Source: Roseovarius nubinhibens ISM
GTDB lineage: Bacteria > Pseudomonadota > Alphaproteobacteria > Rhodobacterales > Rhodobacteraceae
Direction: 5' to 3'
Length of the DNA: 64,000 bases
Assembly: GCF_000152625.1 (NCBI RefSeq)
Contig: NZ_CH724156.1
Location: 1,434,966 to 1,498,965 of the forward strand
Shown in pieces: positions 1 through 64,000 of this stretch. The position numbers and the translations under genes are program-made. The notes beneath the pieces are model-generated. The model did no database searches. It saw nothing but the letters and a program-made list of their open reading frames with translations, and was not told where the DNA came from. Numbering within the stretch: position 1 is the first letter of the stretch; every line of letters begins with the position of its first letter.

Positions 1-252
1 AAGCGGCTGGCGGGGCGGCGCTGGACCGATGCGGGGACATTGGTCATCCAATGCGAGGAGACCCGCAGCCAGGCCCGCAATCGCGAGATCGCCCGGCAGC
101 GTCTTGCCGAGTTGATCGCCAAGGCGGCGGTGAAACCCAAGCGGCGGATCCCGACGCGGCCGACGCTTGGATCGAAGAAACGGCGTCTCAAAGCCAAGAA
201 AACGCGCGGCGAGGTCAAATCGCTGCGCGGCAAGGTCGATCCCGACGTCTAG
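1..252 (+). CDS. arfB: Peptidyl-tRNA hydrolase ArfB, C-terminal part (5' end outside window)
   Basis: The frame is open from base 1, so the start lies upstream. The visible 83 residues run from a KRLAGRRWT stretch through an SQARNREIA segment to a very basic tail rich in KK and RR. This pattern is typical of the RF-1-like rescue factor ArfB (YaeJ), which hydrolyses peptidyl-tRNA on stalled ribosomes and uses its basic tail to sense an empty mRNA channel. The GGQ catalytic motif would be upstream and is not visible. The family assignment is good; ArfB against a full-length release factor is decided by the short basic tail. Confidence 0.8.
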   Translation, partial: KRLAGRRWTDAGTLVIQCEETRSQARNREIARQRLAELIAKAAVKPKRRIPTRPTLGSKKRRLKAKKTRGEVKSLRGKVDPDV

Positions 253-338
253 CCGGGCTGATAATGTAACGTAAAATTTTGTAGCGTCTGTTTGACTGCC
301 TATATATTCCCAGCGCAGCGGCGCGCATAAGGTTTGAT

Positions 339-950
339 ATGACGAACACGGTTTATAAGGGCGATCTGCCCGATGATCTGGATCTCGGTCCCATCGTGGC
401 GATTGATTGCGAAACCATGGGATTGCTGCCGCATCGCGACCGGCTCTGTGTTGTGCAGCTCTCGGGGGGCGATGGCCATGCGCATCTGGTGCAGGTGGCC
501 AAGGGGCAGCGCACGGCGCCGAACCTCGTCCGGCTGTTGGAAAATCCCGATGTGCTCAAGCTGTTTCATTTCGGGCGGTTCGACATTGCCGCGATGCTGA
601 ACGCCTTTGGCGCGGTGGCGGCGCCGGTCTATTGCACCAAGATCGCGAGCAAGCTGGTGCGGACCTATACCGACCGGCATGGGCTTCGGAACCTGTTGCA
701 AGATCTGCTCGGCGTCGACATTTCCAAGCATCAGCAGAGCTCGGACTGGGGGCGGGCCGAGCTCAGCACGGCGCAGATCGATTATGCGGCGTCGGATGTT
801 CTCTATCTCCACCGGCTGCGCGAGGCGCTCAACGTGCGGCTTCTGCGCGAAGAGCGGATGGAGATGGCGCAGGCCTGTTTCGATTTCCTGCCCATGCGGG
901 CGCAGCTCGATCTGGCCGGCTGGCCGGACGACGATCTTTTCGCACATTGA
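339..950 (+). CDS. rnd: Ribonuclease D-like 3'-5' exonuclease (short form)
   Basis: This 203-residue protein carries a DEDDy exonuclease core: Asp23 and Glu25 in IDCETMG, Asp82 in HFGRFD, and Tyr149/Asp153 in DYAASD. It has only the exonuclease domain. E. coli RNase D (about 375 aa) also carries HRDC domains, so this is the short form common in alphaproteobacteria. The expected role is 3' trimming of tRNA precursors and other small RNAs in the cytoplasm. It ends 8 bases before lptC and runs in the same direction, so it may be read together with the LPS-export genes. This linkage is frequent in the order. Confidence 0.9.
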   Translation: MTNTVYKGDLPDDLDLGPIVAIDCETMGLLPHRDRLCVVQLSGGDGHAHLVQVAKGQRTAPNLVRLLENPDVLKLFHFGRFDIAAMLNAFGAVAAPVYCTKIASKLVRTYTDRHGLRNLLQDLLGVDISKHQQSSDWGRAELSTAQIDYAASDVLYLHRLREALNVRLLREERMEMAQACFDFLPMRAQLDLAGWPDDDLFAH

Positions 951-958
951 GGGCGGGC

Positions 959-1570
959 GTGGCACAGGGAGAGTTTCATACGCGCTTTGTGGGCTGGATG
1001 AAGATCATCCTGCCGGTGATCGCGCTCGGCCTGTTGTCGACGCTGTTTCTGCTGTCGCGCACCGTTGATCCGACGCAGGACATTCCGGTGACCGAGGTCG
1101 ATCTCGAACAGCGGGCGCAGGATCAAGGCGCGAGCAACCCGAGCTTTTCCGGGGTGACGCAAGGCGGCGAACAGGTGACATTCGAGGCCGTCATGGTGCG
1201 CCCCGATCTCTCGGCCGATGGGCAGCTTCTGGCCGACCGGCCCAATGCCAAGATCACCCTCGAGGGCGGCACGGTGGTGACCGTCACCGCCGCCAATGGC
1301 CGCACCAGCCGCAACATGATGAGCGCAGAGCTCTTGGGCGAGGTGGTGGTAACCACTTCGCAGGGCTATCAACTCAACTCCAAGCGGATCGTGGCCGAGT
1401 TCGAGCCGCTGACCGTCGAAAGCCCCGGACCGGTGACCGGCAAAGGTCCGCCGGGGGATTTGGAGGCGGGTCGGATGCATCTTACGTCTTCTGAGGAAGA
1501 AGGCCGCACGCATTTGCTGTTCACCGGAGGGGTGAAACTGGTATATAAGCCGCGGGGAAACGAGGAATGA
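959..1570 (+). CDS. lptC: LPS export protein LptC
   Basis: LptC is the bitopic inner-membrane member of the Lpt bridge that passes LPS from LptB2FG to LptA. The protein has a short cytoplasmic N-terminus, one transmembrane segment (IILPVIALGLLSTLFLL) and a periplasmic beta-rich region, as in the family. The frame stays open upstream to about base 407, over rnd, but the product similarity begins only here. I chose GTG at 959 (203 aa), just after the rnd stop; ATG at 998 would remove the residues before the membrane segment and is the alternative. Its stop overlaps the lptA start by 4 bases (ATGA), which indicates translational coupling. Confidence 0.85.
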   Translation: MAQGEFHTRFVGWMKIILPVIALGLLSTLFLLSRTVDPTQDIPVTEVDLEQRAQDQGASNPSFSGVTQGGEQVTFEAVMVRPDLSADGQLLADRPNAKITLEGGTVVTVTAANGRTSRNMMSAELLGEVVVTTSQGYQLNSKRIVAEFEPLTVESPGPVTGKGPPGDLEAGRMHLTSSEEEGRTHLLFTGGVKLVYKPRGNEE

Positions 1571-2073
1571 CTGCCGTGATCCGAACAGTTCTGACTGTCG
1601 CAGCACTGGGGCTGAGCGCCTCTTGGCTGTCTGCGCAGGCGCAAGGCACGCAAGTGGCCTTTGGCGCCTCGCCTCATTCGCGCGACCTGCCGGTCGAAGT
1701 GACCGCCGAAACGCTGTCGGTGGATCAAAAGGACGGCACGGCGATCTTTACCGGAGATGTGCTCATTGCGCAGGGCGATATGCGCCTGTCGGCCCCTTGG
1801 GTCAAAGTGCATTATCAGGAAGGCCAGTCCGAGATTGAAAAGCTCGAGGCCAAAGAGGGCGTGACCCTGGTCAGCGGCGCGGATGCCGCCGAGGCGCAGC
1901 AGGCCGATTACAATGTCTCCACCGGCATCATCACCATGGATGGCGATGTGCTGCTCGTGCAGGGCGCGAGCGCGATCACCGGTGATCAGATGTTCGTCGA
2001 TACCGTGGCCGGCACCGCGCGTATGGCGGGGCGGGTCAAGACCGTGTTGCAACCGCAGAGCCGCGGCCAATGA
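1567..2073 (+). CDS. lptA: LPS transport periplasmic protein LptA
   Basis: This 168-residue protein has an N-terminal signal peptide (hydrophobic stretch ending near AQAQG) followed by an OstA-like beta-jellyroll. The segment around [19 protein letters not shown] and the repeated short strands are typical of LptA, which oligomerises as the periplasmic bridge for LPS. It starts in an ATGA overlap with lptC and ends in a 4-base overlap with lptB, so lptC-lptA-lptB form one tightly coupled operon. Length matches the family. Confidence 0.9.
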
Positions 2074-2828
2074 CGCGACCCGAGCTGACCCTGGCCCATG
2101 ACGCCTCTGGCCTGACGATCCGCAACCTGCGCAAAAGCTATCGCAAGCGCGTGGTGATCCGCGATGTGTCGCTCGAGGTGAAGCAGGGCGAGGTGGCGGC
2201 GCTGCTCGGGCCCAACGGGTCGGGCAAGACGACGACCTTCTATTCCATCGCCGGGCTGGTGTTTCCGGAAGGCGGCCGGGTCGAGATCGACGGGCGCGAA
2301 GTGACCCATCTGCCGATGTACCGCCGGGCCAAGCTCGGCGTCGGTTACCTGCCGCAGGAAATGTCGATTTTCCGGGGGCTGTCGGTCGAAGACAATATCA
2401 TGGCCATTCTCGACATCACCCATGCCAGCCGCCGCAAGCGGCGCGAGCGTCTCGAAGAGCTTCTGTCGGAGTTTTCCATCGAGCATCTGCGCCGGGCGCC
2501 TGCGCTGGCGCTCTCGGGCGGGGAACGTCGGCGGGTCGAGATTGCCCGCTGTCTGGCGGCCGATCCGAAATACCTGCTTCTGGACGAGCCTTTTGCCGGG
2601 GTCGATCCGATCAGCGTTGGCGACATTCGCCATCTGGTGGCCGACCTCAAGAAACGCGGCATTGGCGTTCTCATCACCGATCACAATGTGCGCGAGACGC
2701 TCGAAATTGTGGATCGCGCCTATATCTTGCATGATGGGCAGGTGTTGATGTCGGGCACTGCGGATGACGTGGTGGCGAATGAAAACGTGCGCCGTGTCTA
2801 CCTCGGCGAGAATTTCAAAATCTACTGA
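2070..2828 (+). CDS. lptB: LPS export ABC transporter ATP-binding protein LptB
   Basis: LptB is the cytoplasmic ATPase that powers LPS extraction with LptFG. All ABC motifs are visible: Walker A GPNGSGKT (residues 47-54), signature LSGGE (148-152), Walker B ending in LLLDEP (168-174) with its catalytic Glu, and switch His205. The 252-residue length is usual. lptFG are not in this window. In E. coli rpoN follows lptB; here the next gene is hpf after a 249-bp gap. Confidence 0.95.
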
Positions 2829-2948
2829 AAGAGATGGCCTCTCGGCGCGTTTTTGCACTGCAATGATGCGATGGAGATTGACAAAAGCCGCGCAACGGGC
2901 GTCAATTGAACTATGACAATCGCCGGTTTAGCGCTCTCTGAAAACGGC

Positions 2949-2965
2949 ACCCCTTGCACAGGGGT
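2949..2965. promoter_or_regulatory. Perfect inverted repeat upstream of hpf
   Basis: ACCCCT-TGCAC-AGGGGT is a perfect 6-bp dyad with a 5-base centre, 113 bases before the hpf start in a 249-bp intergenic gap. There is no T-run after it, so it is not an evident terminator of lptB. It may be an operator or a leader hairpin of hpf. This is inference from symmetry only. Confidence 0.3.
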
Positions 2966-3077
2966 CGGATCAGCACTTTCCCGGCCAATGTCATTTCCCA
3001 ACGGTCGAACCTGACGCATCACAACCGGGTCCATAGCCCGGGTGCGACCTGTCGACCTGTCATATGAAGGAGATGAG

Positions 3078-3641
3078 ATGCGGTACCAAATCAGTGGCAA
3101 ACAAATCGATGTCGGCGCTGCCTTGCAGACACATGTCAAAGACTGCCTGGGCGCCGCCGTCGAGAAATATGCAGAACGCCCGACGGATGCGAATATCATC
3201 TTTTCCAAGAATGCGAGCGCCTATGCTTGCGAGGCGACGGTCCATCTGTCGACCGGGTTGACCGCACAGGCACGCGCGCAAGCCCATGAAATCTATGCCG
3301 CTTTTGATTCGTGCTGCGAGAAGATGGAAAAGCAGCTGCGCCGCTACAAGCGCCGCCTGAAAGACCATCACCGCGATCGGGTCCAGCCGGTTGAACTTTT
3401 TGGGGCTTCCTCGTATATCCTCGCCACGGAAGCTGAAGATGGGGAATCGGAACCGGAGACGCTGCAGCCCATCATCGTGGCCGAAACCGAGACGAGAATC
3501 CCGTCTCTGAGTGTTGGTGAAGCGGTGATGCAAATGGAACTTGCAGGGGCGCCAGTGCTGATTTTCCGTAATGAGTCAAAGGATGGGTTGAACGTCGTGT
3601 ATCGCCGCGAAGACGGCAACATCGGCTGGATCGACCCCTAA
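3078..3641 (+). CDS. hpf: Ribosome hibernation-promoting factor, long form
   Basis: This 187-residue protein (MRYQISGKQ...) has an N-terminal HPF/RaiA domain with a basic helix (KQLRRYKRRLKDHHRDR) that binds the 30S decoding region. A linker leads to a C-terminal domain (about 140-187) ending VVYRREDGNIGWIDP, the dimerisation domain of long HPFs. Such proteins tether 70S ribosomes into 100S dimers in stationary phase. The ATG at 3078 was chosen because AAGGAGA lies 4 bases upstream and the family N-terminus starts there; an in-frame GTG-type extension to 3042 is unlikely. ptsN follows, as in many proteobacteria. Confidence 0.92.
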   Translation: MRYQISGKQIDVGAALQTHVKDCLGAAVEKYAERPTDANIIFSKNASAYACEATVHLSTGLTAQARAQAHEIYAAFDSCCEKMEKQLRRYKRRLKDHHRDRVQPVELFGASSYILATEAEDGESEPETLQPIIVAETETRIPSLSVGEAVMQMELAGAPVLIFRNESKDGLNVVYRREDGNIGWIDP

Positions 3642-3688
3642 AAAATATGAGGTCTCAGGCGCGCTGCGCCGTGCCTGACGGAGCTGAC

Positions 3689-4153
3689 ATGAATCTTGCC
3701 AATATCCTCGAGCCCGAGGCGGTGCGCGTTGTTGCGGCCGTCTCGAGCAAAAAACGCCTCATGCATGAATTGGGCGATCTGGCCGAGGCCACCTATGGAA
3801 TCGAAGCCCATGCGGTGGTCGAAGCCCTGCTCGAGCGTGAGAGCCTCGGACCGACGGGCGTGGGACATGGCGTGGCCCTGCCGCATGCCCGTCTCGACGG
3901 GGTCGACAAGGTCTGTGGCGCGTTCATTCTGCTGGAAAAGCCGGTGGATTTCGACGCGGTAGACCGGCAGCCGGTCGATCTTGTCTTTGCGCTGTTCGCA
4001 CCGCGCGAGGCCGGGGTCGAGCATCTCAAGGCGCTGGCGCTGGTGTCGCGGACGATGCGCGACAAGAGCATCTGCACCAAGCTGCGGTCGAACAATGACG
4101 CAGCCACGATCCACACGATCCTGACCGAAGCGCAATCGGTGCAGGCGGCCTGA
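3689..4153 (+). CDS. ptsN: Nitrogen PTS enzyme IIA (PtsN)
   Basis: This 154-residue EIIA-Ntr domain protein carries the phosphorylated histidine in GVALPHARLDG (His66). PtsN is the end acceptor of the PTS-Ntr phosphorelay and regulates potassium and nitrogen responses by protein contacts. The ATG at 3689 has GGAG upstream and gives the family length. The usual neighbour rpoN is missing here, but the hpf-ptsN pair is kept. Confidence 0.92.
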   Translation: MNLANILEPEAVRVVAAVSSKKRLMHELGDLAEATYGIEAHAVVEALLERESLGPTGVGHGVALPHARLDGVDKVCGAFILLEKPVDFDAVDRQPVDLVFALFAPREAGVEHLKALALVSRTMRDKSICTKLRSNNDAATIHTILTEAQSVQAA

Positions 4154-4167
4154 TCCGCCTGTTCACC

Positions 4168-4193
4168 GCCGCGCGACCAAGGCGTTGCGCGGC
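4168..4193. terminator. GC hairpin between convergent ptsN and sulfotransferase genes
   Basis: GCCGCGC and GCGCGGC form a 7-bp stem, extendable by a G-T and an A-T pair, between the stop codons of two convergent genes. No T-run follows on either strand, so it would be a weak or Rho-assisted end. Confidence 0.35.
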
Positions 4194-5618
4194 TCAGGCC
4201 CAGGGGCCGAACCCGAACTCCACATAATCTTTTTGGTAGATGTCGGCGACGCTGCTCTCGATCTCGGGATCATAGATTTCCGCGAGAGCGAAGGGCGTGT
4301 CGTCTTCTGCGCTGGCGGCTGTGCCCGCCTCATAGCCGAGCCGCGCGGCGAGCGCGGGCAGGGCAGAGCCAAGCTCGTCCTCACGCAGGATCTGATCGGG
4401 CAGGCGGAAGCCGCCGAACCCCTGCAGCACGGCGGTTTGCGTGGCCCAGTTGGGATCGACGCGAAAGCTCGTCTGGCCGCGCAGATTGGCCTTGATGATG
4501 TCGAGATAGGCGAGGAAGGCCGCGTGATGAGCGCGCCGGTCATAGCCATCGTCGGGGCCATTGCCGGGGATCGGCAGCTTGTGAAAATTGCGCATGACCC
4601 GGCGGATGGCGTCAAAGGACTGTGGCCCGGGGTGCAGGATACGCTGGCAAAAGGCGGCATGGGCGCGGGCGACGGGATGGCGCAGCACGGTAAAGCTGCG
4701 ATGCCCGGCGGTGCTCCGCATCCAGTGGCGCAGATCCTTTTGCTTGAGTTGGGTCGGCAGGGTGTCGGGCGCGACACCATCGAGCGCCGCGAGCCAAGCG
4801 GTGACCTCGTCCGTGGGGCCAGAGGGCATCGGCATGAACAGGAGCGGCGCACGCACCCCGGTGATGAACTTGGGCACGGCGGGGCCACGGCGGGGTTCAA
4901 AATCCGGGGTGCGGGTCAGGTTGAACCGGTCCTCGCCCGCCAGCGCACGGGCCATGTCGTCGAAATTGGAAACCTTGTCCGAGAGCGGTTCGGGGTTCTG
5001 GATCTTGAGCTGCGTCTCGAGCGTCTCGAGCTGTGTTTCGCAGCCGAGGAACCGGGCCAGCCCGTTGAGAATGTCGAGATCGTTGAGGTCGTCGTAGCCG
5101 ATGTAGAAACCGGTCTGCCCGGTGAGCTGCAGCTGCCGCATCAGCTTGCGCTGAAACTCCTGTAGGGCGCTGACATGGGCGTCGAATTCGGCCGCGTCGA
5201 ACCGGGCCTTGGCATCGCGGCGGCGTTTGACATTGGTGAGCTTCCACTGGCCGGTTTCCTGCGCGATCTTGAGTGAAACATAGCTCTCGGCCGGATTGCG
5301 GTTGAGAATGATCTTGGCGCAGCGCGGATCGTTGAGACAATGATCGATGGCGCGGCTGTCGTGATCGTGGAAGAGACGAAAGCCGCCGAGCCCCTCGGAA
5401 TGTTCGCGAATGGTCGCGATGAGCCGCAGCGGATCGGCATCGCGCATCGACTGGGTGATGCCGAGGATTTCGGTTTTGTTCGGATAGCCGATGAAGATCG
5501 GGTTGAACGCCTCGCCATGGCATTGCAGCCCGTCATAGGCGTTGAGATTGCTTTCCAGCAGGTTGGACCCTGTGCGCATCTCCGCAAAGATCACGAAATA
5601 ATCGAAACGAGGGGACAT
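4194..5618 (-). CDS. Two-domain Stf0/NodH-like sulfotransferase
   Basis: This 474-residue protein looks like two sulfotransferase units in tandem. The N-terminal part has an intact PAPS 5'-phosphosulfate loop (AEMRTGSN, residues 12-19) and a 3'-phosphate motif (ILNRNPAESYVS, around 104-114), resembling Stf0-type enzymes. The C-terminal half has a second 3'-phosphate-like motif (FTVLRHPVARAHAAF, 309-323), but its loop (MPMPSGPTD) is degenerate, so it may not bind PAPS. It would move sulfate from PAPS to a carbohydrate hydroxyl. Neighbouring glycosyltransferases and cysQ suggest a polysaccharide acceptor. It is the last gene of a minus-strand cluster, 6 bases after the GT14 gene. Confidence 0.75.
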   Translation of the reverse strand: MSPRFDYFVIFAEMRTGSNLLESNLNAYDGLQCHGEAFNPIFIGYPNKTEILGITQSMRDADPLRLIATIREHSEGLGGFRLFHDHDSRAIDHCLNDPRCAKIILNRNPAESYVSLKIAQETGQWKLTNVKRRRDAKARFDAAEFDAHVSALQEFQRKLMRQLQLTGQTGFYIGYDDLNDLDILNGLARFLGCETQLETLETQLKIQNPEPLSDKVSNFDDMARALAGEDRFNLTRTPDFEPRRGPAVPKFITGVRAPLLFMPMPSGPTDEVTAWLAALDGVAPDTLPTQLKQKDLRHWMRSTAGHRSFTVLRHPVARAHAAFCQRILHPGPQSFDAIRRVMRNFHKLPIPGNGPDDGYDRRAHHAAFLAYLDIIKANLRGQTSFRVDPNWATQTAVLQGFGGFRLPDQILREDELGSALPALAARLGYEAGTAASAEDDTPFALAEIYDPEIESSVADIYQKDYVEFGFGPWA

Positions 5619-5624
5619 AAAGGC

Positions 5625-7325
5625 TTACCGGACCAGATAGGGTTTGCGGGGGTTGGACTGTGTGTGCTGGGGGTCCTGAACCACGGGGAAATTGCCCATG
5701 AGATAGGGGTGCATGCCCTGATTCTTGAGGTTCTGCAGGAATTGTCCAAAGCCGGTGAGATCGGCCATTTGCGGCACTTCGGCGAGACCGCGCGTGGTCT
5801 GCGCCGGGCCGATTTCGTCGATGATGGTTTGCAGCGGCTCCATCGGGGATTCGATGAATTCCGCCATGGTCCAGATCCGCACCCGCGCCTTGGTCCAGGA
5901 GGACCGCAGGATTTCGAGATGCTTGCTCTCGATCTGTTGCAGGCGGGCCGCCTCGCGCCGGATATCGGCGAAATTCATGTTCGATTTAAAGAGCGGCACG
6001 GCCCAGCTGCCAGAGATGACGGAAATCTGGGCGTTGGGGTCTTTGGAAATGTGCCAATTGATTTTCTGGTTGTCGCGTGGCCCGAATTGGAAGCATTGGC
6101 GTTCGCCACGGGTGTTCCAGATCAGGTTGGCGAGAAAGGCGCGCGGGTTGTAGTCGCGCAGATGCGGGCTATCGCTGAGCGCGCCATTCATCACCATCTG
6201 GCCGTCGGAAAATTCGATCCGTTCCGGCGCAAAAAGATGCCCATGCACCCGCGTCCCGGTCATCCGGGCGAGCCAAGGTTCGAAATTCTCAAAGAGCTCG
6301 GCAAAGCCGTGGAAGACGGAATAGGGCGCCGAGGTCAGCCCGTTTTCGCGGGTTTCCACCGGAAAGCGGCTTTGCATATAGAGGCCGGGGCGGCCGCGCG
6401 TCCGGCGTTCCACCGCCTTGGCGAAGATGCGGTCGATCTTGCCGGGGTTGGGCTCGGACCGTTTCATCGCACCGGCGGCATCGGTCAGAAACGCCTCGTA
6501 GAGCTTGTTCGCATGGGGCCAGATCTTGCGCGCGACAAAGCAGTCGGAGCGGCGCAAAAGCTGTAGGTGGTCGTCGTAGAAAATATGCGGTTTGCCCTGA
6601 TAGTCGAATTTCGACAGGGTCAGGGACCGGCTTTCAATCTGGCGCGAATATTGCCGGGCGAGCGTTTGAAAATAGCTCTCATCCGGGATCCAGACCCGTT
6701 TGAAATAGCGGTCATAGCGTTCGCGTTCCGGGTCTTCGAGGATCGCCGATAGCGTCTGCCGGGTCAGGCACCACCATTGCGAGCCCATATGCGGCACGAG
6801 CCCGTTCGGGATGCGCCGGCGAAAGCCGATCTTGCGCTGAAACTGCACATATTTATCAAAGAGATAGCGGTGCTTGCGCCAAGAGAAGGGAAACCGCAGC
6901 GTGAACCGTTCTTCGTCCAGCCCGCCGATGGTCCAGGGCACATCCGAGGTGGTGGCGCTTTCGATGAAATCGGTCTGCGGCCGGGCGGCGAGGTAGTCGA
7001 GCAGCTCTTGTACCGGGCGCAGCGGCAGGCAGGAGCCGGAGGCGAGATAGACATGACGCACCTCGCTGAACTCTTGCAGCATGACGCGCGAGGCGGATTG
7101 CGACGCGGCGACGAGACCCCAAGTGCCCCATTCGCAGCGGTGGCGTTTGCAGAAGCGCAGTTTCGGCACATCCGAGAGCGCCTCGACAAAGGCGGAATAG
7201 GTCTTGGAGGGCACCGAGCGGTCGACATGGATCACGATGGGACAGTCGGACGCCGCCCAGTGGCGTGCGACCTGTTCGGCCCGCCCCAGCGCCGTGTGGA
7301 CCAGCATGATGATGCCCACGCTCAT
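5625..7325 (-). CDS. GT14 'Branch' family glycosyltransferase with C-terminal DUF5927-like region
   Basis: The 566-residue protein begins MLVHTALGRAEQVARHW and has HVDRS, LASGSCLPLRP and WIPDESYFQTLA segments. These match the core-2/I-branching beta-1,6-N-acetylglucosaminyltransferase domain (about residues 3-250). A further 300 residues of bacterial type (DUF5927-like) follow. Bacterial members commonly sit in capsule or exopolysaccharide loci and probably add a branching sugar; donor and acceptor are unknown. It lies between the sulfotransferase and two GT2-like genes in one direction with gaps under 25 bases, which suggests cotranscription. Confidence 0.78.
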   Translation of the reverse strand: MSVGIIMLVHTALGRAEQVARHWAASDCPIVIHVDRSVPSKTYSAFVEALSDVPKLRFCKRHRCEWGTWGLVAASQSASRVMLQEFSEVRHVYLASGSCLPLRPVQELLDYLAARPQTDFIESATTSDVPWTIGGLDEERFTLRFPFSWRKHRYLFDKYVQFQRKIGFRRRIPNGLVPHMGSQWWCLTRQTLSAILEDPERERYDRYFKRVWIPDESYFQTLARQYSRQIESRSLTLSKFDYQGKPHIFYDDHLQLLRRSDCFVARKIWPHANKLYEAFLTDAAGAMKRSEPNPGKIDRIFAKAVERRTRGRPGLYMQSRFPVETRENGLTSAPYSVFHGFAELFENFEPWLARMTGTRVHGHLFAPERIEFSDGQMVMNGALSDSPHLRDYNPRAFLANLIWNTRGERQCFQFGPRDNQKINWHISKDPNAQISVISGSWAVPLFKSNMNFADIRREAARLQQIESKHLEILRSSWTKARVRIWTMAEFIESPMEPLQTIIDEIGPAQTTRGLAEVPQMADLTGFGQFLQNLKNQGMHPYLMGNFPVVQDPQHTQSNPRKPYLVR

Positions 7326-7344
7326 GCGTAACCTGCCCTTTTCC

Positions 7345-8355
7345 TCATGCCCAATTGCCCTTGGACATCAGCCCGAGAATTTCGAGTTGTCGCCAGTTTA
7401 TATATTTCTCCGACCATTTGCACCACAGCTCTGGTGTGTCGCGCAATGTGTCGGCATAGGCCTTGTATTCGGCCGAGTTGCGGTAGTGTTGTCGGCGGCT
7501 GAGTTCTTCCTCGGCTTTGGCGGTGAACGTGTCGAGAAATTTGGCATGGAGCAGGATGCCCGAGGCCATTTCGCCGCCCCATTGGTCATAGACATGGTTG
7601 AGCCCGCGCGGCAGCAGCATATGGGTCGAGCTCACATAGGCGTAGCGGCGGTGCCATTTCACCAGCGGGATCTTGTTGAGCGCCGGCGATTGGCGCGGCG
7701 TTTCGGGGAAGAACACCCGCGCCCGTGGCCCGCCTTGAATCCACAGATTGCCGTATTTCTTGTTCTTCTCGATCATGTAATTGCCGGGATCGAACCAACC
7801 GGCAATCTCCATCGGGTTCTGTCCGATGCGGTAGGGCACCGCGTCGATCCGCCCCTTGGGATACATGTCGAGCAGCATGGTGCCGAAGCTCTTGATCGCG
7901 GAACTGTCGAGCCAATCGGTCAGCGCCTTGATCGGGCGGGTGTCACAGAACGGGTAGACAAAGAATTCGTCCGGATCGACGACAAGGGTCCAATGGCCAT
8001 GGCCGTATTTCGACTGCAGCCAGTTGAGCCAATCCACACCAAAACGCGAGCCCTTGTAGCTTCCAGAGGTGCTCCAGACCGAAACATCGGGCTGTTCGGC
8101 GAGATAGGCGGCAGAGCCATCGGTGCTGTTGTTGTCGACGATGAGAAAATGCCCGATGCCAAGATCGCGGTAATATTTGAGGAAATAGGGCAGCCGGATA
8201 TGTTCGTTGCGCATGGTCGAAAACAGCAGCACATCGCCAGAGCGGATCTTGCCGGTCTGGTCGACAAGTGCGGCCATCGAGAAATGCTTGCGAAAGGCGC
8301 GGGCCTTGGCGTGTTTGCGCCGGATGCGCATCTTGTATGACTGCCAGATACTCAC
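7345..8355 (-). CDS. GT2-like glycosyltransferase (copy A)
   Basis: The 336-residue protein contains LIVDNNSTDGS and a DPDEFFVYPF motif, the nucleotide-sugar and metal-binding (DxD-like) features of a GT-A glycosyltransferase of the GT2/GT92-like group found in Roseobacter genomes. It shares ordered motifs throughout with the next gene (8501-9544), so the two are tandem paralogs. The longest frame starts with GTG at 8355 with a GAGGG upstream; an ATG at 8331 is the alternative. Its function is probably assembly of surface glycan; the sugar is unknown. Confidence 0.75.
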   Translation of the reverse strand: MSIWQSYKMRIRRKHAKARAFRKHFSMAALVDQTGKIRSGDVLLFSTMRNEHIRLPYFLKYYRDLGIGHFLIVDNNSTDGSAAYLAEQPDVSVWSTSGSYKGSRFGVDWLNWLQSKYGHGHWTLVVDPDEFFVYPFCDTRPIKALTDWLDSSAIKSFGTMLLDMYPKGRIDAVPYRIGQNPMEIAGWFDPGNYMIEKNKKYGNLWIQGGPRARVFFPETPRQSPALNKIPLVKWHRRYAYVSSTHMLLPRGLNHVYDQWGGEMASGILLHAKFLDTFTAKAEEELSRRQHYRNSAEYKAYADTLRDTPELWCKWSEKYINWRQLEILGLMSKGNWA

Positions 8356-8500
8356 GCTGGGCAGCCCTCGGGTCGGGTGCAGGAATGTCGGACACGGGAG
8401 GGCATATGGCTGTGGTTCCGTCCTTGTGCACGCGGGGCTGATTTCGCCAAAGCGAAGCCTAACAAGTCTTTTGTTTCCATAAGGTAAACAATCCTTCTCG

Positions 8501-9544
8501 TCAAAGCCACAGACCGCGGGACATGAGCCCCAGCGCCTCTAGATGTCGCCAGCCGCGATAGCGTCGCGAGCCAGAGCACCAAAGTTCGGGGTTCTCGATC
8601 AAACCGTCGTAATAGGTTTCATAGAGCTCAGAATTTGCGAAATGTTCGCCCCGCTGTTTTTCCTCGGCTGATTTCGCGGTGATGATGGGCAGAAATTTCG
8701 TGTGCAGCAACACGCCACAGAGCTTTTCTCCGCCCGCCTCGTCATAGACATGGTTGAGCCGCCGCGGCAGGATCGAATGGGTTGAGCTGACATAGGCAAA
8801 GCGGCGGTTCCATTTGACCAAAGGCACCTTGCCCATGGTGGGGGCGCGGCGCGGTTCCTTGGCGAAAAAGGCGCGGGCGCGGGGGCCGCCCTGTATCCAG
8901 AGGTTTTCCAGCCTGGGCTGACGCTGGATCATGTAATTGCCGCTGTCGAACCATTGCAGAACCTCGGTCGGGTCCTGCCCGGGACGATACTCGGCCTCGG
9001 CCAGCGCGCCCTTGGGGTACATGTCGAGCATCAACGCCCCCATCGAGCCGATCTGTCGATCGTCGAGCCAATCGGTCAGTGCCGCCAGAGGGCGGGTTTC
9101 GTGGAACGGGTAGATAAAGAGCTCGTCCGCGTCGAGCGTCAGGCACCAATGGCCATGGCCGTGGCGCATCTGCAGCCAGGTGAGCCAGTCGACCCCGAAA
9201 CGCGACAGCCGATAGCTCGCCCCGCTCTGCCAGAGCGACACATCGGGTTGATCGCGGAGGTATTCGACCGTGCCATCATCGCTGCCATTGTCGACGATGA
9301 GAAAATGTCCGACGCCGAGACGCCGGTGATGATCGAGGAAATAGGGCAGGCGCAGCATTTCGTTGCGCATGGTGGAAAAGCACAGGATGGCATCGGGCGC
9401 GATCTGGTCGCTGCGGTCGCAGAGCGCGGTGATCTGACGTCTCTTGCGCCACGCGCGCAAAAGCAGCCTGCGCCGTTTCCAGCGCAGCCGATAGGCCATG
9501 AACAGCCGGCTCAGCCGATGTGTGTCGTCCTGCGGGTTCACCAT
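8501..9544 (-). CDS. GT2-like glycosyltransferase (copy B)
   Basis: This 347-residue paralog of the preceding gene carries LIVDNGSDDGT and LDADELFIYPFHETRP in the same order, and the shared segments RFGVDWL, MYPKG, LWIQGGPRARAFF, PLVKW and RFAYVSSTHSILPR. The common acidic motif suggests both are active. The pair arose by tandem duplication and has diverged well beyond recent copies. The 145-bp gap to copy A holds no ORF and no clear promoter. It is probably part of the surface-glycan cluster. Confidence 0.75.
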   Translation of the reverse strand: MVNPQDDTHRLSRLFMAYRLRWKRRRLLLRAWRKRRQITALCDRSDQIAPDAILCFSTMRNEMLRLPYFLDHHRRLGVGHFLIVDNGSDDGTVEYLRDQPDVSLWQSGASYRLSRFGVDWLTWLQMRHGHGHWCLTLDADELFIYPFHETRPLAALTDWLDDRQIGSMGALMLDMYPKGALAEAEYRPGQDPTEVLQWFDSGNYMIQRQPRLENLWIQGGPRARAFFAKEPRRAPTMGKVPLVKWNRRFAYVSSTHSILPRRLNHVYDEAGGEKLCGVLLHTKFLPIITAKSAEEKQRGEHFANSELYETYYDGLIENPELWCSGSRRYRGWRHLEALGLMSRGLWL

Positions 9545-9620
9545 TCGACCCTTTGCGTGGCATGGCGGTCTGGTCGGCAGTGTGACCGCCCGAGATGGCA
9601 GTCGAGGGGCAGAATCGTGC

Positions 9621-10604
9621 CTATTTCTCGTAATGTCCAGTTTGATGCCAGCGCCAGGCGTCCTGCACCATCTGCTTCATGGTCGAGCGGTCGGGCCGCC
9701 AGCCGAGTTCCTGACTGGCGCGGAGTGAGCCCGAGACGAGGCGGGTGCAATCGCCGGGGCGGCGGTCGCCTTCGATCATCGGAACCGGGGCGTTGGTCAC
9801 ATGACCGGCCTGATCGACCACCTCGCGCACCGAAAACCCGGTGCCGGTGCCAAGGTTGAACACCCGGCTCTGCTTGTCCTCGGAGAGCCATTTGAGACCG
9901 AGCACATGGGCCTCGACCAGATCCATCACATGGACATAGTCGCGGATGCAGGTGCCATCGGGCGTGTCGTAATCCGTGCCAAAGATCGTCAGCGCGTCGC
10001 GCTTGCCCGCCACCGCATCGAGCACCAGAGGGATCAGGTGGGTTTCGGGTTGGTGAAACTCGCCCACCTCGGCCTCGGGGTCGGCGCCAGCCACGTTGAA
10101 ATAGCGAAAGATGACATGGCGCAGCCCATGCGCCGCCTCGAAATCGCGCAGGATGTCTTCGATCGCGCGTTTGGAGGCGCCATAGGCGTTGATCGGATGC
10201 TGGGCGCAATCCTCGTCGAGCACGACATTGTCCTGATCGCCATAGGTGGCGCAGGTCGAGGAGAACACGAAATTCTGGCAATTCGCGGCGACGGCGGCCT
10301 CGATCAGGTTGAGCGAGCCGGTGACGTTGTTGTGCCAGTAGAGCCCGGGTTTGACCATGCTTTCGCCGACCTGGCTCAGCGCGGCGAAATGCATTACGGC
10401 AGAGGGCTGATAGGCGGCGAAGACCTCGTCGAGCCGGGCCCGGTCGAGCAGATCGCCCTGCTCGAAGGGGCCGAACTTTACCGCCTCCTGCCAGCCGGTC
10501 GACAGGTTGTCATAGGTGATCGGCGTATAGCCCGCCGCGCGCAAAGCCTTGCACGCGTGCGAGCCAATATAACCAGCACCGCCAGTTACAAGTATATTCG
10601 ACAT
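9621..10604 (-). CDS. galE: UDP-glucose 4-epimerase
   Basis: GalE interconverts UDP-glucose and UDP-galactose with bound NAD. The 327-residue protein has the Rossmann motif TGGAGYIGSH (residues 7-16), the catalytic Ser-Ser-Thr (115-117) and YGASK (141-145), and a C-terminal GWRP element. All are typical of extended SDR epimerases. It is downstream of galU on the same strand with an 18-base gap, so UDP-glucose made by GalU can be channelled to UDP-galactose for the adjacent glycosyltransferases. Confidence 0.95.
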   Translation of the reverse strand: MSNILVTGGAGYIGSHACKALRAAGYTPITYDNLSTGWQEAVKFGPFEQGDLLDRARLDEVFAAYQPSAVMHFAALSQVGESMVKPGLYWHNNVTGSLNLIEAAVAANCQNFVFSSTCATYGDQDNVVLDEDCAQHPINAYGASKRAIEDILRDFEAAHGLRHVIFRYFNVAGADPEAEVGEFHQPETHLIPLVLDAVAGKRDALTIFGTDYDTPDGTCIRDYVHVMDLVEAHVLGLKWLSEDKQSRVFNLGTGTGFSVREVVDQAGHVTNAPVPMIEGDRRPGDCTRLVSGSLRASQELGWRPDRSTMKQMVQDAWRWHQTGHYEK

Positions 10605-10622
10605 AAGCCCCCCGGCGTCGTG

Positions 10623-11516
10623 TTATTGTGCTGCCTGCCGCGAATGAACGATGTCGCAGAGGTAGGATTCGAGCTCGTCCCGCAGATCGTCCCGTGCGAG
10701 CGCAAAGGCCACGGTGGCCTGCAGGAACCCGGCCTTGGAGCCGCAGTCAAAGCGCTGGCCCCGGAAGCGGAAGCCATAGACCTCTTCGCCGTCGGCGCGC
10801 GCGGCGTCAATGGCATCGGTGAGCTGGATCTCTCCGCCGGCGCCCGGGGTCTTTTTGTTGAGCTTCTGAAGCACCGTGGGGGTCAGGATATAGCGGCCGA
10901 TCACCGCGAGGTTCGACGGGGCTTGCCCGGGGGCGGGTTTTTCCACCATCCCCTTGGTCGAGACGATCGAGCCCATGTCCTCCTTGATGTCGAGAATACC
11001 GTAGGACGAGGCCTTGTCTTCGGGTACTTCCATCGCGGCGACGATATTGCCCTGGGTTTCCTCGAAGGCCTCGACCATCTGGGCGAGACAGGGCTTTTCG
11101 GCGGCAATCACGTCATCCGGCAGGATCACGGCAAAGGGTTCATTGGCGATCAGACGGCGCGCGCACCAGACCGCATGACCAAGACCCAGCGGCTTGTGCT
11201 GGCGCATATAGGCGATTTCGCCCGAATCCATATTGGTGGATTTGAGGATCTCGAGCAGGTCGTCCTTGCCCTTTTTGCGCAGCTCGGCCTCGAGCGCGGG
11301 GGCGTTGTCGAAGTAATCTTCGAGCGCGCCTTTGCCGCGGGAGGTGATGAAGATGAACTCTTTGATACCGGCCTCGCGGGCCTCGTCGATGGCGTATTGG
11401 ACCAGCGGGCGGTCCACCAAGGTCATGATCTCTTTTGGAACGGATTTGGTCGCAGGCAGGAAGCGCGTTCCCATCCCGGCGACTGGAAAAATTGCTTTGG
11501 TTACCTTAGATCGCAT
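10623..11516 (-). CDS. galU: UTP-glucose-1-phosphate uridylyltransferase
   Basis: GalU makes UDP-glucose from glucose-1-phosphate and UTP. The N-terminal nucleotidyltransferase signature GMGTRFLPATKSVPKE and later VEKP and GEIQLTDA segments are clear. Two in-frame ATGs exist at 11522 and 11516. The second has a GAGGA 8 bases before it, while the first has only 2 bases of spacing, so 11516 is preferred (297 aa). It supplies galE here and ugd at 19916-21241. Confidence 0.93.
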   Translation of the reverse strand: MRSKVTKAIFPVAGMGTRFLPATKSVPKEIMTLVDRPLVQYAIDEAREAGIKEFIFITSRGKGALEDYFDNAPALEAELRKKGKDDLLEILKSTNMDSGEIAYMRQHKPLGLGHAVWCARRLIANEPFAVILPDDVIAAEKPCLAQMVEAFEETQGNIVAAMEVPEDKASSYGILDIKEDMGSIVSTKGMVEKPAPGQAPSNLAVIGRYILTPTVLQKLNKKTPGAGGEIQLTDAIDAARADGEEVYGFRFRGQRFDCGSKAGFLQATVAFALARDDLRDELESYLCDIVHSRQAAQ

Positions 11517-11683
11517 ACCCATATTCCTCAGAACGCATTTATTTTTGTACCCACCCTACATTACGGAACGTAGGTGAGGCCAAGGATTAGTGAGAAAAGC
11601 GACGATTTTTGGGCGAGCTTGAGGGATTTTGGAAGCAGCACCGATATTTTGTGTGCAATGCTGCATAGTCCGCCCGCCTTTTG

Positions 11684-12484
11684 TCAGGACATTCCCATTT
11701 TTGCCATCATCGCCTCAATTCGCGGCACATCCTCAGGGTTGTTGAGCTCCCAGAATTCGCGGCCTTGGGCCTCGACTTCGACGCAGAGCAGGGGGGCGTT
11801 GTTCTCCAGAAACCGGAGCTGTTCGAGCCCTTCGAGCTGTTCCAGTATCCCGGCGGTATAGCGTCGGTATTGCGACAGTGCCTCGGGACGGTAGGCGTAG
11901 ACGCCGACATGGTGGAACACCGGCGTCTGATCCGCAGGGGCAAAGGCCTGACCGGTGAAGGGAATGACCTCTTTCGAGAAATAGAGCGCGTGGCGGTTGG
12001 CGGCAAAGACCGCCGTGGTGCCGCCGACCCGGCCATTGCGGCGGTCCTCGAGAAAGCCGTTGAGCGCCGCCCCGTCACAACGCAGCACCGGGGTCGCGAC
12101 CTGGGCGCTGCGGTCGTCGTCGAGACCCTTGATCAGGTCCTCGACGAACCAATGCGGGGTGAGCGGCGCGTCGCCTTGCAGGTTCACCACCATGTCAAAG
12201 CCCCCGCCGAGCACATCGAGCGCCTCGGCGCAGCGTTCGGTGCCATTGGCGCAGTCGGGCGAGGTCATCACCACCTCGGCGCCAAAGCCCTCGGCGGCCT
12301 CGCGGATGCGGTCGTCATCGGTGGCCACGACGACGCGGTCGACGCCCTTGACCTCGCAGGCGGCCTCCCACGAGCGCTGCACGAGGCTCTTGGCCTCGCC
12401 GGTGGCACCGGTCAGCGTGGCGAGCGGTTTGCCGGGATAGCGGGTCGAGGCATAGCGGGCGGGGATGGCGAGAAGAACGGACAT
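11684..12484 (-). CDS. kdsB: 3-deoxy-manno-octulosonate cytidylyltransferase
   Basis: KdsB activates Kdo (or a related keto sugar acid) as CMP-Kdo. The 266-residue protein opens with IPARYASTRYPGKPL (residues 7-21), the CTP-binding signature, and has VVATDD, NLQGDAP and EGLEQLRFLE motifs. It is kept beside cysQ (TGATG overlap) and the export permease rather than in an LPS operon, so it may serve a capsule Kdo linker or a Kdo-containing glycan; lipid A-core use is equally possible. An 11-bp tandem repeat lies inside its coding sequence. Confidence 0.88.
   Translation of the reverse strand: MSVLLAIPARYASTRYPGKPLATLTGATGEAKSLVQRSWEAACEVKGVDRVVVATDDDRIREAAEGFGAEVVMTSPDCANGTERCAEALDVLGGGFDMVVNLQGDAPLTPHWFVEDLIKGLDDDRSAQVATPVLRCDGAALNGFLEDRRNGRVGGTTAVFAANRHALYFSKEVIPFTGQAFAPADQTPVFHHVGVYAYRPEALSQYRRYTAGILEQLEGLEQLRFLENNAPLLCVEVEAQGREFWELNNPEDVPRIEAMMAKMGMS
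11854..11880. repeat. 11-bp tandem repeat inside kdsB
   Basis: CGGTATAGCGT (11854-11864) is followed directly by CGGTATTGCGA (11865-11875) and CAGTG. This has the same unit length and consensus (CGGTATTGCGT) and the same CAGT ending as the intergenic arrays at 37032 and 61671. Because it lies in kdsB, it encodes part of an LSQYRRYTAG segment. Confidence 0.5.
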
Positions 12485-13281
12485 CAGGCCTCTTTCAGGT
12501 CAACGGAGGGGGCATAGGCGATGAAGAACGGGTTGGCGTAATCTTCCTTGCCATAGGTGAGCGGGCTGTGATCGTCAAAACGCACCACCTGACCACCCGC
12601 CCCCAAGAGCACGGCGTGACCGGCGGCGGTGTCCCATTCCATCGTGCGCCCGACGCGGGGATAGATGTCGGCCTCGCCGGTGGCGACGAGGCAGAATTTG
12701 AGCGACGAGCCCGCGCTCTTCATGTCTTTGACGGCGTATTTGCCGATGTAATCGTCGGTGGCCTGATCGCGGTGCGATTTGGAGGCCACCACCAAGAGCG
12801 CGCTATTGTCGGCCTGGCTGACCGACAGGGGCGCGGTGTCGCCGATGCTGTCCTTGTCCAAGGGGCCGGTTTCTTCGACCGCGCGGCCATCGGCGAGGGT
12901 AAAGAACATGCGGCCCTTGGCCGGGGCATAGACCACGCCGCGCTGCGGGACGCCGTTTTCCACATAAGCGATGTTGACGGTGAAATCGCCGCGGCGGTGG
13001 ATGAATTCCTTGGTCCCGTCGAGAGGATCGACGATGAGAAAGGTCTCGGCCCGCTGGCTGTGCGAGGCGGCCTGTTCCTCGGTGACGAGGGTCACATCGG
13101 GAAAGGCGGCGCGCAGACCGGCCGAGATGATGGCGTCTGCCGCTTCGTCGGCGGCGGTCACCGGGCTGTCGTCGGACTTGGATTTGATCTCGAAATCGTC
13201 GGCCTGATAGATTTCCATGATCTTGTCACCAGCTTCGAGGGCAAGGCGGCGCATCACTGTTACAAGTTGAGAATGGTCCAA
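12484..13281 (-). CDS. cysQ: 3'(2'),5'-bisphosphate nucleotidase CysQ
   Basis: CysQ removes the 3'-phosphate of PAP, the by-product of PAPS-dependent sulfation or sulfate reduction. Inositol-monophosphatase-fold motifs are present: EE at 68-69, DPLDGTKEF with Asp85 and Asp88, and WDTAAGHAV with Asp217. I placed the start at TTG 13281, because AAGGAGA lies 7 bases upstream and the resulting N-terminus aligns with other CysQ proteins. The longer frame from ATG 13323 has no ribosome-binding site. It overlaps kdsB by one base. With a sulfotransferase in the same cluster, PAP recycling after sulfation is a sensible role. Confidence 0.88.
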   Translation of the reverse strand: MDHSQLVTVMRRLALEAGDKIMEIYQADDFEIKSKSDDSPVTAADEAADAIISAGLRAAFPDVTLVTEEQAASHSQRAETFLIVDPLDGTKEFIHRRGDFTVNIAYVENGVPQRGVVYAPAKGRMFFTLADGRAVEETGPLDKDSIGDTAPLSVSQADNSALLVVASKSHRDQATDDYIGKYAVKDMKSAGSSLKFCLVATGEADIYPRVGRTMEWDTAAGHAVLLGAGGQVVRFDDHSPLTYGKEDYANPFFIAYAPSVDLKEA

Positions 13282-13409
13282 GTTTCGTCTCCTTTTGGCC
13301 CTGCTGATGAGCAGTTGATCCATTTACAGTGCCCACTTATGGTACGGTGCTAACGGGACAGCAAGAATTCCGTCTTAACTATCGTGCAGCAACCCCTTCG
13401 GGTGAGGTC

Positions 13410-14231
13410 ATGTTTCAACAAGTCAAACCCAAATCCCGATTGCAATCGGCGATCTCGATCCTCGAGCTGATCTATCACTCGGTGGTGCGCGATGTCCGCA
13501 AGGGGCATGGCAATGCCTTGATGGCGCTGGCGATCAACCTGTTTCAGGCCATTCTCTTTGTCGCGGCCTTTTACCTGATGTTCTCGCTTCTGGGGCTGCG
13601 CGGCGCGGCGCTGCGCGGGGATTTCCTGCTCTATATCATGTCGGGGATTTTCGTTTTCCTGACCCATACCAAGACTTTGGGCGCGGTGGCCGGGGCCGAA
13701 GGCCCGTCCTCGGCGATGATGAAACACGCGCCTATGAACACGGTGATCGCCATCACTTCGGCGGCGATTGGCGCGCTCTATATTCAGGTGCTGACGCTGT
13801 TTCTGGTGCTCTTTGTCTATCACGTGGGCTTTACCCCGTTCGAGATCGAACAGCCGTTCAAGGCCTTTGGCATGTTCCTGCTGGCCTGGCTCTCCGGGGT
13901 CGCCATCGGCGTGGTGCTCTATGCGATCAAGCCGTGGTTTCCCGGCTTTGTCGGCGTGTTCACCACCGTCTATCAGCGGGCCAATATGATCGCCTCGGGC
14001 AAGATGTTCGTGGCCAACACCCTGCCCGCCTATATGTTGGCAATGTTCGATTGGAACCCGCTGTTCCATTGTATCGACCAGATGCGGGGGTTTGTTTTCG
14101 TCAACTACCTGCCGCGCAATTCCTCGATCGAATACCCGCTCTACGTGACGATCGTCCTCATGATGATCGGGTTGCTGGGCGAGTTCTACACCCGTCAGCA
14201 GGCCTCGATCAGCTGGGACGCGCGCCGCTAG
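13410..14231 (+). CDS. ABC-2 type polysaccharide export permease (KpsM-like)
   Basis: This 273-residue membrane protein has about six transmembrane segments, beginning near residue 45 (INLFQAILFVAAFYLMF) and ending near LMMIGLLGEFY. The pattern and length match KpsM/Wzm-type permeases that export capsule or O-antigen. A KpsT-like ATPase partner is not in the window, so it must be encoded elsewhere or the transporter is split. ATG 13410 has GGTGAGG upstream; the frame extends to 13329 without a ribosome-binding site. It is divergent from cysQ, with a shared 128-bp regulatory gap. Confidence 0.8.
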   Translation: MFQQVKPKSRLQSAISILELIYHSVVRDVRKGHGNALMALAINLFQAILFVAAFYLMFSLLGLRGAALRGDFLLYIMSGIFVFLTHTKTLGAVAGAEGPSSAMMKHAPMNTVIAITSAAIGALYIQVLTLFLVLFVYHVGFTPFEIEQPFKAFGMFLLAWLSGVAIGVVLYAIKPWFPGFVGVFTTVYQRANMIASGKMFVANTLPAYMLAMFDWNPLFHCIDQMRGFVFVNYLPRNSSIEYPLYVTIVLMMIGLLGEFYTRQQASISWDARR

Positions 14232-14271
14232 GGCACGCGTCTCTTGTGTCGGCGGTTTTGACGGGGGTCGT

Positions 14272-15627
14272 CTAGGCGGCGGTTTTCCCGGCCTCGCGCA
14301 CGGCACCGGCAATCTCGCCCACCACCTCGCGCAGAAGCGTTTCATCCTCGCATTCCGCCATCACCCGGATCAGCGGCTCGGTGCCCGATTTGCGGATCAG
14401 GATGCGGCCGCGATCGGCGATGCGTTTTTCCTGCGCGGCAATCGCGGATTGGACGCGCTCGGCCCCGAGCGGATCGCTGCCCGCGTCAAAGCGCACGTTT
14501 TCGAGGATCTGCGGCACCGGGGCGAAATTCTGCACCAGCTCGCTGGCGCGTTGGCCGCTTTCGACCATGGCCGACAGGAATTGCAGCCCGGCGATGAGCC
14601 CGTCGCCGGTGGTGGCGAAATCGGTCATCACGATATGGCCCGATTGTTCGCCGCCGAGATTGAACCCGCCGGCGCGCATCCGTTCCACCACATGCCGGTC
14701 ACCCACCGCCGTGCGCTCGAGCGTCAGCCCCTTGCCCTTGATGAAATTCTCGAGCCCGAGGTTCGACATCACCGTCGCCACCAGCGTGCCATGGGCGAGC
14801 GCGTTCTGTGCGGCCCAGCGGCTTGCGAAAAGGGCCATGATCTGATCGCCATCGGCGACCTGACCTTTTTCGTCGATCAAGATGATGCGGTCGGCGTCGC
14901 CATCGAGACAGATGCCGAGATCGGCCCCGTGTTTGAGCACTTCGCGGGCGGCGGTCTGCGGCGCGGTCGAGCCACAATCGGCATTGATGTTGAACCCGTC
15001 CGGCGTCACGCCCACCGGGATCACCTCGGCGCCGAGTTCCCAGAGCACCTCGGGGGCGACGTGATAGGCCGCGCCATTGGCACAATCGACCACGATCTTG
15101 AGCCCGCTCAGCCGCTGATCGCGCGGGAAGGTGGTCTTGGCATATTCGACGTAGCGGCCGCGGCCGCTCTCGATCCGTTTGGCGCGACCGATATTGCCGG
15201 GCTGGGCCGGGGTGACATCGCCTTCGAGAATGGCCTCGATCGCCGCCTCATCCGTATCCGAGAGCTTGAACCCGTCGGGGCCGAAGAATTTGATGCCATT
15301 GTCATGGTGAGGATTGTGGCTCGCCGAGATCATGATGCCGAGATCGGCGCGCATCGAGCGAGTGAGAAAGCCGACCGCGGGCGTCGGGATCGGACCCAGC
15401 AGCAGCACGTTCATCCCCGTCGATGTGAGACCAGCGGTCAGCGCGTTTTCCAGCATATAGCCCGAGCGGCGGGTGTCCTTGCCGATCACGACCCGGTGGC
15501 CGTTCAGCCCGTCCTTGCGAAAATGCCGACCGGCGGCGGCGCCGATGCGCAGCGCATTGTCGGCGGTCATCGGAAACTGGTTGGCTGTGCCCCGAATACC
15601 GTCGGTTCCGAAATATTTACGCGCCAT
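14272..15627 (-). CDS. glmM: Phosphoglucosamine mutase
   Basis: GlmM converts glucosamine-6-phosphate to glucosamine-1-phosphate for UDP-GlcNAc, hence peptidoglycan and LPS. The 451-residue protein starts [12 protein letters not shown] and carries the phosphoserine loop [12 protein letters not shown] (Ser103), the metal loop DGDADR and the sugar-binding GGEQSGH, ending with the phosphate loop [13 protein letters not shown]. The ATG at 15627 has GAGGATA upstream. It is convergent with the export permease gene. Confidence 0.96.
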
Positions 15628-15858
15628 GATATATCCTCTTCAAATCTCTGCCTCACTCATACGCGGCAGGGTCGCGCCGGTATAAGCCCAATCGGGTTTG
15701 CTGGCGAGTATGGAATTTATGACCTCGAATCGCGGCGGGACATCGCGCAGATTCCCGCCCAGAGCGGGTGGCCGGGGGGCAGACCCCTTGTGCGACGGGG
15801 CAATCACGGCCAGATAGTTGGCAATGACCCTAGCGTCGATCCGGCGCGGGGCACGCAG

Positions 15859-16254
15859 ATGAGGCATGACGCAGTGGCACAACAGATTTCGCAAACCGGG
15901 GCGGTTCGGGCCGCCTGTCTTGTGACCGGGCTTATGGTCCTGGGCTTTGCCGTACTGGCCTTGATGCCTGTGGTGCCGGGTCTGCCGTCCGGGGCGAATG
16001 ACAAGCTACTTCATGCCCTGGGCTTTGCGGTGCTGGTGGTGCCGATGACGCTGGCCCGGCCGATGGCCGCGCCGGGGATCTGGCTCGCGGCGGTGGCCTA
16101 TGGGCTGCTCATCGAGATTGTGCAGCCCTATACGGGCCGTATGTCAGAGGCGGCGGATCTGATGGCCGATGCGCTGGGCGCGGCGGCGGGGATCCTCTTG
16201 GCCTGGACCTGGCTGGCGCTGTGGCGGATGCGGCGAGTGATCAGGCAAGCGTGA
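15859..16254 (+). CDS. VanZ-like membrane protein
   Basis: The 131-residue protein has three or four hydrophobic segments and the NDKLLHALGFAVL and EIVQPYTGRMSEAADLMADALGA elements typical of small VanZ-family proteins. The acidic and His residues in those elements are conserved in the family, whose biochemical role is unknown. The frame is open far upstream over glmM; the ATG at 15859 starts the family-like part but has only a weak ribosome-binding site. Its end overlaps the convergent pncA end by 14 bases. Confidence 0.7.
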   Translation: MRHDAVAQQISQTGAVRAACLVTGLMVLGFAVLALMPVVPGLPSGANDKLLHALGFAVLVVPMTLARPMAAPGIWLAAVAYGLLIEIVQPYTGRMSEAADLMADALGAAAGILLAWTWLALWRMRRVIRQA

Positions 16255-16837
16255 CGCCGGCCTGTTTCATGCCCTGAAGCGCCGCCTCGAACGAGCCATC
16301 GAGATCAATCGCGCGGCAGAGACGGCTGTCGACCGAGACCGCATAGCCGAGACGCGCGGCATCCACCGCCGAGAAATTCACACAGAAATCCGTCGCCAGA
16401 CCGACCATGGTCAGCGTGTCGATGGCGCGGGTCTGCAGATAGCCATGCAGCCCGGTGGGGGTCTGGCGGTCATTCTCGAAAAAGGCGGAATAGCTGTCGA
16501 TGGCGGGGTTATAGCCCTTGCGGATGATGAGATCGGCGCGGTCGGTGGCAAGCGCCGCGTGAAATTCCGCGCCCTGGCTGCCCTGTACGCAGTGATCGGG
16601 CCAGAGCACCTGCGGGCCATAGTCCATCTCGACCAGATCGAAGGGCGCGCGGCCGGGATGGGCGCTGGCAAAGCTGCTATGCCCGGCCGGGTGCCAGTCC
16701 TGGGTCAGCACCACCGCGTCAAACCCCGCCATGATGTCATTGATCCCCGCGACGATGCTGTCGCCCTCGGGCACGGCGAGCGCGCCGCCGGGGCAGAAAT
16801 CATTCTGCAGGTCGATCACGATGAGCGCATGGGCCAT
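16241..16837 (-). CDS. pncA: Nicotinamidase
   Basis: PncA deamidates nicotinamide to nicotinate in NAD salvage. The 198-residue protein shows the catalytic triad Asp9 (VIDLQNDF), Lys107 (IIRKGYN) and Cys152 (LATDFCVNF), and metal ligands in QDWHPAGHSSF (Asp47, His49, His53) plus His82. The start at 16837 is fixed by AAGGAGA 7 bases upstream and by the family N-terminus; a longer frame to 16957 has no support. It is divergent from trhO. Confidence 0.94.
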   Translation of the reverse strand: MAHALIVIDLQNDFCPGGALAVPEGDSIVAGINDIMAGFDAVVLTQDWHPAGHSSFASAHPGRAPFDLVEMDYGPQVLWPDHCVQGSQGAEFHAALATDRADLIIRKGYNPAIDSYSAFFENDRQTPTGLHGYLQTRAIDTLTMVGLATDFCVNFSAVDAARLGYAVSVDSRLCRAIDLDGSFEAALQGMKQAGVTLA

Positions 16838-16949
16838 GGCGGGTCTCCTTTTCCGGTAAGCCTTTTCCGGTAAACAAGGGGTAGAGAGCGCGGCCTTTTG
16901 CGTCAATGCCGCCTTGCCCGGGACGCTGGGATTGCTTACATCGCGGGCC

Positions 16950-17858
16950 ATGTTCACTATCGCCGCCCTCTATCATTTCACCCGGTTCGATGACCCGGCC
17001 GCGCTGCGCGGGCCGCTGTTGCAGCTCTGCGAGGCGGAGGGGATCAGCGGCACGCTCTTGTTGGCGCGTGAAGGGGTGAATGGCACGATTGCCGGGCCGC
17101 GGGCGGGGATCGAGCTTGTGCTGGCGCATCTGCGGGGGTTGCCGGGCTGTGCGGGGCTTGAGCATAAGGAAAGCCAGTCGGCCGAGCAGCCGTTTCGCAG
17201 GCTCAAGGTGCGGGTCAAGAAAGAGATCGTCACCATGGGGCAGCCGGATGTCGATCCCTTGGCCAAGGTCGGCCATTATGTCGAGCCCGAAGCCTGGAAC
17301 GCGCTCATCCAGAGCCCCGATGTGGCGGTGATCGACACGCGCAATGATTACGAGGTGGCGATCGGCACATTTCAGGGCGCAATCGACCCTGAAACAGCCA
17401 GTTTTCGCGATTTTCCGAAATGGTGGGAAGAGAATAAGGCGCGGTTTCACAACAAGAAAATCGCCATGTTCTGCACCGGCGGCATTCGCTGTGAGAAATC
17501 CACCAACTACCTGATCGGGCAGGGGGTGGAGGAGGTCTATCACCTCAAGGGGGGCATCCTCAAATATCTCGAAGAGGTGCCCGAGAGCGAGAGCACCTGG
17601 GATGGCGAGTGTTTCGTCTTTGACGGGCGGGTGTCGGTGGGCCATGGGCTGCGCGAAGGGCCGCATGAGCTCTGCTATGCGTGCCGCCGTCCGATCCTGC
17701 CCGAGGACATGAAACGGGACGATTATGAGCACGGTGTATCCTGTCGGTATTGCGTCGGTGAAACGACGGTGGCCGATAAGGAGCGGTTTCGCGAACGTCA
17801 AAAGCAGATCGCCCTCGCCGAAGCGCGGGGCGACAAGCATATGCGGTTTCTCGACTGA
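16950..17858 (+). CDS. trhO: tRNA uridine(34) hydroxylase TrhO (rhodanese family)
   Basis: TrhO (YceA) makes 5-hydroxyuridine at the tRNA wobble position. The 302-residue protein has an N-terminal acylphosphatase-like domain (AREGVNGTIAG), a rhodanese domain with AVIDTRNDYE and the active-site loop CTGGIRCEKS (Cys175, Cys181), and a C-terminal Cys-rich region (ELCYACRRP, SCRYC). ATG 16950 fits the family start. Part of an 11-bp repeat pattern lies in its 3' end. Downstream the gene order breaks into a decayed island. Confidence 0.92.
   Translation: MFTIAALYHFTRFDDPAALRGPLLQLCEAEGISGTLLLAREGVNGTIAGPRAGIELVLAHLRGLPGCAGLEHKESQSAEQPFRRLKVRVKKEIVTMGQPDVDPLAKVGHYVEPEAWNALIQSPDVAVIDTRNDYEVAIGTFQGAIDPETASFRDFPKWWEENKARFHNKKIAMFCTGGIRCEKSTNYLIGQGVEEVYHLKGGILKYLEEVPESESTWDGECFVFDGRVSVGHGLREGPHELCYACRRPILPEDMKRDDYEHGVSCRYCVGETTVADKERFRERQKQIALAEARGDKHMRFLD
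17745..17770. repeat. Partial 11-bp repeat inside trhO
   Basis: CGGTATTGCGT (17745-17755), then CGGTGAAACGA (17756-17766), then CGGT, keep the 11-base register of the arrays at 37032 and 61671. It encodes a conserved SCRYC segment, so codon constraint could also produce it by chance. Confidence 0.3.
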
Positions 17859-17869
17859 TCAGCCCATCT

Positions 17870-18133
17870 GAGCAGGGTTGCGGGCGACCCCGGCCAGAGG
17901 GCCGAGGCGGTTTTCGTCTGTTTCGCTTTGGCCTTGAAGTTCGGGAATCGCACATAGCCTAAGAATGCGCCGCAGCGGCCCCGCCTTTCCAGAGGCGAGT
18001 CATTCCGGCAGCTGGGGCAGGCTTTACATAAACGTAAGGGATCGCGCGGGAGACAGATCACGTCCTCGACGGAACCTCCCGGTACAGCCGTGGCCTTAGC
18101 CGCATGCGCAAGACGGTGCAGGGCGTCAGCCAT
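17870..18133 (-). pseudogene. Degenerate zinc-ribbon protein remnant
   Basis: On the minus strand an open stretch of about 88 codons from MADALHRLAHAAK includes CKACPSCRNDSPLERRG and FLGYVRFPNFK. This resembles the C4 zinc ribbon of topoisomerase or restriction-type proteins (CPxC, then FLGCxxFPxC), with the later two Cys replaced by Tyr and Phe. The frame begins just after a stop and the protein is not otherwise recognisable. I read it as a decayed fragment; its original function is not known. Confidence 0.4.
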
Positions 18134-18650
18134 TCGGGCGTTGCGGTCGTCCAGTCAGGTCTCGGGCGTGATCGGCATCGCCAGCCTCGGCGGGGCGCGC
18201 ATCGGCGCCTCATCCAGGTTGCAGAACCGCCCGGGCTGGGCCTGCCAAATATCGCCTGAGCGTTAGCCCGCGTGCAGATAGAACAGGACCGCGATCTTTC
18301 GGAGCACGCTTGCCGCGTCTGCCTCCGCTTCCAGATACCGTAAAGGCGCGAAGTCACGGCGAAGGAATGTCAGCGGCAGGATCGCCGCCGTCGCCGTGTC
18401 CAGGATGATCTTGCTTGCTGCCATCAGCGGTTCCCTCTGGGGCGCGGCACAATTGCCGATCGCCGGCAGCATGCGAGGCACAACATCGGAAGCGATGATA
18501 TCCGTACCCGAGACGCGCCATTGTATCAGCGGCGAATGTGTCGGACAATTGGGATGCTGTGGCGACAAGCCCCTTGAATAATTTCCAGATCGTCTTCTGT
18601 CAGCGTGTGGTGACTGCCATCCGCAGCAGGGGCCAGCCGCACGCGAAAGC
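18134..18650. other. Non-coding or decayed stretch in the accessory island
   Basis: This 0.5-kb stretch has no ORF with a ribosome-binding site. A minus-strand frame (18263-18688) contains a coherent piece around AILPLTFLRRDFAPLRYLEAEAD that looks protein-like but that I cannot place in a family. The stretch lies between the zinc-ribbon remnant and the recombinase remnant, so it probably derives from the same lost element. Confidence 0.35.
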
Positions 18651-18800
18651 ATGGTCATCACCCGCGGCAAAGGCAAGCAGCGGGGCAAGCCGCCAAAGTT
18701 TTGACAAACCGCAATGCGATCTCTGTCGGATGCTTAGCACGGGCGACTATTCCACCAGCGAACTGGCTGAAGTGTTTTCCGTGTCTAAACCGTTTCCGAG
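18651..18800 (+). pseudogene. Frameshifted serine recombinase (resolvase/invertase) C-terminus
   Basis: One frame from 18651 gives ITRGKGKQRGKPPKF and then stops. The next frame continues with DKPQCDLCRMLSTGDYST and SELAEVFSVSKP. Joined, they match the linker and helix-turn-helix tail of Tn3-type resolvases and DNA invertases (GKPPKL, then RRML-GDY-SELAELFSVSRPTVYR). The catalytic domain is absent and the reading is split by a frameshift, so this is a dead relic. It is the clearest sign that a mobile element once occupied the trhO-ugd interval. Confidence 0.6.
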
Positions 18801-18995
18801 ACCCTCAATCGGCATAAGACCTGACGTTCGCAGCGCTCCGCCTGAATTCAAAGGATGCGGAGCTTAGCGAAATTTCTCTGCAAAATCTTCATGATACAGA
18901 TTGGCCAGAAATAAGCGCGGATATTCGTTCTTGCAGTTTTGCTTCCATTTTGATCGAATTTCACAAGGCGAGTGTAAATATTTTAAAGGTGCCCT

Positions 18996-19715
18996 GTGAA
19001 ATCCACGCGAAATTACCTAAAGCAATTCAGTAAGATTGCTGGTTTGGTTATTTTCGCCCTGATGCTTTTGATCAGCCCGCCTGCGATGGCCGACACCGAT
19101 CAGGCCGCCTGTTACGGCGAAACTCTGGAAGTCTCGCTTCTCAGTTTGTCTAAGAACGATGGCAGAATCCGGGAAAGAACCGTTTTTGCGCTTCCCTCCC
19201 CCAACGCATGGTTGGTGATATCCGAAGGCGGTGAGCATCTGCATGATATGCCCTGCCAGGATGAACCGATAGACGTGAGCAAAATCTGGGGCGGATTTAT
19301 TGATGCCAGAATGGGCCATGGGGATTTTGGTGTTCCGGGCATCGACGGCGTGCGGGTTAGATGGTTGAGACTATCAGGCGCCGGCGCGGAAATTTCGGGA
19401 CGAATCGAACAGTTTTTCATTTCGGAAACGGTCAGTAATGGTGTGCTTTTTGAATCCGGTTTTTACCATCAGATCGGTCAAAATACGACTGCCACTGGCG
19501 GTGGCTGGGTGTTTCCTGAAGCGTATCAAAGTCCGATTGGCACAAAAATTCATATGGGCTGTACAGGAACGTGTCGTGTTGAATACCGCATCTTTTCAAA
19601 CTTGAATCTGGCTTATGAGCTTTTGTTGGATGATGAAAACACGATCCCGGATTGGATAGCGATTGATCGATACGTGCGGTCGGTGATTTTAAGCTGGATT
19701 GTCGAGGACGAGTGA
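18996..19715 (+). CDS. Exported hypothetical protein
   Basis: I do not recognise this 239-residue protein. It has a basic N-terminus, a hydrophobic signal segment (residues 12-29) and a probable signal peptidase site after AMA (residue 32). The mature part has four Cys (39, 87, 189, 193), enough for two disulfides, no further membrane segment, and beta-rich composition. GTG 18996 has AAAGGTG just upstream. The gene and its leader are visibly richer in A/T than the flanking core genes, which suggests transfer. Its stop overlaps the start of the next interrupted ORF. Confidence 0.7.
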   Translation: MKSTRNYLKQFSKIAGLVIFALMLLISPPAMADTDQAACYGETLEVSLLSLSKNDGRIRERTVFALPSPNAWLVISEGGEHLHDMPCQDEPIDVSKIWGGFIDARMGHGDFGVPGIDGVRVRWLRLSGAGAEISGRIEQFFISETVSNGVLFESGFYHQIGQNTTATGGGWVFPEAYQSPIGTKIHMGCTGTCRVEYRIFSNLNLAYELLLDDENTIPDWIAIDRYVRSVILSWIVEDE

Positions 19716-19909
19716 TGCCGTTTACCTTTTCCCAAAGCTAGAAAGACGAACTTGACACTCTAATAGTTCAGGCACTTAGTGCTTTTGGCAGTGATCGTGG
19801 TGGCTCCGGGCTGTTTTCAAAAGTCTATGATGCGTTGCTGGGCATGATTTCCGATGAGGGGCTGGTGGGTGTAGCCGGCCCGGCCGGCGATGTGGTATCA
19901 AGCGGCTAA
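19715..19909 (+). pseudogene. Small overlapping ORF interrupted by an amber codon
   Basis: ATG 19715 overlaps the stop of the exported protein (TGATG). The frame reads MPFTFSQS, then TAG at codon 9 (19739-19741), then continues open for 55 codons (KDELDTLIVQALSAFGS..., Gly-rich end) to TAA at 19907. The coupling and the long open remainder suggest a former second gene killed by a nonsense mutation, or a truncated start of a longer protein. No family is recognised. Confidence 0.4.
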
Positions 19910-19915
19910 GTGGTC

Positions 19916-21241
19916 TCACGCCTCGGGGAAGAACCCGGCGCGGCCCACCGAATCATAGGCTTCGAACCCGGCGCGCTTGGCATCCTTGGGGGAATAGATG
20001 TTGCGCAGATCGGCCATGCGCGGGGTCTGCATCCGTTTCGCCAGCCGCTTGAGATCGAGCGCGCGAAATTCATTCCACTCGGTCAGGATCACCAGAAGAT
20101 CGGCCTTTTGCGCGGCCTTGTAGGGATCGTCGACCCATTGCACGCCCGGCAAGAGCGCCTCGCCCTCGTGATGACCTTGCGGATCGCAGACCCGGACCTT
20201 GGCCCCGGCGCCCACCATGGCGGGCACGATGGTCAGCGAGGGCGCGTCGCGCATGTCGTCGGTATTGGGTTTGAAGGTCACGCCGAGCACTGCCACCGTC
20301 TTGCCATTGAACGAGCCGCTGCAGAGATCGAGCAGCTTGTCGATCATCCGGCGCTTCATCTCTTCGTTCACCGAGATGACCTTTTCGGTGATCTGCATGG
20401 GCAGCCCGTGTTCCTGGCCGATGCGGGCGAGGGCGCGGGTGTCCTTGGGGAAGCAGCTGCCGCCATAGCCGGGACCGGCATGGAGGAATTTATTGCCGAT
20501 CCGCCCGTCGAGCCCGATGCCATGGCTCACCTTTTTCACATCCGCGCCGGTGCGTTCGCAGAGCGCGGCGATCTCGTTGATGAAGGTGATCTTGGTCGCG
20601 AGAAAGGCGTTGGCGGCGTATTTGATCATCTCGGCGCTTTCCAGATCGGTGGTCAGGATCGGGAAATCGCGCAGGTAGAGCGGGCGGTAGACCTCGGCCA
20701 TGACCTCGGCGGCGCGGTCGCTCTGAACCCCGACGACGATGCGGTCGGGTTTCATGAAATCGTCGATGGCCGCGCCTTCGCGCAGGAACTCGGGGTTCGA
20801 AGCAACATCGAAATCGAGCCCGGGATTGGCCTTTTTCACCACCTGTTTGACGCGGCGGTTGGTGCCGACGGGCACGGTCGATTTGGTGACGATCACCACA
20901 TAGTCGCTGGCGGCCTGGGCAATCTCTTCGGCGGCGGCCATGACATAGCTCAGATCGGCGTGACCATCGCCGCGCCGGGTCGGCGTGCCGACCGCGATGA
21001 ACACCGCCTCGGCCCCGTCGACGGCGGATTTCAGATCGCCGGTGAACGAGAGGCGGCCCGCCTCGACGTTTTTCTCCATGAGCCGGTCGAGGCCCGGTTC
21101 AAAGATCGGCACCTCGCCGCGTTCGAGCATCGCAATCTTGTTGGGGTCCTTGTCGACGCAGACCACATCATGACCGAAATCGGAGAAACACACACCGGAA
21201 ACAAGACCAACATAGCCCGTGCCGATCATCGCAATTTTCAT
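19916..21241 (-). CDS. ugd: UDP-glucose 6-dehydrogenase
   Basis: Ugd oxidises UDP-glucose to UDP-glucuronate with two NAD. The 441-residue protein begins with the Rossmann motif IGTGYVGLVSG. It has KSTVPVGT (residues 120-127), the catalytic cysteine in GPGYGGSCFPKDT (Cys263) and the GVTFKPNTDDMRDAPS segment of the C-terminal domain. ATG 21241 is the family start; the frame extends upstream without support. With galU nearby it supplies glucuronate for a surface glycan. It is divergent from kdsD across a 206-bp gap. Confidence 0.95.
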   Translation of the reverse strand: MKIAMIGTGYVGLVSGVCFSDFGHDVVCVDKDPNKIAMLERGEVPIFEPGLDRLMEKNVEAGRLSFTGDLKSAVDGAEAVFIAVGTPTRRGDGHADLSYVMAAAEEIAQAASDYVVIVTKSTVPVGTNRRVKQVVKKANPGLDFDVASNPEFLREGAAIDDFMKPDRIVVGVQSDRAAEVMAEVYRPLYLRDFPILTTDLESAEMIKYAANAFLATKITFINEIAALCERTGADVKKVSHGIGLDGRIGNKFLHAGPGYGGSCFPKDTRALARIGQEHGLPMQITEKVISVNEEMKRRMIDKLLDLCSGSFNGKTVAVLGVTFKPNTDDMRDAPSLTIVPAMVGAGAKVRVCDPQGHHEGEALLPGVQWVDDPYKAAQKADLLVILTEWNEFRALDLKRLAKRMQTPRMADLRNIYSPKDAKRAGFEAYDSVGRAGFFPEA

Positions 21242-21447
21242 GGGAAAGCCCCTTAGACTGGAAACGCTCGGTTTGGGGATGTTGTGGGCCATGGGCGCGC
21301 GCGAAGTCAATCGCGCCAAGGCCAAACCCCGGTGGTGGCGGCATATTTCCCGATGGGCGCGCCTTTGCTGCATCGCCAAGCCGGGGCTTTCCCTTGGGCC
21401 GGGGGCGGGGTATCACGCAAGGATATATGCCATTCCGGAGCCTGATG

Positions 21448-22407
21448 ATGAGCCTGCCGCCGAAACCCGCCGAGATTGCCCGCGAGGTTCTGACCATCGA
21501 GGGCGAGGCCCTTCTGGCGATGCGCGAGGCGCTGTCGGAGAGTTTTGACCGGGTGATCGAGCTGCTGCTCGATGTGCGCGGGCGGGTGATCGTGTCGGGC
21601 ATGGGCAAGTCGGGCCATATCGCCCACAAGATCGCCGCCACCATGGCCAGCACCGGCACCCCGGCGCAGATGGTACATCCCGGCGAGGCGAGCCATGGCG
21701 ATCTTGGCATGATCACCGCGCAGGATGCGGTGATTCTCATCTCCAATTCCGGCGAGACCCGCGAGCTTGCCGATATGATCGCCCATACAAGGCGGTTTTC
21801 CATTCCGCTCATCGCGATCACCAAAAAGGCCGAGAGCACGCTTGGCCAGCAGGCCGATCATGTGCTCGAACTGCCGGATGCGCCCGAGGCCTGTGGCATC
21901 GGCATGGCGCCGACCACCTCGACCACCTGCACGCTGGCGCTGGGCGATGCGCTGGCGGTGGCGCTGATGACGCAGCGCGGGTTCGAGCGCGAGAATTTCC
22001 TCGATTTCCACCCCGGCGGCACGCTTGGGGCGCAGCTTCTCAAGGTGGGGAGCGTGATGCACAAGGGCGATGCGCTGCCCATCGTGCATGAGCATAGCAG
22101 CATGGGCGAGACCTTGATCGAGATGACGGCCAAGGGGTTTGGCGTGGCGGCGGTGGTCGAGCGTGGCATTCTCACCGGGGTCATCACCGATGGCGATTTG
22201 CGGCGCAACCTCGATGGGCTCATGGAGCGCAAGGCGGGCGAGATCGCCACGCGCCACCCGCGCAGCACGCGGCCCGATATCCTGTTGACCGAGGCGCTCG
22301 GCGTGATGAACGCCAACAAGATCAGCGCGCTTTTCGTGGTGGATGCGGAGGGCCGGCTTCAGGGTCTGGTGCATATCCATGACGCGCTGCGTGCGGGCGT
22401 GGCCTAA
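21448..22407 (+). CDS. kdsD: Arabinose-5-phosphate isomerase KdsD
   Basis: KdsD converts ribulose-5-phosphate to arabinose-5-phosphate, the first step to Kdo. The protein (about 319 aa) has an N-terminal SIS domain (GMGKSGHIAHKIAATMASTGTP; HPGEASHGDLG; SNSGETREL) and two C-terminal CBS repeats. Possible starts are ATG 21445 and 21448; the second has GGAG 7 bases upstream. It lies divergent from ugd, so sugar-acid supply genes are paired here. Confidence 0.93.
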   Translation: MSLPPKPAEIAREVLTIEGEALLAMREALSESFDRVIELLLDVRGRVIVSGMGKSGHIAHKIAATMASTGTPAQMVHPGEASHGDLGMITAQDAVILISNSGETRELADMIAHTRRFSIPLIAITKKAESTLGQQADHVLELPDAPEACGIGMAPTTSTTCTLALGDALAVALMTQRGFERENFLDFHPGGTLGAQLLKVGSVMHKGDALPIVHEHSSMGETLIEMTAKGFGVAAVVERGILTGVITDGDLRRNLDGLMERKAGEIATRHPRSTRPDILLTEALGVMNANKISALFVVDAEGRLQGLVHIHDALRAGVA

Positions 22408-22487
22408 GCGGCATTGCGGGGCGTTTGCCCGATTCTCTGGCCAATTCCCTGGCCTGATCGCTGACCGAATTTCTGACCGGCAGACAT

Positions 22488-22529
22488 AAAAAAACGGTGA
22501 CGCCAGGGAGGAGGAGGGCGTCACCGTTT
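22488..22529 (-). ncRNA. CcsR/cuckoo-like sRNA hairpin 4, also the array's intrinsic terminator
   Basis: A perfect 13-bp stem (22492-22504 with 22517-22529) encloses a 12-base loop that reads CTCCTCCTCCCT on the minus strand, and a run of seven T follows on that strand (22494-22488). It is therefore both a CCUCC-loop hairpin and a strong Rho-independent terminator for transcription coming from the DUF1127 gene. In Rhodobacter sphaeroides four CcsR sRNAs with a CCUCCUCCC loop motif lie in the same position behind a DUF1127 gene. Confidence 0.8.
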
Positions 22530-22533
22530 CTGA

Positions 22534-22567
22534 ACGTTGGTTCTAAAGGGAGGAGCGAACCGAACGT
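22534..22567 (-). ncRNA. CcsR/cuckoo-like sRNA hairpin 3
   Basis: Stem ACGTT+GGTTC pairs with GAACC and AACGT with one bulged base (22562). The loop on the minus strand contains CTCCTCCCTTTA. The conserved 13-mer CTAAAGGGAGGAG (plus strand, 22543-22555) recurs 44 and 87 bases away in the other hairpins. Confidence 0.75.
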
Positions 22568-22570
22568 GAT

Positions 22571-22616
22571 CCGGAGTGGACAGTGGCTAAAGGGAGGAGA
22601 AACCACTGAGCTCCGG
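22571..22616 (-). ncRNA. CcsR/cuckoo-like sRNA hairpin 2
   Basis: Two stem blocks, CCGGAG/CTCCGG and CAGTGG/CCACTG, are separated by a small asymmetric internal loop. The 16-base terminal loop on the minus strand carries CTCCTCCCTTTAG. Stem sequences differ from hairpins 1 and 3 while the loop is conserved, which points to selection on RNA structure and on the exposed CCUCC. Confidence 0.75.
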
Positions 22617-22622
22617 TATGTT

Positions 22623-22654
22623 GATGCCCCTAAAGGGAGGAGAAACGGGGCATC
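22623..22654 (-). ncRNA. CcsR/cuckoo-like sRNA hairpin 1
   Basis: GATGCCCC and GGGGCATC form an 8-bp stem around a 16-base loop that exposes CTCCTCCCTTTA on the minus strand. It lies 9 bases after the DUF1127 stop, so it is read as part of that transcript and presumably processed from it. Confidence 0.75.
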
Positions 22655-22663
22655 TAAACCAGC

Positions 22664-22888
22664 TTAGGACTGGTAACCGTAAACCGCCTTGCGCGAGATG
22701 GCGGTGATTTCGCCGCGGCTGATGCCGAGATCAGCGAGCGAACGATCGCTCAGGCTGGCCAGCTCGTTGCGGGTCTTGTTGTATTCGCGGCGCAGGTGCA
22801 CCTTGCGGACCAGAGCGGCAAAGAAGCCGTCTTCGGCGCGTTTCGTGGCATAGCTGCGACCGTTCAGGATGTCGGATGCGAAAACCAT
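22664..22888 (-). CDS. DUF1127 small protein, CcaF1-like
   Basis: The 74-residue protein has a basic middle (RKVHLRREYNKTRNEL) and the DUF1127 signature LSDRSLADLGISRGEI near its C-terminus. In R. sphaeroides the DUF1127 protein CcaF1 is an RNA-binding factor encoded directly upstream of the CcsR sRNAs, and takes part in their maturation. The same arrangement is seen here. ATG 22888 has GAGGTAG upstream; the longer frame to 23041 includes the promoter and is not coding. Likely stress-induced. Confidence 0.85.
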   Translation of the reverse strand: MVFASDILNGRSYATKRAEDGFFAALVRKVHLRREYNKTRNELASLSDRSLADLGISRGEITAISRKAVYGYQS

Positions 22889-22950
22889 TTTTTCTACCTC
22901 GGATGCGGGGGCGTTTGCTGCCGGCCCGCCGTGTCGTTTCTGTTGACGCT

Positions 22951-22978
22951 TAGATAAACCAATGCTGCATCTGCACAA
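22951..22978 (-). promoter_or_regulatory. Candidate promoter of the DUF1127-CcsR transcript
   Basis: On the minus strand TTGTGC (22978-22973) and TATCTA (22956-22951) are separated by 16 bases, about 60 bases before the ATG. The R. sphaeroides counterpart is transcribed by heat-shock sigma factors; this element could serve sigma-70 or an RpoH, and the sequence alone does not decide. Confidence 0.4.
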
Positions 22979-23125
22979 TCCCCGTTTGTACAATGCCGCT
23001 ATGCAGAAAATGCATAAGAGGGGCTGACATAAAAACGTCATGTTTATCAGGGCACAGAACGGCCCGCCCTTGCGCCCGGCGTCAAACCTGCCAAGTAGGG
23101 ATGAGCAATCGAGGGAGGCCCAGAG

Positions 23126-24199
23126 ATGGTGACGCGCGCGACAATCGAAGAGCAGTTGAGCCGGTTCGATCTGCCGGGGGGTGGCAATCTCGTGTCACGC
23201 GACATGATCCGGGCGTTGTCGGTCGAGGGCGGCACGGTGCGCTATGTGATCGAGGCGCCGAGCCCCGAGATCGCCCGCCAGATGGAGCCGCTGCGCGCCG
23301 CCACCGAACGCGCCATCGCGGCGCTCGAGGGGGTGGTGCATGTCTCGGCGGTGCTGACCGCCCATGGCGCGGCCCCGGCCCCGGCCAAGGCGCCGCCCAG
23401 CCTCAAGATCGGAGGTCATCCGAAACCGCAGGAGGGCAGTCTCAAGCCGGCGAGCGTCAAGTCGATCATCGCGATCGGGTCGGGCAAGGGCGGGGTCGGC
23501 AAATCGACCGTATCGTCGAACCTTGCGGTGGCCCTAGCGCGGGCGGGCAAGAAAGTGGGGCTTCTCGACGCCGATATTTACGGGCCGAGCCAGCCGCGGA
23601 TGATGGGTGTGTCGGGCCGCCCGGCGAGCCCCGATGGCAAGATCATCGAGCCGCTGCACGCGCATGGGGTGACGATGATGTCGATCGGCCTGATGCTCGA
23701 CCCGGACAAGGCGGTGGTCTGGCGGGGGCCGATGCTCATGGGGGCATTGCAGCAGATGATCAGCCAGGTGCGCTGGGGGGAATTGGATGTGCTGCTCGTC
23801 GATCTACCGCCGGGGACGGGCGATGTGCAGCTCACGCTCTGCCAGAAGGCCGAGCCCACCGGTGCGATCATCGTCTCGACGCCGCAGGATGTGGCGCTCT
23901 TGGATGCGCGCAAGGCGATGGACATGTTCCGCACGCTCAAGACGCCGATTCTCGGGATGATCGAGAATATGTCGGCCTTCCATTGCCCCGAATGCGGGCA
24001 TGAGGCGCATATTTTTGGCCATGGTGGCGTGGCGGCAGAGGCTGAGACGCTCGACCTGCCCTTCCTCGGGGCGCTGCCGATTGATCTCGACACGCGGCTG
24101 GCGGGCGACAATGGCACGCCGGTGGCGCTGGGCGACGGGCCGGTGGCCGGGGCCTATGCGGCGCTGGCGGATCGGTTGATCAAGGGCGGTCTGGTCTGA
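23126..24199 (+). CDS. mrp: Mrp/ApbC-family iron-sulfur cluster carrier ATPase
   Basis: The 357-residue protein has an N-terminal MIP18-like domain (about 1-80), a linker, and a MinD-type ATPase domain with the deviant Walker [12 protein letters not shown] (about 118-128), [16 protein letters not shown] and [11 protein letters not shown]. Cys287 and Cys290 (CPEC) are the bridging Fe-S ligands. It delivers Fe-S clusters to apoproteins in the cytoplasm. ATG 23126 has GAGGGAGG upstream. It is convergent with the lipoprotein gene, 4 bases apart. Confidence 0.93.
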
Positions 24200-24203
24200 G
24201 CGA

Positions 24204-25302
<1,099 letters not shown>

Positions 25303-25304
25303 TC

Positions 25305-26051
25305 ATGGCGGCGCGGCCTCTTCTGTCGCGCCTCATGGCTCTTTTTGCCCTGTTGGGGCCTTGTGTCACGGCCAGCGCGGTGCTGGCCGGATCGCCTGCC
25401 ATTGTCGAGGCCCGGTTCACCGATCCCACCACGCATTACGCCCATGGCGTGCTCGGCGATGGGGTGGAATATGCGGGGCTTGAGGCCAGGGATGCGGCGG
25501 GAGAGCGGCATCGCGTCCGCTTTGCGCCCAACACCCGTGTGTTCGAGGATATCGCGCCGCGCCTGTGGGATGTGACAGGCGATGGCGCGCCCGAGATCGT
25601 CGTGGTCGAGACCGACCCGGCGCAGGGCGCACAGCTTGCCATCTATGCGCTGGGGTCCGGGGGTCTCGTGAAGCGGGCGGCGACCCCGCATATCGGATCG
25701 CCGAACCGCTGGCTCGCGCCGATTGCGGCGGCGGATTTCGATGGCGATGGCCGCATCGAGATCGGCTATATCGACCGGCCGCATCTGGCCAAGCGGCTGC
25801 GGCTTTGGCGCTATGAGGCGGGCGAGCTGCGGCATCTGAGCGATCTTGACGGGCTGACCAACCACCGCATCGGCTGGGACCATATCCCCGGCGGGCTGCG
25901 TCTCTGTGACGGGGTGGCCGAGATGATCACCGCCGATGGCGGCTGGCAGCGGATCATGGCGGTGCGCTTTGCCGGTGGGGCGCTGCAGCCGCGCGTCTTT
26001 GGGCGCTATGACGGGCCAGAGAGCCTCAACCGCGCGACGGAATGTGAGTGA
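25305..26051 (+). CDS. Exported FG-GAP/VCBS-repeat protein
   Basis: The 248-residue protein has a signal peptide (residues 1-29, ending AVLAG) and two calcium-binding-like FG-GAP segments, DVTGDGAPEIVVVE and DFDGDGRIEIGYID, which suggest a small beta-propeller in the periplasm or at the surface. Its role is unknown. It begins 2 bases after the ferredoxin stop and may be co-transcribed. The family is widespread in the Roseobacter group. Confidence 0.75.
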   Translation: MAARPLLSRLMALFALLGPCVTASAVLAGSPAIVEARFTDPTTHYAHGVLGDGVEYAGLEARDAAGERHRVRFAPNTRVFEDIAPRLWDVTGDGAPEIVVVETDPAQGAQLAIYALGSGGLVKRAATPHIGSPNRWLAPIAAADFDGDGRIEIGYIDRPHLAKRLRLWRYEAGELRHLSDLDGLTNHRIGWDHIPGGLRLCDGVAEMITADGGWQRIMAVRFAGGALQPRVFGRYDGPESLNRATECE

Positions 26052-26140
26052 TCTCTCACGGCGCTGTGGGGCGATGTGATTTGTCCCGCGCCTCTCTGCG
26101 GTCTAGCCGGTGGCCAGACATGAATCCGAAAGGCCGCCAC

Positions 26141-26599
26141 ATGACCCTGACCCCGATGCAAATCCTTCGTCTCACTCTCATTGGGGGGCTGGCTGGCGAG
26201 ATCGCCTTTGAGGCCTTTGCCTTTGGGCTGGGGCCGATCCTGACCGGGCGGGTGATGGAGCCTGCCTATCTGGTGATCGCGCTGGCGCGGCTCTTGGGGG
26301 TCGAGATCGGCTATGTCGGGGGCTGGATCGGCCATCTGATTGCGGGGCTCATTCTCTTTCCGCTCGGCTATCTCGCCTATCTGCGCCTGACACCGCCGCA
26401 GCCCTGGGCCATGGCCGGGCTGATCTGGGGGCTGATCCTCTGGGCGGTGGCGCAGGGCGTGCTGGCGCCGCTGGCGGGGCGCGGTTTCATGATGGGGTTT
26501 GTGAGCTACACCTGGGCGTCGCTCGCGGCGCATATGCTCTATGGGCTGGTGGTGGCGGGCGCGCTGCGCCGGGCCATGCCGGGGCTGACCCGGGGCTAG
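26141..26599 (+). CDS. Conserved integral membrane protein of unknown function
   Basis: About 152 residues with four predicted transmembrane segments (LTLIGGLAGEIAFEAFAFGLG; VEIGYVGGWIGHLIAGLILFPLG; AMAGLIWGLILWAVAQGVLA; YTWASLAAHMLYGLVVAGAL). No family is recognised. Starts at 26120 or 26141 are both possible; the latter has AAAGG nearby. The convergent bestrophin gene overlaps its 3' end by 4 bases. Confidence 0.6.
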   Translation: MTLTPMQILRLTLIGGLAGEIAFEAFAFGLGPILTGRVMEPAYLVIALARLLGVEIGYVGGWIGHLIAGLILFPLGYLAYLRLTPPQPWAMAGLIWGLILWAVAQGVLAPLAGRGFMMGFVSYTWASLAAHMLYGLVVAGALRRAMPGLTRG

Positions 26600-27483
26600 C
26601 TCAGGTAAAAGCCGACGGGCACCCGGGCCTCGGGCACCTCTTCGCCGAGATGCGGCGCGAGCGAGCGTTCCACCGTGCGGCACATCGCGTCGAGCGGCAG
26701 CCCGTTCACCGTTTCGCCAAAGGGATGGGCGAGCTCTTCGGTCACTTCGGCGAGGCCGAAGAACACATAGGCGATGATCGCCGAAAAGAGCGGCGCCATC
26801 CAGCCGGCGCCCTCGAGCAGGGCAAAGGGGATCAGCAGGCAGTAGAGATAGGTCGTGCGGAACACCAGAAGCGAATAGACGAAGGGCAGTGGCGTGGTGG
26901 CGATGCGTTCGCAGCCCGCCTGCGCCAGCGACATCGAGGCCAGCCGTTCGGCAAGCGCGCGGCGGGCAAAGCCATCGGGCGCAGTCGCGGCCAGATGCCG
27001 GTTGAGCGTGTTGAGCGCGGCGCAGGGCGGGTGATGGGCCTCGGCGAAGGCGGCGCTGTCGGCGGCCCAGCGGCCCGCCGAGCCATCGTCGGGCATGCGG
27101 CGCAGATGCAGCCGGTGCAGATGCAGGAAGGCCAGCGCCAGCCGCAGGGCGCGTTGCCGCGCCTCGGGGTCGGGGAGATACATTTCGACCTCGCGCCCGA
27201 GCGAGCGCATGTCGGCCACCAGCCCGCCCCAGAGGCGGCGGCCCTCCCACCAGCGGTCATAGGCGGCGTTGTTGCGAAAGCCGAGAAAGAGCGACAGCGC
27301 GAGGCCAAAGACCGCGAAGGGCGCGGCATTGGTATGGGGCAGGCGCAAGAGCGCGCCGTCGATCCAGACCACCAGCGCGGCAAAACCCGTGGCGAAGAGA
27401 ATGCGCGGCAGGATGCGCGGCAGCACGGAGCCGCGAATGGCGAACATCAGTTCCAGCAATCCGGGTTTGTCGCGGACAATCAT
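26596..27483 (-). CDS. Bestrophin-like (UPF0187/YneE) membrane protein
   Basis: The 295-residue protein contains FLGFRNNAAYDRWWEGRRLWG and VTEELAHPFGETVNGLPLDAMC, hallmarks of bacterial bestrophin homologs, which form pentameric ion channels. Four hydrophobic segments are visible. The start at 27483 is set by AAGGAG 8 bases upstream. Ion selectivity cannot be told from sequence. Confidence 0.85.
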   Translation of the reverse strand: MIVRDKPGLLELMFAIRGSVLPRILPRILFATGFAALVVWIDGALLRLPHTNAAPFAVFGLALSLFLGFRNNAAYDRWWEGRRLWGGLVADMRSLGREVEMYLPDPEARQRALRLALAFLHLHRLHLRRMPDDGSAGRWAADSAAFAEAHHPPCAALNTLNRHLAATAPDGFARRALAERLASMSLAQAGCERIATTPLPFVYSLLVFRTTYLYCLLIPFALLEGAGWMAPLFSAIIAYVFFGLAEVTEELAHPFGETVNGLPLDAMCRTVERSLAPHLGEEVPEARVPVGFYLS

Positions 27484-27624
27484 CGTCGGGCTCCTTGCAG
27501 GTCTCGCCCGCGTTAGAGCCCGAAGATCATTGGCAAAACAGTTCGCAAGCGGCCTTAGCAGCCAATTTTGCGCCAAACCGGGGCGGCTGTGTTTCCGATC
27601 CGCGTCACCGGTCGCGCGGCGGGC

Positions 27625-28890
27625 TTAGCCCAACGCGCGCCAGCCGATGTCGCGGCGGTAGAACCCGCCGGGCCAGTCGATCCCCTCGACCATGCCATAG
27701 GCGCGGTCGCGGGCCTCTTGCAGCGTCGCGCCGCGGGCCGTCACGTTGAGCACCCGGCCGCCGGTGGCGACGATCTTGCCGCCCGTCTCGGCGGTGCCGG
27801 CGTGAAACACCATGTGGTGGCTGTCCTCGGGCATCGTGTCGAGCGCGCCGATGGGCGTGCCTTTTTCATAGTCCCCGGGATAGCCCAGCGCCGCCATCAC
27901 CACGGTGAGCGCGTGATCCTCGGCCCAGGTGACGCTCATCTCGTTCAGGCGGCCTTCGGCGGCGGCGTGCAGCAGGTCGAGCACCTGCGCCCCGAGCCGC
28001 ATCATCAGCACCTGGCATTCCGGGTCGCCGAAGCGGACGTTGTATTCGACGAGACGGGGCTGGCCGTCCTTGATCATCAGACCGGCATAGAGCACGCCTT
28101 GAAACGGCATGCCACGGCGGGCCATTTCGGCCATGGTCGGTTTGACGATCTGCTCCATGGCGATGGCTTCGATCTCGGGGCTGAGCACCGGGGCGGGGGA
28201 ATAGGCGCCCATGCCGCCGGTGTTGGGGCCGGTGTCGCCGTCGCCCACCCGTTTGTGATCCTGCGCGGTGCCGACCGACAGGATGTTCTCGCCATCGCAG
28301 AGCACGAAGAGAGAGGCCTCTTCGCCCTCCATGAACTCTTCGATCACCACTTCGGCCCCGGCGCCGCCAAAGGCCCCGCCGAACATGTCGTCGATGGCGG
28401 CGAGCGCCTCGTCTTCGGTCATGGCGATGATGACGCCCTTGCCGGCGGCGAGACCGTCGGCCTTGATCACGATGGGCGCGCCCTTGGCCCGGACATGGGC
28501 GCGGGCGGCTTCGGCCTCGGTGAAATGGCCATAGCCTGCGGTGGGGGCGTTGGCCGCATCGCAGATTTCCTTGGTAAAGCTTTTCGAGGCTTCGAGCCGT
28601 GCCGCGCCCTCGGAGGGACCAAAGCAGAGCAGCCCGGCCTCGCGCAGCCGGTCGGCCACACCCACGGCGAGCGGCGCTTCGGGGCCGACGATCACGAAGT
28701 CGATGGCGTTTTCCTCGGCAAAGGTCACCACCGCGCCGCCATCCATGATGTCGAGCTTGGCGCAGTCGGCGATCTGAGCGATGCCGGCATTGCCGGGGGC
28801 CACGATGAGCCGGTCGCATTTCGGGTTCTGTTTCACGGCCCAAGCGAGGCTGTGTTCGCGCCCGCCGCTGCCAAGGATCAGAATGTTCAT
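27625..28890 (-). CDS. purD: Phosphoribosylamine-glycine ligase
   Basis: PurD makes glycinamide ribonucleotide in purine synthesis. The 421-residue protein begins MNILILGSGGREHSLAW and has GPEAPLAVGVAD, the ATP-grasp core (GAPIVIKADGLAAGKGVI) and VRFGDPECQ. ATG 28890 is the family start; the open frame extends upstream to 29247 over non-homologous sequence. It is divergent from the DJ-1/PfpI gene. Confidence 0.95.
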   Translation of the reverse strand: MNILILGSGGREHSLAWAVKQNPKCDRLIVAPGNAGIAQIADCAKLDIMDGGAVVTFAEENAIDFVIVGPEAPLAVGVADRLREAGLLCFGPSEGAARLEASKSFTKEICDAANAPTAGYGHFTEAEAARAHVRAKGAPIVIKADGLAAGKGVIIAMTEDEALAAIDDMFGGAFGGAGAEVVIEEFMEGEEASLFVLCDGENILSVGTAQDHKRVGDGDTGPNTGGMGAYSPAPVLSPEIEAIAMEQIVKPTMAEMARRGMPFQGVLYAGLMIKDGQPRLVEYNVRFGDPECQVLMMRLGAQVLDLLHAAAEGRLNEMSVTWAEDHALTVVMAALGYPGDYEKGTPIGALDTMPEDSHHMVFHAGTAETGGKIVATGGRVLNVTARGATLQEARDRAYGMVEGIDWPGGFYRRDIGWRALG

Positions 28891-29038
28891 CAGGCGGTCC
28901 CCTACCGTTCGGTCCTCATTTGGCGCCTGAATAGGCGCGCGGGCGCGCGGAGGCAAGGCTGAGGGCCCTTTGTGCGGAACATCGCGGGCCGCGCCGGGTT
29001 GGAAGAGATGAAAGTCATCACCGACGAAAGGAAATCCC

Positions 29039-29599
29039 ATGCCTGATATCAAATCCGCCAAGATCGCCATTCTCGCCACCAATGGCTTTGAGCAATCCGA
29101 GCTTGAGCAGCCGCGCGACGCGCTGCGCGAGGCGGGCGCAGAGGTGCATGTGATCTCGCCCGATGGGCAGGACATTCGCGGCTGGGAAGGCCCCGATTGG
29201 TGCCGCACCGTCGAGGTCGACCGCAAGCTGTCGGAGGTGAACTCCACCGATTACGATGCGCTGGTGCTGCCCGGCGGGCAGATCAACCCGGACCTGCTGC
29301 GCGTCAATGACGAGGCGCTGTCGTTCATCCGGGCCTTCTGGCAGGCGAAGAAGGTGATCGGGGCAATCTGCCATGCGCCCTGGCTGTTGATCGAGGCGGG
29401 CATCGCGGAGGGCCGCGACATGACCTCCTATCATTCGATCAAGACCGATGTGAAAAACGCCGGGGCCAATTGGACCGATGCCGAGGTCGTCACCGATCAT
29501 GGTCTGGTCACCAGCCGCAACCCCGACGATCTGCCGGCCTTCTCGAAAAAGCTCATCGAAGAGATCGAGGAAGGCCGCCACGATCAGCGCGCCGCGTGA
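29039..29599 (+). CDS. DJ-1/PfpI-family glutamine-amidotransferase-like protein
   Basis: The 186-residue protein has the nucleophile elbow AICHAPWLL with Cys111 and an upstream acidic residue in NGFEQSE, as in YhbO/PfpI proteins. Relatives act as glyoxalases or deglycases, or as stress proteases; the exact activity is open. ATG 29039 has AAAGGAAA upstream. It is probably a stress-protective cytosolic enzyme. Confidence 0.88.
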   Translation: MPDIKSAKIAILATNGFEQSELEQPRDALREAGAEVHVISPDGQDIRGWEGPDWCRTVEVDRKLSEVNSTDYDALVLPGGQINPDLLRVNDEALSFIRAFWQAKKVIGAICHAPWLLIEAGIAEGRDMTSYHSIKTDVKNAGANWTDAEVVTDHGLVTSRNPDDLPAFSKKLIEEIEEGRHDQRAA

Positions 29600-29636
29600 T
29601 CTTTTCATCTGGCGCGGGATCGGTCATTGATGGGGC

Positions 29637-31196
29637 ATGTCAGACCTGATTGATGATCCGCTTCCGGGCCAGAACATGCCCGAATACACCGTCTCGGAAA
29701 TCTCCGGCGAGGTGAAGCGCACGCTCGAAGGCAATTTCGGGCGTGTGCGCGTGCGTGGCGAGGTGGGCCGCGTGTTCAAGGCGCGGTCCGGGCATCTCTA
29801 CTATGATGTGAAGGACGACAAGAACGTCCTCGCCTGCACCACATGGAAGGGGCAGGTGGCGGGTCTGTCGGTCGAGCCTGAAGAGGGGCTCGAGGTGGTG
29901 GTGACCGGGCGGCTCACCGCCTTTGGGGCGCAGTCGAAATACAATCTCAACGTCGATGAAGTGGCCGTGGCCGGGCAGGGCGCGCTCATGGCGTTGCTGG
30001 AGAAACGGCGCAAGGCGCTGGCGGCGGAGGGGCTCTTTGATGAGGGGCGCAAGCGGCCGATCCCCTATCTGCCCGAGATCATCGGCGTCGTCACCTCGCC
30101 CTCGGGTGCGGTGATTCGCGATATTCTGCACCGGCTGCGCGACCGGTTTCCGCGCAAGGTGCTGATCTGGCCGGTGGCGGTGCAGGGGCAGAGCTCTGCC
30201 GCGGAAGTGGCCCGGGCGATTGCCGGGTTCAATGCGCTGACGCCGGGCGGGGCGCTGCCGCGGCCCGATCTGATCATCGTGGCGCGGGGCGGCGGCTCGA
30301 TCGAGGATCTGTGGGGGTTCAACGAGGAAATCGTGGTGCGCGCGGCGGCGGCGTCAGAGATCCCGCTCATCTCAGCCGTGGGCCATGAGACCGACACCAC
30401 GCTGATTGATTTTGCCTCGGACAAGCGCGCGCCGACGCCGACGGCGGCGGCGGAGCTTGCGGTGCCGGTGCGGCTCGACCTGTTGGCCTGGCTCGACGGG
30501 CAGAGCGCCCGGCTGAGCCATGCTCTGTCGAGCGGGGTCGAGCGGCGCGGTCAGCGGCTGCGCGATCTGGGACGGGCCTTGCCCCGGGTGGACAGCCTGC
30601 TCGACGGGCCGCGCCAGAGGCTCGATGTCTGGGGCGAGCGGCTTCCGGCCGCGCTCATCCGGTCGGTGCAGATGCGGCGGGTGCGGTTGTCGGATGCGGC
30701 CGGGGCGCTGCGCCCGGCGGCGCTGCGCGGCAAGCTGCGCGATCAGGGGCAGCGGCTGACACAGACCGGCGAGCGGCTTGGTCATGCGCTCGGCGCGCGG
30801 ACGGAGCGCGGGCGCGAACGCTATGATGCGATGAGCGCGCGGTTTGGCCGGGTCGAGCCGCATGAGGCGCTGCAGCGGCGGCGCGAGGATCTGACCCGGC
30901 TCAGCGACCGGTTCGGTCAGGTGGGGGCACGCCAGATCAAGGATTGGCGCGATCGGCTCGACGCGCTCGACCGGCTGCGCGAAACGCTCAGCTATAAGGC
31001 GACGCTCGAGCGGGGCTATGCGGTGGTGCGCGGCGATGGCGATCTGATCAAGAGCGCCGCCGCAGCGGGCCGGGCGCAGAATCTCGAGATCGAATTTGCC
31101 GATGGCGTGCATAAGGTCGGCCAGCCGGGGGCGCCCGCGCCCAAGAAACCGGCCAAGCCGCAGACCCCGCCCGGCGATCAGGGCAGTCTTTTCTAG
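29637..31196 (+). CDS. xseA: Exodeoxyribonuclease VII large subunit
   Basis: The 519-residue protein has an N-terminal OB fold (YTVSEISGEVKRTLEGNFGRVRVRGEV), the catalytic region with SPSGAVIRDILHRLRDRFP and VARGGGSIEDLWGFNEE, AVGHETDTTLIDFASDKRAPTPTAAAE, and a long Arg-rich coiled-coil region (about 290-450). XseA with XseB degrades single-stranded DNA. A Lys/Pro-rich tail closes it. xseB is not in the window. Confidence 0.95.
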   Translation: MSDLIDDPLPGQNMPEYTVSEISGEVKRTLEGNFGRVRVRGEVGRVFKARSGHLYYDVKDDKNVLACTTWKGQVAGLSVEPEEGLEVVVTGRLTAFGAQSKYNLNVDEVAVAGQGALMALLEKRRKALAAEGLFDEGRKRPIPYLPEIIGVVTSPSGAVIRDILHRLRDRFPRKVLIWPVAVQGQSSAAEVARAIAGFNALTPGGALPRPDLIIVARGGGSIEDLWGFNEEIVVRAAAASEIPLISAVGHETDTTLIDFASDKRAPTPTAAAELAVPVRLDLLAWLDGQSARLSHALSSGVERRGQRLRDLGRALPRVDSLLDGPRQRLDVWGERLPAALIRSVQMRRVRLSDAAGALRPAALRGKLRDQGQRLTQTGERLGHALGARTERGRERYDAMSARFGRVEPHEALQRRREDLTRLSDRFGQVGARQIKDWRDRLDALDRLRETLSYKATLERGYAVVRGDGDLIKSAAAAGRAQNLEIEFADGVHKVGQPGAPAPKKPAKPQTPPGDQGSLF

Positions 31197-31233
31197 GCCC
31201 GCGTCAAGAACGCAAACGCCCGATTCCAGCGGT

Positions 31234-31258
31234 GGAAACATTTGTTTCCCTGTTTCCC
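31234..31258. promoter_or_regulatory. Inverted repeat with extra half-site upstream of the LysR gene
   Basis: GGAAACA-TT-TGTTTCC is a perfect 7-bp dyad (31234-31249), and TGTTTCCC is repeated directly at 31251-31258. It lies 109-133 bases before the LysR start and behind xseA, a usual place for an autoregulatory operator. Confidence 0.4.
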
Positions 31259-31366
31259 GGTTAAGAACGATCCGCGATAAAACCCAGATATTGTCTGGTG
31301 GCCGCCCCAGTTGCGCCCGATTTGACGCCGATACCCAAAGCAACAGAAATACAGAGGTATCGAGCA

Positions 31367-32272
31367 ATGGATCGTCTCACCGAGATGGAAGCGTTTGCCA
31401 CGGTCGTGGATCAAGGTGGATTCACTGATGCGGCGCGGAAAATGGGGATTTCCAAATCCGCCGTATCGAAACACGTGTCGTCGCTCGAGGCGCGTCTCGG
31501 GGCGCGTCTGCTCAACCGGACGACCCGCCGCGTGAGCCCGACGGAAATCGGTCTCGCCTATTATGACCGGGCGCTGCGCGTTCTCAATGATGCGGGCGAG
31601 GCGGATGCGCTGGTCAGTTCGATGCAATCTGATCCTTCGGGTCTGCTGCGGATTTCGGTGGCGACGGATTTCGGCGTCAATCATCTGAGCCCGGTACTCG
31701 GCAGTTTCCTCGATGAATTCCCGGATATCACCGTCAATATGGTGCTCAACAACCGCTATGTAGAGCTCATCTCGGAAGGGTTCGACATGGCGATCCGCAT
31801 CGGCGAGCTCGAGGACAGCACCCTGCGGGCGCGCAAGCTCACCGAGACCACCAAGCGGATGATCGCGAGCCCGGCCTATCTCGAGAAATACGGGCGGCCG
31901 ACCAAGATCGACGATCTCAACGAGCACAAGCTCTTGCATTATTCGAGCCAGGCGGGCGGCAGTGTCTGGAAGCTCACCGCGCCGTCGGGCGAAAAGCGTC
32001 AGGTGCGCACCGCGGGCGGGCTGTCGGTCAATGACGGGCAATCGCTGCTCAACGCCGCGATCTCGGGTCTGGGCATCGCCTACCTGCCGAGCTTTCTCTA
32101 TTCCGAGGCGCTGTCCAAAGGTCTGGTCGAGGATGTGATCCCCGATCTGCCGATGGAAACCCAAGGCATCTATGCGGTCTATCCGCCGGGCCGGTTCACC
32201 CAGCCCAAGGTGCGCGCCTTCATCGATTTCCTGGTCCATGTCTTTGCCGAAAAAGGCCCGACGGACTGGTAA
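31367..32272 (+). CDS. LysR-family transcriptional regulator
   Basis: The 301-residue protein starts MDRLTEMEAFATVVDQGGFTDAA, the LysR winged helix-turn-helix (residues 1-60), followed by a periplasmic-binding-like effector domain (about 90-295). ATG 31367 has AGAGG upstream. It precedes an FMN reductase gene on the same strand, which it may control. The effector is unknown. Confidence 0.9.
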   Translation: MDRLTEMEAFATVVDQGGFTDAARKMGISKSAVSKHVSSLEARLGARLLNRTTRRVSPTEIGLAYYDRALRVLNDAGEADALVSSMQSDPSGLLRISVATDFGVNHLSPVLGSFLDEFPDITVNMVLNNRYVELISEGFDMAIRIGELEDSTLRARKLTETTKRMIASPAYLEKYGRPTKIDDLNEHKLLHYSSQAGGSVWKLTAPSGEKRQVRTAGGLSVNDGQSLLNAAISGLGIAYLPSFLYSEALSKGLVEDVIPDLPMETQGIYAVYPPGRFTQPKVRAFIDFLVHVFAEKGPTDW

Positions 32273-32305
32273 AGCTTCCCCCTCGCTCATAAGAGCCACC
32301 TTCGC

Positions 32306-32343
32306 CCCCGGCACGGTTCCCGTGTGCGGGGGTTTTGTTTGTC
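32306..32343 (+). terminator. Rho-independent terminator after the LysR gene
   Basis: A C5-rich arm (CCCCCGGCACGG) pairs with CCGTGTGCGGGGG with one mismatch or bulge, followed by TTTTGTTT. It lies about 35 bases after the LysR stop and 140 bases before the FMN reductase. Confidence 0.7.
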
Positions 32344-32479
32344 CGTGCACTATTTCTTTGATTTTCGAGGCGATTGCGCGGAGGGCGCACAGGCGCTGTG
32401 CGGTGGGTCGGGTTGCGTTGGGGGCGCGGACCGGGGCACGGTGGGGGCCAGGAAATATGCAATCACCAAGGGGCGTCCC

Positions 32480-33022
32480 ATGTCAGAACCAGTGCTACTC
32501 ACCATCAGCGGCTCGCTGCGCGAAGGGTCGTATAACCGGATGCTCTGCCGGGTCGCGGCCGAGGCCTTTGGCCCGGCGAAAGTGGTGGTGGGGGATCTCG
32601 ATCTGCCGCTCTACAATGGCGATCTGGAACAGGCCGAGGGCATCCCCGCCAAGGTGCAGCTGCTGGCCGATCAGATTGCCGGGGCTGATGCCATCGTGAT
32701 TTCGGCGCCGGAATATAACAAGGGCATCTCGGGCGTTCTCAAGAACGCGCTCGATTGGGTCAGCCGGACCGAGGGCAATGCCTTTGCGGGCAAGCCCACG
32801 GTGGTGGTCTCGGCCGCAGCGGGGCGGACCGGCGGCGAGACGGCGCAATTCATGACCATGGCCTGCCTGCTGCAGCTACAGGCGCAGATCATTTCAGGGC
32901 CGGCGGTTCTGGTGGCCGGGGCGTCGAAAGAGTTCTCGGACGCGGGCGCGCTGACCAATGACCGCTATCACGACACGCTCAAGACCCGGATGGCGGCGCT
33001 GCGCGCGGCGATCAAGGCCTGA
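32480..33022 (+). CDS. NAD(P)H-dependent FMN reductase (ChrR/YieF-like)
   Basis: The 180-residue flavodoxin-like protein has SGSLREGSYNRML (phosphate loop) and PEYNKGISGVLKNALDWVSR, typical of NADPH-dependent FMN reductases that reduce quinones or chromate. It stands between a LysR terminator and convergent dadA. It is probably a redox-protective cytosolic enzyme. Confidence 0.88.
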   Translation: MSEPVLLTISGSLREGSYNRMLCRVAAEAFGPAKVVVGDLDLPLYNGDLEQAEGIPAKVQLLADQIAGADAIVISAPEYNKGISGVLKNALDWVSRTEGNAFAGKPTVVVSAAAGRTGGETAQFMTMACLLQLQAQIISGPAVLVAGASKEFSDAGALTNDRYHDTLKTRMAALRAAIKA

Positions 33023-33032
33023 TCAAAAGGGC

Positions 33033-34274
33033 CTAATCGAACCGGGCCGGATCGTAATAGCTCATGTCGCCATTGGGTTTGCGTCCGGCGATCATGTCGG
33101 CGATCCAGCGCCCGGTTTTCGGCCCGCCGGTGAGCCCCACATGCTGATGCCCAAAGCCGAGATGCAGCCCGGTGGCACCGCGTTGGCCAATGAGCGGCAG
33201 GCTGTCCGGGGTCGACGGGCGGTGGCCCATCCATTCCTCGGCCAGCTCATACTGCAGATCGGGAAAGAGCTCTGACAGGTAGCGGCGGATCAGCGCGAAG
33301 GGCTTGGGCGAGCGGGGCGCGTCGACATGGGCGAGCTCGACCGCGCTGGTACAGCGCAGCCCGTGCTCCATCGGGTTGAAGGCACATTTTCCGGCCACCA
33401 TGATCGGATTGTTCGGCACGTGGGATGGCGATTTCAGATGCAGGTGATAGCCGCGCTCGGCCTCGAGCGGCAGCTTGATCCCGAGCTTGCGCAGGATCGG
33501 TTTCGACCAGATGCCCGCCGTCACCACCGCATGATCGCAGGGCAGCGTGCCCTGATCGGTTTCAACCGCCGTAACGCGGCCATCGCGCAGGGTGATGTCC
33601 TTGGCCGTGGCCACGAGAAACCTGCCCCCCTCAGCTTGGAAGACCTCGGCGAGTGCTTTCATATAGGCGCCGGGATTGGCGATATGGCCCTGATTGCGCA
33701 GCACCGCGAGACAGCCGATATTGGCCCCGAGCATCGGCTCGGCCTCTTGCACGGCGGCGCCTTCGATCAGCTCTGGCACATAGCCCGCGTTGCGCTTGAT
33801 CGCCCAGGCATAGCTGTCGCGCGCATAGGCGGCGCGGTCGGCATAGGCGTAGGACAGATCGCTGTCGGTGACAAACCGCGCGGCGGCGGTGCCCTGGGTC
33901 AGGGCGCGGTGCTGTTCGACACTGTCATGCAGCAGATTGTGCAGCCCCGCCGCCATCCGCTGTGTCCGTGTGTCGGTGCCCTGCGCCACATAGCGCAGGA
34001 GCCAGGGCAGCAGCCGGGGCAGGTAGCTATATTGCAAGAAAAGCGGCGCGTTCGGATCGGCGAGGCTCTTGATTCCCTGGCGGATGATACCCGGCGAATT
34101 GATCGGCGCGATGGCCCATTGCGCCAGCAGCCCGGCATTGCCATAGGACGCGCCCGCGCCGGGGCCTTCGCGGTCGATCAGCGTGACTTCATGGCCGTCG
34201 CGGCGCAGCCAGATGGCGGCGCTCAGCCCACAGATGCCGGCGCCGATAACGATGATCTTTGCAGGGGTATTCAT
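33033..34274 (-). CDS. dadA: D-amino acid dehydrogenase-like FAD oxidoreductase
   Basis: The 413-residue protein begins with the dinucleotide-binding motif IVIGAGICGLSAAIWLRRDGH and ends with the DAO-type segment EWMGHRPSTPDSLPLIG and a GHQHVGLTGGPKTG element. It resembles DadA, which oxidises D-amino acids and feeds electrons to the respiratory chain. ATG 34274 has GGGAGAGGA upstream. Substrate choice within the family is not determinable here. Confidence 0.85.
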   Translation of the reverse strand: MNTPAKIIVIGAGICGLSAAIWLRRDGHEVTLIDREGPGAGASYGNAGLLAQWAIAPINSPGIIRQGIKSLADPNAPLFLQYSYLPRLLPWLLRYVAQGTDTRTQRMAAGLHNLLHDSVEQHRALTQGTAAARFVTDSDLSYAYADRAAYARDSYAWAIKRNAGYVPELIEGAAVQEAEPMLGANIGCLAVLRNQGHIANPGAYMKALAEVFQAEGGRFLVATAKDITLRDGRVTAVETDQGTLPCDHAVVTAGIWSKPILRKLGIKLPLEAERGYHLHLKSPSHVPNNPIMVAGKCAFNPMEHGLRCTSAVELAHVDAPRSPKPFALIRRYLSELFPDLQYELAEEWMGHRPSTPDSLPLIGQRGATGLHLGFGHQHVGLTGGPKTGRWIADMIAGRKPNGDMSYYDPARFD

Positions 34275-34340
34275 GCCCGTCCTCTCCCAAGACTGCGCGC
34301 AGTTAAGCGGTCTTTGTCAGGCGGGGCAATATGGCAGCAC

Positions 34341-34376
34341 AAAAAGAAAAACCCCGCCCGAGAGGGGCGGGGTTTT
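34341..34376 (-). terminator. Strong terminator downstream of rpmJ
   Basis: AAAACCCCGCCC pairs with GGGCGGGGTTTT over about 12 bp around a short GA-rich loop. On the minus strand it is followed by TTTTTCTTTTT, an efficient tail. It ends the rpmJ transcript and could act on the plus strand as well. Confidence 0.85.
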
Positions 34377-34397
34377 CAAATCTGTCCGAGCGTTTGC

Positions 34398-34523
34398 TCA
34401 GCCCTGACGGGCTTTGAAACGGCGCTGGGTTTTGTTGATCACGTAGACGCGGCCTTTGCGGCGCACGACACGGCAATCCCGGTGCCGGTTCTTGAGCGAA
34501 CGGAGCGAGTTGCGAACTTTCAT
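34398..34523 (-). CDS. rpmJ: 50S ribosomal protein L36
   Basis: The 41-residue protein [20 protein letters not shown]... is the C-minus-type L36 (one Cys only), with [16 protein letters not shown] at the end. ATG 34523 has AGGAAAG upstream. It lies apart from ribosomal operons, which is common for this paralog in alphaproteobacteria, and is closed by a strong terminator. Confidence 0.95.
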
Positions 34524-34605
34524 CGTTCTTTCCTCTGTCTGTCGCGGCGCGGGCCAGCGCCTTAGGTTACGGGCGTTTCGCACGCTTTGCGAAACAATGA
34601 AATCA

Positions 34606-34680
34606 TGGTGGGCGATACTGGGATCGAACCAGTGACCCCTTCGATGTCAACGAAGTGCTCTACCGCTGAGCTAATCACCC
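34606..34680 (-). tRNA. tRNA-Val (GAC anticodon)
   Basis: The minus strand folds as a complete cloverleaf. The acceptor stem GGGTGAT pairs with ATCGCCC with one G-T wobble. The D-arm has AGCTCAGCGGTAGAGC, the anticodon stem CTTCG/CGAAG encloses TTGACAT (anticodon GAC at 34648-34646), and the T-arm has GGTTCGATCC. Discriminator A and an encoded CCA (34608-34606) follow. It is 82 bases before rpmJ and probably in a separate transcript. Confidence 0.97.
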
Positions 34681-34835
34681 CTATGGACCTTGGTCTGGAT
34701 TCGTGCCCCTAAAAAACAGGGGCGCGGAAATCCGCGCCGCAGCGTCGCTGTCTATAAAAGGAGTCGCGGAGGTGATCAAGGGCTTTCGGTAACAGTTTTT
34801 TTCAGGCTATCCTATAAGCCAATCGGGGAGGTCGA

Positions 34836-35699
34836 ATGCCCAAGCTTGCGTATCAGTTGGAGTTTCCGAGGAAAAGGACCACGAGCGTGGTCTTTGCCTC
34901 GCCGCATTCGGCGCGGGACTATCCGCAGTGGTTTCTGGATCGGTCGCGGCTCGACGAGGTGACGATCCGGTCCTCCGAGGATGCCTATGTCGATATTTTC
35001 CTCGATTCTGCGCCACGTCTTGGCGCGCCCTTGATCTGTGCCGGCGCGCCGCGCGCCTTTATCGATCTCAACCGGGGTCCCGATGAGCTCGACCCGGCCT
35101 TGATCGAAGGGGTGCGGATGGTCGGGCATAATCCGCGCGTGGCCTCCGGGCTTGGGGTGATTCCGCGTGTGGTGGCCAATGGACAGCCTATTTATACAGG
35201 GAAATTGACCCGCGACGAGGCGATCGAGCGGATCGAGACCTATTGGCATCCCTATCACAATGCGCTCGCCCAGCAGCTCGATCAGGCCTGGGAGATGTTT
35301 GGCGAGGCCATTCTTCTCGACTGTCATTCGATGCCACATGAAGCGATGGATGCGGCGATGCACCGGGGCGGCAAACGCCCGCATGTGGTGCTCGGCGACC
35401 GGTTCGGGGCCTCGGCCGCGCCCGAGATTGTCGAGCGGGTGGAGGCGGCGTTTCAGCGCGCCGGGCTGGTCGTGGCGCGCAACGCGCCCTTTGCCGGGGC
35501 CTTTGTCACACAGAATTACGGGCGGCCCTCGCGGGGGCGGCATGCGGTGCAGATCGAGATTGACCGGGCGCTCTATATGGACGAGCGGCGGATCGCGCCG
35601 AACCAGAATTTCGAGGCCTTCCGCGCCATGATGCGCGATATTCTGGCAGAGTTGGCGGATATTGGCCGACCGGTGCAGCAGACGCTGGCGGCGGAATAA
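34836..35699 (+). CDS. N-formylglutamate amidohydrolase family protein
   Basis: The 287-residue protein has SPHSARDYP, DLNRGPDELD and LLDCHSMP, the Zn-site and catalytic motifs of the HutG/N-formylglutamate amidohydrolase family. Members release formate from N-formylglutamate or act on related formyl or acyl amino acids. It is not with other hut genes here, so the substrate is uncertain. GGGGAGG precedes the ATG. Confidence 0.88.
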   Translation: MPKLAYQLEFPRKRTTSVVFASPHSARDYPQWFLDRSRLDEVTIRSSEDAYVDIFLDSAPRLGAPLICAGAPRAFIDLNRGPDELDPALIEGVRMVGHNPRVASGLGVIPRVVANGQPIYTGKLTRDEAIERIETYWHPYHNALAQQLDQAWEMFGEAILLDCHSMPHEAMDAAMHRGGKRPHVVLGDRFGASAAPEIVERVEAAFQRAGLVVARNAPFAGAFVTQNYGRPSRGRHAVQIEIDRALYMDERRIAPNQNFEAFRAMMRDILAELADIGRPVQQTLAAE

Positions 35700-35702
35700 G
35701 CG

Positions 35703-36962
35703 CTAGCGCAGGGCGCGGCCTTTAACGATCGCGTCAGAGCCGAATTTCTCCCGAATGGCATCGGCGGCGCGTTCGGCCTGGCTGCGTTTGCGGGCCTGAG
35801 GGTCGAGCAGATCGCCCGAGAGATCGGCCGCCTCTTCTGGCACCAGATCGGAAATGCCGACGCCGATGAGCCGGTAGGGCACCTGATGATCCACCTGATC
35901 ATAGAGATTGCGGGCGGTGCGGTAGATCGTGTCGGCGAGCTGGGTCGCGTCGCGCAGGGCGAGGCGGCGGGAGATCAGCGAATGATCGGCGCGCTTGAGC
36001 TTGAGCGTGACGACGCGGCCGGCGAGATGGCGGGCCTTGGCGCGGTCGGAGACCTGCACGGAGAGCCGCCAGATATGGCCATCGAGCAGCTCGGTATGGC
36101 CGGTATCCTCGAAAAACGTGGTTTCCTTGGAGATGGATTTGACCGGCGCGCGGGCGTCGACACGGCGCATGTCCTGACCCCGGGCAAGATGCCAGAGCCG
36201 GTTGCCGAGCGAGCCAAACCGCGCCACGAGATCCTGCCGCTCCCACCTTAACAAATCGTTAAAGCTGCGGATGCCGGCCTTGTCCAAGGCGGTTTGCGCG
36301 GATTGGCCGACGCCCCAGATCATTCGGACCGGTTTGTCGCGGAGAAATGCGGCGGTCTCGGCGGCACCGATGACAGAAAATCCACGCGGTTTATCCAGAT
36401 CAGACGCGATCTTTGCTAAGAATTTATTATGGCTGAGGCCAATCGAGCCGGTGACGCCCAGTTCCGAGCGCATCCGCGCCACCAGCCGGGCCAGCATCAC
36501 CGCAGGCGGCGCGCCATGCAGGCGGGTGGTGCCGGAGAGGTCGAGAAAGGCCTCGTCGAGCGACAGGGGTTCGATCACCGGGGTGAGGTCGAGCATCATG
36601 GCGCGGATCTGGCGGGAGACCTCGGCATAGACCTCCATCCGGGGTTTGAGCACCACCGCGTCAGGGCAGAGATCAAGCGCCTTGAACATCGGCATGGCCG
36701 AGCGCACGCCGCGAATTCGCGCGATATAACAGGCGGTTGAGACGACGCCACGGCGGCCGCCGCCGATGATCAGCGGCTTGTCCGCGAGCGCGGGATTGTC
36801 GCGTTTCTCGACGCTGGCATAGAAGGCATCGCAATCCATATGGGCGATGGTCAGCCCGTAGAGCTCGGGATGCGAGAGCACGCGCGGGCTCTGACAGCCG
36901 GGGCAGCGGCGGGGCGCGGGATCGGGCAGGTTTTGCAGGCAGTCGCGGCAAAAAGCGGGCAT
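35703..36962 (-). CDS. dinB: DNA polymerase IV with N-terminal zinc-ribbon-like extension
   Basis: The 419-residue Y-family polymerase has catalytic acids Asp43 (HMDCDAFYASVE) and Asp136-Glu137 (PLSLDEAFLD), a finger and thumb with GVGQ, and a little-finger region ending near residue 375. Residues 1-34 form an extra Cys4 element (Cys5, Cys8, Cys20, Cys23) before the polymerase start, which is absent in E. coli DinB but seen in relatives of this order. It performs translesion synthesis. Only a weak ribosome-binding site is visible. Confidence 0.92.
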   Translation of the reverse strand: MPAFCRDCLQNLPDPAPRRCPGCQSPRVLSHPELYGLTIAHMDCDAFYASVEKRDNPALADKPLIIGGGRRGVVSTACYIARIRGVRSAMPMFKALDLCPDAVVLKPRMEVYAEVSRQIRAMMLDLTPVIEPLSLDEAFLDLSGTTRLHGAPPAVMLARLVARMRSELGVTGSIGLSHNKFLAKIASDLDKPRGFSVIGAAETAAFLRDKPVRMIWGVGQSAQTALDKAGIRSFNDLLRWERQDLVARFGSLGNRLWHLARGQDMRRVDARAPVKSISKETTFFEDTGHTELLDGHIWRLSVQVSDRAKARHLAGRVVTLKLKRADHSLISRRLALRDATQLADTIYRTARNLYDQVDHQVPYRLIGVGISDLVPEEAADLSGDLLDPQARKRSQAERAADAIREKFGSDAIVKGRALR

Positions 36963-37031
36963 GGCGGGCGATCACATCCGGGTGTCGGGGGTCCATGTTA
37001 ACAGGTTGGCGAGGCCACGGAAATCGACCTT

Positions 37032-37068
37032 CGGCAAAGCGTCGGTATTACGTCGGTATTGCGTCAGT
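37032..37068. repeat. 11-bp tandem repeat array, intergenic
   Basis: Three 11-base units (CGGCAAAGCGT, CGGTATTACGT, CGGTATTGCGT) are followed by CAGT. The array lies in the 202-bp gap between dinB and pyrF and mirrors the array at 61671, which also has three units, an AAAGCG variant and a CAGT end. Confidence 0.65.
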
Positions 37069-37164
37069 GGGTGATTCGGGCTTTTCCGGCCAAAGCCGCG
37101 AGTGTGCGCCGCGCGCCCGGGGCGGCGGCGATTTATTAACCAATGGTCATGGCGGAATCGCGGC

Positions 37165-37875
37165 TTAAGGCAGCTCGGCCAGGATGGCGCGGGCGGCGGC
37201 GGGGGCATCGTCAGCCGCCCAGATCGGACGCCCGACGACGATGTGATCGGCCCCGTCCTTGAGCGCCTGTGCCGGGGTGGCCACGCGTTTCTGATCGCCG
37301 AGCGCCGCGCCCGCGGGGCGCACGCCGGGGGTCACGATGAGACGGCCCTTGGCATTGGGCAGGGCGCGGATCATCGCCGCCTCTTGCGGCGAGGCGATGA
37401 CGCCATCGGCACCGGCGTCGAAGGCGCGGCTGGCGCGTTCGCAGACCAGATCGTGAATGTCGCCCGCGCGGATCAGCCCGGCGTCGAGATCGGCCCGGTC
37501 GAGCGAGGTGAGAATGGTCACCGCGAGGATTTTCGTCGATTTGCCGCCGACGCCCTCGCGGGCGGCGCGCACCACATGCGGATCGCCATGGACGGTGAGG
37601 AAATCGAGATCGAACTGCACCAGACCGCGCACGGCGTTTTCGACGGTGGCGCCGATGTCGAAGAGCTTCATGTCGAGGAAGATGCGCTTGCCATGTTCCT
37701 GCTTGAGCTCGTTTGCCACGGCGAGCCCGCCCCCGGTGAGCATGCCGAGACCGATCTTGTAGAAGCTGACCGCATCGCCGAGCCGTTCGGCGAGTTGCAG
37801 CGCCTCGATGGCGTTGGGCACGTCGAGCGCGACGATCAGCCGGTCATCGGCAAGGGTGGAGGAGGTGGCGGTCAT
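37165..37875 (-). CDS. pyrF: Orotidine 5'-phosphate decarboxylase
   Basis: The 236-residue TIM-barrel enzyme completes UMP synthesis. Visible motifs are ALDVPN, the catalytic FLDMKLFDIGATV (Asp68, Lys70, Asp73), GADGVIASPQE and VTPGVRP with IVVGRPI. The start is ATG 37875; the open frame upstream crosses a G-rich repeat and is not coding. It ends 202 bases from the dinB start. Confidence 0.95.
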   Translation of the reverse strand: MTATSSTLADDRLIVALDVPNAIEALQLAERLGDAVSFYKIGLGMLTGGGLAVANELKQEHGKRIFLDMKLFDIGATVENAVRGLVQFDLDFLTVHGDPHVVRAAREGVGGKSTKILAVTILTSLDRADLDAGLIRAGDIHDLVCERASRAFDAGADGVIASPQEAAMIRALPNAKGRLIVTPGVRPAGAALGDQKRVATPAQALKDGADHIVVGRPIWAADDAPAAARAILAELP

Positions 37876-37945
37876 GGGCGGCCCCTTTGCAAAACGCGCG
37901 GCAAAACTCGCGCCCTTGTGGCCGCCACATGGCAACAGGTCAAGG

Positions 37946-38028
37946 GTCTTGGGCCGGGGGGCTTGGTCCGGGGGGCTTGGGCCGGGGTCTTGAACTGGGG
38001 GCCGGGGGGTCTTGAACTGGGGGGCCGG
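37946..38028. repeat. G-rich degenerate tandem repeats
   Basis: Three copies of a 13-14-base unit (CTTGGKCCGGGGG-type) are followed by two copies of a 21-22-base unit (CTTGAACTGGGGGCCGGGG-type). The plus strand has six runs of four or more G, enough for G-quadruplex formation. It fills the gap between pyrF and the small hypothetical gene at 38030. Confidence 0.7.
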
Positions 38029-38029
38029 A

Positions 38030-38299
38030 TCAGGAGGCCCGCTGAAATTCCTTGGGCGCGTCTTCGGCCACTTGCACGGCATCGGCCTGACGGCGGTATT
38101 CCGGCATGCGCCGGATCTGACGCAGCGCGTCCTCGGCCAGCGCCTCGGCCAGTGAGGCGGGCGGCACGTCGGATTGCAGCTTGGCCTTGGTCATCAGGCA
38201 AAGCGTGCTGATATCGGTGGTCAGGATGGCGATGGCGCGATGCTCTTCCGCATCAGGAGAGAATCGCAGGTCATCAAAGCGGAATTGGCGAATAATCAT
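38030..38299 (-). CDS. Small conserved hypothetical protein
   Basis: I do not recognise this 89-residue protein (MIIRQFRFDDLRF...). It is mixed alpha/beta in character with an acidic-basic C-terminus and no signal or membrane segment in the chosen frame. ATGs at 38299 and 38311 are possible. It lies upstream of pyrF on the same strand, separated by the G-rich repeats. Confidence 0.55.
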   Translation of the reverse strand: MIIRQFRFDDLRFSPDAEEHRAIAILTTDISTLCLMTKAKLQSDVPPASLAEALAEDALRQIRRMPEYRRQADAVQVAEDAPKEFQRAS

Positions 38300-38494
38300 C
38301 ACAGGCACCATTACAAACAAGAACCAAATACCGGTTAACGGTACAGGCTTCAGGGTGAATATCAAGCGCCTCTTCCCCGAGGGGGTTGTGCCGGAGGGGG
38401 TGGGGCGCCGCCGGATCGGTGGGATCGTCCGCGCGCGCCCCGGTTGAAATCACCTGCCAGATCGCAGGGATCGTTCGGGAAATTCTGTCGCGGC

Positions 38495-38809
38495 TCAGGC
38501 CGCGATGCGCGGGCTGCCCGAGGGCAGGCTCAGCGTGCCGCTGGCGAGGATCTGGGCCACGCGGGTCTGGTACTCGGCGCTGGTGGTGGCGCGGCGCGAG
38601 CGCATGGCGGGCAGGTTGTCGCTATGGGCGCGGGCCGCCGCATCATGCAGGCGGCGCACCACCACGTCATATTCAGCGGTCAGCGGCGCGGTGGCCTGTG
38701 TCGGATAGCTGTAGGTGATCCCGTCTTCGTGGATTTTGACCAGGGCTTCGAATGCGCCGGTTTCCGGGTTGTAGCGCACCTGATCGAATTGGATTTTTTC
38801 GATCTGCAT
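38495..38809 (-). CDS. Small conserved hypothetical protein
   Basis: The 104-residue protein begins MQIEKIQFDQVRYNPETGAFEALV and has a short Arg-rich helix (MRSRRATTSAEYQTRVAQIL). There is no signal peptide and no recognised domain. ATG 38809 has AAGGAATTAGGC upstream. It is divergent from clpB across 230 bp. Confidence 0.65.
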   Translation of the reverse strand: MQIEKIQFDQVRYNPETGAFEALVKIHEDGITYSYPTQATAPLTAEYDVVVRRLHDAAARAHSDNLPAMRSRRATTSAEYQTRVAQILASGTLSLPSGSPRIAA

Positions 38810-38932
38810 TGCCTAATTCCTTCTGCTCTAGGCCGGGGGATTTCCCCTGTGGATAACTTGGGAACGGCCAGTGAAATTTAAACGGGGAAACGGCTTTTTT
38901 GTTCCCCTCTGGGCAAATTCAGGGTCTGATCG

Positions 38933-38961
38933 CTTGAAGATCGGCGGGATGCTGCCCATCT
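38933..38961 (+). promoter_or_regulatory. Sigma-32 (RpoH)-type promoter of clpB
   Basis: CTTGAA (38933-38938) and CCCATCT (38955-38961) are 16 bases apart and match the heat-shock consensus CTTGAA...CCCCATNT closely. The predicted start near 38968 leaves a leader of about 70 bases before clpB. ClpB is a classical RpoH target, which supports the call. Confidence 0.8.
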
Positions 38962-39039
38962 GTCAGGTCGAGGTTCCCGACCGCCGTATGCCTAATGCTG
39001 GGTGCGGCACCGGGGGTACGCTTATAGAGGAGAGTTGGG

Positions 39040-41658
39040 ATGGACTTTGAAAAGTTCACCGAGCGGTCGCGTGGCTTTGTTCAGGCAGCGCAGACGATCG
39101 CCATGCGGGAAAGCCATCAGAAGCTGGCGCCCGAACATATACTGAAAGCATTGATGGATGATGACCAGGGGCTTGCGAGCAACCTGATCAAACGCGCGGG
39201 CGGCGAGCCGGCACGGGTGGTTCAGGCCTTGGATATCGCCATCTCGAAAATCCCTGTCGTCACCGGCGACGCGGGCCAGACCTATATGGATCAGCAGACC
39301 GGCAAGGTCCTTGCCGAGGCCGAAAAGCTCGCCAAGAAGGCGGGTGACAGTTTCGTGCCGGTCGAGCGCATTCTGACGGCGCTTGCCATGGTCAAGAGCC
39401 CGGCGAAAGAGGCGCTCGAGGCCGGCGGCATCAGCGCGCAGAAGCTCAATGAAGCGATCAATGATGTCCGCAAGGGGCGCACCGCCGACAGTGCCAGCGC
39501 CGAGGACACCTATGAGGCGCTCGAGAAATATGCGCGCGACCTGACGCGGGCCGCCGACGAGGGCAAGATCGATCCGATCATTGGCCGCGACGATGAAATT
39601 CGCCGCGCCATGCAGGTTCTGTCGCGCCGCACCAAGAACAACCCGGTGCTCATCGGCGAGCCGGGGGTCGGCAAGACCGCCATCGCCGAGGGGCTGGCGC
39701 TGCGCATCGTCAATGGCGATGTGCCCGAGAGCCTCGCCGACAAGCGGCTGTTGTCGCTCGACATGGGGGCGCTCATCGCTGGGGCGAAATACCGTGGCGA
39801 ATTCGAAGAGCGGCTCAAATCCGTGCTCAACGAGGTGACGGATGCGGCGGGCGAGATCATTCTCTTTATCGACGAGATGCACACGCTCATCGGGGCCGGG
39901 AAATCGGATGGCGCGATGGATGCGGCCAATCTGATCAAGCCGGCGCTGGCGCGCGGCGAGCTGCATTGTATCGGGGCCACCACGCTCGATGAATATCGCA
40001 AGCATGTGGAGAAGGACGCGGCGCTGGCGCGGCGGTTCCAGCCCATCGTGGTGCAGGAGCCGACGGTCGAGGACACGATCAGCATCCTGCGCGGCATCAA
40101 GGAGAAATACGAGCTGCACCATGGGGTGCGGATTTCGGACAGCGCCCTGGTGACCGCCGCGACGCTCAGCCATCGCTATATCACCGACCGGTTCCTGCCG
40201 GACAAGGCGATCGACCTGATGGACGAGGCCGCCAGCCGGTTGCGGATGGAGGTGGACAGCAAGCCCGAAGAGCTTGACGCGCTCGACCGTGAGATCCTGC
40301 AAAAGCAGATCGAAGCGGAGGCGCTCAAGAAAGAGGATGATGTCGCGTCGAAGGACCGTCTCGAGAAGCTCGAGAAAGAGCTGTCGGATCTGCAGGAGCG
40401 ATCGCGCGAGATGACCGCGCAATGGCAGGCCGAGCGGGACAAGCTCGCCGGGGCGCGGGACCTCAAGGAACAGCTCGACCGGGCGCGGATAGAGCTCGAC
40501 CATGCCAAGCGCGAGGGTGATCTCGCCAAGGCGGGTGAGCTCAGCTATGGCGTGATTCCGGGGCTGGAAAAGCAGCTGGCGCAGGCCGAGAGTGCCGAGG
40601 CCGATGGCGTCATGGTCGAAGAGGCGGTGCGGCCCGAGCAGATCGCGCAGGTGGTCGAACGCTGGACCGGGATTCCGACGGCAAAGATGCTCGAGGGCGA
40701 GCGCGAGAAGCTTCTGGGGATGGAAGAGAACCTGCATCGTCGGGTGATCGGCCAGAACCAGGCGGTGAAGGCCGTGGCCAATGCGGTGCGCCGGGCGCGC
40801 GCCGGGCTCAATGACGAGAACCGGCCGCTGGGCTCGTTCCTGTTCCTCGGGCCGACCGGTGTCGGCAAGACCGAGCTCACCAAGGCGGTGGCCGAGTTCC
40901 TCTTTGACGACGACAGCGCCATGGTGCGCATCGACATGTCGGAGTTCATGGAGAAACATTCGGTGGCCCGTCTGATCGGCGCGCCTCCGGGCTATGTCGG
41001 CTATGACGAGGGCGGTGTCCTCACCGAGGCGGTGCGGCGCAGACCCTATCAGGTGGTGCTGTTCGACGAGGTGGAAAAGGCCCACCCGGATGTGTTCAAC
41101 GTGCTGTTGCAAGTGCTCGATGATGGCGTGCTGACCGATGGTCAGGGCCGCACCGTGGATTTCAAGCAGACGCTGATCATCCTGACTTCGAACCTTGGGG
41201 CGCAGGCGCTGAGCCAGCTGCCCGACGGGGCCGATGCCAGCGACGCCAAGCGCGACGTGATGGATGCGGTGCGGGCGCATTTCCGGCCCGAGTTCCTCAA
41301 CCGGCTCGACGAGACGATCATCTTTGACCGGCTCAAGCGCGAGGATATGGCCGGGATCGTCACGATCCAGATGGGGCGTCTGCTCAAACGGCTGGCGGCG
41401 CGGAAGATCACGCTCGATCTCGACGATGCGGCGCGCAAATGGCTGGCCGATGAGGGCTATGACCCGGTGTTCGGGGCGCGGCCTCTCAAGCGGGTGATCC
41501 AGCGTGCGCTGCAGGATCCGCTGGCCGAGGCCTTGCTGGCCGGGGATATCCTCGACGGCAGCACGGTGCCGGTGAGCGCCGGGACCGAGGGCCTGATCAT
41601 CGGCGATCGGGTCGGCAGCACCAAGCGCCAGCCGCCCGAGGATGCCGTGGTGCATTAA
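39040..41658 (+). CDS. clpB: ATP-dependent disaggregase ClpB
   Basis: The 872-residue chaperone has an N-terminal Clp domain (1-145), AAA1 with GEPGVGKT (about 206-213), a coiled-coil middle domain rich in EK and ER repeats (about 410-525) and AAA2 with [12 protein letters not shown] (about 604-615). It rescues aggregated proteins with DnaK. GAGGAGAG precedes the ATG. The RpoH-type promoter and a perfect terminator make it a single-gene transcript. Confidence 0.98.
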
Positions 41659-41738
41659 GGGTGCATTAAGAGCTGTGAGGCGCAAATCACCCCGGTAGCG
41701 GGCCTCTGACGGGGCTGCGCACGGGATGCCAAGAGATT

Positions 41739-41770
41739 GGGCCGCGGGACACACCCGCGGCCCATTTTTT
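41739..41770 (+). terminator. Rho-independent terminator of clpB
   Basis: GGGCCGCGGG and CCCGCGGCCC form a perfect 10-bp stem with loop ACACA, followed by A and six T. It lies 80 bases after the clpB stop. Confidence 0.93.
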
Positions 41771-41866
41771 CCGCGAAGCTATGATGATTCTTGGGTGGAA
41801 AGCCCATCCCGGCGGGTCTATATAAGGGGCAGGGAGGAGTTCACTTACTCAGAAAGGTGACCTCCA

Positions 41867-42079
41867 ATGGCATTTCTAACTCAACGTCTGGTTTCTCTCC
41901 CCGATCTTGCGGGTGCCGTGCATCGTGGCTTTGCAGCCTTTGGTGACGCGCTGGTGTCGATCGTCGAGCACAACGGCCGTCTGCGCCGGATGCAGATGCT
42001 TCAGGATATGAGCGATGACGAGCTCGCGGCCTGCGGCATCAAGCGCGAAGACATCGTGCGCATCGTCTTTGACGCCTGA
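41867..42079 (+). CDS. DUF1127 small protein (second copy)
   Basis: The 70-residue protein has an N-terminal amphipathic part (LPDLAGAVHRGFAAFGDALV) and the C-terminal DUF1127 motif MSDDELAACGIKREDIVRIVF. AAAGGTG precedes the ATG. A TATATA box (41819-41824) in the 97-bp gap after the clpB terminator suggests its own promoter. No CCUCC-loop hairpins follow this copy, unlike the copy at 22664. Its role is probably RNA-binding or regulatory by analogy with CcaF1. Confidence 0.82.
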   Translation: MAFLTQRLVSLPDLAGAVHRGFAAFGDALVSIVEHNGRLRRMQMLQDMSDDELAACGIKREDIVRIVFDA

Positions 42080-42233
42080 ACCGGGACGCAAGACCCGGGG
42101 CCTCATCGAGGGGCAAATGACCGGGGCTTTTGACCCATGCCACCTGCCCGGCAAAGGCCGGGCAGTGGCCTGAAAACCGAAAACTGAGAGCTGAGGCCTG
42201 CGACCTCAGAGCCCTGACATGGCTTGGCCCGGG

Positions 42234-42938
42234 TCAGATGACGCGGATCACATCCTTGTCGATGGCCAGCACATAGCCCTTGCGGGCGATGTTCTTGACC
42301 AACAGCTCGCTCACCATCTGATTGCCCAGCGTGTCGCGCAGCCGCTTGATGCGGGTGGCGCCGGCGGCCTCTTCGCAGTCCGAGGCGTCGCGCCCGGAAA
42401 TCATCGCCTCGATTTCAGAACCCGAAAGAATGTCGCCATCCATCCGTGCCTCGGCCAGGATCGACAGGGTTTCCATCGCCGCATCGGTGAGCTTGAACCC
42501 CATATTGTTGAGATAGACCGATTTCTCGGCCCGGCTGATCAGGAGTGAACTCACCTGAATGCCCGAGCGTTCGATCTGCGCCATGCGCCGGTTGAGCGCC
42601 ACCAGCATAATGAGAAAGACCACCGCCGCGATGAGCAGCGCCGCGGCAAAGACCAGCAGCACGAAAATCACCATCCGGTAGCTGGTGAGCGTCTCGGAAA
42701 AGGCGGTGCCGGAGAGGGCGAGAATTTCCAGAAGCTTGATCTCGCCATCGCTGGTCAGCGTGTCGTTTTCGACAAAGATCCGTTCGACGCGGGCGTTGAA
42801 GGCATTGGCGTCGGGCAGCGAGACAAAGAGAAAGATCGCCGCGAGGGTGAGGATCACCACGATGGCGGCCACCCCCAGCGTGACGACGAGATTGCCCGAA
42901 CGCCGTGCCTCGGTGACGGTGGTGTCAGCCGGTTGCAT
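42234..42938 (-). CDS. Two-pass membrane protein with C-terminal winged-helix-like domain
   Basis: The 234-residue protein has transmembrane segments at about 17-39 and 89-114 with a 49-residue loop between, placing both ends on the same side. Residues 148-226 resemble an OmpR/PhoB-type winged helix: LTDAAMETLSILAEA, TRIKRLRDTLG and LLVKNIARKGYVLAID parallel the RRLRxKL and VRGRGYRL elements. It could be a membrane-bound regulator with reversed order relative to ToxR/CadC. Its target is unknown. GGGAGGG precedes the ATG; it follows the 43190 gene by 18 bases. Confidence 0.6.
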   Translation of the reverse strand: MQPADTTVTEARRSGNLVVTLGVAAIVVILTLAAIFLFVSLPDANAFNARVERIFVENDTLTSDGEIKLLEILALSGTAFSETLTSYRMVIFVLLVFAAALLIAAVVFLIMLVALNRRMAQIERSGIQVSSLLISRAEKSVYLNNMGFKLTDAAMETLSILAEARMDGDILSGSEIEAMISGRDASDCEEAAGATRIKRLRDTLGNQMVSELLVKNIARKGYVLAIDKDVIRVI

Positions 42939-42956
42939 ACTCGCCCTCCCCCGGGA

Positions 42957-43190
42957 TCAGGATTCCTTGACGGACAGAACCTTGAGCAGGGTCAGCCCGG
43001 CCGCGGCGAGCCGCGCGCGCAGCTCGACCGTGGCGGCGGGCACCGTACAGGGCCCGCTGATCTGGGCAACATCATAAAAGAGCTCAAGCGGATTGTCGCG
43101 CTTGGCCTTGTATTCGGCCTGACATCCGGCATGGGCGGCAGAGGCGCCGAGCGCGAGGATGAGGCTGGAGATGAGAGCGATCTGTTTCAT
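42957..43190 (-). CDS. Small exported two-cysteine protein
   Basis: The 77-residue protein has a signal peptide ending ASAAHA (about residue 21) and a 56-residue mature part with two Cys (GCQAEYK and SGPCTV), probably one disulfide. It is not recognised. AAGGTGG lies upstream of ATG 43190. It is immediately upstream of the membrane winged-helix gene on the same strand, so they may be one operon. Confidence 0.65.
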   Translation of the reverse strand: MKQIALISSLILALGASAAHAGCQAEYKAKRDNPLELFYDVAQISGPCTVPAATVELRARLAAAGLTLLKVLSVKES

Positions 43191-43259
43191 GGCGCCACCT
43201 TGCGCGGAAATGCGGGCGCTATTCAATATCTCTTGGGCATCCGGGGGCGGGGCGGCGCG

Positions 43260-43286
43260 TGTTATCGGATAACAGGCGGGTGTTAT
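43260..43286. promoter_or_regulatory. Palindromic operator candidate with a third half-site
   Basis: TGTTATC-G-GATAACA (43260-43274) is a perfect 15-bp palindrome, and TGTTAT recurs at 43281, 21 bases from the first half-site start, i.e. two helical turns. It lies between divergent genes at 43190 (minus) and 43308/43407 (plus), so one regulator could control both. Confidence 0.45.
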
Positions 43287-43307
43287 TGCGTGGCGCAGAG
43301 GCTCGGG

Positions 43308-43382
43308 GTGAGGCTGATCCTGTCACTGCCGTGCCTTGCTGTCCTTGTTGGGTGCAGCGGGCGGGGCATCCGTAAAATGTAA
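43308..43382 (+). CDS. Possible 24-residue lipoprotein peptide
   Basis: GTG 43308 has AGAGG 6 bases upstream. The frame encodes VRLILSLPCLAVLVGC followed by eight residues and TAA. The hydrophobic stretch ends in LVGC, a good lipobox, so the mature product would be a nine-residue lipopeptide like very small entericidin-type proteins. It ends 24 bases before the His-rich protein. Small size makes it uncertain. Confidence 0.4.
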   Translation: MRLILSLPCLAVLVGCSGRGIRKM

Positions 43383-43406
43383 GCTGCTCAAGAAAGGATA
43401 CAAGCC

Positions 43407-43880
43407 ATGTCCAGACGTTTCATCACCCTGATCTCGGCCGCGGCCATCGCGCTCTCTGGTCTGTCGTTTTCGGCCTCGACGGCCCGCGCCGACGACCGCA
43501 AGACCGCGCAATGGATCGCCGGCATCGCCGCCGCCGCCATCGTCGGTGCGGTGATCATCGACCAGAAGAAAGACCGCGAACGCCGCAAGCGCGAGGCGGT
43601 GCAACGCCAGCGCTATTACGACCAATACGGTCATGGACAGTATCGCAACGACCAGCGCCGCGCCCATAAATATCATGAGAAGCAGCGCAAGGAACGGATC
43701 AAGCAGCACCGCAAGGCGCATAAGCACGGCCATAAACATGGTCACGCCCATGGCCATCAGCACCGGGATCATCAGACCCATCGTCAGAGCACCCGCAACG
43801 ATCCTTATAACCGCTACGACAATTCGCACCTGGCCCGGCCTCTGCCGCGATCGGTGCGCAACAGCCAGCACGCCAAGTAA
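43407..43880 (+). CDS. Exported histidine-rich basic protein
   Basis: The 157-residue protein has a signal peptide (cleavage near STARA, residue 28), a hydrophobic GIAAAAIVGAVIID segment (about 39-52), then a very basic region and a His-rich tract (about 88-125, many HGH and HKH). It probably binds divalent metals such as Ni, Cu or Zn, or nucleic acid or polyanions, in the periplasm. AAAGGATA precedes the ATG. Family unknown to me beyond general RcnB-like resemblance. Confidence 0.7.
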   Translation: MSRRFITLISAAAIALSGLSFSASTARADDRKTAQWIAGIAAAAIVGAVIIDQKKDRERRKREAVQRQRYYDQYGHGQYRNDQRRAHKYHEKQRKERIKQHRKAHKHGHKHGHAHGHQHRDHQTHRQSTRNDPYNRYDNSHLARPLPRSVRNSQHAK

Positions 43881-43932
43881 GATCTGGGCACCAGCGTAAC
43901 GAGTGCCGAGCAGCGAGATCGAGCAGATCAGG

Positions 43933-43960
43933 AGAGGGGGGCCAAGCGCCCCCCTCTTTC
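43933..43960 (+). terminator. Terminator after the His-rich gene
   Basis: AGAGGGGGGC and GCCCCCCTCT form a perfect 10-bp stem with loop CAAGC, followed by TTC. The T-run is short, so it may be moderately efficient. It separates the convergent His-rich and Lrp genes. Confidence 0.7.
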
Positions 43961-43981
43961 ATATGCCCGGGGTGGCCCGCG

Positions 43982-44443
43982 TCAGAGAGGGAGGGCGCGG
44001 GTGTTTTTATATTCGTGGAGCAAGACGCTCGATTGGATTTCCTGCACGCCGGGGAGCATGACGAGCTTGTTGTTCATCAGCTGATGATAATGTTCGAGGT
44101 CGCGGACGATGATCCGGAGGCGAAAGTCGATGTCGCCGAGCAGCAGCTGGACGACCTGGACCTCGGGGATCTTCGAGGCTTGGGCGGCGAAGTCTTCGAG
44201 GGATTTGCGGCCGTGTTCCGAGAGTTTGATGCGGACAAAGACGACGGTCTCATAGCCCAGCTTCTTTGGGTCCAGCACGACGACGCGGTCCTGGATGATG
44301 CCCTCTTCTTCCATGCGCGACAGCCGTCGCCAGACGGGCGATTGCGACAGGCCCACGCGTTTCGCGAGCTCGGCGGCGTTCAGGTTTCCTTCGCTTTGCA
44401 GGACGCGGAGGATTCGGAGATCGGTATCATCGAGAGACTGCAT
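43982..44443 (-). CDS. Lrp/AsnC-family transcriptional regulator
   Basis: The 153-residue protein begins LDDTDLRILRVLQSEGNLNAAELAKRVGLSQSPVWRRL, a canonical AsnC winged helix, and ends with a RAM ligand-binding domain (about 70-150). It is divergent from the PCC-thiolase-TRAP operon, which it probably controls. The ligand is unknown, most likely the substrate or an amino acid. Confidence 0.92.
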   Translation of the reverse strand: MQSLDDTDLRILRVLQSEGNLNAAELAKRVGLSQSPVWRRLSRMEEEGIIQDRVVVLDPKKLGYETVVFVRIKLSEHGRKSLEDFAAQASKIPEVQVVQLLLGDIDFRLRIIVRDLEHYHQLMNNKLVMLPGVQEIQSSVLLHEYKNTRALPL

Positions 44444-44454
44444 TCTTATTCCTC

Positions 44455-44570
44455 ATAAATGGCCATGTCGGCATTAGTAATGCAGGCGCGGGCCGCGGTC
44501 CACGCAAAATAGGCCAAAAAATCCTCAAACCTCTAATTATAAGACTGTCCAACGCGGATAAATGGCGATG
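44455..44570. promoter_or_regulatory. Divergent regulatory region with palindrome and direct repeats
   Basis: In the 194-bp gap between the Lrp gene and the operon, GCATTA-G-TAATGC (44471-44483) is a perfect palindrome. ATAAATGGCCATG (44455) and ATAAATGGCGATG (44558) are near-identical 13-mers 103 bases apart. These are candidate Lrp-type sites for autoregulation and operon control. Confidence 0.45.
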
Positions 44571-44637
44571 ACGGGCAAGACCATGCGCCCAGCCAGAGTT
44601 CGCTGCATGATCCATGCGCTTATTTGGAGGGGAGACT

Positions 44638-45183
44638 ATGCCTTTGACAGACCCATGGCAGACGGGTCGTGTGCGCACCTTGCAGCATCCGGGTCGCTTT
44701 GACCCGGTGCGCATCAAGAGCAAGCATTCGGACAGCGCGCGTCACTTCAGGGTGACGTTGCAGCCGGGGAAATCGCTCTATGATGGGCTGGTCGAACCGA
44801 TGCGGGCGGCGAATATCGAAGCGGCCTCCACCACCATTCTGGGGGGCTGGTATGCGGAGCTGAACTATTGCGTCGCGCCGCCGGACCCGCAGAAAGAGGC
44901 CATCGTGCGCTATTCAGCGCCGATCTATGGCGGCGAAAGCTATATGGTGTTCGGCAATGCGACGCTGGGCGTGAGCATGAAGGGCACCCCGATGGTGCAT
45001 TGTCATGCCGCCTTTGTCCGCGAGGACGGGGCGCTCAAGGGTGGGCACATCATCCCGGAGACGACCATTGTCGGGCGTGACGGCATCTCGGTGCTGGTGA
45101 CGGCGATGGACGATTTCGTGCTGCGTCAGGCCTATGACCCCGAGACCAAAATCCCCCTTTTCCAACCATTTGCGAGAACATGA
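44638..45183 (+). CDS. PCC/DUF296-domain protein A (histidine-retaining)
   Basis: The 181-residue protein has the PCC (DUF296) fold pattern, with candidate metal ligands in MVHCHAAF (His121, His123) and GGH (His137). PCC domains form trimers and occur in plant AT-hook proteins and in bacterial proteins of mostly unknown function. GGAGGGGAG precedes the ATG. It opens the operon divergent from the Lrp gene and is followed 1 base later by a second PCC protein. In this setting an enzymatic or substrate-binding role in the pathway is more likely than DNA binding, since no AT-hook is present. Confidence 0.75.
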   Translation: MPLTDPWQTGRVRTLQHPGRFDPVRIKSKHSDSARHFRVTLQPGKSLYDGLVEPMRAANIEAASTTILGGWYAELNYCVAPPDPQKEAIVRYSAPIYGGESYMVFGNATLGVSMKGTPMVHCHAAFVREDGALKGGHIIPETTIVGRDGISVLVTAMDDFVLRQAYDPETKIPLFQPFART

Positions 45184-45184
45184 C

Positions 45185-45580
45185 ATGACCATTGTTGAAC
45201 ATGGCGCCATGGGCCGCGTCGCCTATGCGCGGATCGCCCCGAATGAAGACCTCGTGCAGGGCATCGAGAAAACCTGTCTGGCCGAGGGCATTCGCAATGC
45301 GTTCGTGCGCGGCGCGCTGGGAAGCCTCGTCGATGCGACGCTGGTCACCAAATCCGACGGCACGCGTGTGCTGGTCAATGGCCCGGCGGTCGAAGTGGTG
45401 AGCATCGCCGGCGAAGTCCGGGCGGGGCCGGACAACACGATTGCCGCCGCCCTCTCGGGGGTTGTGGCGGACACCGACGGACAGGTCTTTGGCGGGTTTT
45501 TCGTCCCCGGGGGCAACACCGTCTGCATGACCTTTGAAGTGACCTTGGAAGAATGGCTGCCCGCCGACGCAAGCGCGTAA
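45185..45580 (+). CDS. PCC/DUF296-domain protein B (histidines lost)
   Basis: The 131-residue protein is a second PCC domain: GALGSLVDATL, VEVVSIAGEV and SGVVADTDGQVFGGFFVPG align with the core. At the positions where copy A has HxH and GGH it has SGVV and GGF, so the metal site appears absent. The pair may form a mixed oligomer with one active and one structural subunit. It starts 1 base after copy A. Confidence 0.72.
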   Translation: MTIVEHGAMGRVAYARIAPNEDLVQGIEKTCLAEGIRNAFVRGALGSLVDATLVTKSDGTRVLVNGPAVEVVSIAGEVRAGPDNTIAAALSGVVADTDGQVFGGFFVPGGNTVCMTFEVTLEEWLPADASA

Positions 45581-45617
45581 GGCCCGGCACCGAACATGAC
45601 AAAAAGGGATATCTAAA

Positions 45618-46784
45618 ATGACCTCAGCAATCGTGGGTTGGGCCCACACGAAATTTGGCAAATCAGAGGCTCCGGATGTGGAGGCCTTGATCGGTGAAGT
45701 CGCAGGCGCGGCGCTCGAACATGCGCAGATCGATGCGGCGGATGTCGACGGCATCTTTGTCGGCGTCATGAACAATGGCTTTTCCAAGCAGGGGCTGGAA
45801 GGGGCGCTGGTGGCGCTGAACCAGCCGGAGCTCAGCTATACGCCGTCGGTGCATCTGGAAAACGCCTGCGCGACGGGGTCGGCGGCGCTCTATGCGGCGA
45901 TGGATTTCATCGCAGCGGGCCGTGGCAAGGTGGCGCTGGTGGTGGGTGCGGAGAAGATGACCGCGACGCCGCTGAACGAGGTGGGCGATATCCTTCTCGG
46001 GGCCTCCTATCGCAAGGAAGAGGCCCATGCGGGCGGCGGCTTTGCCGGCATCTTTGGCCAGATTGCCCAGACCTATTTTCAGCAACATGGCGACAAGTCG
46101 CGCGAGCTTGGCATGATCGCGGCCAAGAACCATGCCAATGGCGTCGGCAATCCTTATGCGCATCTGCAAAAGGATCTGGGCGTCGCCTTCTGCACCACGG
46201 TGTCGGACAAGAACCCCTATGTCGCGGCCCCGCTGCGGCGCACCGATTGTTCGCTGATCTCGGACGGGGCGGCGGCGATCGTGCTGGTGCATTCCGATCT
46301 GGTGCCGGAGGCGGCGCGCGCGGTGACCTTCAAGGCGCGGGTGCAGACCAATGACATCCTGCCGCTGTCGCGGCGTGATCCCACCGCCTTTGAGGGCGCG
46401 CGGCGGGCCTGGCAAAAGGCCCGCGAGGTCTCGGGGCTCGAGATGGAGGATCTGGATCTCGTGGAGACCCATGACTGTTTCACCATCGCCGAGCTGATCG
46501 AATACGAGGCCATGGGGCTTGCCGAGCCGGGTGAGGGCTATCGGCTGGTTCAGGAGGGGTACACCCAGAAGGATGGCAAGCTCCCGGTGAACCCGTCGGG
46601 CGGGCTCAAGGCCAAGGGCCATCCGGTCGGTGCCACGGGCGTGTCGCAGCATGTGATGGCCTGTCTGCAGCTCATGGATGAGGGCGGCGACATGCAGATC
46701 GCCGGGGCCGAAACCGTTGGTGTCTTCAACATGGGGGGAGCGGCGGTCACCAATTACGTCTCGATCATGGAGCGCGCGAAATGA
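45618..46784 (+). CDS. SCP2-type thiolase / acetyl-CoA acetyltransferase
   Basis: The 388-residue protein has the acyl-accepting Cys84 in ENACATGSAAL, HDCF (His285-Phe288) and GHP (His335) motifs. The second Cys (CxG near the C-terminus) of biosynthetic thiolases is replaced by an ETVGVFNMGG segment. This arrangement is that of the SCP-x/SCP2-thiolase branch, which cleaves branched or bulky 3-ketoacyl-CoA. Cytosolic. Its stop overlaps the ligase start (ATGA). Confidence 0.9.
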   Translation: MTSAIVGWAHTKFGKSEAPDVEALIGEVAGAALEHAQIDAADVDGIFVGVMNNGFSKQGLEGALVALNQPELSYTPSVHLENACATGSAALYAAMDFIAAGRGKVALVVGAEKMTATPLNEVGDILLGASYRKEEAHAGGGFAGIFGQIAQTYFQQHGDKSRELGMIAAKNHANGVGNPYAHLQKDLGVAFCTTVSDKNPYVAAPLRRTDCSLISDGAAAIVLVHSDLVPEAARAVTFKARVQTNDILPLSRRDPTAFEGARRAWQKAREVSGLEMEDLDLVETHDCFTIAELIEYEAMGLAEPGEGYRLVQEGYTQKDGKLPVNPSGGLKAKGHPVGATGVSQHVMACLQLMDEGGDMQIAGAETVGVFNMGGAAVTNYVSIMERAK

Positions 46785-48388
46785 GCACCGTGGCACCAAA
46801 GGGCGGCGTTGCGCCCTATTCTAAACGGGTGATGAACCTGTCGCATGTCCTGCGCCAGTCGGCGCGTCGCTTTGGCGATGAGATCGGCTTTGTCTGGGGC
46901 GACAAGACCTGGACCTGGAAAGAGGTCGACGCCCGTGTCGACGCGCTCTGCCATGTGCTCGCGGCGCAAGGCGTGACCAAGGGCGACCGGGTTCTCGTGC
47001 AATCGCCGAATTGCAACCAGATGTTCGAGACCATGTTCGCCTGTTTCCGGATGGGGGCGGTGTGGGTTCCGACGAATTTCCGCCAGACCCCGCCGGAGGT
47101 GGCCTATCTCGCCCAGTCGAGCGGCGCGGTGGCGATCATCTGTCACAAGGATTTCGGCGCGCATTACGCGGCCTGCCGGGAGGAGGCGCGCCAGCTGCGG
47201 GTCGCGCTCGCCATCGGCGAGGCGAGCTGGGCCGAGGATCTCGATGATCTGGTGGCAGAGCACATGGGCCAGCCCTTTGCGGCGGCGGATGTCGAACATG
47301 ACGACCCGTGCTGGTTCTTCTACACCTCGGGGACCACGGGCCGCCCCAAGGCAGGCGTTCTGACCCATGGGCAGATGGGCTTTGTGATCACCAATCACCT
47401 CTGTGATCTGATGCCCGGCACCTCGCAAAAGGATGCCTCTATCGTGGTGGCACCGCTGTCGCATGGCGCGGGCATTCATCAGCTGGTGAACACCGCGCGG
47501 TCGGTGAAAACCGTGCTGCCGCAGAGCCCGGGGTTTGACGGGGATGAAATCTGGTCGCTTGTTGAAAAGTGGCAAGCGAGCAACCTTTTCACCGTGCCGA
47601 CCATCGTCAACATGCTGGTCGATGACAAGGCGGTGGACCGCTATGACCGCAGCTCGCTGCGCTACATGATCTATGCCGGTGCTCCGATGTATCGCGAAGA
47701 TCAGAAACGCGCCCTGCGCACGCTCGGGCCGGTTCTGGTGCAATATTACGGGCTGGGCGAAGTCACCGGCAATATCACCGTGCTGCCGCCGATGCTGCAT
47801 TCGCTCGAGGATGGCGAGAATGCCAAGATCGGGTCCTGTGGCTTTGAGCGCACCGGGATGCAGGTCTCTATTCAGGATGCGGCGGGCCAAGAGCGCGCCC
47901 CCGGAGAGACGGGCGAGATTGCGGTTTGTGGGCCGGCGGTCTTTGCTGGCTATTACAACAATGACGAGGCCAATCAGAAATCCTTTCGCAACGGTTGGTT
48001 CCTGACCGGGGATCTGGGCCATCTCGATGACGAGGGGTTCCTCTATATCACCGGGCGGGCCTCGGACATGTATATCTCGGGCGGGTCGAACGTCTATCCC
48101 CGCGAGATCGAGGAGAAGATCCTCGAGCATCCGGCGGTGGACGAGGTGGCGATCCTCGGCGTGCCCGATCCGAAATGGGGCGAAGTGGGCCTCGCGATCT
48201 GCACCCTCAATGCCGAGCTCGATCAGGAAACGCTGTTGAGCTGGCTTGAGGGGAAAGTGTCCCGCTACAAGCTTCCGAAAACCGTGCTGTTCTGGCCGGA
48301 GCTTCCGAAATCGGCCTATGGCAAGATTTCCAAGAAGATCATCAAGGAAAAGCTCGACGCGCTTGCGCTGATGGAGGACGCGTCATGA
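46781..48388 (+). CDS. AMP-dependent acyl-CoA synthetase
   Basis: The 535-residue protein has the P-loop-like YTSGTTGRPK (181-190), YGLGEVTGN, the FLTGDLGHLDDEGFLYITGR hinge and the C-terminal SGGSNVYPREIEE and KSAYGKISKK (catalytic Lys) segments. It would activate the imported acid as a CoA ester. Such ligases act on aromatic, short or medium-chain acids; the residues do not name one. It overlaps both the thiolase and the SDR gene by 4 bases, so expression is coupled. Confidence 0.9.
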   Translation: MSTVAPKGGVAPYSKRVMNLSHVLRQSARRFGDEIGFVWGDKTWTWKEVDARVDALCHVLAAQGVTKGDRVLVQSPNCNQMFETMFACFRMGAVWVPTNFRQTPPEVAYLAQSSGAVAIICHKDFGAHYAACREEARQLRVALAIGEASWAEDLDDLVAEHMGQPFAAADVEHDDPCWFFYTSGTTGRPKAGVLTHGQMGFVITNHLCDLMPGTSQKDASIVVAPLSHGAGIHQLVNTARSVKTVLPQSPGFDGDEIWSLVEKWQASNLFTVPTIVNMLVDDKAVDRYDRSSLRYMIYAGAPMYREDQKRALRTLGPVLVQYYGLGEVTGNITVLPPMLHSLEDGENAKIGSCGFERTGMQVSIQDAAGQERAPGETGEIAVCGPAVFAGYYNNDEANQKSFRNGWFLTGDLGHLDDEGFLYITGRASDMYISGGSNVYPREIEEKILEHPAVDEVAILGVPDPKWGEVGLAICTLNAELDQETLLSWLEGKVSRYKLPKTVLFWPELPKSAYGKISKKIIKEKLDALALMEDAS

Positions 48389-49152
48389 GTGAGACGGTTC
48401 TTGTCACCGGCGGCCCTTCGGGGATCGGGCGGGCGATCAGCGAACGCTGTCTCGCCCGGGGCTGGACGGTCATAGCGGCGGATGTGTCGGAGCAGGTGCT
48501 CGCAGAGTTTCAAAGCGAAATGTCCGGGTTTGGCGATCGGCTGATCTGTCGGCAGTTGGATGTCTCGGATGAGGCGGCGGTCAACGCGCTGGTCGATGGT
48601 CTCGAGGCCGAGGGGCATGAGATCACCGGGCTGGTCAACTCGGCGGGGATCGGCACCGATATTCCGGCGACCGAAACCAGCGTCGAGCTGTTTCGCAAGG
48701 TGTTGGACGTCAATCTGATCGGTAGTTTCATGGTGGCCCGGGCGGTGGCGCGGCACATGATCCCGCGCGGGCGTGGCTCTATCGTCAACATCTCGTCGAT
48801 CTCGGGCATGACCGGCAACAAGGGGCGCGTCGCCTATGGCTCGTCCAAGGCCGGGGTGCTGCAGATGACCCGGGTGCTGTCGACGGAATGGGCGCCGCAT
48901 GGTCTGCGGGTCAATGCGGTCTCGCCGGGGCCGGTCGAGACGCCGCTGGTCGAGCGCATGCATGAGACAAGTTCGCGCAAGCTCTGGACCGACCGGCTGC
49001 CGATGCATCGCTATGCGAGCCCGTCAGAGCTCTCGGGGGGGGTGGTGTTCCTGCTCGACGGCGACATGTCGTCCTTTGTCACCGGCCAGAACATCGCCAT
49101 CGACGGCGGCTTTACCACTTCGGGCATCTTGAACCCGCAGCCTGCGGAATGA
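48385..49152 (+). CDS. Short-chain dehydrogenase/reductase (FabG-like)
   Basis: The 255-residue protein has TGGPSGIG (8-15), NSAGIG, the catalytic Ser in NISSISG and YGSSK (Tyr151, Lys155), and the C-terminal NIAIDGGF. It probably oxidises a hydroxyacyl-CoA or alcohol to the ketone that the thiolase cleaves. Position between ligase and transporter in a coupled operon supports this. Confidence 0.9.
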   Translation: MSETVLVTGGPSGIGRAISERCLARGWTVIAADVSEQVLAEFQSEMSGFGDRLICRQLDVSDEAAVNALVDGLEAEGHEITGLVNSAGIGTDIPATETSVELFRKVLDVNLIGSFMVARAVARHMIPRGRGSIVNISSISGMTGNKGRVAYGSSKAGVLQMTRVLSTEWAPHGLRVNAVSPGPVETPLVERMHETSSRKLWTDRLPMHRYASPSELSGGVVFLLDGDMSSFVTGQNIAIDGGFTTSGILNPQPAE

Positions 49153-49284
49153 GCGCGCAGGCCCTCTGCCGCGCCCCAATCGGACGAAAAAGGAAACCAA
49201 CCGGGTCTCGGCCACTGCTTGGCCGATCCCATTCTCAGTCTCTTCAAACATAGAGGCAACTCAAGTCATCAAAGGGAGGAACCT

Positions 49285-50316
49285 ATGACTTTCAAACCCC
49301 TAACGGCGGGTGTATCCGCCATTGCCATCTCTTTCGCAGCCACTGCGGGACAGGCGGAAACCATTGATATGCAGGCCTATGTGCCGCAATCCCTGCCGGT
49401 GCTCGGCACCGCGGGTGTTGACCTCGGCGAGCGGGTGGCCCGGCTCACCGGGGGCGAGGTGGAGATCGTCTATCATGATCCGGGGGCCTTGGTGCCGTCG
49501 AATGAAATCTGGGACTCGGTGTCGACCGGCGCGATCTCGGCCGGTTGGTTCACCCCCGGCTCGGCGCAGAATGTGATCCCCGCAGCGCCGCTGTTCACCG
49601 CCTTTCCCTTTGGCCCCGATGCGGTCGAATACACCGCCTGGTGGTATGAGGGTGGCGGCGAAGAGCTTTGGGCCGAATTGTCGGCGCCGTTCAACATCCA
49701 TTCCGAGCTCTGCGCCGTGCTCGCACCCGAGGCCTCGGGCTGGTTCTCGAAAGAGATCAACTCGCCGGAGGATCTGGTCGGGCTCAAGATGCGGATCTTT
49801 GGCCTCGGCGCGAATGTGCTCGAGAAACTCGGGGCGCAGGCGCAATCCCTCGGCACGGGCGACACGATCACCGGGCTCAACCTCGGCACGCTCGACGCCG
49901 CCGAGATCAGCTTTCCGGCGCTCGATCTTCAGCTTGGGATGAACGAGCACGCCTCGCATTACTATTTCCCCGGCTGGCATCAGCAATCGTCGCTGATCAC
50001 CTTCATCATCAACCAGGATGTCTGGGACGGTCTCGAAGAGACCGAGCGCGCGGCCATCGAAGAGGTCTGCGCCGCCAATGTGGTCAAATCCATCGCGCAG
50101 GGCGAATCCATTCAGCTCGGCCCGCTCGAAGAGCTCAAGGCGCAGGGCACGACGATCCACCAGTGGTCGGACGAGATGCTGGCCGCCTTCCAAGGGGGCT
50201 GGGACGAGGTTCTGGCCGAGCGGTCACAGGATGCCGATTTCGCCCGTGTCTGGAAGAGCGTGTCGGAGTTCCGGACGCGCTATGCCGAATGGGCGACGCT
50301 TGGCTACATCGACTGA
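49285..50316 (+). CDS. TRAP transporter solute-binding protein (DctP family)
   Basis: The 343-residue periplasmic protein has a signal peptide (about 1-24, ending GQA) and DctP features such as LVGLKMRIFGLGANVLEKLG with its carboxylate-binding Arg, and TLDAAEISFPALDLQLG. The ligand is likely a carboxylate, fed to the adjacent enzymes. GGGAGGA precedes ATG 49285, which replaces a longer open frame. A 132-bp gap after the SDR gene has no obvious terminator. Confidence 0.92.
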   Translation: MTFKPLTAGVSAIAISFAATAGQAETIDMQAYVPQSLPVLGTAGVDLGERVARLTGGEVEIVYHDPGALVPSNEIWDSVSTGAISAGWFTPGSAQNVIPAAPLFTAFPFGPDAVEYTAWWYEGGGEELWAELSAPFNIHSELCAVLAPEASGWFSKEINSPEDLVGLKMRIFGLGANVLEKLGAQAQSLGTGDTITGLNLGTLDAAEISFPALDLQLGMNEHASHYYFPGWHQQSSLITFIINQDVWDGLEETERAAIEEVCAANVVKSIAQGESIQLGPLEELKAQGTTIHQWSDEMLAAFQGGWDEVLAERSQDADFARVWKSVSEFRTRYAEWATLGYID

Positions 50317-50389
50317 ATTCAGCTCGACCGCCTGAATTTTGTCCCGACGGGGGGCGTGATGCCCCTCGTACCATCCAGAAAGGTCAAAC

Positions 50390-50926
50390 ATGCTTAGATT
50401 AGCGCACATCATGGAGCGCATCTGCACCTATGCCGCACGTGTGGCTGGGCTGTTGCTCTTCGCTCTGACGGCGGTGATCCTCTACGAGATCATCGGACGA
50501 CAATTCTACAACACGAACTCGGTGGCCCTGGGGGAGCTGCAATGGCACCTTCACGGGATCATCGCCCTGCTGGGATTTGGCTACGCCTACACCCGCGACG
50601 CCCATGTCCGGATTGACCTCGTCTCGCAGAATTTCAGCCAGCCCTTCCGCATGAAGTTGGAAATCCTCGGGATCATCCTGTTTCTGACCCCGTTCATGAT
50701 CCTGATCATTCAGCACGGGTCAGATTTTGCCTACCGCTCCTACATCCGTTCTGAGGGCTCGAACGGCGGGCTCGGGCTTGATCATCGCTTCATCATTAAA
50801 TCGATCATTCCTATCTCGGCGATCCTCGCCTTGATGGGCGCGTATTCTGTTGTGTTGCGTATGATCGTCGTCCTTCGCGGCAACCTGAAGGACCCCTACG
50901 AGAGTAAAGAGTTATGGAAATCCTGA
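50390..50926 (+). CDS. TRAP transporter small permease (DctQ)
   Basis: The 178-residue protein has four transmembrane segments (from VAGLLLFALTAVILYEIIGR to ISAILALMGAYSVVL) and the DctQ core element AYTRDAHVRIDLV. It pairs with DctM to import the DctP-bound solute using a sodium gradient. AAAGGTC precedes the ATG. Its end overlaps dctM by 13 bases. Confidence 0.92.
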   Translation: MLRLAHIMERICTYAARVAGLLLFALTAVILYEIIGRQFYNTNSVALGELQWHLHGIIALLGFGYAYTRDAHVRIDLVSQNFSQPFRMKLEILGIILFLTPFMILIIQHGSDFAYRSYIRSEGSNGGLGLDHRFIIKSIIPISAILALMGAYSVVLRMIVVLRGNLKDPYESKELWKS

Positions 50927-52278
50927 TCGAACTACTTCCGGGGCTCATGTTCGGGGCCCTTGTCATCGGGCTGTTCAGCGGCCTTCCAGTCGCCGTTGTG
51001 TTAGGGGGCATTACAATCGCCTTTGCGATGATTGCAATTGCCCTCGGAGAGATGCGGCTTGTGCAAATCTCGCTCATTCCGAACCGGATCTATGGCGGCT
51101 CTATCGAGAACCAGGTTCTGGTGGCCGCGCCAATGTTCATCTTTATGGGCGTGGTCCTCGAGAAAAGCCGGATCGCCGAAGATCTTCTCGTCACCTTGCA
51201 AAAACTCATGAGCTCGGTGCCCGGTGGGCTGGCTCTGGCGGTGACGGCGATGGGCACGATCCTCGCGGCGGCGACCGGCATTGTCGGGGCCTCTGTCGTC
51301 ATGCTCACCTTCATGGCGCTGCCGACCATGCTCAAACGCGGCTATTCCCCGGAACTGGCCAGCGGCACCATCGCCTCGGCCGGGACACTCGGCATTTTGA
51401 TCCCGCCGTCGGTCATGCTGGTGTTCATGGGGGATATCCTGTCGATCAACCTCGCGCGGCTGTTCGTGGCGGCGCTGATGCCGGGGCTTCTCTTGGCGGC
51501 GATCTACATGATCTATATCGTCGTCTCGACCCTCTTGAACCCCAAGAAGGCACCGCCCTCGCCGCCCTTGAGCGAGGCGGAAAAGGCCGGGCTCTGGAAA
51601 GAGGCGGCGCTGTCTTTCGCGCTTCCTTGCGTCTTGATCCTCGCGGTGCTCGGCTCGATCCTTGGCGGCATTGCCACCCCCACCGAAGCGGCGGGCATCG
51701 GCGCCTTTGGCGCGATCCTTCTTGGCGTGCTGCGCGGGCGGCTCAACCTCACCACATTGGCCGAGGCGACCGATGGCTCGATCCGCACGCTGGCGATGCT
51801 CTTTTTCATCTTCATGGCGGCGACTGCCTTTGCCTATGTGTTCCGTCTCAACGGCGGCGAGCATTTCATCGTCTCGCTCGCGGAGAGCCTGAACATGGGC
51901 GATTGGGGCATTCTTGCGATGCTCATGCTGATGATCTTTATCCTCGGCTTCTTTTTCGACTGGGTGGAGATCACGCTCATCATGCTGCCCATCGTGTCGC
52001 CGATCGTCGGGCTGATGGATCTGGGAGAACATGTCGCCAAGACCGACCTGATCTATTGGTTCGCCGTGCTGATGGCGGTGAACCTGCAGACTTCGTTCCT
52101 GACGCCGCCCTTCGGCTTTGCGCTGTTCTTTTTGAAAGGCGCGGCGGGGGATCTCGTCACCATTGGGCAGATCTACCGGGGCATCATCCCCTTTGTGCTG
52201 CTCCAGATCGGCGTGCTGGCCCTGATCACCTGGCAGCCCTGGATCGTGATGTGGCTGCCCAACACGCTGTTGCAATAG
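50914..52278 (+). CDS. TRAP transporter large permease (DctM)
   Basis: The 454-residue protein has about a dozen transmembrane segments and the conserved GIVGASVVMLTFMALPTML, SGTIASAGTLGILIPPSVML and LQTSFLTPPFGFALFFLKG elements. It is the translocation subunit of the TRAP system and is translationally coupled to DctQ. Confidence 0.94.
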   Translation: MEILIELLPGLMFGALVIGLFSGLPVAVVLGGITIAFAMIAIALGEMRLVQISLIPNRIYGGSIENQVLVAAPMFIFMGVVLEKSRIAEDLLVTLQKLMSSVPGGLALAVTAMGTILAAATGIVGASVVMLTFMALPTMLKRGYSPELASGTIASAGTLGILIPPSVMLVFMGDILSINLARLFVAALMPGLLLAAIYMIYIVVSTLLNPKKAPPSPPLSEAEKAGLWKEAALSFALPCVLILAVLGSILGGIATPTEAAGIGAFGAILLGVLRGRLNLTTLAEATDGSIRTLAMLFFIFMAATAFAYVFRLNGGEHFIVSLAESLNMGDWGILAMLMLMIFILGFFFDWVEITLIMLPIVSPIVGLMDLGEHVAKTDLIYWFAVLMAVNLQTSFLTPPFGFALFFLKGAAGDLVTIGQIYRGIIPFVLLQIGVLALITWQPWIVMWLPNTLLQ

Positions 52279-52374
52279 CGGCCTCTCCGCATGGCTTGCC
52301 CCCCGCGCGCCTCGGCTGTGCCGGGTCAGGGGGGCAAGCGCCCTCAAAGCCCTCTCACCTTAGGAAAGACTGAC

Positions 52375-52899
52375 ATGACGATATACGCACTCAAAGACAC
52401 AGCGCCGCAGCTTGCCGAGGATGTCTGGATCGCGCCGAGCGCCGAGTTGATCGGGAAGATCGTGCTGGAAGAGAAAACCAGCATCTGGTTCGGGGCGATC
52501 CTGCGCGGCGACAATGAAGAGATCGTCGTCGGCGCCGGGTCGAACCTGCAAGAGCAGGTCATGTGCCACACCGACCCGGGCTATCCGCTCCGGATCGGGG
52601 CCAATTGCACCATCGGCCACAAGGCCATGCTGCACGGCTGCACGATTGGCGAAAATTCCCTGGTCGGCATGGGGGCCACGGTGCTCAACGGGGCGCAGAT
52701 CGGCAAGAACTGCCTGATCGGCGCTGGCGCGCTCGTGCCGGAGGGCCGGATCATCCCCGACGGCAGCCTCGTCGTCGGCGTGCCGGGCAAGGTCATCCGC
52801 GAACTCGACACAGCGGCCATCGACGGCCTCAAGGCCTCCGCCCTCAGCTATCAACGCAACGCCGCGCGGTTCCGCGAGGAGCTGAGGCGGCTGGGGTGA
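52375..52899 (+). CDS. Gamma-carbonic-anhydrase-like hexapeptide-repeat protein
   Basis: The 174-residue left-handed beta-helix protein has GAILRGDNEEIVVGAGSNLQEQVMCHTDPGYPL, then IGHKAMLHGCTIGENSLVGMGATVL. His residues at MCHTD, IGHKA and MLHGC match the zinc ligands of gamma-CA/YrdA-PaaY proteins. PaaY relatives act as thioesterases for dead-end CoA esters, so a similar housekeeping role for the operon is possible, besides carbonic anhydrase. The ATG lies 97 bases after dctM. Confidence 0.88.
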   Translation: MTIYALKDTAPQLAEDVWIAPSAELIGKIVLEEKTSIWFGAILRGDNEEIVVGAGSNLQEQVMCHTDPGYPLRIGANCTIGHKAMLHGCTIGENSLVGMGATVLNGAQIGKNCLIGAGALVPEGRIIPDGSLVVGVPGKVIRELDTAAIDGLKASALSYQRNAARFREELRRLG

Positions 52900-52977
52900 G
52901 GGGGCGCGCGTTCCCGTTTTTCTGGGTCAGCCTTTAGGCCACATGTCGGCAAAATTCTTTGCAATGCGCGGGGGGCT

Positions 52978-53620
52978 GTGATTTCTGGCGGCATGGGACC
53001 GGATTACAGATTTGAAGATGAGGCTATCGCGCAAGGGTTTGGCGTGGTGGCCGGGGTGGATGAGGTTGGGCGCGGGCCGTTGGCCGGGCCGGTGACGGCG
53101 GCGGCGGTGGTGCTGGATCCGGCGCGCATCCCGGCGGGGCTCAACGATTCCAAGGCGCTAACTCCGAAGCGGCGCGAGGCGCTCTTTGATGAGATCGCCG
53201 CGGTGGCGCATGTCTCGATCGCCCATGCCAGCGTCGAGGAAATCGACGAGATCAACATCTTGCGCGCCTCGCATCTGGCGATGGAGCGGGCGGTGGCGGG
53301 GCTGCCGGTCGCGGCGGGGTTCGCGCTTGTTGATGGCAATCTCTTGCCGCGCGATCTGCGCATCCCGGCGCGGGCGGTGATCAAGGGCGACGCATTATCT
53401 TTGTCGATTTCGGCGGCCTCAATTATGGCCAAAATATGTCGCGACCGGATCATGTGGGATTTGGCGCAACACTATCCGGGTTATGGCTGGGAGACCAACG
53501 CCGGATATCCGTCGAAAAGCCACAAGGAGGCGCTCCGAAATCTTGGTGTGACCCCTCATCATAGGCGTTCGTTCAAACCCGTCCACAATATCTTGTATCA
53601 AGACAATTTTGTAAGTGATT

Positions 53621-53622
<2 letters not shown>
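52978..53622 (+). CDS. rnhB: Ribonuclease HII
   Basis: RNase HII removes ribonucleotides from DNA. Catalytic acids are in [14 protein letters not shown], with [16 protein letters not shown] and SKSHKEAL. The longest frame starts at GTG 52978 (214 aa); ATG 52993 is an equally likely start, as neither has a strong ribosome-binding site. It is upstream of ccrM, a usual neighbour in alphaproteobacteria. Confidence 0.93.
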
Positions 53623-54828
<1,206 letters not shown>

Positions 54829-54898
54829 GCGACACCCCACACAAGAATACCAAGAACACCGCCGGTGCCTGTGGCCTGACACATGGCACTACCAACTG

Positions 54899-54925
54899 GC
54901 CCCGCCTCGATGGCGGGGCTTTTTT
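54899..54925 (+). terminator. Rho-independent terminator of ccrM
   Basis: GCCCCGCC and GGCGGGGC form a perfect 8-bp stem with loop TCGAT, followed by six T. It lies 71 bases after the ccrM stop. Confidence 0.9.
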
Positions 54926-55166
54926 GTTCTGGGGTGTTGTTGAGGGCGGGGCCCGTCCGCGGGGGGGGCGTTCGGGACCTGGGGTGGGGCAGTTTATCTG
55001 GCCGCGTCACGCTGTGGCGGCCTTGGGGTGGGACGGGGTCAAAGCGCCCGCCCGGGGGGCGGACGGGCGCTGCCCGGGCCGCGAGGCGGCTGATCCGGAC
55101 ATTGAGTGACCTCGCGCGGGGTGGATCGCCGTACCTCGGCACGGCGAGGCGCGGCTTTTGGTGGGC
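54926..55166. other. G-rich non-coding gap with a hairpin
   Basis: No supported ORF is present between the ccrM terminator and the convergent PACE gene. The stretch has several G-runs, including a run of eight near 54961. AGCGCCCG (55043-55050) pairs with CGGGCGCT (55064-55071) as a perfect 8-bp stem without a T tail, possibly a Rho-assisted end for the PACE transcript. Confidence 0.5.
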
Positions 55167-55589
55167 TCAGGCCGTCTGGCTGGGGATCGGGAAGATCACG
55201 TCATAGAGCCAGTTAAAGACGAAGGCGAAGACGAGGTAGAACACCACAAAGGCCGCGTCCATGACGAGGGCGGTCCAGAGCGTGACGCCGAGCTGCCAGG
55301 CGATGAAGGGCACAAAGGCCAGCAACAGCCCCAGCTCGAAGAGGATGGCGTGCAGGACGCGGATCGTCAGCGTTTTCTGAACCGAGCCGCGCAGGCGGAG
55401 CATGGCCCGATCAAAGAGCAGGTTGTAGAGATAGTTCCACGCCATCGCGATGGTCGCGCAGACCACGGCGACGAGCCCCATGTCATGCAGCGGCTGGTCA
55501 AAGAGCCAGGCGCCGAGCGGCGCGCTCAGCGCGAGGCCGAAGAGCTCGAACAGGATGGCGTGGCGGATACGGTCGTTGCGGGTGCGCAT
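55167..55589 (-). CDS. PACE-family multidrug/biocide efflux protein
   Basis: The 140-residue protein has four transmembrane segments in two repeated BTP-like halves (RIRHAILFELFGLALSAPLGAWL and RVLHAILFELGLLLAFVPFIAWQLG), each with the shared HAILFE motif. PACE members such as AceI export chlorhexidine and natural diamines. AGGAGA precedes the ATG. It is divergent from a LysR gene, the usual regulator arrangement for this family. Confidence 0.9.
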   Translation of the reverse strand: MRTRNDRIRHAILFELFGLALSAPLGAWLFDQPLHDMGLVAVVCATIAMAWNYLYNLLFDRAMLRLRGSVQKTLTIRVLHAILFELGLLLAFVPFIAWQLGVTLWTALVMDAAFVVFYLVFAFVFNWLYDVIFPIPSQTA

Positions 55590-55742
55590 GGCAGATCTCC
55601 TGTCACTCGGGCCGTCCCGAATCTAAAAACCCCGGGTTGCATGGGGCGGAGGTCGTCCTCGCATGGCGGGAATATATGTCTTGACGCGCGCAAGACAAGC
55701 CCGCGCGTGACGCGGGCCGCGCGGTCCTATACATCTCGGCCC

Positions 55743-56663
55743 ATGACCCGGTTTTCCAACATCAACACGCTTTTGGCCTTTGTCACCGTGGCCCGCGAGG
55801 GCAGCGTGTCGCGGGCGGCGGAGCTGCTCAACCTGACCCAGCCGGCGGTGAGCCAACAGCTTCGGCGGCTCAGCGAGGAGGTTGGTCTGCCGCTGTTCGA
55901 GCGCGAGGCGGCGGGGCTGCGGCTCACCGGGGATGGCGCGGCGCTCTTGCCCAAGGCGGAGCAGGTGATCGAAGCGATGGGGGCCTTTCGGCAGGCGGCC
56001 TGTCAGCGGTCGGATGTGGTGACCGGGCCGCTCCGGATCGGGACGATCATCGACCCGGAATTCATCCGGCTGGGGCAGCTCTTGGGGCGGATGCGGGCCG
56101 AGTTTCCGGGCATCGAGACCGAGCTCTCGCATGGGATCAGCGGCGAGATCATGGCGCGGCTCTTGCGGGGGCAGATCGACGCGGGCTTTGTCCTTGGCCC
56201 GCCGGGAGACGAGGCGGGGGCGATGGTGGATGAGACGGTGCATCTGGTGACGCTGGCCGCGTTTTCCTATCGCGTGGTGGCGCCGGCGGGCTGGCAGGCG
56301 CAGGTCGAGACGGCGGACTGGCCGGCGCTCGCGGCACTGCCCTGGATCGGCACGCCCGAGATGTCGGCGCATTATCAGCTCTTGCGGCGGATTTTCGAGG
56401 CGCGCGGTCTTGAACAGAATGTCGTGGCCCGGGTCGATCAGGAGGCGTCGATGATGGAGATGGTGCGTTCGGGCGTCGGGCTCAGCCTGTGCCGCGATGC
56501 GATCGCTCTCTATCAAAAGCAATCCTATGGCGTGGCGCTGGCGGGGCGGGTCGCGGTGCCGGCCTGTCTCTATCTGGCGCTGCCGGCGCGGCAAATCGAC
56601 AGCCCGGTGATGGCGGCGCTTCTCGGCCTCATGCGCGGCATCTGGCAGTTGCCGCGCGCTTAG
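55743..56663 (+). CDS. LysR-family regulator, divergent from PACE gene
   Basis: The 306-residue protein begins FSNINTLLAFVTVAREGSVSRAAELLNLTQPAVSQQLRRL, a LysR helix-turn-helix, followed by an effector domain with GPLRIGTIIDPEF. ATG 55743 fits the family; the open frame upstream runs over the PACE gene and is not coding. It likely controls the divergent efflux gene across the 153-bp gap. Confidence 0.9.
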   Translation: MTRFSNINTLLAFVTVAREGSVSRAAELLNLTQPAVSQQLRRLSEEVGLPLFEREAAGLRLTGDGAALLPKAEQVIEAMGAFRQAACQRSDVVTGPLRIGTIIDPEFIRLGQLLGRMRAEFPGIETELSHGISGEIMARLLRGQIDAGFVLGPPGDEAGAMVDETVHLVTLAAFSYRVVAPAGWQAQVETADWPALAALPWIGTPEMSAHYQLLRRIFEARGLEQNVVARVDQEASMMEMVRSGVGLSLCRDAIALYQKQSYGVALAGRVAVPACLYLALPARQIDSPVMAALLGLMRGIWQLPRA

Positions 56664-56668
56664 CGCTC

Positions 56669-57802
56669 TTAGCGGGGCGGCGGGTTCGTCGCCTTGTTAT
56701 AGGGTTTCCAGTCGCTGATTTCCGGGTAGTACATCTGCCGCCAGCGGCGCACCCGCGGGTTCATGCTGCGCCGCCAGAGCGGCGGCACCATCGCCACCAT
56801 AGTCATCATCGGATAGCCATGCGGCAGCTGCGGCGCCTCGCTTGCGGCATAGTTTTGCAACAGCGGAAAGCGGCGGTCGGGCTTGTAATGATGGTCCGAA
56901 TGGCGCTGCAGGTTGATCAAGAGCCAGTTCGACGCCTTATGCGCGGCGTTCCAGCTGTGACGCGGTTTGACATGTTCATAGCGGCCATCGCCCAGATGTT
57001 TCCGGGTCAGCCCGTAATGTTCGATGTAATTGACCAGCTCGAGCTGCCAGATGGCGACGAAGGCCTGCCACAGGAAGAGCCCGAGCCCGACCCAGCCGCC
57101 GAGGCCGATGGCCAGAAGCAGCAGATAGGCCTGCAGCCCCCAGTAGCGCAGGAACGGGTTCGACCGATGCCACCAGCCGTGGCCGCGCCGCGCCAGCATC
57201 GCCTGTTCCGCGCCGAGCGCCGAGGCATAGCATTCGCGCAGCACGCGCGGGAAGAAGCGGTGAAACCCCTCGTTATAGCGCGCGGTCACCGGGTCGCGGG
57301 GTGTGGCCACATAGCGGTGATGCACCAGAAGATGTTCCGAGCGGAAATGCGAATAGAGCACCATGGCGAGCAAAGCGTCGCCAAGGAATCGCTCGCCGCG
57401 CGGGCGCTGATGCATGAGCTCGTGGCTGTAGTTGATCCCCACCGTGCCGGTGATCACGCCGACGCCAAAAAAGAGCACGATCTTTTCCAGCGCGCTCAGG
57501 TGATCGGCCCCCGAGACATACCAGATCATCCAGAACAGCAGGATGAACTGCACCGGCGGCCAGATCAGCGTGATGGCGCGATACCATGTCAGCGCGTCTT
57601 CGGGCGTGTCGGGATCGGCGTTCTCGAGGTTGAGCCCGGTGAGCGCGTCGAGAAAGGAAAAGAGATACCAGGTCGCCAGCGGCAAGAGCACCACGGTCCA
57701 GCCCCCGGCCATGGCCCCCCAGAGCGCCAGCGGTACGAGCGCCAGCGACGACCAGAAGGGCAGGGCAGCGTGGAACTGTTGGCGGAGCGGGGTCACGGAC
57801 AT
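56669..57802 (-). CDS. alkB: AlkB-type membrane alkane 1-monooxygenase
   Basis: The protein of about 377 residues has six hydrophobic segments and the four His-rich boxes of integral-membrane di-iron hydroxylases: SHELMHQ, HLLVHHRY, EHYGL and RHSDHHYK. It would hydroxylate the terminal carbon of alkanes. No rubredoxin or rubredoxin reductase is nearby, so electrons must come from elsewhere. ATG 57802 is preferred over TTG 57808. It is convergent with the LysR gene. Confidence 0.92.
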   Translation of the reverse strand: MSVTPLRQQFHAALPFWSSLALVPLALWGAMAGGWTVVLLPLATWYLFSFLDALTGLNLENADPDTPEDALTWYRAITLIWPPVQFILLFWMIWYVSGADHLSALEKIVLFFGVGVITGTVGINYSHELMHQRPRGERFLGDALLAMVLYSHFRSEHLLVHHRYVATPRDPVTARYNEGFHRFFPRVLRECYASALGAEQAMLARRGHGWWHRSNPFLRYWGLQAYLLLLAIGLGGWVGLGLFLWQAFVAIWQLELVNYIEHYGLTRKHLGDGRYEHVKPRHSWNAAHKASNWLLINLQRHSDHHYKPDRRFPLLQNYAASEAPQLPHGYPMMTMVAMVPPLWRRSMNPRVRRWRQMYYPEISDWKPYNKATNPPPR

Positions 57803-57841
57803 GGGCAACTCTCGGGCAAATAATCGCTGTCGCGGGCCACG

Positions 57842-58903
57842 TTACAGCATTTCGCGCAATCTGCCATGGGCGAGGTCATGGACTTTGCGCATGACGGTGG
57901 GGAGGCTCGCCGGGCGGTAGCTGTGGCGCGGGTGGAACGCGCCGCGCCGGGGGGCGGCATTGCCGCCGACCTGCGCCACCATGATGCGCAGGCGCAGGTG
58001 GAAATGGGTGAAGGTGTGGCGCGCCTCTTCACCGAGATCCTGCCACTCGGCCTCGAGCGGCGGATCGGGCTCCGGCGTCTCGGACCAGTCGGAGCCGGGA
58101 AAGCCGAGCATACCGCCCAAGAGGCCCTTGTCGGGGCGGGTTTCGAGCAGGATCGCGCCATCGTCGCGTTGCGCCACATAGGCGATGCCGAGCCGCGTGG
58201 GTTTCGGCTTTTTCGGGCTTTTGCGGGGCAGATCGGCCATGGTCCCCGCCGCGCGGGCGGCGCAGGGGGCGCGCCAGGGGCAGATGCCGCAGGCCGGGCT
58301 GCGCGGGGTGCAGATCGTCGCGCCGAGATCCATCACCGCCTGGGCATAATCGCCGGGGCGGGTCTGCGGCGTCAGCGCATCGGCGAGCGCGGTCAGCGCC
58401 GGTTTTGCCTCGGGCAGCGGCGTGTGCAGATCGTGGAGCCGCGCCATCACCCGTTCGACATTGCCGTCGACCACGGTTTCCGGCAGGTCATAAGCGATGG
58501 CCGAGATCGCCGCCGAGGTATAGGGGCCGATGCCGGGCAGCGCCTGCAGGCCGGCGCGGGTCTGCGGAAAACGCCCGCCATGATCGGCGACCACAGCCCG
58601 CGCGCATTTGAGCAGGTTGCGGGCGCGCGCGTAATAGCCGAGCCCCGCCCATTCGGCCATGACATCGGCATCCTCGGCCGCGGCCAGCGCCGCCACATCG
58701 GGCCAGAGCGTGGTGAACCTCTCGAAATAGGATTTCACGGCGGCGACGGTCGTTTGCTGCAGCATGATCTCGGAGAGCCAGATGCGATAGGGATCGGGGC
58801 GCACCCCTGCGGAGCGGTCGGCGGGCGACACCCGCCATGGCAGATCGCGGGCATGGGCATCATACCAGTCGAGCAGATCCCCCGGCTGAGCGGTTTCACG
58901 CAT
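57842..58903 (-). CDS. mutY: A/G-specific adenine glycosylase
   Basis: The 353-residue protein removes adenine opposite 8-oxoguanine. It has IMLQQTTVAAVKSYFERF, the helix-hairpin-helix LPGIGPYTSAAI with the catalytic Asp in ETVVDGNVERV, a 4Fe-4S cluster site C-x6-C-x2-C-x5-C (CTPRSPACGICPWRAPC), and a C-terminal NUDIX-like 8-oxoG-recognition domain. ATG 58903 is the family start. Confidence 0.95.
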   Translation of the reverse strand: MRETAQPGDLLDWYDAHARDLPWRVSPADRSAGVRPDPYRIWLSEIMLQQTTVAAVKSYFERFTTLWPDVAALAAAEDADVMAEWAGLGYYARARNLLKCARAVVADHGGRFPQTRAGLQALPGIGPYTSAAISAIAYDLPETVVDGNVERVMARLHDLHTPLPEAKPALTALADALTPQTRPGDYAQAVMDLGATICTPRSPACGICPWRAPCAARAAGTMADLPRKSPKKPKPTRLGIAYVAQRDDGAILLETRPDKGLLGGMLGFPGSDWSETPEPDPPLEAEWQDLGEEARHTFTHFHLRLRIMVAQVGGNAAPRRGAFHPRHSYRPASLPTVMRKVHDLAHGRLREML

Positions 58904-58984
58904 GTTTGACCTCGGCTTTGTCACTATGGGGTGGCACCCCTGCGGTTCTTGCCTAGTATATGGCCCGAGATCAGGGGAGCGTCC

Positions 58985-59491
58985 ATGACCGGAGGCAAAT
59001 CGACCACACGCGGGTTCAAACGGACCTCGACGCTGTTGCAGGCGCGTATACAGCGCGCCTCGGAAAGCCGTGGCTTTGCCCAATCGCGCCTCCTGACCCG
59101 CTGGGCCGAGATCGCTGGCGAAGAGGTGGCGCGGATCGCGCGGCCTGTCGAAGTGTCCTATGGGCGGCAAGGGTTTGGCGCGACGCTGACCCTGCTGACC
59201 ACCGGGGCGCAGGCGCCGATGCTCGAGATGCAAAAAGAGCAGCTTCGCGAGAAGGTCAACGCGGTCTATGGCTATAACGCCATTGCCCGCATCCGCATCA
59301 CCCAGACCGCGCCCACCGGCTTTGCCGAGGGGCAGGTCGCCTTTGAGCCCGCCCCCAAGCCCGACAAGCCGCAGCCCGGACCGGAGCAGCGCGCAGAAGC
59401 GGCGACATTGGTGGGCGAGATCGGTGACAGCGCCCTCAAACAGGCGCTGGACGCGCTGGGGGCCAATATCCTATCCAAACGCAAAACGTGA
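58985..59491 (+). CDS. DciA-like DUF721 protein
   Basis: The 168-residue protein has a KH-like DUF721 domain: SRLLTRWAEIAGEEVARIARPVEV, then LTLLTTGAQAPMLEMQKEQLREKVNAVYG. The DUF721 group includes DciA, the ancestral DnaB loader. ATG 58985 lies after GGGAG. It is divergent from mutY and 16 bases upstream of the DsbA-like gene. Confidence 0.8.
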   Translation: MTGGKSTTRGFKRTSTLLQARIQRASESRGFAQSRLLTRWAEIAGEEVARIARPVEVSYGRQGFGATLTLLTTGAQAPMLEMQKEQLREKVNAVYGYNAIARIRITQTAPTGFAEGQVAFEPAPKPDKPQPGPEQRAEAATLVGEIGDSALKQALDALGANILSKRKT

Positions 59492-59507
59492 TCCGAAAGG
59501 GATTTTC

Positions 59508-60503
59508 ATGAACAAGACGAGCGCAATCGGGGCAACCGCCCTTGTTATCGGGCTGGGCGCTGCCTTTGTCGGCGGCACGAACGGAGTGGCACAGGCCGCT
59601 GAAGAGGTGAGCAGCACAAGTGAAGCGACCGCTGAAGCAACGGCTGAGACCTCGACGGAAAGCACCGTCGAGGCGGTGACCGGCGCGGTGGTTGAGGCCG
59701 CAGAGAGCGCGACCGAGACCGTGACCGAAGCCGCCAGCGAGGCCGCCGAGGCGGCGGGCGACGCGGTGGAGAGCGCCGTAGAGGCAGTGACCGGGACCGA
59801 GGCGGAGGCCACGACAGAGGAAGCTGCGACCGAAGAGGCGGCGTCCGAAGAAGCGACCACAGAGGGTGCCACCGCCGAGGCAGAGGCGAGCGCAGAGGCC
59901 AGCACTGAGGCGAGCACAGAGGCCAGCACCGAGACCGAAGCCACCGCCACGGCGGACGAGGCCGAGACCGATGAGAACGGCATCGTCGAAATGGTGCTTG
60001 GCAATGAAGACGCCAAGGTGACGGTGATGGAATACGCCTCCTTCACCTGCCCGCATTGCGCCAGCTTCCACGAAAACCAGTTCAAGCAGCTCAAGGCCGA
60101 TTACATCGACACCGGCAAGATCCGTTTCGTCTATCGGGACGTCTATTTCGACCGCTACGGTCTCTGGGCCGCGATGGTCGCGCGCTGTGAAGGGCCGTCG
60201 AAATTCTTTGGCATTTCCAATCTTCTCTACGAGCAGCAGCGCGAGTGGATGGACACGCAAGACCCGGTCAAGACCTCGGAGAACCTGCGCCGTCTGGGCC
60301 GGATTGCCGGGCTTGATGGCGACAAGCTCACCGCCTGTCTCGAAGATGAGGACAAGGCGCGGGCGCTGGTGTCCTGGTGGCAGGAAAACAGCGAGGCGGA
60401 TGACATCAGCTCGACCCCGACGCTGCTCATCAATGGCGAGTCGCATGGCAACATGAACTATGCCGACCTCAAAGAGCTCATCGAGGCGGAGCTGGCCGAA
60501 TGA
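59508..60503 (+). CDS. DsbA-like thiol oxidoreductase with long acidic linker
   Basis: The 331-residue exported protein has a signal peptide (ends near AQA, residue 29), then about 125 residues (30-154) made almost only of Ala, Glu, Thr, Ser and Val with no Lys or Arg, then a DsbA/DsbG-type thioredoxin fold with CPHC at 181-184 and a cis-Pro in SSTPTLLING. It may form or shuffle disulfides in the periplasm. The linker could extend the domain from a membrane or wall anchor. Stop and next start overlap (ATGA). Confidence 0.88.
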   Translation: MNKTSAIGATALVIGLGAAFVGGTNGVAQAAEEVSSTSEATAEATAETSTESTVEAVTGAVVEAAESATETVTEAASEAAEAAGDAVESAVEAVTGTEAEATTEEAATEEAASEEATTEGATAEAEASAEASTEASTEASTETEATATADEAETDENGIVEMVLGNEDAKVTVMEYASFTCPHCASFHENQFKQLKADYIDTGKIRFVYRDVYFDRYGLWAAMVARCEGPSKFFGISNLLYEQQREWMDTQDPVKTSENLRRLGRIAGLDGDKLTACLEDEDKARALVSWWQENSEADDISSTPTLLINGESHGNMNYADLKELIEAELAE

Positions 60504-61606
60504 CCAGCCCGCTGGATGGTTTGAAAGTCATTGAACTGGCACGCATTCTGGCCGGCCCCTGGGCCGGTCAGACGCTGTCGGATCTGGGCGCGGATGTGAT
60601 CAAGGTCGAGAGCCCGGCGGGGGATGACACCCGCAATTGGGGCCCGCCCTTTATCGAGCGTGAGGACGACCGCAGCGCCGCCTATTTCCACGGCTGCAAC
60701 CGGGGCAAGACCAGCGTTGCGGTGGATTTCCGCACCGAAGAGGGCCAGGCTCAGGTCCGCGAGATGGTCCGCGACGCCGATATTCTCATCGAGAATTTCA
60801 AGGTCGGCGGGCTCGAGAAATACGGGCTCGACTATGCCAGCCTGCGCGAAATCAACCCGCGGCTGATCTATTGTTCGATCACCGGCTTTGGGCAGGATGG
60901 GCCTTATGCGCATCGTGCGGGCTATGATTACATCATTCAGGGCATGTCTGGGCTGATGTCGATCACCGGCGATCCGGCGGGGCAGCCGCAGAAGGTTGGC
61001 GTGGCGATCACCGATGTCTTTACCGGGGTCTATGCCACCACCGCGATCCTTGCCGCGCTGCATCAGCGTGAGCGCACCGGCGAGGGGCAACAGATCGATA
61101 TGGCGCTGCTCGATGTGGCGGTGGCGGTCACGGCCAATCAGGCGATGAACTACCTGTCCACCGGCGATGCGCCGCAGCGGATGGGCAATTATCATCCCAA
61201 CCTGTCGCCCTATCAGGTGTTCGACTGCTCGGACGGGCATATCATCATCGCCACCGGAAATGACCCGCAATATCAACGGCTTTGCGACCTTTTGGGCCTG
61301 CCCGAGCTGGCGCAGGCGCCGGAATACCTCACCAATGCCGACCGGGTGAAGAACCGCGAGGCGCTGACCGCGCGGCTCAATGCCGCCTCGGCGCGCTATA
61401 GCAAGGCGGCGCTTCTGGCGGCCTGCGAGGCGCAGGGCGTGCCGGCGGGGCCGATCAACGATATGGACGAGGTGTTTGCCGACCCGCAAGTGCAGGCCCG
61501 TGGCATGCGCATCGACCCCGAAGGGGTGCCCGGCGTGCGGGCGCCGATGAGCTTTTCGGCGGCCGAGCTCAAGCTCGACCGGGCGTCGCCGAAGCTCGGC
61601 AAATAA
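60500..61606 (+). CDS. CaiB/BaiF-type CoA-transferase
   Basis: The 368-residue family III CoA-transferase has ARILAGPWAGQTLSDLGADVIKVE, FRTEEGQAQVREMV and the catalytic Asp region VGVAITDVFTGVY (about 169). It moves CoA between carboxylic acids without a covalent thioester to Cys. Substrate unknown. It overlaps the DsbA-like gene by 4 bases, an odd partnership in function. Confidence 0.9.
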   Translation: MTSPLDGLKVIELARILAGPWAGQTLSDLGADVIKVESPAGDDTRNWGPPFIEREDDRSAAYFHGCNRGKTSVAVDFRTEEGQAQVREMVRDADILIENFKVGGLEKYGLDYASLREINPRLIYCSITGFGQDGPYAHRAGYDYIIQGMSGLMSITGDPAGQPQKVGVAITDVFTGVYATTAILAALHQRERTGEGQQIDMALLDVAVAVTANQAMNYLSTGDAPQRMGNYHPNLSPYQVFDCSDGHIIIATGNDPQYQRLCDLLGLPELAQAPEYLTNADRVKNREALTARLNAASARYSKAALLAACEAQGVPAGPINDMDEVFADPQVQARGMRIDPEGVPGVRAPMSFSAAELKLDRASPKLGK

Positions 61607-61633
61607 CAGAGACTAATTCAGCCGAAAACGTGC

Positions 61634-61662
61634 AAAAAAGGGGCGGGAGGACCGCCCCTTTT
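61634..61662. terminator. Bidirectional terminator between convergent genes
   Basis: AAAAGGGGCGG and CCGCCCCTTTT form a perfect 11-bp stem with loop GAGGA, and T-runs follow on both strands. It serves the CoA-transferase gene and the cysteine-desulfurase-like gene. Confidence 0.88.
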
Positions 61663-61670
61663 CATATGTT

Positions 61671-61707
61671 CGGTATCGCGTCGGTAAAGCGACGGTATCG
61701 CGTCAGT
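61671..61707. repeat. 11-bp tandem repeat array at a gene end
   Basis: Units CGGTATCGCGT (61671), CGGTAAAGCGA (61682) and CGGTATCGCGT (61693) are followed by CAGT. The last base of unit three and the CAG overlap the minus-strand stop codon of the next gene. The array has the same form as the one at 37032. Confidence 0.65.
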
Positions 61708-62968
61708 CCAGCAAATCCTTGATCACCGAGAGCAGCTGGGCCACTTCGGCCTCGGTGTTGTAGTGGCAGAGCGAGATGCGGATCGCGTCGGGCAGGCCGA
61801 GCGGGTCGAGCACATTGCCGCTGTAATGGTCGGCCTTGCGGGTGTGGGTGCGAATGCCGTTCTCGTTGAGCCGGGTCACCACCTCGGGCGAGGGGATGCC
61901 GTCGATGGCGATGCAGACCAGCCCTTCGCGGGCGGCGTTGTCGGCGCCGCCGATGATCGTCACGCGCTCCATCTCGGCGAGGCCGGGCAGGTTGCCGGTG
62001 CCGTGGATCATCGCGTTGGTGAGATGGGTTTCATAGTCGTGGATGGCGCGGCCGGCGGCCTCGATCCGGGCGCGGGGGTCGGTCTCGTCCGAGACCTCGC
62101 CGCCGAGCCAGTCGAAATAGGCCACCACATCGGACATGGTCGCATAGGAGCCGGTGTCGCGGGTGCCGAACTCCCACCCCGTGGCGGGCGCGTCGATCAG
62201 CATGTCATGCGGCATGGTCGACAGCCGATCGGAAATCCAGGCGATGCCATAGCCGTGACGGGCAAAGACCTTGTAGGGCGAGATCGCATAGCCATCGACG
62301 CCATAGCTGTCGATGTCGAGCTGACCATGGGCGGCGTGTTGAATGCCGTCGACGATGATGATCGCCTCGGGGGCCACATCGCGGATCGCGGCGGCGATAC
62401 CGGCCACATCCATGCCCATGCCGGTGACCGGCGAGGCGTGCAGGATGGTGGCGACGCGCACGTCGGGGGTCAGGTGTTCGCGATAGGCCTCGGCGGTGAC
62501 GATGCCAGTGGCGTCATCATGGGGCACGTTGACATAGTCGAGACCGGCAATCTCGGCCCAGCGCCGGGCGGCGCTGCGCGAGGCGGGGTGTTCGATGGAG
62601 GAGCCGATGATCTTGGCGCCTTTGGGCGCGTTGACACAGGCGGTGCGGATCATCCGAAACAAAAGCTCGGTGCCGGATTCGCCGGCAAAGAACTGACCCG
62701 AAGAGGTGTTCATCAGCACCGACATATCGGCGCGGGCGCGGTTGATCACATCGACGAGCGCGTGGCTTGCCGGGTTGTCGCGGCCCTGGTTGTCGGGGAT
62801 GGCGGCAAAGCGTGCCGACGTGTCCACCACCGATTTGAGGGTCAGCGCCCCGCCGGCGTTTTCAAAAAAGACGCGCGGGCCCTGAAACGGGCAGCTGTCG
62901 ACATGGGCAAAGCGATCGCGGATCGCGGCAAGAAGCTCGGGGCGGGTCTGGATCATTCGGTACACCAT
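61703..62968 (-). CDS. Cysteine desulfurase-like class V aminotransferase
   Basis: The protein of about 421 residues has an FFENAGGALTLKSVV start, GSSIEHPASRSAARRWAE, IVDGIQHAAHGQLDID and the PLP lysine in AISPYKVFARHGYG. It belongs to the cysteine-desulfurase-like branch, distinct from IscS/SufS, with unknown substrate. Possible starts are TTG 62977, ATG 62968 and ATG 62956; none has a strong ribosome-binding site. Likely a PLP-dependent lyase. Confidence 0.82.
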   Translation of the reverse strand: MVYRMIQTRPELLAAIRDRFAHVDSCPFQGPRVFFENAGGALTLKSVVDTSARFAAIPDNQGRDNPASHALVDVINRARADMSVLMNTSSGQFFAGESGTELLFRMIRTACVNAPKGAKIIGSSIEHPASRSAARRWAEIAGLDYVNVPHDDATGIVTAEAYREHLTPDVRVATILHASPVTGMGMDVAGIAAAIRDVAPEAIIIVDGIQHAAHGQLDIDSYGVDGYAISPYKVFARHGYGIAWISDRLSTMPHDMLIDAPATGWEFGTRDTGSYATMSDVVAYFDWLGGEVSDETDPRARIEAAGRAIHDYETHLTNAMIHGTGNLPGLAEMERVTIIGGADNAAREGLVCIAIDGIPSPEVVTRLNENGIRTHTRKADHYSGNVLDPLGLPDAIRISLCHYNTEAEVAQLLSVIKDLLD

Positions 62969-63037
62969 TGTATGCAATGAAGGTTAGGGACGGGTTACGC
63001 CCGGATTTGGATTGGCGCAATGGCCAAAGTGTTACTG

Positions 63038-64000
63038 TTACAATCCGAGCCGGTCGAGGGCGGCAAGGAGCGGCGCGCTGTCGGCGATCTCGAGCCGCAC
63101 GGGCAGGGTGATCACCTTTTGCCGGAACTCGCGCGGAAGGCGCACGGCGTCTTTTTCCGTGGTGACAAGCTGGGCGCCGAGCATCCGCGCCTCGCCTTCG
63201 AGCCGCGACATCAGCGCGGGCGTCAGCGGCTGGTGATCGGCGAGCGCCTCGGCCCGGACCAGATCGGCCCCGGCGGCGCGCAGCGTGTTGAAGAATTTCT
63301 CCGGGTTGCCGATCCCGGCAAAGGCGAGCGCCCGTGTGTCCGACCAATCCATCCCGGTCTGCAGCGGGGTGAGCGCGCCGGTGAGATGCGGCAGGGCGAG
63401 GACATGACCCCAGTCGTGGGCGAACTGCGCCTGCGCCTTTTGCGGCCCGATGGAGAGCAGAAGATCGGCGCGGGCGAGACCGGTCGTCACCGGTTCGCGC
63501 AGAGGCCCGGCGGGCAGGCAGCGGCCATTGCCGAAACCGCGCGTCGCATCGACCACGATGAGCGACAGATCCTTGGCGAGATCGGGGTTTTGAAACCCGT
63601 CATCCATCACGATGGCCTCGGCCCCGGCGGCGACGGCGGCGCGCGCCCCTTCGGCGCGGTCGCGGGCGACCCAGGTGGGGGCAAAGGCCGCGATCAAGAG
63701 CGGCTCGTCCCCGGTGTCCTCGGCGCTGTGGCCGCGTTCATCGACGGCGACCGGCCCGGTGAGCCGCCCGCCATGGCCGCGCGACACCACATGGGCGGTG
63801 ATGCCTCGGGCGGTGAGCATCTGCACCAGCGCGATCACGGTCGGCGTCTTGCCGGTGCCGCCCGCGTTGAGATTGCCGACGCAGATCACCGGCACCGGCG
63901 CGCGGTAGGCGGCGGGACGGGCGACGCGCCGCGCGGTGGCGCGGGCATAGAGCGCGCCCAAGGGCGACAGGAGCCGCGCGGTGAGACCGGGGGCCTCGGG
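63038..64000 (-). CDS. lpxK: Tetraacyldisaccharide 4'-kinase (5' end outside window)
   Basis: LpxK phosphorylates the lipid A precursor. The visible 320 residues have the P-loop [35 protein letters not shown] and [12 protein letters not shown]. The frame stays open to base 64000 with a family-like N-terminus ([19 protein letters not shown]), so the start lies beyond the window. An internal TTG at 63961 is not the real start. A gene for Kdo transfer (waaA) would be expected next. Confidence 0.94.

Follow-up and report, generated by a model that had tools for sequence, protein, structure and literature searches.

Layout of the locus

The window, i.e., the whole stretch of 64,000 nucleotides that we analysed, contains on its minus strand a DUF1127 gene encoding 74 aa (22664..22888; PF06568, E = 2.5e-13), the positional counterpart of ccaF1. 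This gene is followed on the same strand by four hairpins, numbered H1 to H4, and the stem of H1 starts 9 nt past the DUF1127 stop codon. H1 (22623..22654, minus strand; z = -4.0) has an 8-bp stem and the loop GUUUCUCCUCCCUUUA, and its stem covaries within Roseovarius. In H2 (22571..22616, minus strand; z = -4.6), an inner stem CAGUGG/CCACUG and an outer stem CCGGAG/CUCCGG carry the loop UCUCCUCCCUUU. H3 (22534..22567, minus strand) is the weakest of the four (z = -2.0), with 10 bp, a bulge and the loop GCUCCUCCCUUUA. H4 (22490..22531, minus strand; z = -8.1) presents the loop CUCCUCCUCCCU on a long stem and is followed by a T run, so that terminator and sRNA hairpin are combined in one structure. 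The divergent neighbour, an mrp/NBP35-type P-loop ATPase gene (23126..24199, plus strand; PF10609, E = 3.3e-97), lies outside the cassette and served as our syntenic anchor; a KpsF/GutQ-type SIS-CBS gene (21394-22407) is the convergent neighbour.

The whole 179-nt hairpin region folds at -71 kcal/mol, whereas shuffled versions average -39.4 (z = -9.7), and none of 200 Markov shuffles of the window yielded four CTCCTCCC inside 200 nt. The 13-mer CTCCTCCCTTTAG occurs three times, in H1-H3, and has no other copy in the 3,676,244-base genome. An earlier, preliminary description of this DNA was therefore correct in reporting a DUF1127 gene with four minus-strand hairpins behind it, a loop 13-mer common to three of them, and a fourth hairpin that doubles as the terminator. 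The 13-mer was rejected as a family marker: 12 other genomes of 296 carry it, nearly always once.

Two further CTCCTCCC sites lie on the same strand of the window, at 41839 and 47185 (minus strand); they have no hairpin-model match and are probably due to chance. A separate RNA, RF02645 Cis2_sRNA (the Ruegeria cis2 sRNA), matches at 13974-14120 of the window (minus strand) with 92.8 bits, above its gathering score. The genome has four DUF1127 genes, including that of the cassette, and the fetched loci of the other three (C2:683888, C2:407908 and C2:3355791) contain no match to R1, our covariance model of a single cuckoo hairpin.

Conservation and covariation of the hairpins

The closest named matches to mrp come mostly from Roseovarius. 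A DUF1127 match is present in 57 of 60 Roseovarius genomes, and most of the best loci of the genus have a CTCCTCC hairpin array, commonly of four copies, that begins 16-26 nt past the DUF1127 stop. Among 80 named Rhodobacteraceae loci that were fetched via mrp, 75 have an array of at least two CTCCTCC on the strand opposite mrp, and a recognisable DUF1127 frame precedes the array in 62. The tandem pattern as such is found in 106/120 genomes of the family, but because a reversed control also matches many genomes, we place weight on the synteny counts.

To assess pairing, we relied on alignments of orthologous loci and on an arm-swap test, in which the 3' arms of hairpins are exchanged with one another in fixed-width windows. 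An alignment that pools all hairpins shows strong covariation, but we rejected it as proof; since the hairpins were picked for stems of at least 8 bp, such evidence is circular. The 13 pairs of H4 are 100% paired across 18 distinct Roseovarius orthologues, and five of them are changed on both sides; 0 of 500 shuffles and no slid control come near this result. Of the 47 pairs that RNAalifold predicts over the whole array, 25 have compensatory changes. Over 595 hairpins, the mean energy rises from -19.4 to -10.3 kcal/mol when each hairpin's own 3' arm is replaced by that of another. Within the window, H1, H2 and H4 stand out, as their own 3' arm beats around 98% of foreign arms (for H2, 1.7% of foreign arms are as good), whereas the own arm of H3 beats 69% and is equalled by 31%. 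The earlier observation that pairing is maintained although no two stems are the same thus holds, with H3 not standing out in the arm-swap test. The compensatory changes at orthologous loci, which supply the covariation across relatives that had been proposed as a check, and the arm-swap test together indicate that the hairpin structure is under selection, as had been suggested.

Relationship to known RNA families

When Rfam is applied at its gathering thresholds, no family is reported at the array locus, and no cuckoo-type family is reported in the loci of 12 relatives. The stems appear to be too variable for the curated cut-offs. Below these thresholds, two models align end to end: RF02791 CcsR1 matches H3 and H4 with 42.6 bits over 83/83 positions (E = 6.4e-9 genome-wide; gathering score 65.3), its first half aligning to H3, and RF02344 ar14 matches with 38.1 bits over 123/123 positions (gathering score 58.8). 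The covariance-model search proposed in the preliminary description therefore supports the relationship through complete alignments, but not through scores that reach either curated threshold. Three relatives with the same gene order (L031, L126 and L042) have CcsR1 scores of 86.7-106.2 bits, which exceed the gathering score. The single-hairpin model R1 finds H4 (32.9 bits, E = 3.1e-6, the best match of the genome) and weakly H1 (17.6 bits), and misses H2 and H3, because it was built on the strict loop motif CCUCCUCCC. This motif is present in H4 only; the corresponding sequences of H1-H3 are UCUCCUCCC, UCUCCUCCC and GCUCCUCCC. The second-best CcsR1 site in the genome (18.5 bits) and weak R1 matches in two other loci (L286 and L287) were dropped, as their 3'UTR contexts were unconvincing.

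By the curated thresholds, then, the array is outside both narrow Rfam families, and by its anatomy it is within the broader CcsR/cuckoo/ar14 ("CIN1") kind: a short DUF1127 gene lies directly upstream on the same strand, and the tandem hairpins have variable, covarying stems. The assignment to the CcsR/cuckoo family had been made from the sequence at the outset and holds, in that the DUF1127 gene, the CCUCC loops, the terminator hairpin and an RpoH-like promoter (see below) all fit. A cuckoo RNA/CIN1 locus (Reinkensmeier and Giegerich 2015, cited in PMC10253847) has adjacent hairpins with CCUCCUCCC loops beside a short DUF1127 gene; the window shares the adjacent hairpins and the gene, but has the strict nine-base motif in H4 only. 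With ccaF1-CcsR1-4 (RSs0680a-d) of R. sphaeroides, it shares a DUF1127 gene in first position, tandem CCUCC-loop hairpins, a terminator hairpin in last position and, probably, an RpoHI/RpoHII-type promoter. Likewise, ar14/NfeR1 of S. meliloti has tandem hairpins, aSD loops and variable stems; however, NfeR1 has three hairpins and its own sigma70-type promoter, and no DUF1127 gene is mentioned in its transcript (PMC10746234).

A module of two hairpins

The preliminary description equated the four hairpins with the four CcsR sRNAs, and this proved to be wrong. The Rfam CcsR1 model represents a single RNA of 83 nt that contains two aSD hairpins, and RSs0680a was described in a 2011 paper as two stem-loops that each bear the motif (PMC3927594). 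Across arrays, the distance between hairpins is 41 nt within pairs (IQR 40-43) and 67 nt between pairs (IQR 60-72), and the hairpin number is even in 77/91 arrays of at least four. Given the pairwise spacing, the even numbers and the CcsR1 model, the module is a pair of hairpins, and the window has two modules. Since one CcsR1 RNA has two hairpins, eight hairpins are expected in R. sphaeroides, compared with the four found here. The processed RNAs of this locus should number about two, of approximately 80-90 nt, or be a single RNA of approximately 170 nt.

The spacing within the window is 43/44/39 nt, versus a typical 41/67/41, i.e., the linker between modules is absent, which is also a difference from R. 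sphaeroides CcsR. In Roseovarius relatives, this linker has a small GGGAC...GTCCC hairpin. Only three other four-copy arrays that we saw have such a short middle step. The number of hairpins per locus ranges from 1 to 14 with a mode of four (111 loci); arrays close to the end of a fetched locus may have been undercounted. The cuckoo RNA family is reportedly limited to two to four hairpins. The largest array, that of L031 (G051, C4:691.7-692.4 kb), has 14 hairpins, including five near-identical two-hairpin modules that are around 114 bp apart, and this similarity marks it as an apparent recent expansion by whole modules.

Loop sequences and candidate targets

Nearly all of the 595 hairpins contain CUCCUCCC in the loop (592), and 519 show the complete CCUCCUCCC. 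Three loops of the window lack the first C of this motif, versus 13% of the hairpins of relatives. In H1-H3 this base is replaced by U, U and G, respectively, to give U/U/G-CUCCUCCCUUUAG, which distinguishes the window from R. sphaeroides CcsR, and the 3' flank is UUUAG rather than the usual UGRG. These three loops retain eight bases that pair with GGGAGGAG. It had been proposed that variation in this array could be informative; with respect to the number of hairpins it is not, as four is the commonest number, but the array is indeed unusual in its missing linker and in the loops of H1-H3.

We searched for genes preceded by GGGAGGAG-N4-10-ATG, and found 14 genomic sites versus 4 for the reversed pattern, which is a small number and only moderately above the control. 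Eleven of these sites precede real frames, while the other three start no real gene. The genes with such sites are candidate targets of the array only, as predicted by complementarity. They include pta (phosphate acetyltransferase) and genes for an acyl-CoA synthetase, an enoyl-CoA hydratase, an MttB-like (trimethylamine-methyltransferase-like) protein, the TRAP binding protein DctP (dctP), a cyclopropane fatty acid synthase and 4-hydroxybenzoate hydroxylase.

Promoter and operator

The DUF1127 gene is preceded by a predicted RpoH-type promoter (22951..22978, minus strand), composed of TTGTGC (22978-22973), a 16-nt spacer and TATCTA (22956-22951), with a conserved TGCAGCA in between. A TAT-type -10 box follows the block TTGTGCA-NN-TGCAGCA, which is aligned in 55/60 anchored loci, and TTGT-N18-TAT occurs in 28/63 loci versus one when these are shuffled. 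RpoHI/RpoHII promoters of R. sphaeroides need TTG at -35, and their placement of TTG and TAT matches that seen here (PMC3441632, PMC10673084). The DUF1127 promoter is thus RpoH-like, and we predict it to be of the RpoHI/RpoHII type. We found no published report of the conserved promoter block.

Upstream of the RpoH-like boxes there is a conserved operator, TATGCATTTTCTGCATAGCGGCATTG (22991..23016, minus strand; palindrome core 23008-22994), which we predict to be a PhaR-type box. The sequence at this place is TATGCANNTGCTGCATAGCAGCATTG; 49/63 loci match the palindrome TGCTGCATAGCAGCA with at most two mismatches, where 0.05 are expected from shuffles. The genome has a single copy of TGCTGCATAGCAGCA with one mismatch, located between phaZ and phaC, and the copies with two mismatches include the phaC-phaP intergenic region and the cassette promoter. 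Boxes resembling TGCTGCANTGCAGCA, with at most four mismatches, precede phaP in 25/25 loci that show phaP. An operator common to the cassette and phaC appears to be previously undescribed. The genome has a PhaR gene (PF07879, PF05233). In P. denitrificans and R. sphaeroides, PhaR binds TGC-rich repeats (PMC10888616), and in S. meliloti it represses the sRNA MmgR (PMC12542648). From these observations and the TGC-rich, palindromic sequence of the box in the cassette promoter, we infer that PhaR may read the promoter of the DUF1127 gene and its array.

The phasin gene phaP itself offers a further similarity. Between phaP and phaR, ahead of the terminator (C2:2881921-2881953; L182:2040-2090), lies the hairpin GCACCG-UCCUCCUCCUCCCAAUCAAGG-CGGUGC, with the cuckoo-type loop CUCCUCCUCCC. 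Among the matches listed for R1, it is the next best after H4, at a weak 16.1 bits (E = 1.2). A CUCCC-loop hairpin with unrelated stems is present in almost all Roseovarius phaP 3'UTRs that we saw, and in the arm-swap test these hairpins have -13.8 kcal/mol with their own arms versus -8.5 with swapped arms. No report of the phaP 3'UTR hairpin was found in the open-access literature.

We consider the chances roughly even that, in roseobacters, the PHB (PhaR) regulon includes the DUF1127-cuckoo cassette, with TGCTGCATAGCAGCA shared between cassette and phaC and with phaP ending in a similar CUCCC-loop hairpin. The state of carbon storage would then set the level of aSD RNAs, which would trim acetyl-CoA/acyl-CoA enzymes. 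More tentatively, the conserved TGC-rich operator could serve the divergent mrp gene, or be read by a regulator other than PhaR, given that it is located in the mrp-DUF1127 intergenic region and that its ATA centre has one mismatch to the centre of the S. meliloti PhaR motif, YGCRNYGCR. Against this possibility, a box with at most three mismatches precedes phaC in 18/20 other Roseovarius species, with the same ATA centre in 14/20, and a second TGCA-NN-TGCAGCA element lies inside the DUF1127 promoter itself.

Proposed mechanism

It is very probable that the locus is the CcsR/cuckoo (ar14-like, 'CIN1') cassette of a marine Roseovarius, i.e., a DUF1127 gene and a 3'UTR of four hairpins whose loops are predicted to block translation. 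In the mechanism that we infer, a single transcript from the RpoH-like promoter would encode the RNA-binding DUF1127 protein and carry the four-hairpin 3'UTR, with the last hairpin acting as terminator. In R. sphaeroides, CcaF1 binds RNA and matures CcsR RNAs with RNase E (PMC10253847); by analogy, RNase E may be aided by the DUF1127 protein in cutting the 3'UTR free. The stable stems would display unpaired CUCCUCCC loops as mimics of the 16S rRNA tail, and these loops would pair with the strong Shine-Dalgarno sequence GGGAGGAG, thereby blocking the translation of a set of mRNAs. NfeR1 of S. meliloti, which has the same loops, represses ntrB by blocking its start region via three aSD loops (PMC10746234).

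We regard it as unlikely that the array is instead a sponge, in which the loops, rather than pairing with chosen mRNAs, titrate either ribosome capacity in general or an RNA-binding protein, be it Hfq, a CsrA-like protein or the DUF1127 protein. Many identical tandem loops, up to 14, are indeed reminiscent of known sponges, and CcaF1 affects many RNAs. However, the C-rich loops differ from CsrA-type GGA motifs, and the exact aSD complement, together with seed-mutant data on NfeR1, favours base-pairing. Still less probable is a chiefly cis role without trans regulation, in which the hairpins serve the DUF1127 mRNA itself, by protecting and terminating it and by recruiting the encoded protein for autoregulation: all hairpins are in one 3'UTR with a terminator at its end, and R. 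sphaeroides CcaF1 alters the maturation of its own 3'UTR RNAs (PMC10253847), but a cis role leaves unexplained why 592/595 loops keep CUCCUCCC amid freely changing stems and why copy numbers reach 14, and NfeR1 uses the same loops to silence its targets in trans.

Implications

It is important to emphasize that the cassette itself, a stress cassette of alphaproteobacteria, is known, ordinary and common for its family, since the sRNA system has been described in Rhodobacter and rhizobia. We found no earlier report of an analysis of the modules, of the variant loops or of the operator shared with the PHB genes. The interpretation given in the preliminary description is, as a whole, partly supported. 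The locus corrects the unit of the system, which is a two-hairpin module and not a single hairpin, and arrays of about 2 to 14 hairpins, mostly adjoining mrp, are present in many Rhodobacteraceae. If PhaR binds the promoter, then PHB and acetyl-CoA status, besides stress, would be a testable trigger of the aSD RNAs. If the cassette does belong to the PHB regulon, the control of RNA under stress would be joined to carbon storage.
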